Source of the DNA: Sphingobacterium thalpophilum | GTDB lineage: Bacteria > Bacteroidota > Bacteroidia > B-17B0 > Aurantibacillaceae | Reading direction: 5' to 3' | DNA length: 38,048 bases | Assembly (NCBI GenBank): GCA_943325195.2 | Contig: CALPON020000012.1 | Location: 1 to 38,048 of the forward strand | Part shown: positions 1-38,048 of the stretch, piece by piece | Position numbering within the stretch: the first letter of the stretch is position 1 | How the letters are laid out: the number at the start of each line of letters is the position of its first letter | The notes under the pieces: model-generated | The model's database searches: none | Told to the model about the DNA's origin: nothing | The model's input: only the letters and a program-made list of their open reading frames with translations | Position numbers and translations under genes: made by a program

Positions 1-839
1 AACGTTTTCGCTTTAGTGACGGCGAACTTCAGGCATCTTATGAAGAAAGTATACGCGGACACAGTGTGTTCATTGTTCAGAGTACAATGCCATCAGCTGA
101 TAATTTGATGGAATTACTCCTGCTCATTGATGCTGCTAAACGTGCCAGTGCCAGACACATTGTCGCCGTGATCCCCTATTACGGCTATGCTCGGCAGGAC
201 CGGAAGGATAAGCCCCGCGTTGCAATTGGCGCCAAGCTGGTGGCAGACATGCTAGCAGCAGCCGGTGCAACCCGTGTGATGACGATGGACTTACACGCCG
301 ATCAAATACAGGGCTTTTTTAACGTCCCTGTTGACCACCTATACGCTTCGACTATTTTCTTACCCTATATTAAATCTCTCAATCTGCCCAATTTAACCAT
401 TGCGGCGCCGGATATGGGAGGCAGTAAGCGGGCCAATGGTTATGCCAAGCACCTGAAAGCTGAAATGGTCATTTGTTATAAGCAACGTGCCAAAGCCAAC
501 GTAATTGAAAGCATGACTGCAATCGGTGAGATGGAAGGGCGCAACATTATTCTTGTTGATGATCTGGTTGATACTGGCGGAACCCTCTGTAAGGCTGCTG
601 ATATGATGATGGAGCGGGGAGCCCTGAGCGTCCGGGCTATCTGCACACATCCTGTCCTTTCCGGTAATGCTTACGAAAACATTGAGAAATCAAAGTTGAG
701 TGAGTTGATTGTGACTGATACAATTCCTTTAAAACAACAAACTGACAAAATCCGTGTGGTGAGCGTCGCTGATCTTTTCGCAAAAGTGATCAATAGCGTC
801 CATAAATACGAATCCATCAGCAACAATTTTATATTATAA
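1..839 (+). CDS. prs: Ribose-phosphate pyrophosphokinase (PRPP synthetase), 5' end outside window
   Basis: Makes phosphoribosyl pyrophosphate from ribose 5-phosphate and ATP for nucleotide, histidine and tryptophan synthesis, in the cytoplasm. The reading frame is open from base 3, giving about 278 residues. The family is usually about 310 residues, so roughly 30 N-terminal residues lie before the window. Visible hallmarks are the flexible-loop segment YYGYARQDRKD, the MDLHADQIQGFF segment and the PRPP-binding loop VDDLVDTGGT near the C-terminus. A GTG at 66 could be taken as a start, but the homologous sequence upstream of it (RFRFSDGE...) shows it is internal. It is followed after 66 bp by rplY/ctc on the same strand, a pairing seen in many bacteria. 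Identification is firm. Confidence 0.96.
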   Translation, partial: RFRFSDGELQASYEESIRGHSVFIVQSTMPSADNLMELLLLIDAAKRASARHIVAVIPYYGYARQDRKDKPRVAIGAKLVADMLAAAGATRVMTMDLHADQIQGFFNVPVDHLYASTIFLPYIKSLNLPNLTIAAPDMGGSKRANGYAKHLKAEMVICYKQRAKANVIESMTAIGEMEGRNIILVDDLVDTGGTLCKAADMMMERGALSVRAICTHPVLSGNAYENIEKSKLSELIVTDTIPLKQQTDKIRVVSVADLFAKVINSVHKYESISNNFIL

Positions 840-905
840 TCCCGCAAAAAATTAATAACGACCCTATTCAGTGCGGGCTGAAAAAGGTCAAAAAATAAAG
901 AAAAA

Positions 906-1529
906 ATGAAAACAGTATCTTTGAGCGGTTCGCTTAGGGCGAACGTAGGGAAAACGGATGCAGCGGCACTTCGTCTGAAAGGCCACGTTCCATGTGTAAT
1001 CTACGGAAACGGTGAACAAATTCACTTCAGTACAGACACACGTAACTTTAAAAACATCATCTTCACACCAGAAACTAACCTGGTAAATGTGGAAGTGGAT
1101 GGTAAATCTTACCGCACGGTCCTCCAAGAGGCACAATATCACAAAATTACCGATGCACTAATTCATGCCGATTTTTTATTGGTATCAGATGACAAGCCAG
1201 TGACCGTGCATCTTCCTGTTCGCACTGTTGGTCAGTCCGAAGGTGTTAAAGCGGGTGGAAAACTCACTGTAAAACTGCGTAAAGTAAAAGTTCGCGGACT
1301 AATCGCTAACCTTCCTGAAGCCATTGAAATCAGCATCGATGGTCTTGCTATTGGCCGCTCTGTTTCTGCTGGCGACATCAGCATCGATGGAATTACGCTC
1401 TTGCATCCTAAGAACATTTCTATTGTGAGTGTTGTTACAACACGTAACGTGACGACTGAAGAAGCGGCTCCTGCGGGTGGTGATAAAAAAGCGGCTGCAC
1501 CTGCAAAAGCAGCGCCTGCAAAAAAATAA
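906..1529 (+). CDS. rplY: 50S ribosomal protein L25/general stress protein Ctc
   Basis: Binds 5S rRNA in the large ribosomal subunit. The 207-residue product is the long, CTC-type form: an N-terminal L25 5S-binding domain (about residues 1-90) followed by a second beta domain (about 95-180). The C-terminus is a low-complexity tail rich in Ala, Lys and Pro, common in Bacteroidota L25. The ATG follows an A-rich stretch with no Shine-Dalgarno motif, as usual for this phylum. It lies 66 bp after prs on the same strand, so co-transcription is likely, and a strong terminator follows. Family assignment is firm; whether it has a stress role here is unknown. Confidence 0.94.
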   Translation: MKTVSLSGSLRANVGKTDAAALRLKGHVPCVIYGNGEQIHFSTDTRNFKNIIFTPETNLVNVEVDGKSYRTVLQEAQYHKITDALIHADFLLVSDDKPVTVHLPVRTVGQSEGVKAGGKLTVKLRKVKVRGLIANLPEAIEISIDGLAIGRSVSAGDISIDGITLLHPKNISIVSVVTTRNVTTEEAAPAGGDKKAAAPAKAAPAKK

Positions 1530-1548
1530 TTCAGACAATCCTTTATTA

Positions 1549-1577
1549 AAGCCTGGCGAAAGTCAGGCTTTTTTTTT
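1549..1577 (+). terminator. Rho-independent terminator after rplY
   Basis: A 7-bp stem (AAGCCTG pairing with CAGGCTT) with an 8-nt loop runs into nine T residues, 20 bp after the rplY stop codon. Confidence 0.88.
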
Positions 1578-1589
1578 GCACTAGACCCA

Positions 1590-1622
1590 AAAAAATAAAA
1601 AGTCCGGCTTCGAACCGGACTT
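1590..1622 (-). terminator. Rho-independent terminator for the convergent PorG-like gene
   Basis: An 8-bp perfect stem (AAGTCCGG/CCGGACTT, 1600-1607 with 1615-1622) is preceded on the plus strand by an A-rich run, which is a U-tract in minus-strand RNA. It lies about 120 bp beyond the stop of the minus-strand gene ending at 1742 and back-to-back with the rplY terminator. Confidence 0.8.
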
Positions 1623-1741
1623 CTCATAACTACCACTTAACACTTTTACAGGATGACGAAGATAGCTGCCCTGTGTTATAAACAGGTGAAGCCCTTGTTA
1701 GGTCTGTCTTATCTTTGCGTGACTAAAAAACGTTCGGAGGA

Positions 1742-2704
1742 TTAAAACTTGCTTCTTAGACGGAACGCTTTATGTTTCTGTTTGAAGATATAGCCTGCAG
1801 TAATTTCTAGACTCATAAACGCGTCTTTTTGCCGGTCGCCCCGCTGGGCCGGACTTCCATCTGCATTTGGCATAGTGGCCGTGATGAGTTCAGGATTGAG
1901 TCCCAAGCTCGGATCCGACATTTGTGCGGACAGAGGACCATAGGCAGCGGTTAATAAATCACGGTCATAATAACCACTGCCAACATCATCAATGTAGTCT
2001 GTGAAGGTCTTCCGATATGAAAACTCAAGTCCTATCGACCATATTTTATTGAAGGTCAGTTTATAATAACCACCTACAGGTATACTGAAGGCTATGCGTG
2101 AGTATTGCTTCGGACCTCCCATTAGGCCTTGACCCTCCGTATGCAAATTATAAAGATTCACCCAATTGCCCTCGCTCGTTCTACCTTTGGGATTGAAGTA
2201 AAACACACCCAGACCGACAAAGGCATATAAATTATGGGTCAGCGCTTTCATCGTCCCGTAATTTTTACGAATTCCGTAACGATTACCCCCCCGCTTAGTA
2301 CTTTGCCATCCGACTTCCATCCGACCACTTAATTCATAGATATTCGATTTAAAATTTAGGTTCCGGTTGTTCCGGTAGATATTCGGTGTTACAGCATCGT
2401 CTCCCTTTACATTGAGATAGGAGAATTTACCTAACACATTTACACGGCGTTTTAATTTATAGCGGGCACCGAAACCGAAGGCAGTGCGACTTTGCATAAA
2501 GTTGAGGTCTGCGGGACTATAATCCTTGCCTTCTCCCGCACTTCCACCCAGATCTCCCAGGAAATTAGCAGTACCCATGGTGACGAATATTTCGCGTTTA
2601 TACTTTTTCCATTCATTAGGACGCATAAAGGCTTGCGCGTCAAGTTCTAGGGACACGGAGCCCAGAGATAGAAGAAGCAGGTATAATAATAAACGTTGGG
2701 GCAT
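1742..2704 (-). CDS. PorG-like outer-membrane beta-barrel protein (DUF6089 family)
   Basis: 320 residues with an N-terminal signal peptide (hydrophobic run LLLYLLLLSLGS, cleavage near DAQA). The rest is alternating beta-strand sequence rich in aromatic residues. Features recalled for the DUF6089/PorG family are the early FLGDLGG stretch and the TFTDYIDDVGSGYYD segment near residue 235. PorG is an accessory outer-membrane component of type IX secretion in Porphyromonas, but many DUF6089 paralogues have no proven function, so I do not assign the symbol. The gene stands alone on the minus strand between an inferred promoter at 2715-2746 and a terminator at 1590-1622. Outer-membrane barrel is firm; a role in type IX secretion is an inference from family membership. 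Confidence 0.8.
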   Translation of the reverse strand: MPQRLLLYLLLLSLGSVSLELDAQAFMRPNEWKKYKREIFVTMGTANFLGDLGGSAGEGKDYSPADLNFMQSRTAFGFGARYKLKRRVNVLGKFSYLNVKGDDAVTPNIYRNNRNLNFKSNIYELSGRMEVGWQSTKRGGNRYGIRKNYGTMKALTHNLYAFVGLGVFYFNPKGRTSEGNWVNLYNLHTEGQGLMGGPKQYSRIAFSIPVGGYYKLTFNKIWSIGLEFSYRKTFTDYIDDVGSGYYDRDLLTAAYGPLSAQMSDPSLGLNPELITATMPNADGSPAQRGDRQKDAFMSLEITAGYIFKQKHKAFRLRSKF

Positions 2705-2714
2705 TGCTATCTTG

Positions 2715-2746
2715 TAAAAATACGAAATTTAGGCTTTACCCTACAA
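2715..2746 (-). promoter_or_regulatory. Bacteroidota-type promoter for the PorG-like gene
   Basis: On the minus strand there is a TTG (-33 element) followed after 21 nt by TATTTTTA (-7 element resembling TAnnTTTG). The -7 box ends 10 nt before the ATG, so the leader would be very short. The downstream 15 bp are identical to those of the helicase promoter at 4212-4242. Confidence 0.5.
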
Positions 2747-2788
2747 TTTTAACAGATAGTAATTAACAATTAGGCGCTGAAAGGTCAA

Positions 2789-4207
2789 TTAGTTGAAAAA
2801 TTGGGGATGAAAGTTAATCAGATAGACCTGTTCCGTGGCACGGGTCACTGCTGTATACAACCAGCGCATAAAGGACTCATCGATGTTTTCCTCTTTTAGA
2901 AATCCCTGATCAATAAAGACCACGGGCCACTGTCCCCCCTGCGATTTATGACAGGTAATGGCATAGGCAAATTTAACCTGAAGTGCATTAAAGTAGGGGC
3001 TCTCACGGAGATAGCTACTACGCTTATGCCGCGAAGGCTCATCACCGGTATCTGCCATAATTGTTGTAAACAGTCGCTTTTGATCTTCTGCAGAAAGAGC
3101 GGGACTTTCTGCAAAGAGTGTATCCGTTAACATTTTGACTTCCTGCTCGGGGAGATGAGGGTAATCGATAAAACGAAGTTGGCAGTGGCAAAAATGGAAG
3201 CCATACAGATCTTCTCTACGAATAATCCTAGTAATTTCTGCCATATCCCCGTTCGCTATAAAGCTAGCCTCGCCATTGTTTTCAGGTAGCCAGAAATAAT
3301 TGTTTTTCACAATCATCACCCGGTCACCAGTACACAAATCCTCATCAAAAAGGCGAATGCGGTTTCTAAAACTTTGGTTAAATAAATTAGCCCGCTTATT
3401 ACTGCGTGTAATGATAATCACGTTTTCTTCGCCATACCGACTGATACAGTCTTGCAGTGTATCCTCCAACTCATCGCCACTGAGGTTCACAACATCTGCG
3501 CTTGTCTCTAAATGAGGAAACCGTCCGTGTAAATCCAGTTCTGATCTCAGCTTAGTCGCATTGTATAAGATACCACTTTCACTGCGCTGTCTCGCCACCA
3601 ACCTTAATTCCGTAACATGAATATTCAAATGAAATGCGGCCCGCAGGTACTCGGGATTTAAAGCAGGACTCTCAATACTGCCTACCGGGGGCAACTGAGC
3701 GGTGTCACCAATAAGAATGAGTTTACAATTCTCCCCGCTATACACATATTCAAAAAGATTTTCGAGAAGACTGGTGAATAGCGATTCCCCTGAGTCTGCA
3801 CTAATCATCGAACTTTCATCCACAATAAAGAGCGTATTTCGGTGCAGATTTTCAGCAAGCGAAAAATAAACACCACCCTCTTCATTCATCTGCTTACGGA
3901 ATATTTTTTTATGAATGGTCTGCGCTGGTTTTCGGGCATAGGAACTAAGGACTTTGGCGGCACGGCCGGTTGGTGCCAGCAGAACACTCCGCCAGCGAAT
4001 GGATGGGAGAGCTTGGGTGACAGCGGAAATGAGATTCGTTTTTCCTGTTCCCGCATAGCCTTTTAAAAGAAAAACGGAGCGTTCCTCTAACCTGAAAATG
4101 AAATCCGCCAACAAAGAAATGGAGTGTTTTTGATCTTCATTTGGCTCAAAGGGTAGGCACACCTTAACGGAGCGAATAAAATCATCGGTATTTTGAGAGG
4201 CCGCCAT
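2789..4207 (-). CDS. ATP-dependent RecD/Pif1-like DNA helicase
   Basis: Superfamily 1 helicase of about 472 residues, shorter than true RecD/RecD2 because the N-terminal extension is absent. Walker A is GYAGTGKT near residue 50-57. Motif Ia follows (LLAPTGRAAKVL), Walker B is LFIVDESSM, and motif III is LILIGDTAQLPPVG. The UvrD_C_2-type C-terminus has the FAYAITCHKSQGGQW segment and a final YTAVTRAT motif VI. It probably unwinds DNA in repair or replication-fork processing; I see no RecB/RecC partner nearby. I chose the ATG at 4207 (MAASQ...) over one at 4225 because the inferred -7 box at 4212-4219 would put the transcript start at or beyond 4207. Annotated in Bacteroidota as an AAA-family ATPase. 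Confidence 0.88.
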   Translation of the reverse strand: MAASQNTDDFIRSVKVCLPFEPNEDQKHSISLLADFIFRLEERSVFLLKGYAGTGKTNLISAVTQALPSIRWRSVLLAPTGRAAKVLSSYARKPAQTIHKKIFRKQMNEEGGVYFSLAENLHRNTLFIVDESSMISADSGESLFTSLLENLFEYVYSGENCKLILIGDTAQLPPVGSIESPALNPEYLRAAFHLNIHVTELRLVARQRSESGILYNATKLRSELDLHGRFPHLETSADVVNLSGDELEDTLQDCISRYGEENVIIITRSNKRANLFNQSFRNRIRLFDEDLCTGDRVMIVKNNYFWLPENNGEASFIANGDMAEITRIIRREDLYGFHFCHCQLRFIDYPHLPEQEVKMLTDTLFAESPALSAEDQKRLFTTIMADTGDEPSRHKRSSYLRESPYFNALQVKFAYAITCHKSQGGQWPVVFIDQGFLKEENIDESFMRWLYTAVTRATEQVYLINFHPQFFN

Positions 4208-4211
4208 CTTG

Positions 4212-4242
4212 TAAAAATACTTCAAAGCTCTTCAGGCTCAAA
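4212..4242 (-). promoter_or_regulatory. Promoter for the helicase gene, apparently leaderless
   Basis: Minus-strand TTTG, 19-nt spacer, then TATTTTTA, a good fit to the Bacteroidota -33/-7 arrangement. The -7 box ends 4 nt before the ATG at 4207, which predicts a leaderless or nearly leaderless transcript. Confidence 0.55.
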
Positions 4243-4283
4243 GCAAAATAAACCAAAGCGCATTTTTTTGGGGAATATTCTCT

Positions 4284-4291
4284 TAGCTTTG
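4284..4291 (+). promoter_or_regulatory. -7 element (TAGCTTTG) for the DUF3822-rsmD operon
   Basis: TAGCTTTG matches TAnnTTTG exactly and ends 4 nt before the ATG at 4296. The only upstream TTTG (4267-4270) is at a short spacing of 13 nt, so the -33 element is unclear. It is divergent to the helicase promoter. Confidence 0.5.
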
Positions 4292-4295
4292 CTGT

Positions 4296-5141
4296 ATGAT
4301 CGCGCAGCTTTTCGAGACCCGTTTGCAAATCAGAAGACATTCAACTGAAGCGGCTAAATTGAGCCTTAGTTTGTCTATTGCACCCGATGCCTTTTCCTAC
4401 TGCTTGTCAGAACAGCGGTTTCAGCAACCAACGGAACTGCTTGCTGTTTCTGCCCCTGCCAATGAGGCAGATGCGCCTGCCGCCGAAGCCTTCGATTTTT
4501 TCATTAGCAATAACCGACTGCTGAATCAGCCATTCGAAAAAATAATGATCTCTGTCCTGAGCTCCGATTTCACCTTGCTGCCCGCTGCTTTCTCGACGGA
4601 CGCTGACGCACAGGTCTTAGATTTTGTGAATGGAAAGACAAGCAAAAAACAGCTGCTTCACCATCTACATGGAATGGATTTAGTGGCAGGTATCGATCAG
4701 GAATTAATGGGTTCCCTTGAACGCCATTTCCCCGGAGCAGCCATTCGTCATACTGCTGCGGTCAGTCTCAATCTTTTCTTTTCTCAGCACAGCCTCACTT
4801 CGGCCGACCTGTTCCTTAACATTGTAGGCAATCATATGGAATTGATGGCACGGAAAAACGGCCAGCTCCTCTTCTACAATATTTTTCGCCACCAAAGCGA
4901 AGAAGATATTTTATACTACCTCCTTTTTGCCATGGAACAATTTGGTTTTGAACCCTCACGAACACAGGTGGCGGTGGCAGGTGACCGGATGGCCACGGAT
5001 CCACTCTTCAGCTCGATCTCCCGTTACGTGCGACATCTTTCGTTCTGCGCTCAGGATGCAACCCTCTCTCTCAAAGGGGAGTTTTCCAAATTACCTTCAC
5101 ATGCTTATTTTCATTTATTAAATCAACACTTGTGCGAATAA
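4296..5141 (+). CDS. DUF3822 family protein
   Basis: 281-residue cytoplasmic protein with no signal peptide or membrane segment. The general pattern (LSLSIAPDAFSYCL near the start, a central LFLNIVGNHMELMARKNGQLLFYNIF stretch read in two halves, and AVAGDR near the end) matches the Bacteroidota DUF3822 family, which looks like a divergent actin/hexokinase-type (ASKHA) fold. Its function is unknown. It overlaps the start of rsmD by 10 bp, and in many Bacteroidota genomes DUF3822 precedes rsmD, so the pair is probably translationally coupled and functionally linked. The link to 16S rRNA methylation is inferred from gene order only. Confidence 0.8.
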   Translation: MIAQLFETRLQIRRHSTEAAKLSLSLSIAPDAFSYCLSEQRFQQPTELLAVSAPANEADAPAAEAFDFFISNNRLLNQPFEKIMISVLSSDFTLLPAAFSTDADAQVLDFVNGKTSKKQLLHHLHGMDLVAGIDQELMGSLERHFPGAAIRHTAAVSLNLFFSQHSLTSADLFLNIVGNHMELMARKNGQLLFYNIFRHQSEEDILYYLLFAMEQFGFEPSRTQVAVAGDRMATDPLFSSISRYVRHLSFCAQDATLSLKGEFSKLPSHAYFHLLNQHLCE

Positions 5142-5668
5142 TTGGCGGTCAATATAAGGGACGGAGCTTCTCGCTTCCGAAAGGACTCCCAGTGCGTCCC
5201 ACAACTGATTTTGCGAAAGAAGGACTATTTAATATCTTGAACAACCGAATCGATTTAGATGGAACCACTGTACTCGATTTATTTAGTGGTACGGGCCACA
5301 TTTCTCTTGAATTAGCCAGTCGCGGGGCAGCTTCCGTTACCGCTGTGGATGTCCACATGAAATGTGTGGGTTTTCTGCGCTCAGCTGCAAGCGAATTAAA
5401 GGCCCCCATACAAACCGTGAAGTCAGAGGTGTTTTCTTTTCTCAAATCAGCGCATGGCAGCTATGATTTAATCTTTGCAGATCCGCCCTATGATCTTCCA
5501 AATATTCCAGAAATTCACCAATGGGTTTTTGACAGAAATTTACTGAATACGTCTGCTTGGCTCATCATCGAACATGGTCCGCGCACCAATCTCAGCGCAC
5601 TCGCGGGATTTAAAGATCAACGCAAATACGGCAATGTCAATTTCAGTTTTTTTCAGAGAAACGCTTAA
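5132..5668 (+). CDS. rsmD: 16S rRNA (guanine966-N2)-methyltransferase RsmD
   Basis: Transfers a methyl group from SAM to N2 of G966 in 16S rRNA during 30S assembly. The 178-residue length is normal for the family. The N-terminus MRIIGGQYKGR is characteristic, the SAM-binding motif LDLFSGTG lies at 48-55 and the catalytic DPPY at 117-120. Translation starts at a GTG inside the end of the DUF3822 gene, overlapping it by 10 bp, which suggests coupling. The stop codon overlaps the convergent gldC stop by 4 bp, so there is no room for an intergenic terminator. Assignment is firm. Confidence 0.95.
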   Translation: MRIIGGQYKGRSFSLPKGLPVRPTTDFAKEGLFNILNNRIDLDGTTVLDLFSGTGHISLELASRGAASVTAVDVHMKCVGFLRSAASELKAPIQTVKSEVFSFLKSAHGSYDLIFADPPYDLPNIPEIHQWVFDRNLLNTSAWLIIEHGPRTNLSALAGFKDQRKYGNVNFSFFQRNA

Positions 5669-5991
5669 GGCTTCAGTATTCCGGTTTCTTGACCAAGCTC
5701 GGTGAAAAGTTTTTTCACCCGCTTCACGGTCGCTTCATCGCCCGTGGCACGAAGATAAGTGTCGGTCAATGTCACCACATTTTGATGATAAAATTTTTTC
5801 ATTTCATCCACCATCATGTCCTTTGTCCACAAATCAATACGAAGTGTGTTATTCTCTTTACTATCCCATAAGGCAATCATCAGACTGTTGCATTCACTGG
5901 CTTCTCCGCTATCAGGCGCATTCCATTCAATTTTTTGGGGCAGATTATTTTCGTCAACCGTAACTTTAAAGGTAATTTCAGTGGTCTTCAT
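5665..5991 (-). CDS. gldC: Gliding motility-associated protein GldC
   Basis: 108-residue cytoplasmic protein. The sequence has the GldC pattern: an ITFKVTVDENNLPQKIEWNA-type beta hairpin, then LMIALWDSKENNTLRIDLWTKDM and VDEMKKFYHQ, then TYLRATGDE. GldC was found as a gliding gene in Flavobacterium johnsoniae, but it is conserved in many non-gliding Bacteroidota and its biochemical role is unknown. Its ATG overlaps the stop of the upstream OmpA-family gene in an ATGA arrangement, so the two are very likely co-translated. Its 3' end overlaps rsmD by 4 bp. Presence of this gene does not by itself show that the organism glides. Confidence 0.9.
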   Translation of the reverse strand: MKTTEITFKVTVDENNLPQKIEWNAPDSGEASECNSLMIALWDSKENNTLRIDLWTKDMMVDEMKKFYHQNVVTLTDTYLRATGDEATVKRVKKLFTELGQETGILKP

Positions 5992-7946
5992 TTTTGGTGT
6001 GCTTCGGGATTATCAAGTATCTTAAATTCTATTCTTCGGTTTTGAGCGTGCTCTTTTTCAGTGCAATCATGCTGGTCGTCACATTGATTCAATAACTTAC
6101 TTTCTCCGTAGCCTCTGGCGGAAATGCGCTCTGACTTAATTCCTGCATTCACAATATACTGCCGCACCACTTTAGCCCGTTCATCACTTAATTTAAGATT
6201 GGCTGCAGCCAAACCCTTACTATCCGTATGCGCTCCAACTTCAATGCACAATGCTTGGTTGCGGGCAAGCACCAATACCACCTTGTCGAGCACCTCACGC
6301 GCCTGAGGGGTAATTTTACTGTTATTGGCTTCAAACAAAATATTCTCAACTATTAATTTAGGTCCGTTTTTATCATTGATAAGCAGGTCTGACTTTACAG
6401 ATTCTTTTTCAGAGGGACTTCCCAAATCGGGACCGACCAACTGCAGCCAGGGATCTTCCATTTCAATATCACGGAGACGGTTTAACTCTGCACTCACCGG
6501 ATTATAATTAAATTTATTGCCCTTCTGGTGTGTCATTATTTTTATCAGATTCGCGTCACTACTGTAAATTAAAATATTTTTAAATACATCCAGAACATTG
6601 TCCGTATTATCTGCACTGAGATAAAAACGCTTCAAAAAAGGCAGGTACTTGAATTTAAATGTTCCGAAATTATCCGTAATCGCACTATCAATCACTTCGT
6701 ACCGATCATTCAGCAATAAAATCTTCAGTTTACCAATAGGATTGTTCACATTATCGCCAAAAATAGTGGCTTTTACATCCATCTTCATTTCATTCTCCGC
6801 GATGGAGATGTCATTAAAAGATTTGTTGGGCGCAGTTAAAAGGCGGAAACTCATACGGCCTGCAATCAATGAGTCCAAGCTTGTGACGTAGCGATCTTCT
6901 TTATTTAAAAGATCAATCTTGGTACCAGAGCTAATTTCCGAGCGGTCAACGCCGATAAAGTACATGTTATCGGGTTTAATGTCTTCAAATACAAACGTCC
7001 CAAATAAATTAGTTTGTGTCTTCTTTACCACCGTATTCAGACGATTACACAGGTAAACCGTCTTGTTAGCGAAGAATTTTTTTTCCCGGGGGTTGGAGTA
7101 AATTAGTTTGCCGCCAATATTAGTGCCAAAATTATTATCTAGCAGCTTGTCCATACTGCTAGATGTCAACTGCCATCGGCATTTTTTTTCTCCAACTATA
7201 CTCTGGCAAATAACTTTATCATGTCCGTCGACAATTAGTACTTCCGTAGGTCCCGAAATTTCAGGAAAGTCCATACTAATATAATCTGCATCTGAAGCAG
7301 TTATACCTGTAAAAGCGAAGGCGCCTAAGCGATTGGTAATAGTGCTTTTTAATACTTGACCGTTTTTACCAATGAGACGGATGGGTTTTTCAACCAGACA
7401 GGCCTGTCGGCTACCGCAACTCACCTTCCCAGTTAATACGACTTTACTACTTGGATCATTCCGGATACTTACTTTATTATTTAAGACTGTTTTTTTAATG
7501 ATAGAATTTTCAAAATGCATATTGTATGCGGTGTCAGCTACCATTCGGTTAAGGCCATTAAAGCTAATGCGGTGAAAGGGCTGCGAAAACACAAGTGTGT
7601 CTACATCATCATCGTGACGGTTGACAAAGGGTACGAGCAGCTCATAGGTCATGAGGTAACGGTATTTCTCAATTGGTACCGTGTTGGCAACAACTTCTAG
7701 GTGCATAAGTGGACCGACACGATTTTGAAAGTAGACCTTATAATTCTGTCCAAAAGGAAGTTCCACCTTAAAGTCCGAGCGGCCACCCGTATTCAAGGTC
7801 TTTGTTGTTGCGCCATTACACTGCACGGTGATAGTTGTCTGCGGTAAGGCGCTATTATTCAGCATGGAATAGCCGAGAATCGTGATTTGCGCAATGCTTT
7901 GCAAACCACATAATAGAACAAAGAAAAAGGTGAATTTAGCTTTCAT
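5988..7946 (-). CDS. OmpA-family protein with repeated carboxypeptidase-regulatory-like beta domains
   Basis: 652 residues. A signal peptide (about 1-20, ending SIAQ) is followed by several beta-rich repeats. These repeats carry a recurring TNxxGxFxFxxI/L pattern (for example TNRLGAFAFTGI, TNLFGTFVFEDI, TDNFGTFKFKYL), typical of small Ig-like regulatory or SdrB-type domains. The C-terminal 130 residues form an OmpA peptidoglycan-binding domain: ILFEANNSKITPQA, then VGAHTDSKG, then LSDERAKVV, then a closing NRRIEFKIL. Likely a periplasmic or outer-membrane protein that tethers the envelope to the cell wall. It overlaps gldC by 4 bp (ATGA). Domain assignment is firm; biological role is not known. 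Confidence 0.88.
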   Translation of the reverse strand: MKAKFTFFFVLLCGLQSIAQITILGYSMLNNSALPQTTITVQCNGATTKTLNTGGRSDFKVELPFGQNYKVYFQNRVGPLMHLEVVANTVPIEKYRYLMTYELLVPFVNRHDDDVDTLVFSQPFHRISFNGLNRMVADTAYNMHFENSIIKKTVLNNKVSIRNDPSSKVVLTGKVSCGSRQACLVEKPIRLIGKNGQVLKSTITNRLGAFAFTGITASDADYISMDFPEISGPTEVLIVDGHDKVICQSIVGEKKCRWQLTSSSMDKLLDNNFGTNIGGKLIYSNPREKKFFANKTVYLCNRLNTVVKKTQTNLFGTFVFEDIKPDNMYFIGVDRSEISSGTKIDLLNKEDRYVTSLDSLIAGRMSFRLLTAPNKSFNDISIAENEMKMDVKATIFGDNVNNPIGKLKILLLNDRYEVIDSAITDNFGTFKFKYLPFLKRFYLSADNTDNVLDVFKNILIYSSDANLIKIMTHQKGNKFNYNPVSAELNRLRDIEMEDPWLQLVGPDLGSPSEKESVKSDLLINDKNGPKLIVENILFEANNSKITPQAREVLDKVVLVLARNQALCIEVGAHTDSKGLAAANLKLSDERAKVVRQYIVNAGIKSERISARGYGESKLLNQCDDQHDCTEKEHAQNRRIEFKILDNPEAHQK

Positions 7947-7978
7947 CCTCAGAGAACTTTAAATGTAATCTTTAATGT

Positions 7979-9058
7979 TTAGGTGGCAAAATTTTCTTTC
8001 AGCACGTTTTGGACATGTCGGGTTAGCCGACTAGTGGTCATGCTTGTATAGCTTGTAATGTCAATAGTTACAAGGGGAATGCCCGGTAAGAGCAGGTTTT
8101 CACGGTAACTTTTTTGTAGTTTACTGAGATAGTCTGCACCGATGTCTTTTTCTATTTTACGCCCCCTTTTGCCGATATTTTTACTTAACTGACCAATCTC
8201 ACTATTCAGCATGATCACCAGATCGGGCTGAATTAACTGGTCATTGAGCTTCCTGAACTGTGAAGCAAAGGCTTTAAATTCAGTTTTTTTTAAGTTCACT
8301 GCTGCGAACCAAAGGGAACGATAAAAACTAAAGTCACAAAGACTTGCTTTTGGCTGTGACTGTATTTTTTCAAACTGAAAGTAACGCTGAAGCAGAAAGT
8401 TAAATTCTACACTCATGGCCATATCAGGTTGCTGGTAAAAGTGGCGGACGAGGTTGTCTTTTTCAAACGCTTCTTCTACAAAGTGATAGCGGAGATCTTT
8501 TGCCAGTTGTCGGCATAAAGTGGTTTTTCCGCTGCCAATATTACCTTCTACGCAAATGAGTTTAGGTTTGAGAAAGGAGACAAAAGTGATGGATGAGGTA
8601 TCGGGACAGTGTTTTAAAAGGCCTTTTATTTTTTTGTGACGAATTGGATCTTTGAAGTCAGGCGCAATCTGCGCAAGGGGACCGAGTACAAATTTACGCA
8701 GGTGTAAGCGGGGATGTGGTATCTGTAATGATTTTGAATCGATACAAAGATCATCGTAATAGAGGATATCGATGTCCATCGTTCGGTCCTCATACTGCTC
8801 TGAACCACGTCTTCTTCCGAGTTTTTTTTCTATTTTTTGACAAACGCTGAGTAAATCAGTCGGCGTTAAGGACGTGCCCAAACGCAGTACCATATTGAGG
8901 TACTGATGTGTGGAATCCTTGCCCCAGGGCGCTGTTTCAAACACACCAGAGCGCTGTAAAACAATTCCAGCCTCCTTCTCCAAGGCGCGGATTGCTCTTT
9001 CAAGCCCTACCATGCGATTACCCAAATTTCCGCCTAAACCTAAAAAAGCTATATTCAT
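7979..9058 (-). CDS. folK: Fusion of HPPK (folate synthesis) and deoxynucleoside kinase
   Basis: Residues 1 to about 150 are 6-hydroxymethyl-7,8-dihydropterin pyrophosphokinase. Evidence: GLGGNLGNR at 7-15, the ETAPWG substrate loop, the catalytic metal site DRTMDID with Asp95 and Asp97, and the closing IPHPRLHLRKFVL. This enzyme activates the pterin for dihydropteroate synthase. Residues from about 165 to 359 form a deoxynucleoside kinase of the dGK/dCK type: P-loop EGNIGSGKTT at 171-180, a DFSFYRSLWFA segment in the place of the family's D(Y)xF-K/R-S motif, and a KRGRKIEKDI lid. The second part would phosphorylate deoxynucleosides for dNTP salvage. There is no stop or shift between the parts. 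It stands alone, divergent from sppA. Confidence 0.92.
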   Translation of the reverse strand: MNIAFLGLGGNLGNRMVGLERAIRALEKEAGIVLQRSGVFETAPWGKDSTHQYLNMVLRLGTSLTPTDLLSVCQKIEKKLGRRRGSEQYEDRTMDIDILYYDDLCIDSKSLQIPHPRLHLRKFVLGPLAQIAPDFKDPIRHKKIKGLLKHCPDTSSITFVSFLKPKLICVEGNIGSGKTTLCRQLAKDLRYHFVEEAFEKDNLVRHFYQQPDMAMSVEFNFLLQRYFQFEKIQSQPKASLCDFSFYRSLWFAAVNLKKTEFKAFASQFRKLNDQLIQPDLVIMLNSEIGQLSKNIGKRGRKIEKDIGADYLSKLQKSYRENLLLPGIPLVTIDITSYTSMTTSRLTRHVQNVLKENFAT

Positions 9059-9166
9059 AACATCTGTTATCTCTGCATTGCGAATATTCCTATTTTTACC
9101 CGTATAAACAAATAAGCTCTGGTCTCATTTTTCCTACATTCCAGTTGCCGTTTAGATTAAATAGAT

Positions 9167-10936
9167 ATGAAACAGTTTTTTGGAGCATTTTTTGGATCAA
9201 TTATTGGTATTATTGTCGCAGGAGCACTCGCCATTCTGCTGCTAGTGGTTGCTGTTAAAAGCACCATTAATGAGGCGTTTAAGGATGAAGAAGCAGGTAA
9301 TTCTCTTGTTAAAAGCAATTCCGTCCTTAAACTCACCCTGGATGGCCGAATAACTGAACGATCAAAAGAAAATCCGCTTGAAGACCTCGTTCCAGCTGGT
9401 CCCTTTTTAGAGTCAAGCAGCAACGGCTTGAACGACTTAACTGAAAAAATCAAAAATGCCAAGGGAGATTCAAAAGTCTCGGGCATCTATTTGTGCTTTA
9501 AGAATTTTCAGTCGGGATTTGCTACACTTGAGGAACTCCGCAACGCCCTCCTTGATTTTAAGTCTTCCGGTAAATTTATTTATAGCTATGCAGAGGCCTA
9601 TGATCAAAAGGATTATTATCTGGCCAGTACTGCCAATAAGATCTTTCTAAATCCACAAGGTACAGTGGAATGGAAGGGATTGTCTACTACCCTGATGTTT
9701 TTCAAACATAGCTTTGAAAAACTGGATCTCGATGTCCAGATATTCAGACACGGAAAATTCAAGAGTGCGATTGAGCCCTTCATGCTGGATAAAATGAGTG
9801 AAGCCAACCGAATGCAGGCCGAAACATTTTTAAGCAGTATGTGGAGTCAAATGATAACAGGTATTGCCAAAGAACGTAACTTGAAGGTAGAGGATTTGAA
9901 TGCGATGGCCAATAATCTGTCTCTCAGATTCCCTGAGGATGCGCTGAAGGGTATGGTCGATCAGCTTTCCTATGAGGATGAGGTGGTTTCTGCGATTAAA
10001 AAGAAAATAGGGGTAGCTGAAAAAGATAAATTTAAGTTCGTGGATTTTAATAAGTATGAGGCAAAAAATTCCGTGGCTTTGAAGTCAGGCCGAATTGCCG
10101 TCATTTACGCCAATGGAAGCATAGGGGAGGGTGAAGGTAGCGATGATGAAATTGGAAGTGACCGCTTAGCAAGAACCATTCGTGAAGCCCGCCTCGACGA
10201 CAAAATAAAAGCCATTGTTTTGCGGGTTAACAGTCCCGGTGGTAGCGCATTGGCTAGTGATGTGATCTGGCGTGAAATGCTGCTCGCCCGCAAAGAGAAG
10301 CCAACTGTTGTTAGCATGAGCGACCTTGCAGCCAGCGGTGGTTACTACATCAGTTGTGCTGCAGAACGAATTTTTGCACAGCCAAACACTCTTACCGGCA
10401 GTATCGGTGTATTCGGTGTTATTCCCAACTTTAAAAAAATGCTCGAATCAAAACTTGGCATCACCCTCGACACGGTCAATACCAATAAGTATAGCGATAT
10501 GGGCGCCCTTCGTCCGCTTTCAGCAACTGAAAATAATTTTATTCAGGCTAGCATCGAAAAGGTTTATGCCACCTTTATCTCCCGCGTGGCAGATGGACGG
10601 CACCTTACACTGATGCAAGTAGATAGCATTGGGCAGGGCAGAGTATGGGCCGGTTCTGATGCTCTGAAAATTGGGCTAGTGGATGAACTTGGAGGTCTGA
10701 ACGATGCTATCGCGTACGCTGCTAAAAAAGCAAAGATAAAGGAGTACCGTATTCAGGAGATGCCAAAACAAAAAAGTCCTTTTGACGGACTACTCGGTAA
10801 GAAAGAAGCGGAATTTGAAAGCCGACTCCTGCAGAACAAACTTGGCCTGCTTTACAATTACTTTACACAGATTCAGGAATTATCGAAGATGAAGGGTGTT
10901 CAGGCGCGATTGCCTTATGTTATTGAAATCAATTAG
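9167..10936 (+). CDS. sppA: Signal peptide peptidase SppA, 67-kDa type (protease IV)
   Basis: Membrane-anchored serine protease that degrades cleaved signal peptides in the inner membrane. 589 residues with one N-terminal transmembrane segment (about 5-30) and two S49 domains, as in the E. coli protein. The catalytic Lys is in GKFKSAIEPF (about Lys199) and the catalytic Ser is in AASGGYYIS (about Ser390). Their spacing agrees with the E. coli Lys209/Ser409 dyad. The gene ends with TAG immediately followed in frame by TAA, a tandem stop. It is convergent with the glycosyltransferase gene, with only 7 bp between stop codons. Confidence 0.95.
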   Translation: MKQFFGAFFGSIIGIIVAGALAILLLVVAVKSTINEAFKDEEAGNSLVKSNSVLKLTLDGRITERSKENPLEDLVPAGPFLESSSNGLNDLTEKIKNAKGDSKVSGIYLCFKNFQSGFATLEELRNALLDFKSSGKFIYSYAEAYDQKDYYLASTANKIFLNPQGTVEWKGLSTTLMFFKHSFEKLDLDVQIFRHGKFKSAIEPFMLDKMSEANRMQAETFLSSMWSQMITGIAKERNLKVEDLNAMANNLSLRFPEDALKGMVDQLSYEDEVVSAIKKKIGVAEKDKFKFVDFNKYEAKNSVALKSGRIAVIYANGSIGEGEGSDDEIGSDRLARTIREARLDDKIKAIVLRVNSPGGSALASDVIWREMLLARKEKPTVVSMSDLAASGGYYISCAAERIFAQPNTLTGSIGVFGVIPNFKKMLESKLGITLDTVNTNKYSDMGALRPLSATENNFIQASIEKVYATFISRVADGRHLTLMQVDSIGQGRVWAGSDALKIGLVDELGGLNDAIAYAAKKAKIKEYRIQEMPKQKSPFDGLLGKKEAEFESRLLQNKLGLLYNYFTQIQELSKMKGVQARLPYVIEIN

Positions 10937-10943
10937 TAAGCGA

Positions 10944-12101
10944 TTAGCCTGCTAAATCGTTATAAAGGGCATCCATGTCCCGGCAAAGGCGCTCATAACT
11001 GAAGTTCTGCAGCACACTTTCTCGCGCCTTGGAAGCAGACTCTTTGCAAGTTTCATAATCATGGACGGCAATTAAGAGGTTATTAATGAAAGCCTGATCA
11101 TCGCCTGGCTCCGAAAGTAAACCACTGCCCTTGTGAAGTATATCCGAAATGCCTCCCACGTTGGTGCTCACAATAAATTTTCCTGCCGCCTGGGCTTCAA
11201 TCAGACTAACGGGGGTGCCCTCGTTAGTTGAGCTAAGTGCTACCAGGTCCAGTCCTGCTAGCGCAACATCCACTTCTTTTATCCACCCGGCAAATACAAC
11301 GGCCTCCCGTGTGCGGACCTCTTTCGTTTTTAGATAGGTTTCCAATGCCTGTCGTGTTTCACCATCGCCGATTATGAGCGCGCAGAGAGCTCGGTCGGTC
11401 TTTTTAAGAACTGCATCCACCGCATCCAGAAAGAGATAATGGTTTTTAATGGGTGCCAATCTTCCAATAATGCCAATTGCCAGTGTGGAATCGGGAATGG
11501 AATAGCGTTGCCTGAAGTTTTTTCTTTTTTCTTCCTGCTGTTCTGTGAACCGCTGCAGGTCGAAGCCAAGAGGAATCACATGGGTTTTTTCCGCTGCACA
11601 GATGGAATAAGTCTGAGTTAGTTCAATTTTCTGAAGTGCACTGATTGCCACAATTGCTGTCGAACGCGCTGCCAAGTACCGCTCAATCCACTTAAATAGT
11701 CCCGTCTTCACACTGCCAAAATAACCCTTGAAAACATGACCGTGAAAGGTGTGGACGATGATTGGAACACCCGCCCGTCTCGCCGCCAGCCGGCCAATTG
11801 CCCCTGCTTTACTGGCATGTGTGTGCACAATGTCGGGCTTATAACTGCGCATAAGTGCCAGAATGCGCCGGTAGGCGAAAAAGTCGGATAGGGGGTTTAG
11901 ACTTCTGCGCATTTCTTTTATCAGCACGGGTTTTATTCCCAGAGATTCAGGAATAAAAAGAGAACTCTCCTCGCCTTCTTCCTCGGGTCCGCCTATTAAA
12001 AGTGTTTCATAGGATGCCGGTAGATATTTGCTGAGGTAAGAAACATTGTAGGTAATCCCTCCCAAATTAAAGCGGTTTATAATCCTTAATACACGTGGCA
12101 T
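10944..12101 (-). CDS. Family 4 glycosyltransferase
   Basis: 385-residue GT-B enzyme that should transfer a sugar from a nucleotide donor to a glycan or lipid acceptor at the inner face of the membrane. The N-terminal half has the NLGGITYNVSYL start and the HTHASKAGAIGRLAARRAGVP plus HTFHGH segments common in lipopolysaccharide and capsule GT4 enzymes. The donor-binding C-terminal half has GIIGRLAPIKN and the EX7E motif in NEGTPVSLIEA, followed by VSTNVGGISDIL. The gene stands alone, with no other polysaccharide genes nearby, so substrate and pathway cannot be stated. It is divergent from the sensor phosphatase gene at 12211. Confidence 0.88.
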   Translation of the reverse strand: MPRVLRIINRFNLGGITYNVSYLSKYLPASYETLLIGGPEEEGEESSLFIPESLGIKPVLIKEMRRSLNPLSDFFAYRRILALMRSYKPDIVHTHASKAGAIGRLAARRAGVPIIVHTFHGHVFKGYFGSVKTGLFKWIERYLAARSTAIVAISALQKIELTQTYSICAAEKTHVIPLGFDLQRFTEQQEEKRKNFRQRYSIPDSTLAIGIIGRLAPIKNHYLFLDAVDAVLKKTDRALCALIIGDGETRQALETYLKTKEVRTREAVVFAGWIKEVDVALAGLDLVALSSTNEGTPVSLIEAQAAGKFIVSTNVGGISDILHKGSGLLSEPGDDQAFINNLLIAVHDYETCKESASKARESVLQNFSYERLCRDMDALYNDLAG

Positions 12102-12210
12102 AGCGCTAAGTTAAATAAAGACAGTCAATTGACAGGTATGAAATTTGAAAGAATAATGTAAAGCGGTTTTGTTGGCGCGGAAAGTGAATTTGCTATACTT
12201 AGACTTTGCT

Positions 12211-15200
12211 ATGCATTTGAAAGCCAGTGTCTACCTCGTCATTTGCGGTGTTTTATTGGCGACTTCGTCTTTGTCCGGACAACAATTAATGTTTAAACAC
12301 ATTACGGAAGAGGATGGACTTAGCGCTAGTCATGTCAACTGCCTCCTCGAAGACGATCTTGGATTTTTGTGGTTCGGAACGCAGGATGGCCTCAATAAAT
12401 TCGATGGCTACCAGATACGGATCTTCCGGAATGAACCGGGCGATTCTGCAAGTATACCCAGCAGCTGCGTCAATACCGCGCTGCAGTTCAGTCACAATCT
12501 CATTATCTTGGGTACGCGGGAAGGCATTGTTTTTTTTAACCCAGTCACAGAAACTTTTTCAGGTCCTGCCCCGCATCAATTTCAACTTTCTTCACCTGTT
12601 CTTGCGCTTATCAAACTAAATGAAGAAACAGTTCTGGTTGGAAATGAAGCGGGACTTTTTGCACTAAATGTGCAAACAAGAAAAATCACCCAGGCTTATT
12701 TTGCACACGAACAAAAAGTAAAAGTGAATGCCCTGGCCAGGATCGAAAATCAAATTTACATTGCAACAGATGAGAAGGGCCTCTGGTGGTTACCAACGCC
12801 CACGCATATCCGGCATATCTGGTTTTCAGCCGATGATTTACCTCAGGAAGTCCTCAACCTTGGTGCACTGCGGTCCATCACAGCAATTGGTTATTATGGA
12901 GGTAAAATATATCTCGGCACCCGCTTGGCCGGCGTTTATAAGACTTCTCTGAAGCATGAGATTCTTGCACGCATTAAAACGGGGGTTCCAGCCACCGATG
13001 CGATACATGACTTTGTATTCCAAAATAACAGACTCTTTGCCGCCACTGACGGCGGCCTGGTGGTTCATCAGCTTCTTAATTCGCAGTTCCGCCTCTTCAG
13101 CAGAACGGAGGACCCCCTGTCATTAAATGCCCGGATCTGCACTGCTATTCTCAAGGATAAGCAAAACAACCTCTGGATCGGCACCAATACAGGAGGCGTG
13201 AATATTTCCTTTTTTCGCTCTCAAAAATTCCAGCAAAATCTCGAAACCCTCGAAAACAAATCCCAAAACAGCTATTGTTTTGCGGAACCACAAAAAGATA
13301 TCATGCTAATTGGGACGGAAAGCGGCCTTCTAGAATTAAATCTAAAAAGTGGAAGAAAAAAAACATATAACCTGCCAAAAAAATCCACCATACTTTGTCT
13401 CTACGCGCAAAACGAAGAGAATATCTGGATTGGAACAAAGGGACAGGGATTACTTTTACTGGAGCGAAGCACCGGGAAATGGAAGTCCTTGCTGGACCCA
13501 CTAATTGCAGGAACAATTACCGACCTGAAAAAAAATGGGCCCTCTGTTCTGGCGGCGTCAATGGGAGACGGGCTTTTTAATATTGACCCAATGACAAAAG
13601 ATTACCAGCAGTACATGGAAACCGAAGGCCTGCTCAATAACAATTTAAACACCATTTTTATTGATAACAAGAAGAGACTCTGGTTAGGTACCAATGACCA
13701 GGGCATGCTCCGTTACGTCCTGCCTTTAAAGCGCCATCTGAATCCCGACAAAGTATTTAAAAACAGCGGTAAACCAGCACAAATAGCCTCTAATATGGTG
13801 CTTTCAATTATTTAGGATCGGAACGGAACAATCTGGGCAGCTACCTCGGCAGGACTAAGCCGACTGCTGCCTGGCGACACTTTTCAGAATTATCACATGA
13901 AGGACGGATTAGCGAATACTTTTGTCTGCGCTCTTCTGAAAGATAGTCTTGGCGAGATTTGGGCTAGCAGCAATGGCGGTCTAATTCGCTTTGATCCCAG
14001 CAGGCCTCCAACTGAAGTCAGTTTCAGGAATTACAGTATGAAAGACGGACTGCAAAACTCAGAGTACAATCGCGGGGCCGCCATGGTGAGGGAAAATGGG
14101 ACCATGATTTTCGGGGGACCACATGGTTTTAATATTTTTCGGCCCACACAGATAAAAGATAATCTTCATTGCCCTGAAGTGGTTCTACTTTCTTATAAGC
14201 GTGGAGGCAAAGACGTCATTACTGATTCCGTGATAACCTACAAACGATTACTCACGCTGGGGCCGAAAGAAAATTTTCTGCAATTCGAAGTGGCTGCACT
14301 TGATTTTACAGACCCCTCGAAAAATAAATTCCGATACCTCCTAGAAGGATTCGATGCAGACTGGTCGGAACCGACTAGTATTCGGTATGTTTCCTATAAC
14401 GACTTGCCTGGGGGCACCTATCTTTTTAAAGTAAAAGCTGCGAATATTGTTGGCGCGTGGAATGAAAAAGCCATGCAGCTAAAAATTATTGTAGTGCCGC
14501 CATTCTGGAAAACCAAAACATTTTATTTACTAGTGATTATTCTTATCCTCTGTTTCTTCTATTTCTACACCTATTTCCGGACACGCGTCTTACTGCGCGA
14601 AAACAGACTTCTGGAGCAGCGCGTGTGTGAAAGAACAAAAGAGTTGGAAGAAAAAAACAGAGACATCACCAGTAGTATCGAATACGCGCGGCGCATCCAG
14701 GAAGCCATTCTGCCTTCTCGCGATTATATTTTTAATCGCCTTAATAACGCTTTTATCCTCTATCAGCCTAAAGATATTGTTAGTGGCGATTTTTACTGGT
14801 TTGCAGAACAAAATGGCATCCACGTTTTTGCAGTTGTGGACTGCACAGGACATGGCGTCCCCGGCGCTTTTATGAGTATGATTGGCCATAATTTGTTACA
14901 TCAGATTGTCGGTGAAAAAAGAATCACAGAACCAGGTGAAATACTGGATCACTTGCATGTTGGGATACAACTGACTTTGCGTCAGGGGCGAAATGAAGTG
15001 CAGACGAACGATGGCATGGATGTCAGTATCATCTGCCTGCACCGGCAGGGAAAAATTAAGTGGGCTGGCGCAAATCGTCCCTTATTAATTATTGACCCCA
15101 GCGGTGAAGTGCAAAGAATTGAAGGCGACAAATTTCCACTCGGTGGGGTACAATTTCAAAAAGAACGACACTTTAGTACCCATGAGATTGTAGTGGAGAG

Positions 15201-15417
15201 GGGAAGCATGGCTTATCTATTTTCTGATGGCTATGCTGATCAGTTTGGCGGACTCAAGGGAAAAAAATTTATGTTGCGCCGTTTTCACGCCTTGCTGGGT
15301 GACATTCACCTGATGAGTGCGGAAGAGCAGCAGCAAGCACTGCGACAGAATTTTGAGGATTGGAGACAAAACCATGAACAAGTTGATGACGTGCTCATTG
15401 TTGGAATACAGCTCTGA
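12211..15417 (+). pseudogene. Propeller/Y_Y_Y sensor with PP2C (SpoIIE) phosphatase output, interrupted by an in-frame TAG
   Basis: Read straight through, the frame is 1068 codons with one stop, TAG at 13813-13815 (codon 535). The sequence on both sides is continuous: LSII before and DRNGTIWAATSAGL after, exactly as in a two-component-regulator propeller repeat (usually EDxxGxxWxxT). Domains: signal peptide 1 to about 24, two-propeller repeats to about 660, Y_Y_Y domain to about 760, transmembrane segment 771-789, coiled coil to about 840, and a PP2C/SpoIIE phosphatase from about 850 with the SGDF, VDCTGHG, FSDGY and DDV metal-site motifs. I start at 12211 because a signal peptide begins there. 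With normal termination only the periplasmic first half is made. A restart at 13897 would give a form without a signal peptide. It could be a true nonsense mutation, a base-call error, or readthrough. Probable partner of SiaB/SiaC downstream. Confidence 0.85.
13813..13815 (+). other. In-frame amber codon within the sensor phosphatase gene
   Basis: ATT ATT TAG GAT CGG in the continuous frame. A one-base change from GAG (Glu, the usual residue here), CAG or AAG would explain it. TAG serves as an ordinary stop at sppA and the SCO1 gene in this window, so general recoding of TAG is unlikely. Confidence 0.9.
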
Positions 15418-15433
15418 TTTTTTTATACATTTG
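15401..15433 (+). promoter_or_regulatory. Promoter for the 15.5 kb lipoprotein
   Basis: TTG at 15401-15403 and TACATTTG at 15426-15433 (exact TAnnTTTG) with a 22-nt spacer, 30 nt before the GTG start at 15464. It overlaps the 3' end of the phosphatase gene, so downstream genes could be expressed independently of it. Confidence 0.5.
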
Positions 15434-15463
15434 TCTTAGGCACACCTTAAAAATCCGCTTTTC

Positions 15464-16276
15464 GTGAATAAAAAATTAGCGTTCATCAGTCTCGTTTTAC
15501 TTATCAGTGCTTGCACCAAACTGGAAAGACCGGAAATTGATAACGAATCTCGGTCCGCACAGGACGCTATGCTGGCAGACCAGGAATTTTCCGGTCTCGT
15601 AGGACCCCTGTTTCAGCACATTATGAGCACGCGCTTAGCAGTGAAACAAATTAAGAAATTCGGAATGAAACCATTAAAATGGGAGAGTGGTGATACTATT
15701 ACTTTTGAGCCAGCACCCGTTTTTAGTCTGGATGCCACTGCATTGGGGGAAAACAATTCAGATGGTAAAATTCGTAGCGGAACTATTCGTCTTACATTAA
15801 ATAAGCCCTTCGATGAGAAAGGGGCTGTGACCAGCATTCAGTTGCAGAATTATATGGCTGATGGCACTTCTTTTTCTGCAGAAAGTTTTACGCTTGTCAG
15901 TATTGCCGAGAGTGGGAATTATTATGCAGTGGATATGGGATTAAAAGAAGGGCGCTGCCGGTCAGGGGACCAAAGCTTCAGTTATACTGCTACCCGCCGC
16001 TTATCTATCTTTTATGCGGGGGGCACATTTGGTGCAAGTCCCTATTTGACGCTCTATGGGACTGCCTCGGGAATCACCCGCACAGGACTAAGTTACAAGG
16101 TCGAGGTGATAAAAGACGTATTGAAAGTCAACAGCTGTCCCTGCTTTACAAGTGGAAAAGTGCAGCTCAATCCCACTGGATACAAGCAGAGAACCCTTGA
16201 ATTTGGCGAAGGCGCCTGCGATGATATTGGCTTTCTTACCGTTGGCGAAAATAAAGTTGCATTTAAATTAAAATAA
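15464..16276 (+). CDS. Lipoprotein of unknown function
   Basis: 270 residues starting at GTG, with a lipoprotein signal (LVLLISAC, lipidated Cys17), then an exported beta-rich body. I do not recognise a named domain. Two features recur in the lipoprotein at 28154: a head of the form DxExxxAxDA just after the lipid anchor, and a tail with a conserved Cys, a Gly-containing strand, then a CDxxGxxxV segment and a basic end. It sits between the sensor phosphatase and the SiaB/SiaC genes on the same strand. It might report to the sensor from the periplasmic side, but this is only inferred from position. Confidence 0.8.
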   Translation: MNKKLAFISLVLLISACTKLERPEIDNESRSAQDAMLADQEFSGLVGPLFQHIMSTRLAVKQIKKFGMKPLKWESGDTITFEPAPVFSLDATALGENNSDGKIRSGTIRLTLNKPFDEKGAVTSIQLQNYMADGTSFSAESFTLVSIAESGNYYAVDMGLKEGRCRSGDQSFSYTATRRLSIFYAGGTFGASPYLTLYGTASGITRTGLSYKVEVIKDVLKVNSCPCFTSGKVQLNPTGYKQRTLEFGEGACDDIGFLTVGENKVAFKLK

Positions 16277-16284
16277 TATCTTTA
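16257..16284 (+). promoter_or_regulatory. Candidate promoter for the siaB-siaC-like pair
   Basis: TTG at 16257-16259, a 17-nt spacer and TATCTTTA at 16277-16284 (one mismatch to TAnnTTTG). It overlaps the 3' end of the lipoprotein gene and lies 30 nt before the GTG at 16315. Confidence 0.4.
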
Positions 16285-16314
16285 CAACCATATTAAAACT
16301 CAATTTTTAACAGA

Positions 16315-16857
16315 GTGGACGTTTTTGACATATACGACAAAATGGAGCGGAATAATATTCTGCTTTCCTTTAAGGGCGAAATCACTTCTGATTTATTGAC
16401 TTCAATCCTGCAGATCATGGAAAACAAGATGGACCATATGCAGGAGGAGCCTAAAATGAAAAAGAAAGTTTATAATGTTCTGGTCGAATGCCTTCAAAAC
16501 CTTTATCACCACTTGGATGAGATCACTGAGACAGATTCTGAAAAAATCCGCTCCGCAATTTTCACCATCGGAAAGATGAATGACAAATACTCCATTATCA
16601 CGGGCAATTATATCCTTAACGAGAATATCCAAGGTCTAAAGGCGCGTCTGGATGAAGTCAACGGACTGACCCGCGAAGAATTAAAAGAATACTACAAACG
16701 GGTGCTGAATAATGGCGAAATGAGCCTCAAAGGTGGCGGCGGCTTGGGAATGATAGATATCGCCCGAAAAACTGGTGAAAAATTGGAGTATAATTTTTTG
16801 GAAATTGATAATAAAGTTTCTTTCTTTACACTTAATATTAAAGTTTCAAATCAATAA
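16315..16857 (+). CDS. SiaB-family protein kinase (GHKL fold)
   Basis: 180-residue cytoplasmic protein resembling the SiaB kinase of Pseudomonas (Bacteroidota form, DUF6272). It has a degenerate GHKL ATPase layout: an N-box-like ECLQN with Glu58 and Asn62, and a glycine-rich G2-like segment GGGGLGMIDIARKTG at 140-154. There is no His phospho-acceptor domain, which fits a serine/threonine kinase of the anti-sigma type. In Pseudomonas, SiaB phosphorylates SiaC and the PP2C phosphatase SiaA reverses this. Here the SiaC-like gene follows after 18 bp, and a PP2C-type phosphatase gene lies upstream. Start is GTG; no Shine-Dalgarno motif. Confidence 0.85.
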   Translation: MDVFDIYDKMERNNILLSFKGEITSDLLTSILQIMENKMDHMQEEPKMKKKVYNVLVECLQNLYHHLDEITETDSEKIRSAIFTIGKMNDKYSIITGNYILNENIQGLKARLDEVNGLTREELKEYYKRVLNNGEMSLKGGGGLGMIDIARKTGEKLEYNFLEIDNKVSFFTLNIKVSNQ

Positions 16858-16875
16858 ATTCTAAATAAAATAGTT

Positions 16876-17256
16876 ATGGAAAAATACTCGATCGAAGGCA
16901 CGCCAAAAACACCTAGCATTCAATTTGATTTGAATGGCGGTATTCTGGAGGTTAAAGGACGGTCCATTCCTGAAAATTCCATCGAATTTTACAAGCCACT
17001 GGTTGACGCATTGGATAAATATGCTAGCAGCGCAAAACCTGCTACCACTGTCAATGTGCAATTGGAATATTTCAACACCTCCTCTTCTAAATGTATTCTC
17101 GACGTCTTCAAAAAACTCGAAAGCATCAACAAGAGCGGAAGCGCAGTGACAATCAACTGGCATTATGAAGAAGATGATGAGGATATGCTGGAAGCTGGTG
17201 AAGACTACCAAGCCATCATTAATGTGCCTTTCAAAATGATCATGGTGAACGATTAA
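16876..17256 (+). CDS. SiaC-family regulatory phosphoprotein (DUF1987)
   Basis: 126 residues, the usual length. It contains the family signature [19 protein letters not shown] at 64-82. Thr68 falls in NTSSSK, at the same residue number as the Thr68 that SiaB phosphorylates in Pseudomonas SiaC, so it is the likely phospho-acceptor. Downstream are an [14 protein letters not shown] acidic segment and a hydrophobic end. In Pseudomonas, unphosphorylated SiaC activates the diguanylate cyclase SiaD; no GGDEF protein is encoded in this window, so the target here is unknown. It is the last gene of the signalling block, with a strong terminator 19 bp after the stop. Confidence 0.88.
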
Positions 17257-17274
17257 ATTTTTAACATTCTCTAG

Positions 17275-17301
17275 AACCCTGCCTTCGGCGGGGTTTTTTT
17301 A
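17275..17301 (+). terminator. Rho-independent terminator after the siaC-like gene
   Basis: A 9-bp stem with one G-U pair (AACCCTGCC with GGCGGGGTT), a TTC loop and a run of T residues. It insulates the signalling block from the aldolase gene. Confidence 0.92.
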
Positions 17302-17302
17302 T

Positions 17303-17310
17303 TATCTTTG
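17303..17310 (+). promoter_or_regulatory. -7 element (TATCTTTG) for the aldolase gene
   Basis: Exact TAnnTTTG match, 22 nt before the ATG, directly after the terminator. I see no clear TTTG at -33, because that position falls in the terminator hairpin. Confidence 0.5.
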
Positions 17311-17332
17311 TTACCCTTTAAAAAAACGAATT

Positions 17333-18388
17333 ATGCCAGTTAATATCCCTGATCTATTAGGCGCCAATGCTAAGAGCTTGCTAGAACATACCTGCCAGAC
17401 CATTTCGAAAGAACACATCCATCTGCCTGGGCATGATTTTGTAGATCGTATTTTTGCACAAACGAACAGAAGTCCGCAGGTTCTACGCAGTCTCCAGCAG
17501 TTGTATAATACAGGGCGCCTGGCAGGCACTGGTTACATGAGTATCTTACCGGTCGATCAGGGAATTGAGCACAGTGCCGGTGCCAGTTTTGCGCCAAATC
17601 CAATTTATTTTGACAGTGAAAATATCGTGAAACTAGCCATTGAAGGGGGTTGCAATGCAGTGGCTTCGACCTATGGCGTGCTGGCTTCTGTTGCCCGCAA
17701 ATACGCGCATAGAATTCCCTTCATTGTGAAAATAAATCATAATGAATTCCTGAGCTATCCAAATAAATTTGATCAGATCATGTTCGGTTCCGTTGAAGAA
17801 GCCTGGAACATGGGTGCCGTCGCAGTTGGTGCTACCATCTATTTCGGGTCGCCAGAGTCCGGCCGCCAGATCGTGGAAGTGGCACAGGCTTTCGAACGGG
17901 CTCATGAATTAGGAATGGCTACCATCCTCTGGTGCTATACAAGGAATAATGCGTTTAAAAAAGACGGAGTCGACTATCACACAGCCGCTGATTTGTCTTC
18001 CCAAGCCAATCATCTTGGTGTAACGATTCAGGCAGATATTATCAAGCAAAAAATGTCTGACAAAAATGGGGGCTACACCGCCATCAATTTTGGAAAGACG
18101 CATGCAAAAGTATATTCCGAACTGACCACCGATCACCCAATCGATCTTTGCCGGTATCAGGTGGCCAATTGCTACATGGGCCGTATGGGACTCATTAACA
18201 GTGGCGGCGAAAGTAAAGGCGCTACCGACCTGCAAGAAGCAGTCACTACCGCAGTGGTAAATAAAAGAGCAGGGGGACAAGGATTAATCAGCGGACGGAA
18301 GGCTTTTCAAAAACCAATGAACGAAGGCGTAGCCTTGTTAAATGCTGTTCAGGATGTATACCTGGATAAAACAATCAACATTGCCTGA
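17333..18388 (+). CDS. fbaB: Class I fructose-bisphosphate aldolase (DhnA/FbaB type)
   Basis: Cleaves fructose 1,6-bisphosphate to dihydroxyacetone phosphate and glyceraldehyde 3-phosphate (and the reverse) through a Schiff base, in the cytoplasm. 351 residues, matching the long DhnA-type enzymes. Visible features are [13 protein letters not shown] at 71-83, [17 protein letters not shown] at 165-173, and the segment ADIIKQK (Lys238/Lys240) that holds the catalytic Lys in the archaeal-type family. The C-terminal [11 protein letters not shown] is the phosphate-binding end. It has its own promoter. accD follows after 63 bp on the same strand with no terminator between, so partial co-transcription is possible. 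Confidence 0.93.
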
Positions 18389-18451
18389 TAAGGCCGCCAG
18401 AGTCAGAATAACGCATTCATCATTCAGGATTTTTAATATAGAATTTCAATA

Positions 18452-19297
18452 ATGGGTTGGTTTAAACGTTTAAAAGAAGGCATTACCACTTCTACTAATG
18501 ACAAGAAAGAGACCCCTGAAGGTCTTTGGTACAAATGTCCGTCCTGCAAAAAGATACATACCGTACAAGATCATGCTGGCTATAAATATGTTTGCTCAGA
18601 CTGCGGCTATCATGAAAAAATTGGAAGCAAAGAATATTTCGAAATTATCTTTGACAACAATCAGTTTACAGAACTGCATGAAAATCTCGTCAGTGGCGAT
18701 CCTCTTGAATTTTCCGACACGAAAAAATATACCGACCGTCTCGCCGATACCATCCGCAAAACAAATCTGAAAGATGCACTGCGAAGTGCTTACGGACAAG
18801 TAAACGGAAATGAACTGGTGATCTGCTGCATGGACTTTTCATTTATTGGCGGCAGTATGGGCAGCGTGGTGGGTGAAAAAATCGCGCGCGCAATCGACTT
18901 TTGCCTGAAAACTAAAAGTCCTCTGCTTATTATCTCCAAATCAGGGGGAGCTCGTATGATGGAAGCCGCATTTTCACTTATGCAAATGGCTAAAACATCT
19001 GCCAAACTTAGCCAACTGGCCGAAGCAAAAATTCCCTATATCTCCTTGCTGACTGATCCTACCACTGGTGGCGTTACTGCCAGCTATGCCATGCTGGGTG
19101 ATATGAATATTGCCGAACCCGGCTCCCTGATTGGATTTGCAGGACCACGGGTAGTGAAGGAGACCATTGGTAAAGACTTACCAAAAGGCTTTCAGACCGC
19201 TGAATTCGTGCTTGAACACGGATTTCTAGACAAGATTGTGCCCCGCACCGAATTGAAGGAAAAACTCGCACAATTACTGCAATTCTTCAAAAATTAA
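18452..19297 (+). CDS. accD: Acetyl-CoA carboxylase carboxyltransferase subunit beta
   Basis: Beta subunit of the carboxyltransferase that moves CO2 from biotin to acetyl-CoA to make malonyl-CoA, the first step in fatty acid synthesis; works with AccA. 281 residues. It has the N-terminal four-cysteine zinc finger (CPSC at 29-32 and CSDCG at 48-52). The carboxyltransferase core carries [20 protein letters not shown], then [18 protein letters not shown] and the oxyanion segment [13 protein letters not shown]. accA is not in the window. The ATG follows an AT-rich leader with no Shine-Dalgarno motif. Identification is firm. Confidence 0.96.
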
Positions 19298-19342
19298 TAA
19301 AATCGTTTCTTTTTTTTGTAATTAGTTGATTTTCAAGGTGAC

Positions 19343-19378
19343 TTGACAATCACTTAACCCAACTTTTCACTAACTTTA
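19343..19378 (+). promoter_or_regulatory. Candidate promoter for the sigma-factor operon
   Basis: TTG at 19343-19345 and TAACTTTA at 19371-19378, spaced by 25 nt (long for this promoter class), 28 nt before the ATG. A plausible but weak match. If the sigma factor regulates itself, a different sequence here could be its target. Confidence 0.3.
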
Positions 19379-19406
19379 ATCGTATTAGATAAAAGAGTAG
19401 AAAAGA

Positions 19407-19958
19407 ATGACCATCTCGCCGGAACTGATAGCGCTTTGTATAAAGCAAGACAGAAGGGCGGAGCATGAACTCTATAAGCGCTCCTATAGTTACTTAATGG
19501 GAATTTGCATGCGCTATGCCAGGGACAAGGATAGTGCATCTGCAGCTTTGAACATAGGCTTTATGAAGGTCCTCAAAAATCTGAGCAGCTACGATCAGCA
19601 AGTCCCCTTTAATGTCTGGACAAGAAAAATAATGGTCAACACGCTCATTGATGAGTATCGCAAGATAAAACGAGAACGTGAAAAAGTCGTTTATGTGGAA
19701 ACGTATTATGACAACTCGGACTTCTGTGAAGTGAACCAAGCCCTTGAAAGAATGGATTACAGACATCTACTCAACCAGATTAGTTTGCTGCCGGAAGCTA
19801 CCCGCAAAGTATTCAATCTGTTTGCAATTGATGGTTATGCGCATAAAGAAATTGCGGAGATGCTTGGTATCAGTCAAGGCACAAGCAAGTGGCATCTGAA
19901 TGCCGCACGTCAAAAGTTAAAAGAATATATTGAAAATAAAGTGTTTACAAGCGTATAA
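19407..19958 (+). CDS. ECF-type RNA polymerase sigma factor
   Basis: 183 residues with sigma-70 region 2 (about 20-90, including VPFNVWTRKIMVNTLIDEYRK split over the region 2.3-2.4 helix) and region 4 (about 125-175: LPEATRKVFNLFAIDGYAHKEIAE followed by MLGISQGTSKWHL, a helix-turn-helix that reads the -35 box). Regions 1.1 and 3 are absent, so it belongs to the ECF group. The gene is followed after 1 bp by an anti-sigma-like membrane protein, the standard arrangement for a membrane-controlled ECF factor. I recall that Bacteroides Das1, the partner of a dual-membrane anti-sigma, is in group ECF21; whether this protein falls there needs alignment. Confidence 0.92.
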   Translation: MTISPELIALCIKQDRRAEHELYKRSYSYLMGICMRYARDKDSASAALNIGFMKVLKNLSSYDQQVPFNVWTRKIMVNTLIDEYRKIKREREKVVYVETYYDNSDFCEVNQALERMDYRHLLNQISLLPEATRKVFNLFAIDGYAHKEIAEMLGISQGTSKWHLNAARQKLKEYIENKVFTSV

Positions 19959-19959
19959 A

Positions 19960-21375
19960 ATGAACTTCGAAGACAATTTTGACAAAATTATAAGACGAAA
20001 AGCGGAAGAGGCTGAATTTCCTTATGAGGAAAGCAATTGGGATAAACTGGCCACTCTGCGCGGGGATCAGCCAGCAGCAAGAGTCGTAAAAAATTCATGG
20101 AAAAATTTCCTGCTGCCCGCTGCCGCACTGCTCATTGTGGGAGGACTTTTCCTTTCCTGGTATTTCTCCCCAATACAACGGACAGGTGCTGCCTTTTCTC
20201 TGCCGGAATCACCATTGCCTGCCGCTTCTGAGCAAAGTTTCAAAGAAATTTCTATCCTGCCGGTCCCTCATTCTGAAGCACCCGCCGCGCCAGCGACGAT
20301 GGCTCTGCATCCGTTAATTAAGGATAAGAATCATCGAACTGGCCCTTCAATCTCTCAATTGACGCATGTTAGCGAACTTCTCCCTGCAAGCCTTGTGCCC
20401 ACTGCAGCGGAATTCGACTCCAATGAACCTCTTAAAGTTCATGTAGAACAAACGCCTAATCAAACACCAAGTCAACTACCTCTTCAGAACGACACGGGGT
20501 ACCACTTTATAACTGGACATGCCGTTCAGCCTGAATTGCCTGAGCCACCCTTGTCGCCGTCATCGGCTGTTCCGCCCATTCGTAATGAAATAGTTTTACC
20601 GTTGCAGGAACGCCCCCTTTCTGAAAATCCACTGACTTTTCAATGGTTAGCTAGCAAACAAGCTATACTTCAGTATCAGGTGGACGACAGAGAAGTGATT
20701 CCGAAAATTATGCCCCTGCTGAGAGAATCAGAAGACTACGTCTCAAAAAGTAAAAACTTTACCTATTCTGCTTATGCCGGTGTGCATTATGGTCTTGGCT
20801 GGAGCGGCGTGACCAGCGGCAGCAAAGAAGGAGCGGGTATCAATTATTTTGGGGGTGTCGACTTTCATTACGCCTTGAACAAAAAAATAAATCTCAGCGC
20901 TGGATTACAATATTATAATTTTTCAAACATCCTGAATCCTTATTATACCGCGGAGAAAAGAGAATACGGCTTTGGTTACACCCAGGCTTTCACTTCTGTG
21001 ACAACCGACCAGTTAATGTATTTGGCCATACCACTAAAAGCAGGATTTGAGATTACGCCAATCATGCGCGCTGGACTCGGCATCAATAGCGCCTATCTCC
21101 TTGCTGCCCATACCCGTGTAGATACTTATGGAGTAGCGGATGGAATGCGGGCAGAAGTCAGTTCCACCGGAAGTAAAACGATTTATGAAGGTACCCGCAG
21201 CTTGAATCTCATGGGGACTGCTTTTCTGGAAATCCGATTAACGGATTATTTTTCCGCATTTTCAGAGCTACAATATGGCTTTACCGATCTTTTTAAAAAT
21301 TACAAACACAGTGACAAACGTCAGAACAGTAGCGGCCTTCGCTTAGGACTGAACTATTATTTTGGAAAAAAATAA
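19960..21375 (+). CDS. Dual-membrane-spanning anti-sigma-like protein with C-terminal beta-barrel
   Basis: 471 residues from the ATG at 19960. An in-frame upstream ATG at 19930 lies inside the sigma gene and adds only non-conserved residues. Layout: short N-terminal cytoplasmic segment with an NWDKL motif (residues 1-47), one transmembrane helix (50-69), a Pro/Ala/Ser-rich linker of about 195 residues with no fold visible, then from about 265 to the end an alternating-strand barrel domain like small outer-membrane proteins (AYAGVHYGLGWSG, then a closing GLRLGLNYYFGKK). There is no cleavable signal peptide. This matches the Dma family described in Bacteroides thetaiotaomicron, whose members hold an ECF factor and reach the outer membrane. 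It lies 1 bp after the sigma gene and 1 bp before a lipoprotein gene. Confidence 0.82.
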   Translation: MNFEDNFDKIIRRKAEEAEFPYEESNWDKLATLRGDQPAARVVKNSWKNFLLPAAALLIVGGLFLSWYFSPIQRTGAAFSLPESPLPAASEQSFKEISILPVPHSEAPAAPATMALHPLIKDKNHRTGPSISQLTHVSELLPASLVPTAAEFDSNEPLKVHVEQTPNQTPSQLPLQNDTGYHFITGHAVQPELPEPPLSPSSAVPPIRNEIVLPLQERPLSENPLTFQWLASKQAILQYQVDDREVIPKIMPLLRESEDYVSKSKNFTYSAYAGVHYGLGWSGVTSGSKEGAGINYFGGVDFHYALNKKINLSAGLQYYNFSNILNPYYTAEKREYGFGYTQAFTSVTTDQLMYLAIPLKAGFEITPIMRAGLGINSAYLLAAHTRVDTYGVADGMRAEVSSTGSKTIYEGTRSLNLMGTAFLEIRLTDYFSAFSELQYGFTDLFKNYKHSDKRQNSSGLRLGLNYYFGKK

Positions 21376-21376
21376 A

Positions 21377-22486
21377 ATGAAAACAATACAATTACTAGGC
21401 TTTGGCCTCCTTCTTTTAATAGGCGCATGTCAGAAAAAGACAGTGTTACCGGAAAGCGATGTGAGTGATCCGGTCTTCTATCTCGAGGCAAAAGTGAATG
21501 GAAATCCCATTTCTATTCAGGCCGGAGAAGCTGGCTATTATATGCATTCGTCTGTCTCTCAGGATTCCAATGCTATTTACATTTTTAAAGGCGATCTAAA
21601 CGGAACCTGCGCTAGCACCTGCGGCTATTCTTTGTCTATCGCGATTAATGATTATAAAGTGTCGCAGCGCGGGGGACCGCTGATGGTGGACAGTGCGCTC
21701 AAACCAGGTACTTATAATCTTCTGAACAAGTCAGCTTATCCCAGCACGCAGGTCCTGAGTTTTACTCCCCAAGAAGCTTATTCTTCAGCCAACGCCTATA
21801 GCTGGAAAGTAAGGGATCAGAAAGGAGAAGTTTTTAGTTCGAATTCTTATTCCTTTGCCACAAGCCTTAAATTGGCAACGCAATACACGGTCAGTTATCA
21901 GTTTGAAGACGCAAGCGGCGCTTGTTCCGGTGAACATAGCAATGTATACAAACCCGGCAGTACTTTCCGCGCATGGATGAACCTGAGCAAGAATGGCAAA
22001 CAAGTGAGTCTTTCTGCCGTGACCGATGCGCCTGGTAACTACACTTATCTGTGGGACTATGGAGATGGCAGCACTGGCGTTGGCAAGGAGGTTCAGCACA
22101 GCTATCCAGATAAGGAGAAGTACAAAATAAAATTGACGGTGACTGATGCAGCGAAGAATGTTTCTGTCTGCTTTTATGAAGTTAATACTAATCCCGGCGG
22201 CTGCGAAGCGAATTTTATCGCCAACTTTACGCCAGTCGATTACTCAAAAATCTTGCGGAACATTGCATTTGTCCTCCGCGACCCCTCGGGTGCCGTATAC
22301 TGCTCGCAAGATGCTCCACTGCTGGGTGGAAGTGTAGTGGAGATTCTCTCCGTCGAAGACTTTCAGAGAAATGCCGCTGGCCAGCCGACAAAGAAAATTA
22401 AAATGCGCTTTAGTTGCCGTCTCAAAGGGGATGCGGGGGAAGTGCTAATAGAAGAGGCAAATGCTGTAATGGCGGTTGCTTACTGA
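21377..22486 (+). CDS. PKD-domain lipoprotein of the sigma/anti-sigma operon
   Basis: 369 residues from the ATG at 21377, with lipobox LLIGAC (Cys near 18). The central part has a PKD-type Ig fold: YLWDYGDGSTGVGKEVQHSY then YKIKLTVTDA. The outer parts are beta-rich with several Cys pairs. Exported and anchored, probably in the outer membrane. It starts 1 bp after the anti-sigma-like gene, so it is the third gene of that operon. It might be a partner of the barrel domain or a target of the sigma factor; neither can be told from sequence. The stop overlaps the convergent thioredoxin-like gene by 7 bp. Confidence 0.82.
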   Translation: MKTIQLLGFGLLLLIGACQKKTVLPESDVSDPVFYLEAKVNGNPISIQAGEAGYYMHSSVSQDSNAIYIFKGDLNGTCASTCGYSLSIAINDYKVSQRGGPLMVDSALKPGTYNLLNKSAYPSTQVLSFTPQEAYSSANAYSWKVRDQKGEVFSSNSYSFATSLKLATQYTVSYQFEDASGACSGEHSNVYKPGSTFRAWMNLSKNGKQVSLSAVTDAPGNYTYLWDYGDGSTGVGKEVQHSYPDKEKYKIKLTVTDAAKNVSVCFYEVNTNPGGCEANFIANFTPVDYSKILRNIAFVLRDPSGAVYCSQDAPLLGGSVVEILSVEDFQRNAAGQPTKKIKMRFSCRLKGDAGEVLIEEANAVMAVAY

Positions 22487-22971
22487 GGGACCGATTCAAA
22501 TTTTTGTATGGCAGTGCGCAGTTGCTCACTACTCAATTTTTTATCCAAGAGCACCTGGCGCGGTCCTTTTTTTACAAGGGTTGCGGGAATACTGCCACTC
22601 CAGTCCGGAGAAATCTGATCGATGTACACATTTCCATTGACTTCATCGAGCAGGACGCAACTTGACTGAATGCCCTTGCTTTTAAGCGCACTGTTCACCT
22701 GATTTTTTTTATCCCGGAAATCCAGACTCACCAATAATAATTTTATTTTTCCGGTTTTATTTTCCATCCCAACACTATCAATCGCTTGCAACTCTTCCAT
22801 ACAAGGCTTGCACCAGGTTGCCCAGAAATTGACAATGTAAGTCGTGTCCGAAGCGGAAATCCGCTTCATCAAATCCGGCACTTTATAGATACCGCTGAGT
22901 TTCTGTGCAGACAAACTCAGTGTTGTTGCAATGAGCAGAATACTAATCCGAATGCCTTTTTTTGTAATCAT
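22480..22971 (-). CDS. Exported thioredoxin-like protein (TlpA/ResA type)
   Basis: 163 residues with a signal peptide (MITKKGIRIS plus a hydrophobic stretch ending LSAQ) and a thioredoxin fold. The active site is WCKPC at 53-57 in an NFWATWCKPCMEEL context, and the cis-proline is in SGSIPATLV. TlpA/ResA proteins reduce disulfides in the periplasm, often for cytochrome c or copper-centre maturation. It begins 29 bp inside the 3' end of the SCO1 gene, so the two are in one transcript. Pairing with SCO1 suggests a role in supplying electrons for Cu-site assembly. Ends overlap the PKD lipoprotein gene by 7 bp. Confidence 0.9.
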   Translation of the reverse strand: MITKKGIRISILLIATTLSLSAQKLSGIYKVPDLMKRISASDTTYIVNFWATWCKPCMEELQAIDSVGMENKTGKIKLLLVSLDFRDKKNQVNSALKSKGIQSSCVLLDEVNGNVYIDQISPDWSGSIPATLVKKGPRQVLLDKKLSSEQLRTAIQKFESVPQ

Positions 22972-23611
22972 ATTCTTGTCTTAGTAAATCAATATCCTTC
23001 ATCATTCGTACAACTTCAACACTGTCTGTGCCATCATAATAACCGCGGATATGTCGTTCTTTATCTATCAATGCAAAATTTTGTGTGTGAATAAAATCAT
23101 CTTCACCGCCGTTACCTTCATTTGCGTCTAGCAAATAACCGCGGCGAGCTACCGCATACAAATCAGTTTTCGATCCGGTTAAGAAAAGCCATTTTTTATC
23201 TGTTACCCCCTGTCGGTCTGCATACGACTTCAAAATCGGCACACTGTCCGTTTCGGGATCAACCGTGTGGGAGAGAATCAGCACGTCTTTTTCCTTCTGT
23301 ATGTTTACATAAACCCACTTCAGGTTATTGTTCATGATGGGACAAATGCTGTGACAGGTAGTGAAAAAAAACTCAGCAACATAAATCTTATCTTTCACCG
23401 CTTCCTGGTCGGTGTAAGCGCCATACTGATTCAAAAAATGAAAGACAGGAATCTGATGGTAAAGGGTGTCATTTATTTTGAGTGCATTCTTGGGACCGAA
23501 GTAGGGAAGTTGGTGCAGTGGTTTATTATCTTTTTGATTTTTTAAGAACCAAATTATAAAAAGCAGGGGAATAAAAATAAGGAGCCAATAATAATTACTT
23601 TTACTTTGCAT
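22943..23611 (-). CDS. SCO1/SenC family copper-binding protein
   Basis: 222 residues with an N-terminal membrane anchor (about 8-22) and a thioredoxin-like domain. The copper-binding set is complete: Cys86 and Cys90 in FTTCHSICP and His175 in FIHTQNF. SCO proteins deliver copper to the CuA site of cytochrome c oxidase or handle its thiols. No oxidase genes are in the window. The stop is TAG and lies within the downstream TlpA-like gene (29-bp overlap). The start is 30 bp from the divergent K+ channel gene. Family assignment is firm. Confidence 0.92.
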   Translation of the reverse strand: MQSKSNYYWLLIFIPLLFIIWFLKNQKDNKPLHQLPYFGPKNALKINDTLYHQIPVFHFLNQYGAYTDQEAVKDKIYVAEFFFTTCHSICPIMNNNLKWVYVNIQKEKDVLILSHTVDPETDSVPILKSYADRQGVTDKKWLFLTGSKTDLYAVARRGYLLDANEGNGGEDDFIHTQNFALIDKERHIRGYYDGTDSVEVVRMMKDIDLLRQEYDYKKRHSD

Positions 23612-23641
23612 AGTCCCGCAAAATTACAGACAAATCCGCCA

Positions 23642-24598
23642 ATGGCAATTTTTAAATCGAAAAAGGAGAATCTGCGTGAACTTGGTTTTGGTTCCCGCAC
23701 TTATCAGAAAAACGTCCGTTTTATAACACCTTCCGGTGATATCAATGTCAAGCGATCTGGTTTGCGTGGGCTGAAGAACATCGATATTTATCATTATTTA
23801 ACCACTATGTCTGCCTGGCGTCTCAGCATCTACATTGCGGCTGGCTATATCTCCATAAATCTCATTTTTGGTGGAATATATTACTGGATCGGACCGGAGA
23901 ATTTTTATGGCATTAATAGTACTAGCCCCGCACAGCAGTTTCTCAGCCTCTTTTTTTTCAGTGCACAGACCATCACCACACTTGGTTATGGTCACCTACA
24001 TCCGGTCAGTAATGGTGCTAGCGTAGCCGCCGCTGTTGAGTCCTTGTTGGGTTTACTTACCTTTGCCATTGCTACAGGGATTATTTTCGGACGATTTTCA
24101 AGGACCAAAGATCAGGTGATGTACAGTGATAATTTGTTGATTGCGCCTTATGGCCAGATTACGGCAGTGATGTTTCGGATTGCAAATAAAAAGCAATACG
24201 AATTAATCGAAGCAGAGGCTACGGTAAATCTAACAATGACCAATCCAGAAACAAACAAACGTGAATTTCATAATCTCGACCTGGAGATAAATAAAATTAG
24301 TTTTTTTCCTTTAAGCTGGACCATTGTGCACCCTATTGATGAAAAGAGTCCATTATTTGGCCTGCAACTCGCCGATCTGGAAGCCATGGATGTGGAAGTA
24401 CTCATCCTTATCAAAGCAATTAGTGATACATTCGGTCAGACGGTCTATTCACGTGCATCCTACAAACCTGAGCAGATCATTGCTGATGCAAGCTTTAGAC
24501 CGATAGTGCCGGAATTAAGCAAAGATGGAAAGTTGAAAATCAGCGTCCGTGATATTCACATGTACGATCAGATTAGGTCTTCACTGAAGACTGACTGA
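23642..24598 (+). CDS. Inward-rectifier-type potassium channel (KirBac family)
   Basis: 318 residues from the ATG at 23642. An in-frame ATG at 23606 would overlap the SCO1 start and adds no conserved sequence. Order of parts: N-terminal VRFITPSGDINVKRSGL (typical Kir lead-in), slide helix, TM1 (about 60-82), pore helix with selectivity filter TLGYGH (113-118), TM2 (about 128-151), and a C-terminal cytoplasmic Ig-like domain from about 160. The filter has Leu where KirBac1.1 has Val, and His where most have Asp. Passes K+ across the inner membrane. The 3' end overlaps lysA by 31 bp on the opposite strand. Confidence 0.92.
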   Translation: MAIFKSKKENLRELGFGSRTYQKNVRFITPSGDINVKRSGLRGLKNIDIYHYLTTMSAWRLSIYIAAGYISINLIFGGIYYWIGPENFYGINSTSPAQQFLSLFFFSAQTITTLGYGHLHPVSNGASVAAAVESLLGLLTFAIATGIIFGRFSRTKDQVMYSDNLLIAPYGQITAVMFRIANKKQYELIEAEATVNLTMTNPETNKREFHNLDLEINKISFFPLSWTIVHPIDEKSPLFGLQLADLEAMDVEVLILIKAISDTFGQTVYSRASYKPEQIIADASFRPIVPELSKDGKLKISVRDIHMYDQIRSSLKTD

Positions 24599-25725
24599 AC
24601 GGCATCTCGCAGGTTATAACGGTTGCTCATCACTTCCCCATAGGCACCCGCACTGCGAATTGCAATCAGATCGCCCCGTTGACTCTCAGGCAACTCCACT
24701 GCTTTTCCAAAACAATCACTGCTTTCACAAATGGGTCCAACTACATCGTAGCGCATGTTTGCACTTGCCGCAGAACTGATATTTTCAATCTGATGAAAGG
24801 CCTGGTAGAGTGCTGGACGGATAAGTTCCGTCATACCCGCGTCAAGGATTAAAAAGTTGGTCTTGATACCTTTCTTGATATATAAGGTTTTGCTTATCAA
24901 ACTGCCGCATTGTGCGACCAGACTGCGACCAAGCTCAAAATGAATTTCCTGTCCCTGATATGGTTCGAGATACTGGCGGAAAATTGAGAAGTAGGCGGCA
25001 AAGTCAGGAATCAATTGTTGATCAGGATGCTGATAGTGAATGCCCAAGCCACCACCAAGATTTAGATGCTCTGCCTGATAACCCTTCTGACTAAACCACC
25101 GGTTGATTTCATTCACCCGCGTGCAGAGATTGGCAAAGGTGCTAAGATCTAGTATTTGTGAGCCAATATGAAAATGCAGCCCGCAAAAATCAATGTTTCG
25201 TAATTTTGACAAAGATTCCAGGACCATATCAAATTCATAGGCATTGATTCCGAATTTATTCTCTTCAAGTCCGGTCGTAATATATTTGTGCGTATGTGCA
25301 TCTACATTTGGATTAACACGCAGAGCAATTTTAGCCCGTGTGTTTTTTTGTGCAGCCAACTGATTAATGATTTCTAGTTCAGGAATACTTTCGACATTAA
25401 AACAAAAAATGCCGGCTTCCAATCCCCGCATTATTTCACGATCGCTTTTGCCGACGCCAGCAAAAGCAATGCTATCAGGCTTGAAACCACATTCAAGCGC
25501 GCGCTTCACTTCATTACCACTCACGCAGTCCGCCCCAAGTCCCGCCGCTACCATTGGCGACAGAAGACGAGGGTGTGCATTCGCTTTTAAGGCGTAATGA
25601 ACCTTATAGTCGCCAGCCGCTGCAATCAATGTTGAAATGGTGTTTTGAAGCAGTGTCAAATCATAATAGTAAAAGGGCGTTTCCAGTTGACTAAAACGGC
25701 GGATAAGCTGAGTCGTAAACATCAT
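24568..25725 (-). CDS. lysA: Diaminopimelate decarboxylase
   Basis: Last step of lysine synthesis: removes CO2 from meso-diaminopimelate. 385 residues, somewhat short but complete. The PLP lysine is Lys47 in HYALKANAHPRL. Also present are CGLHFHIGSQI, the glycine-rich phosphate loop LNLGGGLGIHY, the GPICESSDCFG segment with the second active-site Cys, and GAYGEVMSNRYN. It starts 3 bp after the lysC stop, so lysC and lysA form one operon. A second ATG lies at 25722, directly after the first. Its 3' end overlaps the K+ channel gene by 31 bp. Confidence 0.95.
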   Translation of the reverse strand: MMFTTQLIRRFSQLETPFYYYDLTLLQNTISTLIAAAGDYKVHYALKANAHPRLLSPMVAAGLGADCVSGNEVKRALECGFKPDSIAFAGVGKSDREIMRGLEAGIFCFNVESIPELEIINQLAAQKNTRAKIALRVNPNVDAHTHKYITTGLEENKFGINAYEFDMVLESLSKLRNIDFCGLHFHIGSQILDLSTFANLCTRVNEINRWFSQKGYQAEHLNLGGGLGIHYQHPDQQLIPDFAAYFSIFRQYLEPYQGQEIHFELGRSLVAQCGSLISKTLYIKKGIKTNFLILDAGMTELIRPALYQAFHQIENISSAASANMRYDVVGPICESSDCFGKAVELPESQRGDLIAIRSAGAYGEVMSNRYNLRDAVQSVFSEDLI

Positions 25726-25728
25726 AGA

Positions 25729-27054
25729 TCAGTAAGTTGGGAAAAGTCCTTTATTTAAAGCAAGCAGTGCTTCGTTTTTATGTTTGCTGCTTACTAAAAC
25801 CGAAATGTTATTCGCACTTCCGCCATAAGAAACCATTCGGAGTGGAATGGATTTAAGCGCTTGCATTACCTGACAAGCAAAGCCGGCAGTTTCTTTTGGC
25901 AGGTGACCAACAATACAAATGATAGTCTGTTCACGGTCCACCTCCACCTGCGCAATTTGTTCGAGTTCTGAAAGAATCTGAGGTAAATGCTTTGCACTGT
26001 CAATGGTCACAGAGACGGCCACCTCACTGGTTGTGATCATGTCGATTGGCGTTTTGTGACGTTCAAAAATTTCAAACACCGCTCTCAGAAAACCATAGGC
26101 GAGCAACATACGGGCACTTTTTATACTAATTGCTGTAATGCCGTCCTTCGCTGCGATGGCTTTGACACCATCGCGACTATCTATATGGTCAATCAGCGTC
26201 CCTTCCGCATCTGGCTGCATAGTGTTTTTGAGGCGTACAGGAATATTCTTTTTTTGTGCGGGTAAAATGCAGGTAGGATGCAGAATTTTTGCTCCGAAAT
26301 AGGCGAGCTCTGCTGCTTCATCAAAACTAAGTTTACTCACCGGATGCGTATTGCTAACAATGCGCGGATCATTGTTATGCATCCCGTCAATATCCGTCCA
26401 GATTTGAATCTCGGGACTTTGCAGCGCGGCACCGATGATGGAAGCACTGTAATCACTGCCCCCACGTTTAAGATTATCAATTTCTCCAAAGGCATTTCGG
26501 CAGATATAACCTTGCGTGATAAAGAGGCGGGCCTCCGCAGAGTTTGCCATTTCTGCCTTGAGGTATTTTTCAATGTAAGTCATATCCGGCTCTTCCTTGG
26601 CATCCATCCGCATAAAATTCAATGCCGGCAGAAGGACCGATGGAATTTTTTTTTCAGTCAGATAAAAATGAAAAAGTGCCGTGCTAAGTAACTCACCCTG
26701 CGCAAGAATTGCCTTTTCTTCATTACTGGTGAAGAGATCCTGCGTAAACGCTTGCAGGTACTGAAAGTGATGTGTGAGTAACTCTTTCCCACGCAACCTG
26801 CCTTCCTCAGTTTCATAAAGTTCCGCCACCACCTTTTCATAAACGGAGAGCAAATCAGCAATTTTGGTAACTGCCTGTTCCTGCTCCTTACGGTATAATG
26901 ATTCGCAAATTCCGATCAGTGCATTGGTTGTGCCGGACATGGCACTGAGCACCACGACCTTGGGAAGAGGGTCCGTCGTCAGTTTAACCAATTCTTTAAT
27001 ACGCAGTGCCGTTCCAACACTGGTACCACCAAATTTAAAAACGAAAAAGTTCAT
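25729..27054 (-). CDS. lysC: Aspartate kinase (monofunctional)
   Basis: Phosphorylates aspartate at the start of the lysine, threonine and methionine pathway. 441 residues. Kinase domain hallmarks: FVFKFGGTSVG at the start, LKRGGSDYSASIIGAAL in the middle and WTDIDGMHNNDPRIV. C-terminal tandem ACT domains (about 300-441) usually bind the feedback inhibitor, most likely lysine given the lysA neighbour. There is no homoserine dehydrogenase domain. The operon with lysA (3-bp gap) makes a lysine-dedicated pair. ispE lies 72 bp upstream on the same strand and may be co-transcribed. Confidence 0.94.
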   Translation of the reverse strand: MNFFVFKFGGTSVGTALRIKELVKLTTDPLPKVVVLSAMSGTTNALIGICESLYRKEQEQAVTKIADLLSVYEKVVAELYETEEGRLRGKELLTHHFQYLQAFTQDLFTSNEEKAILAQGELLSTALFHFYLTEKKIPSVLLPALNFMRMDAKEEPDMTYIEKYLKAEMANSAEARLFITQGYICRNAFGEIDNLKRGGSDYSASIIGAALQSPEIQIWTDIDGMHNNDPRIVSNTHPVSKLSFDEAAELAYFGAKILHPTCILPAQKKNIPVRLKNTMQPDAEGTLIDHIDSRDGVKAIAAKDGITAISIKSARMLLAYGFLRAVFEIFERHKTPIDMITTSEVAVSVTIDSAKHLPQILSELEQIAQVEVDREQTIICIVGHLPKETAGFACQVMQALKSIPLRMVSYGGSANNISVLVSSKHKNEALLALNKGLFPTY

Positions 27055-27126
27055 AGTTTATTCCCTGAAATCCCTGAGCTAGTAGCAGGACAAGGGGCTG
27101 GCAAAGAAAAAGAGATTATTGGATTT

Positions 27127-27957
27127 TTACAAGGTCTCCTTTTGCGGTTTTTGAAGATGATATGAATAGTTTTGAGTAAGCGATAAATCTGGTTCCCCGC
27201 GAAATATGCCGTAGATGGCACTGCCACTGCCACTCATGGAAGCATAAAGTGCACCAGCCTTGTATAAACTCTCTTTTAGTGTTCGCAGTATGGGATGCTG
27301 AGAAAAGACGGGTTCCTCAAAGTCATTGAATAGGGTAGAAGCCCACTGTTCGATTGGCAATTGGAGGGACTCAGCGAGCGGATTAATCGGCTGCCGGGGC
27401 TGTATGGCCGAAAAAGCAAGTCCGGTGTTAGAGTGAATCTCAGGAAATATACAAAGAATAAAATACGAATGAAGGCTGACTTGAGAAGGCTGAAAAATTT
27501 CACCCCGTCCGCTGGCCTGAACAGGCTTGTTTAATAAGAAAAAGGGACAATCGCTGCCAAGTTTCGCGGCGATTTGCATTTTGTAATCCACCGCCAGGTT
27601 TAGCTCAAATTTCTGATCCAGCAGGTTTAAGAAAAAGGCAGCGTCACTACTCCCTCCGCCCAAGCCCGCGCCCATTGGTATGTTTTTATGAAGGTGCACC
27701 GATAGAGCGGGGAGCCGGTAATCGGCCTGAATGATCTGCCAGCATTTATAAATCAGATTGTCTTCCATACCGCCGGCAATATGTCGGCCAGAACTTACAA
27801 AACTGAAAGCGGGAGCACCCACTTTCGTTTCCGTCACTTCCAGCGCATCGCACCAGTTTAGAGGGTAGAAGCAGGTAAGCAAGTCATGATAGCCATCTTC
27901 CCGCTTGCGGGTGACGTAGAGGCCCAGATTTAGTTTGCAATTCGGAAAAACAACCAT
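27127..27957 (-). CDS. ispE: 4-diphosphocytidyl-2-C-methyl-D-erythritol kinase
   Basis: Phosphorylates CDP-methylerythritol in the MEP route to isoprenoids. 276 residues, GHMP kinase fold. The N-terminal start FPNCKLNLGLYVTRKREDGYHDL has the family's KxNLxLxV and GYH features. The glycine-rich ATP loop is PMGAGLGGGSSDA at 94-106, and the C-terminal ASMSGSGSAIYGIF closes the site. It is first in a minus-strand run with lysC and lysA (72-bp gap to lysC with no terminator). Presence of ispE implies the MEP pathway rather than mevalonate. Identification is firm. Confidence 0.95.
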   Translation of the reverse strand: MVVFPNCKLNLGLYVTRKREDGYHDLLTCFYPLNWCDALEVTETKVGAPAFSFVSSGRHIAGGMEDNLIYKCWQIIQADYRLPALSVHLHKNIPMGAGLGGGSSDAAFFLNLLDQKFELNLAVDYKMQIAAKLGSDCPFFLLNKPVQASGRGEIFQPSQVSLHSYFILCIFPEIHSNTGLAFSAIQPRQPINPLAESLQLPIEQWASTLFNDFEEPVFSQHPILRTLKESLYKAGALYASMSGSGSAIYGIFRGEPDLSLTQNYSYHLQKPQKETL

Positions 27958-28028
27958 TTAACGCTGTAAAGATGCGGAAATCTTTTGTGGAAGGTTCTGC
28001 TCGCGCAAAAATTACGATTAACAGATTT

Positions 28029-28043
28029 TGGCACGAATCTTGA
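28029..28043 (+). promoter_or_regulatory. Possible sigma-54-type (-24/-12) promoter upstream of the 28 kb lipoprotein
   Basis: TGGCACG, 4 nt, TTGA: GG and GA are separated by 10 nt. The -24 half is perfect; the -12 half has GA for GC. It lies 110 nt before the ATG at 28154. A rival housekeeping promoter (TTTG at 28104, 18 nt, TATAAATTG) lies closer to the start. The rest of the 196-bp gap between ispE and the lipoprotein gene holds no ORF or strong hairpin. Confidence 0.35.
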
Positions 28044-28103
28044 TGCATTTGTTTAGAATTTCGCCAGCAAAAGCTATGTTTCGTGGATTAATGTCATCCA
28101 ACT

Positions 28104-28134
28104 TTTGTTAAAGACGAATAATTGTTATAAATTG
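28104..28134 (+). promoter_or_regulatory. Candidate housekeeping promoter for the 28 kb lipoprotein
   Basis: TTTG at 28104-28107, an 18-nt spacer and TATAAATTG at 28126-28134, 19 nt before the ATG. The -7 box is an imperfect TAnnTTTG. Confidence 0.35.
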
Positions 28135-28153
28135 CAACAAAATTTTTGAAAAC

Positions 28154-29239
28154 ATGAAAATTGGAAAATTAAGTCTTGGCGCCGCGGTTCTGGCACTTAT
28201 TCTCATGTCTCCGGGCTGTAAAAAGAAGGAGGCAAATGTTGAACCCGTTGCGGACACAGAGACCCAAACTGCTGTTGATGCCATGTGGGCTACGTTTTTG
28301 ATTACCGATGTTGATCAGCTCTGCGGTTTTATGGGCGAAGATCAATTCACGGAAAATTTCTATACGCCTTCTGCCGCTGCTGATGGCGTCAATTATCAGG
28401 TTATTCGGGATACAACCGGCAGACAAAAGGCGGTGACCTGGAGAAACGGTCCGATTCTCTGTAAAGATGGTCGTAAGCGGGAAGGCTCCCTTTTTATGTA
28501 CTACAAAAAAGATGCAATCTCTAATCCAGACGCAAATGCCAATAGCCGTTACTACCGTGATTTCGGTTTTGTGGGTAATTTGGCTTTCCAAGATTTTAAA
28601 GTGGATGGCTGGCAGATTAATCTCTACGATCCTGCCAATCGGGCTTATGTTTACAATAAGATGACAACCGATAAGTACGATCCAACATCGACTCGGCTAA
28701 CTTGGTTAATCGCTGGAAAGTTCCTAATCCAACATCCTACTGACGCTTCCAAAAATATCGTTTGGGAAGGTCAATTATGGAAAGTCCTGACCAACTCAAC
28801 TGACAAGGATATTTTTGCAGTGACCAAACAAGGTCAAATCAGATGGGTGCGCCCTGACCTCAAACCTGCAGAAGCAGCCTTGATAGAATATTACACAGAG
28901 AAACCAATTACTGGCTTCACGGGCACTAATAAGCCTTTCTCATTGACAGTGAACAAAGCCACACCGCTTGTACGTGACTTCCTATGCTCGGGCGATCCTG
29001 TTGCAGCGGTTACAGCTTCAGTAAGTGGTACAACTACGGAGTACCTTCCAGTCATCGAAGAACACCATCCATTCATTAAAGGAATTGTTTCATTTACTAC
29101 TGGACTTCCTGATGAAAATAAATACCCACGACAAATTTACGTTGGTAATGAAGCAACACCTGATCAACCACTGCAGTGTGACAACACGGGCGTGGTTCTG
29201 ATTAAAGGAAATTCATATCCAGTTAACTTCCGCAAATAA
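28154..29239 (+). CDS. Lipoprotein of unknown function
   Basis: 361 residues with a lipoprotein signal peptide (LILMSPGC, lipidated Cys22) followed by a KKK stretch. I do not recognise a named domain. The exported body is beta-rich. It has a head TETQTAVDAM near the anchor, a PLVRDFLCS segment near residue 278, and a tail with QCDNTGVVLIKGNSYPVNFRK split around a CD pair. This head-and-tail pattern resembles Bacteroidota lipoproteins in which a late Cys-Asp pair precedes a final strand, and it parallels the lipoprotein at 15464. The gene is single, with its own terminator, so it is probably its own transcript. Confidence 0.8.
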   Translation: MKIGKLSLGAAVLALILMSPGCKKKEANVEPVADTETQTAVDAMWATFLITDVDQLCGFMGEDQFTENFYTPSAAADGVNYQVIRDTTGRQKAVTWRNGPILCKDGRKREGSLFMYYKKDAISNPDANANSRYYRDFGFVGNLAFQDFKVDGWQINLYDPANRAYVYNKMTTDKYDPTSTRLTWLIAGKFLIQHPTDASKNIVWEGQLWKVLTNSTDKDIFAVTKQGQIRWVRPDLKPAEAALIEYYTEKPITGFTGTNKPFSLTVNKATPLVRDFLCSGDPVAAVTASVSGTTTEYLPVIEEHHPFIKGIVSFTTGLPDENKYPRQIYVGNEATPDQPLQCDNTGVVLIKGNSYPVNFRK

Positions 29240-29256
29240 TTAGGAGTTTAATATTT

Positions 29257-29285
29257 AAAGCCGGCCAAGTGGTCGGCTTTTTTTT
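29257..29285 (+). terminator. Rho-independent terminator after the 28 kb lipoprotein
   Basis: A 10-bp stem with one G-U pair (AAAGCCGGCC to GGTCGGCTTT region), AAGT loop and at least seven T residues. Confidence 0.92.
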
Positions 29286-29440
29286 ATTCTAAAGTGCCCT
29301 GAATGGAAAATCTTGGCGTTTTCCAGAAACAGGACGAAAATTGACTGTTTTTATCCTTGTCTAGAAAAAGCTTATTAAAACTCGGGTAAAAACTTAAAGT
29401 AAGAGCAATCAGGTACAATTTTTTATTCGTAAAATCGCGC

Positions 29441-30607
29441 ATGTTTAAAGGAGTGCTTAAACGCTTGTTTTGGTTCTTAATTATTTTGGGAAGTTTTTCC
29501 ACAGGGGCACAGGTGCAATTGGCCACTAATTTGCCCCATGTACTTCCTCCCAATAAAACAGTGATTTTTGAAATTCAAATTAATAAAAATCCTGATCACT
29601 GGTACTCACGCCTCGAAATGCGCTGCGATCGTAAGTTTTTTATCCAACCGGGAGACTTGCGCGGAGGCGTAATGGAAGTGACAGATACAACGGCAATCAT
29701 TGTCTGGGAGGTAACGCCCGAAGATGTCAAAATGAACATCAGTCTCAAGTTACTTCCTGTTCCTGAGCCTGGTAATTTTAATTATCGCTTTTCCTATTTT
29801 TACCAGCAAGACGATATGCGTCGCGAACTGCCACTGCGTCCATTTGCGGTGAAATTTGAAGATATCGTCATGCCCGTGTACCTAAGTTCTGCAATGGAAG
29901 TGCTGCGATCAACCGAAGAACTTGCTATTCCTATGCCACCCGTGGAGCGGGCAAAAGTGGTTAAGAAGTCTCCGGCTGAGGTAAAACAGCAGGTGAAGCA
30001 ATTAAAAAACGACGCCAAAGAAGCTTTTTTAGTGGGGGCTTTGGAAAAGGACCGCATCAATCGAAAAATTGATACGCTGAGAAGTTCTATCACCGCTATT
30101 GGCGACACAACCGGGGACCCTGAAAAAGTTGCGAAGTATCAAAGTCTTCAAACACTGGTTGAGAAGTGTGACGAAGAATTGAAAGTGGCTGAGCGGGTCC
30201 TAACCTTGGCCGTTACGCTTGAGGCACAAGCCAATGAAATTGAAAGGATTAGTAAGGGAAATATTAGACCCTCACCAGCGGTGGCCAGCGCTAAAGTTAA
30301 TCCTGTCAGCAAACCTGCCGTCACTCCCGATCCTCCAAAAACAAAGGCGGAAGTCCCTGTAAGTCCCCCTGCTGCGGTGCAGGGGCGTATTTATAAAATT
30401 CAGATTGGCGCCTTTGCGACAAGCCCCGGAATGAACATCTTGAGCAAAGCCGGAAAGATAGAACTCTTCTATGAAAACAGCGTCTACAAGGTCCTTGAGG
30501 GAGCCTATACAACCCGCGAGGAAGCGGTCATGCGAAAGCAACAGCTGACGGAGCCGTTTCCCGGCTGTTTTATTGTCACCTTCGAAAATGGCCAGCGTTT
30601 GAAATAA
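29441..30607 (+). CDS. Exported SPOR-domain protein
   Basis: 388 residues with a signal peptide (about 1-24, ending STGAQ). The N-terminal part (about 25-150) is beta-rich and unassigned. Residues from about 180 to 270 are charged and helical, probably coiled coil. A Pro/Ala-rich linker follows. The last 75 residues (from RIYKIQIGAFATSPG to the end) form a SPOR domain, which binds denuded glycan strands of peptidoglycan, often at the division site. The gene lies alone between a terminator and the groES promoter region. The 200 bp upstream hold the lipoprotein terminator and no other clear signal. Confidence 0.88.
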   Translation: MFKGVLKRLFWFLIILGSFSTGAQVQLATNLPHVLPPNKTVIFEIQINKNPDHWYSRLEMRCDRKFFIQPGDLRGGVMEVTDTTAIIVWEVTPEDVKMNISLKLLPVPEPGNFNYRFSYFYQQDDMRRELPLRPFAVKFEDIVMPVYLSSAMEVLRSTEELAIPMPPVERAKVVKKSPAEVKQQVKQLKNDAKEAFLVGALEKDRINRKIDTLRSSITAIGDTTGDPEKVAKYQSLQTLVEKCDEELKVAERVLTLAVTLEAQANEIERISKGNIRPSPAVASAKVNPVSKPAVTPDPPKTKAEVPVSPPAAVQGRIYKIQIGAFATSPGMNILSKAGKIELFYENSVYKVLEGAYTTREEAVMRKQQLTEPFPGCFIVTFENGQRLK

Positions 30608-30700
30608 ACAGTGTGTCAGCCTGTCACCCTCTCTGCCATTTTTTTTATTTTCCGTGTTTAAATGTGAACTTCTGTCCCTTAAAGTAGGTCCTTTTTAGGC

Positions 30701-30715
30701 TGGCACAGTTTATGA
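30701..30715 (+). promoter_or_regulatory. Possible sigma-54-type promoter upstream of groES
   Basis: TGGCAC, then GG-N10-GA spacing (TGGCACAGTTTATGA). The -24 half is perfect; the -12 half has GA for GC. It is 52 nt before the groES ATG, giving a leader of about 40 nt. No CIRCE inverted repeat is present in this 160-bp gap. Confidence 0.4.
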
Positions 30716-30767
30716 ATCCCCCAGAGTGAGCTTCTTTTTTTAATCAATACAAACTAAATAAACCAAT

Positions 30768-31064
30768 ATGGCAAAATCAAACGTGACAAAAGGCATAAGC
30801 GTAAAACCGCTGGCTGATCGGGTGCTGGTACAAGCTGCACCGGCAGAAACCAAAACATCAGGGGGGATTATCATTCCTGACACGGCAAAAGAAAAACCAA
30901 TGCGCGGCAAAGTTGTGGCAGTGGGTAACGGTAAACCCGATGAACCAATGACTGTAAAAGTCGGCGATACGGTATTGTACGGAAAATACGCTGGAACAGA
31001 AATCAATGTAGACGGAAACGAATACTTGATTATGCGCGAAAGTGATATTTACGCAATCATCTGA
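30768..31064 (+). CDS. groS: Co-chaperonin GroES
   Basis: 98-residue lid subunit of the GroEL chaperonin, forming a heptamer over the folding chamber. The core has PLADRVLV near the start, the mobile loop around [26 protein letters not shown], and [15 protein letters not shown], ending in MRESDIYAI. It has about seven extra residues before the usual N-terminus (MAKSNVTKG). groEL follows after 46 bp, the standard operon. Identification is firm. Confidence 0.97.
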
Positions 31065-31092
31065 TTGCATCACCAAGAATAAAACCAACTAA

Positions 31093-32745
<1,653 letters not shown>

Positions 32746-32768
32746 TGCTGCTTCTTTCCTAATAGATG

Positions 32769-32798
32769 AAGGGTGGTCCACGGATCACCCTTTTTTTT
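32769..32798 (+). terminator. Rho-independent terminator after groEL
   Basis: A stem of about 8-9 bp with one G-U pair (AAGGGTGGTC with GATCACCCTT) and a run of eight T residues, separating groESL from the isomerase genes. Confidence 0.92.
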
Positions 32799-32824
32799 GC
32801 CTAAAATTTATGACCCAAAGACCT

Positions 32825-32832
32825 TATCTTTG
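32825..32832 (+). promoter_or_regulatory. -7 element (TATCTTTG) for the isomerase genes, apparently leaderless
   Basis: Exact TAnnTTTG, ending 5 nt before the GTG start at 32838. Transcription would start at about the start codon. The nearest upstream TTG lies 25 nt before it, a long spacing. Confidence 0.5.
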
Positions 32833-32837
32833 ACGCG

Positions 32838-33692
32838 GTGAAAATTATAGGCATCTTTTTCCTTTTGCTGATTCTTTGCTTCTCTTCCTGCGGGACCAGA
32901 GAAAAGGAAGTCTTTGTGCAAAAAAAAGGATTTTATTACCGGCTGATTTCTTTTTCGGATGAGGGCCACAGACCATCCTCTGCCAAATACATACACCTGC
33001 GGGCCAGTTTTAAAACGCAGAGGGACAGTGTTTTTTGGGACAGTTTTAATAACCTGAATGACCTGTTTATCTTACAGGCAGATTCTCTGGCGGATGGCAT
33101 TCTGACTTCTCAGGTAAGCCGCCATGTGCCCGGAGATAGTTTTTGCCTCGCCATTCCGGTCCCCGCTTTTATGAATGAAGTGTACCATACTAGTGAGGTT
33201 CCACTTTTTCTTAAAAAGGATTCCCTTGTCAGGGTTTATCTGAAATTAGCCAATGTATTTGATAACGCGCATTTATTGCCCGGCCAAAAGGAATTGGAGC
33301 TGCAGGAATATCAGCAGATTGAAGCTTATCTTGGGGGAGCAGAGGCAAGCGAAAAAGCACGTGATGCTAGCGGTTTTTTCTGGATCGAAAAACCTGAAAA
33401 TAGCAGTGATCTGATTACCGGAGGACATACAGTTATACTGAGCCTGCAAGGTAGTTTTCTGAGTGGTAGGCCGCTGGATAAGGTGCCTCTACGGCAGGAA
33501 TTTGTGTACGGAAATCCCGATCAGGTTTTGCCAGGTATAAATAATGCAATTGCGCGTTTGGGAGAAGGACAAACTGCAAAAATTATCTTACCTTCACACC
33601 TTGCGTTTGGTGAGTTTGGCAGTTCCAATGGTGCGGTCCCTCCCTTTACGCCACTAATCTATAGGATTAGGATAGGAACTAAAAAACTATAA
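32838..33692 (+). CDS. FKBP-type peptidyl-prolyl isomerase lipoprotein (GldI-like)
   Basis: 284 residues from a GTG start. Lipobox LCFSSC gives lipidated Cys18, so it is probably at the outer membrane facing the periplasm. The N-terminal part (about 30-145) looks like a degenerate FKBP domain lacking the active-site pattern. The C-terminal part (about 185-284) keeps the FKBP core: LPGINNAIARLGEGQTAKIILPSHLAFGEFG and the closing PPFTPLIYRIRI. FKBPs speed cis-trans isomerisation of proline bonds. GldI of Flavobacterium is a lipoprotein of this type needed for gliding, but orthology is not shown here. First of three isomerase genes. Confidence 0.88.
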   Translation: MKIIGIFFLLLILCFSSCGTREKEVFVQKKGFYYRLISFSDEGHRPSSAKYIHLRASFKTQRDSVFWDSFNNLNDLFILQADSLADGILTSQVSRHVPGDSFCLAIPVPAFMNEVYHTSEVPLFLKKDSLVRVYLKLANVFDNAHLLPGQKELELQEYQQIEAYLGGAEASEKARDASGFFWIEKPENSSDLITGGHTVILSLQGSFLSGRPLDKVPLRQEFVYGNPDQVLPGINNAIARLGEGQTAKIILPSHLAFGEFGSSNGAVPPFTPLIYRIRIGTKKL

Positions 33693-33716
33693 AAAATAAA
33701 TACAACAAAAAAAGCA

Positions 33717-34652
33717 ATGAAGAAAATTTCATTTTTAGCGGTGAGCGCTATCACTTTGATCGGAGTTTCCTGCAGTGATTCACAATTCGATGGTTACAAG
33801 CGTGACAAGAGTGGATTGCATTACAAATTTTTTACTGAAAATCCAGACGCGAAGAAAGTAGAAAAAGGCGACGGTATTGTCGTGCGGTATATCATCTCCA
33901 AGGAAAGTAATGACTCCGTGATTGTGGATTCGAAAATGGTTAGCAATGATGGAACCGGTTTTGCACAGTTTCAGATGACGGAATCTTCCTTTAAAGGAAG
34001 TTTTGAAGATGGACTGATGATGATGGCAGCTGGCGATAGTGCAGCTTTTATTATTTCAGCAGATTCTTTTTATCTGAAAACCAATCAGGCGACCTCCCTG
34101 CCTCCTGGCTTTAAACCTGGTGATTTTGTAAAGGGTGTTTTTGCCATCAAAGAAGTGCGTTCAAAAGAAAAAATGGAAGAACTGCGCAAAAAGCAGGAAT
34201 CAGACCGCGCCGAATACACGAAAGAGATGGAGGCGAAAGAACGCCCAAGTATTGATAAATATCTCAGTGATAACAGTATTACCGTCAAGCCGACTGCAAC
34301 CGGTCTGTACTTTATCGAGACAAAAAAAGGTACCGGTGGATCTCCAAAAGCAACGGATATTGTTACTGTGCATTACAAAGGGACTTTATTGGATGGCACT
34401 ACTTTCGACAGCAGCATTGAACGCGGTGAGCCACTTGTGTATCCGCTCAACCAACTGGTGTCAGGATGGATCGAAGGCCTGCAAATGATGAAAAAGGGTG
34501 GTAAAGCCAAACTGGTGGTGCCTTCTGCGCTGGGTTACGGACCGCAAGGCAATCGCGGCATTCCACCGTTCTCTCCCCTTGTTTTTGAACTTGAACTGAT
34601 TGATTTTAAAGCGGGTGAGCCGGCAGGTGCAGCTATGCAGCCGGGGCAGTAA
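33717..34652 (+). CDS. FKBP-type peptidyl-prolyl isomerase lipoprotein with two FKBP-like domains
   Basis: 311 residues with lipobox LIGVSC (Cys19). Residues about 30-150 form a degenerate FKBP-like domain (GDGIVVRYIISKES, then SFEDGLMMMAAGDSAAFII). A charged helical linker follows (about 155-195). The C-terminal canonical FKBP domain (about 200-300) has TDIVTVHYKGTLLDGTTFDSS, then VSGWIEGLQMMKKGGKAKLVVPS and YGPQGNRGIPPFSPLVFELELIDF. The key aromatic and Asp residues of the FKBP site are present. A Pro/Gln-rich tail ends the protein. It lies 24 bp after the previous FKBP gene, on the same strand. Confidence 0.92.
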   Translation: MKKISFLAVSAITLIGVSCSDSQFDGYKRDKSGLHYKFFTENPDAKKVEKGDGIVVRYIISKESNDSVIVDSKMVSNDGTGFAQFQMTESSFKGSFEDGLMMMAAGDSAAFIISADSFYLKTNQATSLPPGFKPGDFVKGVFAIKEVRSKEKMEELRKKQESDRAEYTKEMEAKERPSIDKYLSDNSITVKPTATGLYFIETKKGTGGSPKATDIVTVHYKGTLLDGTTFDSSIERGEPLVYPLNQLVSGWIEGLQMMKKGGKAKLVVPSALGYGPQGNRGIPPFSPLVFELELIDFKAGEPAGAAMQPGQ

Positions 34653-34695
34653 ATTCTGGCAGTATTATTGTTAAGCAATTACCAAAAAAATAGAT

Positions 34696-35757
34696 ATGAG
34701 AAAATTACTGGTTATGATCAGCGCCTTCTCACTCCTCGCAACAGGAGCTGTGGCGCAAAAAAAAGAAAAACAAAAACTGAATAAAATGGATAAAGAATTC
34801 CTTTCAAAACAGGCCGATGGACTGTACGCAAAGTTTGAAACAAATAAAGGGGACATCTACACGGTTCTCGAAATGCAAAAAACGCCAATGACCGTGGCCA
34901 ATTTCGTCGGTCTAGCGGAAGGTACTGTTACAAATACGGCAAAAGCTGCCGGAGTGCCGTATTATGATGGACTCGTGTTTCACCGTGTTATTCCTAACTT
35001 CATGATTCAAGGTGGTTGTCCGCAAGGCACTGGCACCGGAAATCCCGGCTACTCTTTCCCTGATGAAATTGATGCTACGTTGAAACATACTGGGCCCGGT
35101 ATTCTCAGCATGGCCAATGCTGGTCCCGGCACAAATGGTTCACAGTTCTTTATCACACACGTTGAAACGCCTTGGTTAGATGGTAAACACACTGTTTTTG
35201 GACACGTTATTCAGGGACAGGATGTTGTAAACAAAATTGCAGGTAGCGATTCACTAAAAAAGTTGGTGATCCTTCGTAAAGGTAAAGACGCTGAAGCCTT
35301 TGATGCGGCTAAAGTTTTTGAATTTGAAAAAGGGAACGTGGGTGCAAAAGCTGCGGAAAAAGCAAAAGCTGATGAAGCTGCCCGCGCCTTGGCTAACGCA
35401 GAAGCTCTTAAACGTTTCGAAAAAGCAAACATAACTGCTTCAGGACTTAAATACATCATCGAAAAAGAAGGTACTGGCGATAGTCCAAAAGCCAGTGATC
35501 AGGTAACGGTTTTCTACAAAGGAACGTTCACCGACGGTAAATTATTCGATAGCAACTTCGGAAAAGACCCAATAACTTTCGGTCTCACGCAGGTGATTCC
35601 AGGTTGGACAGAAGGTCTGCAACTCATGAAGCCAGGAGGAAAAGCAGTTTTCTACATTCCTTACAAACTGGCTTATGGCGAAAACGGTCACCCTTCAGGA
35701 GTTATTCCTCCAAAAAGTGATCTCGTTTTCGAGGTAGAATTAATCAAGGTCAACTAA
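34696..35757 (+). CDS. Exported cyclophilin-FKBP fusion (dual-family prolyl isomerase)
   Basis: 353 residues with a signal peptide (about 1-20, ending GAVAQ). The cyclophilin domain (about 40-195) has [13 protein letters not shown] (catalytic Arg), [11 protein letters not shown] and [15 protein letters not shown]. An Ala/Lys-rich helical linker follows (about 215-245). The FKBP domain (about 250-353) has [49 protein letters not shown] and [15 protein letters not shown]. Both active-site sets look intact. Cyclophilin-first fusions are the CFBP arrangement of dual-family immunophilins. The product is exported to the periplasm; whether anchored is unclear because there is no lipobox Cys. Ends the isomerase cluster. 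Confidence 0.92.
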
Positions 35758-35764
35758 GTTCTTT

Positions 35765-35798
35765 AAAAAAAACCGGGGAGTACCCCGGTTTTTTTTTG
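35765..35798 (+). terminator. Rho-independent terminator after the cyclophilin-FKBP gene
   Basis: An 8-bp perfect stem (AACCGGGG/CCCCGGTT) with loop AGTA, A-run before and nine T residues after, so it can work in both directions. Confidence 0.93.
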
Positions 35799-35984
35799 CC
35801 CTTTTCTTTGGTACCTCCGCACTCACAGGTAGTGCTGGAGATCAAATTAGGCTGTGCATCACTTTCTGCTACCTGCCCCGCTAACAAAGGCCAGAAGTGC
35901 AGGGAAAGAGAAGCTGGTGAAAGAAGCTAGGATTGTTCGGAAAGCGGAACGGTAGTCAATCGCTGAAAGCGGCGCGTCTACATA
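35799..35984. other. Intergenic region with potential RNA structure, no gene seen
   Basis: About 186 bp between two terminators. I find no ORF with a plausible product, no tRNA and no match to SRP, RNase P or tmRNA that I can recognise. CAGGTAG at 35826-35832 can pair with CTACCTG at 35879-35885, while CCTGC at 35882-35886 can instead pair with GCAGG at 35909-35913. These two pairings exclude each other. Several short GAA/GAAA-loop hairpins follow. Confidence 0.3.
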
Positions 35985-36019
35985 CAAAAAATGCCAGACC
36001 TAGGCCTGGCATTTCTTTT
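35985..36019 (-). terminator. Rho-independent terminator for the DUF2911 gene
   Basis: A 9-bp stem (35989-35997 with 36006-36014, core ATGCCAG/CTGGCAT), with A residues on the plus strand forming the U-tract in minus-strand RNA, 15 bp beyond the DUF2911 stop. Confidence 0.85.
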
Positions 36020-36033
36020 AGTGTGGGTGGCGC

Positions 36034-36882
36034 TTATTTTTTCATTTCCGCAATCAGGTCTTTCGCCTGTTTTACGTAATCGTCATTTTTGCCCTCAGTT
36101 GCAATGGTAATAACTTGCTCAGCAGTTACGATAGCCGCTTTCTTATCTTTTTGCTTCGCCTGAATTTTTGCTTTCAGCATCAGAATCCAATAAGCATTTG
36201 GATTCGCAGCGAATGCTTTGTCTGCCCATTCCGCCGCTTTAATCAAATCTTTATTGCTTTCATAGTAATAGCTGGCAGCCTGAAAATAGGGACGGTTATC
36301 CTGCACCACATTCGCATCAATCGCTTTCATAATTCTTGTATCAATGTCGGCAACCACCGTAAACCCTACGCGTGTTTTTTCCCAAGTCAGATTGATCATT
36401 GCAGAACTGGAAGTGATATCCGAGATATCCATGGTGAAGCATTCAATTTTGTCCGCAATCGTTTTGGTCTTTAGGACGAGCTTTGCCACTTCATTTTCCT
36501 TTTTGTATTCGGCTACGTTTCCGCCCAGACTCAAATCCTTGTAGAACATCAGTTCCCAGCTGTCTTTATTCGGAATACTGTATATAGCATAGGTGCCGGC
36601 GGTTAAAGCCACGCCATCTATCTTGACATCTTCGCCAAACGTAATTTTAGTAGCGCCATTAGCGCCAGTCCGCCAGATTTTACCGAAAGGGACCAGATCA
36701 CCAAAGATCACACGGCCCTTGACAGAGGGACGGGAATACTCCAGACTGATGTCACTCAGTGCAAATGCTTGTTTAATTGTTTGAACTGGGCTAGGGGCAG
36801 GCACTTTTAAGGCCTGGCCAATTGTTGCATTGCTCAGCAGTAGAAGTGCGCCGGCAGCAAAAGCATGTAATGTTTTGTTCAT
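36034..36882 (-). CDS. DUF2911 domain protein, exported
   Basis: 282 residues with a signal peptide (about 1-23, ending TIGQ). The DUF2911 domain (about 35-180) shows ISLEYSRPSVKGRVIFGDLVPFGKIWRTGANGATKITF and TAGTYAIYSIPNKDSWELMFYKD split as usual. A helical C-terminal part (about 195-282) resembles one or two TPR hairpins (AAEWADKAFAANPNAYWILMLKAKIQ). Widespread in Bacteroidota, with no established function. It is a single gene with its own terminator. The 89 bp between it and the upstream barrel gene hold an AT-rich 8-bp hairpin at 36951-36972 and no clear promoter. Confidence 0.9.
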   Translation of the reverse strand: MNKTLHAFAAGALLLLSNATIGQALKVPAPSPVQTIKQAFALSDISLEYSRPSVKGRVIFGDLVPFGKIWRTGANGATKITFGEDVKIDGVALTAGTYAIYSIPNKDSWELMFYKDLSLGGNVAEYKKENEVAKLVLKTKTIADKIECFTMDISDITSSSAMINLTWEKTRVGFTVVADIDTRIMKAIDANVVQDNRPYFQAASYYYESNKDLIKAAEWADKAFAANPNAYWILMLKAKIQAKQKDKKAAIVTAEQVITIATEGKNDDYVKQAKDLIAEMKK

Positions 36883-36971
36883 TTTCGTTTTTTATTTAGG
36901 TTGTCAAATTAAGATTTATGTCCTGCACCACCAGTATTAAGTTGGCTTTTAAACAAATTTTATCATTTGTT

Positions 36972-38048
36972 TTAAAATGCCCGGTTGATGCCGATGAGCC
37001 ATCTGAACTGGATATAGTTCTTTTCCGCATAAGGCAGGCGATTGATGAAGAAAGGACTATCAAAACGAATGGTCAGCGGCTTTAATCCCGAGAATTTCCA
37101 CCAGCGCATGATCGTTAAACTGAACCCTGCACCAGCATCTGCCAGCACGTCACTCATTACATTGGGCAAACCCGGAGCGCTAGTATTGATGAGACCTGCA
37201 TCTGCAAAAAGATAGGGTTGCAACTTCAGGGCATTGCGTAAAAAACGGGGATTAAATCCACGGAACAACTCGCCAAACTCCAGCTCCAGATTAACACTGG
37301 TGCCCGTTGTTCCTTTGTAGTAATAGCTGATACTCCCATCGCTTTTCTGAAGAGGGAGAAGATAGCCTGAAAAGCCCCTCAGATTAAGTCCTCCGCCAGC
37401 AGTAAAATGATTGGTCACTATTCCATAATTGCCCCAGTCTGGCGGAACAAAACCCATCGAACGCGTGTATTTGTTGTTCATCAGATCTTCATTGTTGGCG
37501 CCTGCAACAAATAACATGGACTCTGAGGGTAAACGGGAACCGAAGCCGATTTGCGCAAAAACACGGGTATTAAGATTTAATCGTCCCAAATCGTTTTTAT
37601 TCACTGTACTCAGACTGGCAGCAGAATAATCATAATCATTTGTGAAAGCCGAGGTACGCAGATTTAAAACAATCGTTCCCACACCTTGTCGGTAGCGGTA
37701 AGTGTGTTCAAGCCCCGCATGAAGAGCACTGTTGAGCTTCTGGTAACCCCATTCGCTCCGATTGATCAAATAGGTTAGATCCTGTGGCTGATCGCGCCAC
37801 ATGGCTTTCACATGCGTGTAGACACGTGTGCGCTCGTCGCTACTCTTCCGCTCAAAACCAAGGGTACCGCCCTCTAGACCATCGAGACTCCGGGCATTCA
37901 GATAAACGGCGGATTTCTTCATGAATTTTGCTGTACTGGTTCTGTAATCCAGATTAAACGAGAGCGGATTATAGCGGGAAGCGGCTGGAAGTCCGTCGCC
38001 CGGACGTTTGCTCACATAAGCCTGCGCAATGCCGGTACTAAACCAGAC
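36972..38048 (-). CDS. C-terminal part of an outer-membrane beta-barrel protein, 5' end outside window
   Basis: The frame stays open to the window edge at 38048, so at least 359 residues are visible and the start lies outside. A GTG near 38015 should not be read as the start. The sequence is a long series of amphipathic strands ending in NYIQFRWLIGINRAF, an aromatic C-terminal residue typical of barrel proteins inserted by BamA. Features near the end (FNPRFLRNALKLQPYLFADAGL, then LTIRFDSPFF) resemble the surface-antigen/BamA-like barrel. Similar C-termini occur in large Bacteroidota proteins annotated as M1-family peptidases with a barrel, but no peptidase motif lies in the part I can see, so the full identity is unknown. 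Confidence 0.7.
   Translation of the reverse strand, partial: VWFSTGIAQAYVSKRPGDGLPAASRYNPLSFNLDYRTSTAKFMKKSAVYLNARSLDGLEGGTLGFERKSSDERTRVYTHVKAMWRDQPQDLTYLINRSEWGYQKLNSALHAGLEHTYRYRQGVGTIVLNLRTSAFTNDYDYSAASLSTVNKNDLGRLNLNTRVFAQIGFGSRLPSESMLFVAGANNEDLMNNKYTRSMGFVPPDWGNYGIVTNHFTAGGGLNLRGFSGYLLPLQKSDGSISYYYKGTTGTSVNLELEFGELFRGFNPRFLRNALKLQPYLFADAGLINTSAPGLPNVMSDVLADAGAGFSLTIMRWWKFSGLKPLTIRFDSPFFINRLPYAEKNYIQFRWLIGINRAF

Follow-up and report, generated by a model that had tools for sequence, protein, structure and literature searches.

How might the state of the outer membrane be made known to a sigma factor in the cytoplasm, when a single predicted protein appears to cross both membranes and is followed by a lipoprotein gene? 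The window (the whole stretch of 38,048 nucleotides that was analysed) raises this question in a cassette of three genes on the + strand, which encode an ECF sigma factor, a barrel protein and a PKD lipoprotein in that order. Its host is an uncultured environmental member of the Bacteroidota, whose 2.9 Mb draft genome (98% complete) holds one copy of the cassette. The features are as follows.

19359–19384, + strand: promoter-like element, CCAACTTTT-N13-CGTA, a perfect match, 22 bp upstream of the sigma start codon
19407–19958, + strand: ECF sigma factor, 183 aa (Sigma70 r2 and r4_2 in Pfam; TIGR02937, E 4e-23)
19960–21375, + strand: Dma-type dual membrane-spanning anti-sigma-like protein, 471 aa (AlphaFold2 model; homology to Bacteroides Dma)
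19960–20097, + strand: its predicted cytoplasmic N-terminal segment, residues 1–46, two helices, invariant W27 (model, alignment, hhalign)
20098–20163, + strand: its inner-membrane helix, residues 47–68 (AlphaFold2 model, hydropathy)
20164–20754, + strand: its disordered Pro/Leu/Ser-rich periplasmic tether, residues 69–265 (pLDDT mostly <60; poorly conserved)
20755–21372, + strand: its C-terminal outer-membrane barrel, residues 266–471 (pLDDT mostly >90; OmpA/NspA fold)
21377–22486, + strand: PKD lipoprotein, 369 aa, lipobox IGA-C18 (Pfam PKD, lipobox, model)
21452–21772, + strand: its conserved N-terminal core, residues 26–132 (profile ends kept in PKD-less homologues)
21776–22195, + strand: its two beta-sandwich (PKD-like) domains, residues 134–273, inserted in the core (PKD_4, model)
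22199–22483, + strand: its conserved C-terminal core, residues 275–369 (kept in PKD-less homologues)

With the ATG at 19960 as its true start, the second gene is separated from each neighbour by 1 bp; the open reading frames and their coordinates agree with an earlier reading of the letters alone (the sequence-only reading), which had placed the three genes 1 bp apart. A fourth operon gene is absent in the window, and a convergent TlpA-like gene lies downstream instead. This TlpA-like thioredoxin gene and a SCO1/SenC gene, both convergent to the cassette, are followed by a match to an inward rectifier potassium channel (22480–24598), an arrangement kept in several relatives. On the other side, the cassette stands behind fructose-bisphosphate aldolase and accD (16876–19297 of the window) in most fetched members of the genus (L061, L063, L064, L066, L068, L069, L071–L073, L075 and L080), a stable chromosomal position.

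What kind of protein does the second gene encode? To answer this, the full-length chain was modelled with AlphaFold2 from an alignment of the sequences of 72 relatives. The model has helices at residues 3–17 and 24–35, a transmembrane helix at 47–68, some 195 disordered residues (about 74 to 262, pLDDT mostly <60) and strands spanning 267–468 with pLDDT mostly >90. W27, ahead of the transmembrane helix, is invariant in 72 of 72 sequences, and the relatives show a hydropathy peak near residue 48. In structure comparisons the barrel superposes on OmpA with Z 17.4 (170 residues, rmsd 3.5) and on NspA with Z 16.4 (155 residues, rmsd 3.1); the solved structures that it matches are 8-stranded outer-membrane barrels. 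The Pfam model OMP_b-brl_2 stays below its cut-off in the window protein and is present in 31 of the 72 family members. Barrel length is near-constant across the family (sd 9), while the tether varies from 131 to 356 aa (median 204) with poor sequence conservation. Across the family it is rich in S, N, T and K; that of the window protein favours P, L and S. The 46 residues that precede the helix suggest that the protein has no cleavable signal peptide. No FecR domain was found in it by Pfam at E up to 0.1. Thus the layout proposed from the letters, namely a cytoplasmic segment, one helix, about 195 disordered residues and a barrel, is seen in the full-length model, and the C-terminal part, on whose being a barrel that proposal turned, is an OmpA-like barrel at 266–468.

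In published descriptions, Dma proteins begin with an anti-sigma domain, which a helix and a long disordered tether connect to a barrel at the C-terminus; they adjoin an ECF21 sigma factor and occur in Bacteroidota only (PMC13088901). Is the window protein one of them? In Bacteroides-type genomes, with Bacteroides ihuae as the control genome, we located the dma2 locus through its reported neighbours, DUF4943, DUF4858 and a nitronate monooxygenase-like gene, which gave the Das2/Dma2-matching loci L195, L196 and L247–L252. A profile of the window family recovers the Dma2 proteins of these genomes with E values between 1e-11 and 5e-8, and Dma1-type proteins with values as low as 5e-13. By hhalign (reversed controls ≤2%), the whole middle protein matches Bacteroides Dma at 98% (E 2e-13) and its N-terminal part at 95% (E 4e-8). 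Residues 1–75, helix included, match Dma2 at 95% and Dma1 at 93% (reversed control 0.9%), and the barrel matches the barrels of both at 96% (E 2e-9); the cytoplasmic segment without the helix is weaker, at 64% for Dma2 and 26% for Dma1. The ECF profile of the window family recovers Das-type factors at E about 1e-30. In the sigma tree, which has few outgroups, the Das factors stand on a long branch apart from the window group. We conclude that the middle protein very probably is, and works like, a Dma-type anti-sigma factor, its binding of the sigma factor being a prediction. The profile homology in the N-terminal part and the barrel bears out the assignment to the Dma type made in the sequence-only reading. 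One Bacteroides-type genome also encodes a 518-aa Dma-like protein (L254, 4361–6510) that is more distant than Dma1 and Dma2 and has a sigma gene of its own beside it.

The closest known counterpart is Das2/Dma2 of B. thetaiotaomicron (BT_1559/BT_1558; PMC13088901). There too the genes for an ECF factor, a Dma protein and a lipoprotein share order and strand, and the Dma protein has the N-terminal segment, single helix, disordered tether and C-terminal barrel, with profile homology in the N-terminal part and the barrel. However, its third gene encodes a lipoprotein of the DUF4943 type, to which the PKD lipoprotein shows no detectable relation, its promoter sequences are other ones, its sigma factors are separated from the window group by the long branch, and its host belongs to a PUL-rich gut lineage, whereas the family of the window's host is without SusD. 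Das1/Dma1 with NigD1 of the same species shares the Dma architecture and a lipoprotein gene adjoining the sigma gene. In the Bacteroides-type loci read, where the NigD-like gene was identified by position and reported neighbourhood, that gene is divergent from the sigma gene, and its product shares no sequence relation with the PKD lipoprotein. In FecI–FecR–FecA, likewise, an outer-membrane signal reaches an ECF factor, but by way of three separate proteins and a TonB-dependent transducer; the window system would use one chain through both membranes, without a FecR domain.

Is the lipoprotein a regular member of the cassette? In the host's own family the order sigma, barrel, lipoprotein is found in all 40 fetched loci bar one, which is cut by a contig end. 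A scan with the sigma factor as sole criterion gave 80 loci, in MAGs filed as Bacteroidia, Sphingobacteriaceae, Saprospiraceae, Flavobacteriales, Cryomorphaceae and Owenweeksia. Gene 2 is a barrel protein in 78 of the 78 readable ones, and the lipoprotein comes next in 68 of the 71 with a complete gene 2 (66 complete, 2 contig-cut). The other three (L151, L155, L156) have sigma and barrel without the lipoprotein, which is therefore not strictly required. When loci from other families of the class were picked on the lipoprotein only, sigma and barrel stood ahead of it in 16 of 16 sampled (L199–L214). Recurrence of the trio in this order across own-family and sigma-selected loci is not due to chance. 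The Dma type is thus present away from gut Bacteroides, as the sequence-only reading had proposed, and the PKD lipoprotein that it had added as a partner is a conserved member of the operon. Its distribution is clearly patchy: in a phylum-wide draw of 296 genomes the full-length lipoprotein was found in the host's own genome only, and in a class-wide draw, made up almost entirely of high-quality genomes, in about 50 of 295, from 16 families. Barrel and lipoprotein distances are correlated at r 0.87, and at 0.64 with sigma held constant; between sigma and lipoprotein only 0.16 is left with the barrel held constant. This co-divergence fits contact between barrel and lipoprotein but is not proof of it, as it could also stem from rates shared by outer-membrane proteins.

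What is this lipoprotein, and on which side of the outer membrane does it sit? PKD_4 matches residues 207–259 (E 3e-12), and residues 195–273, the part to which the structure search was confined, superpose on PrtV PKD1 with Z 12.7 (rmsd 1.6, 79 residues); the first of the two putative beta-sandwich domains is read from model strands only. Three Saprospiraceae homologues of 210–214 aa (L148, L161, L164) lack the PKD part, yet the profile matches them at both its ends. The PKD domains are accordingly an insert that the lipoprotein core can do without. No Pfam family matched the C-terminal core. Sequence kinship with NigD was rejected (hhalign at most 0.6%), as was that with DUF4943 (BT_1557), for which there was no Pfam match and, between mature parts, at most 0.3% by hhalign; a first weak DUF4943 match was to the signal peptide. 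Surface lipoproteins of Bacteroidetes carry an acidic export signal (LES), with acidic residues after a polar or basic one at +2 to +6 (PMC5080379). In the window protein these positions read QKKTV, which is basic and not an LES, though the LES of the host lineage may differ. Across the lipoprotein family the acidic fraction at +2 to +6 is 0.14 and the basic fraction 0.42, with LES-like positions in 2 of 38; some Flavobacteriales members have KDDDG or KEDDG. As guides to the local signal, the 16 background lipoproteins were too few, and SusD does not occur in the lineage. Since the acidic export signal is missing, surface exposure is not supported, nor is the proposal that the lipoprotein receives a signal at the cell surface. 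Most likely it lies at the outer membrane with the barrel, on the periplasmic face.

Promoters of ECF factors with AAC and CGTA elements are known in other bacteria. The element of the window fits CCAAC-N17-CGTA, and CCAAC-N16..18-CGTA occurs in 33 of 81 upstream regions, whereas 20 rounds of shuffling gave 1 at most; by its sequence, 19359–19384 is a probable autoregulated ECF promoter. A second paralogue group has CCCAAC and TGTA at equal spacing, which suggests separate specificities. In the second group of ECF–Dma–lipoprotein loci of relatives (L081–L100, L123–L157), many sigma promoters have TGTA in place of CGTA, and gene 4 encodes a long PKD protein with a T9SS sorting domain. Some relatives have a copy of the element in the gap that separates the lipoprotein gene from the next one. 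The gene in this position encodes T9SS-sorted PKD proteins in one group and small unknown proteins in the other, where one locus has a TonB-dependent receptor after it. How far does the regulon extend? The strict pattern gives about 2 to 3 sites per genome, and the backward control about 1 to 2. With counts so near the control, the pattern is reliable for the operon, and for the gene that follows the lipoprotein where relatives have a site there, but not for a wider regulon. A second site in the host genome (L285, 2101–2126) touches the start of a predicted secreted-protein reading frame and was not counted.

None of 61 genomes of the host's family has SusD (positive control Bacteroides ihuae). 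In this lineage, therefore, the target cannot be polysaccharide loci of the SusC/SusD type, and the Dma-type switch must serve something other than such utilization loci. A role in vesicle formation is not supported here for the window trio.

The trio is thus a Dma-type switch that has a promoter of its own and whose lipoprotein partner, nearly invariant, differs from those known. Its recurrence in many related lineages makes the lipoprotein a likely fixture of this recently described kind of envelope sensor. We regard it as likely that it acts as an envelope-spanning sigma/anti-sigma switch whose partner is an outer-membrane lipoprotein. The N-terminal segment of the 471-aa protein would keep the ECF factor at the inner membrane, and the helix, the tether of about 195 residues and the barrel would link the held sigma factor directly to the outer membrane. 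Beside the barrel, the lipoprotein would set or sense its state. The signal, we infer, would be a change at the outer membrane (a ligand, damage, or failed assembly of the barrel–lipoprotein pair), on which the sigma factor would be released by proteolysis of tether or helix, or by a conformational or mechanical change. Once free, it would drive its own operon through the CCAAC-N17-CGTA element, and in some relatives the gene that follows as well. The architecture, the Dma homology, the conservation of the cassette and the promoter motif are results of computation; sigma binding, contact of the lipoprotein with the barrel, the kind of signal and the release step are predictions. The modest similarity of the cytoplasmic segment taken by itself (64%, 26%) counts against this reading, as do the loci with sigma and barrel and no lipoprotein.

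Could the protein be no anti-sigma factor but an ordinary barrel, its first 70 residues just a signal peptide or anchor of unusual length, whose gene shares a transcript with that of an ECF factor unconnected with it? Sigma binding is a prediction, and the segment's likeness to the Dma1 profile is modest. But W27 ahead of the helix is invariant, the N-terminal part aligns with its Bacteroides Dma counterpart, the sigma gene lies upstream in every locus that is not contig-cut, and a long variable tether would be unexpected in an ordinary barrel; this alternative is very improbable. Another possibility is that the tether serves as a ruler, or as a check on assembly, with the trio sensing the spacing or attachment of the two membranes or failed barrel insertion and not a ligand. 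All tethers are at least 131 aa and poorly conserved beside a barrel of near-constant length. At 0.36 nm per residue, an extended chain of 131 aa could span about 47 nm and one of 197 aa about 71 nm, and by polymer rules of thumb an extended tether would exceed the periplasm while a relaxed chain would fall short. On the other hand, lengths of 131 to 356 aa encode no fixed distance and the PKD-type domains of the lipoprotein suggest a binding function, so that we hold a ruler to be unlikely.

A slightly better, though still minor, chance belongs to a sigma/anti-sigma pair as proposed in which the PKD lipoprotein is output only, as NigD1 is downstream of Das1. NigD1 is induced in a dma1 mutant and required for its vesicle phenotype, and BT_1557 rises by 6 log2 units in a dma2 mutant with vesicles unaffected (PMC13088901). 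That lipoprotein genes neighbouring Dma1 and Dma2 are reported as induced outputs (PMC13088901) also weighs against the switch with a lipoprotein partner, and the window's lipoprotein gene belongs to the operon for which the promoter motif predicts autoregulation. Yet in many families the third gene constantly codes for the lipoprotein core, while gene 4, with its own motif copy in some relatives, varies, and the co-divergence is specific to barrel and lipoprotein. Returning to the envelope-spanning switch, we tentatively extend it, at somewhat less than an even chance, to a single outer-membrane receptor made of lipoprotein core and Dma barrel, with the lipoprotein as input subunit and the PKD part as an exchangeable binding module: a PUL-independent three-part sensor in several Bacteroidia lineages. 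A lipoprotein that is near-constant in one Dma branch offers a concrete candidate for the input side of Dma systems, and the conserved promoter a ready reporter.

Two further groups of genes were observed in the window. At 31111–35757 a chaperonin-family gene (Cpn60/TCP1 match) is followed by three consecutive peptidyl-prolyl isomerase genes: FKBP, FKBP and a cyclophilin–FKBP fusion. At 12169–15417 a Reg_prop/PorZ-like propeller protein adjoins a Y_Y_Y–SpoIIE protein, and the pair looks like one two-gene sensor.
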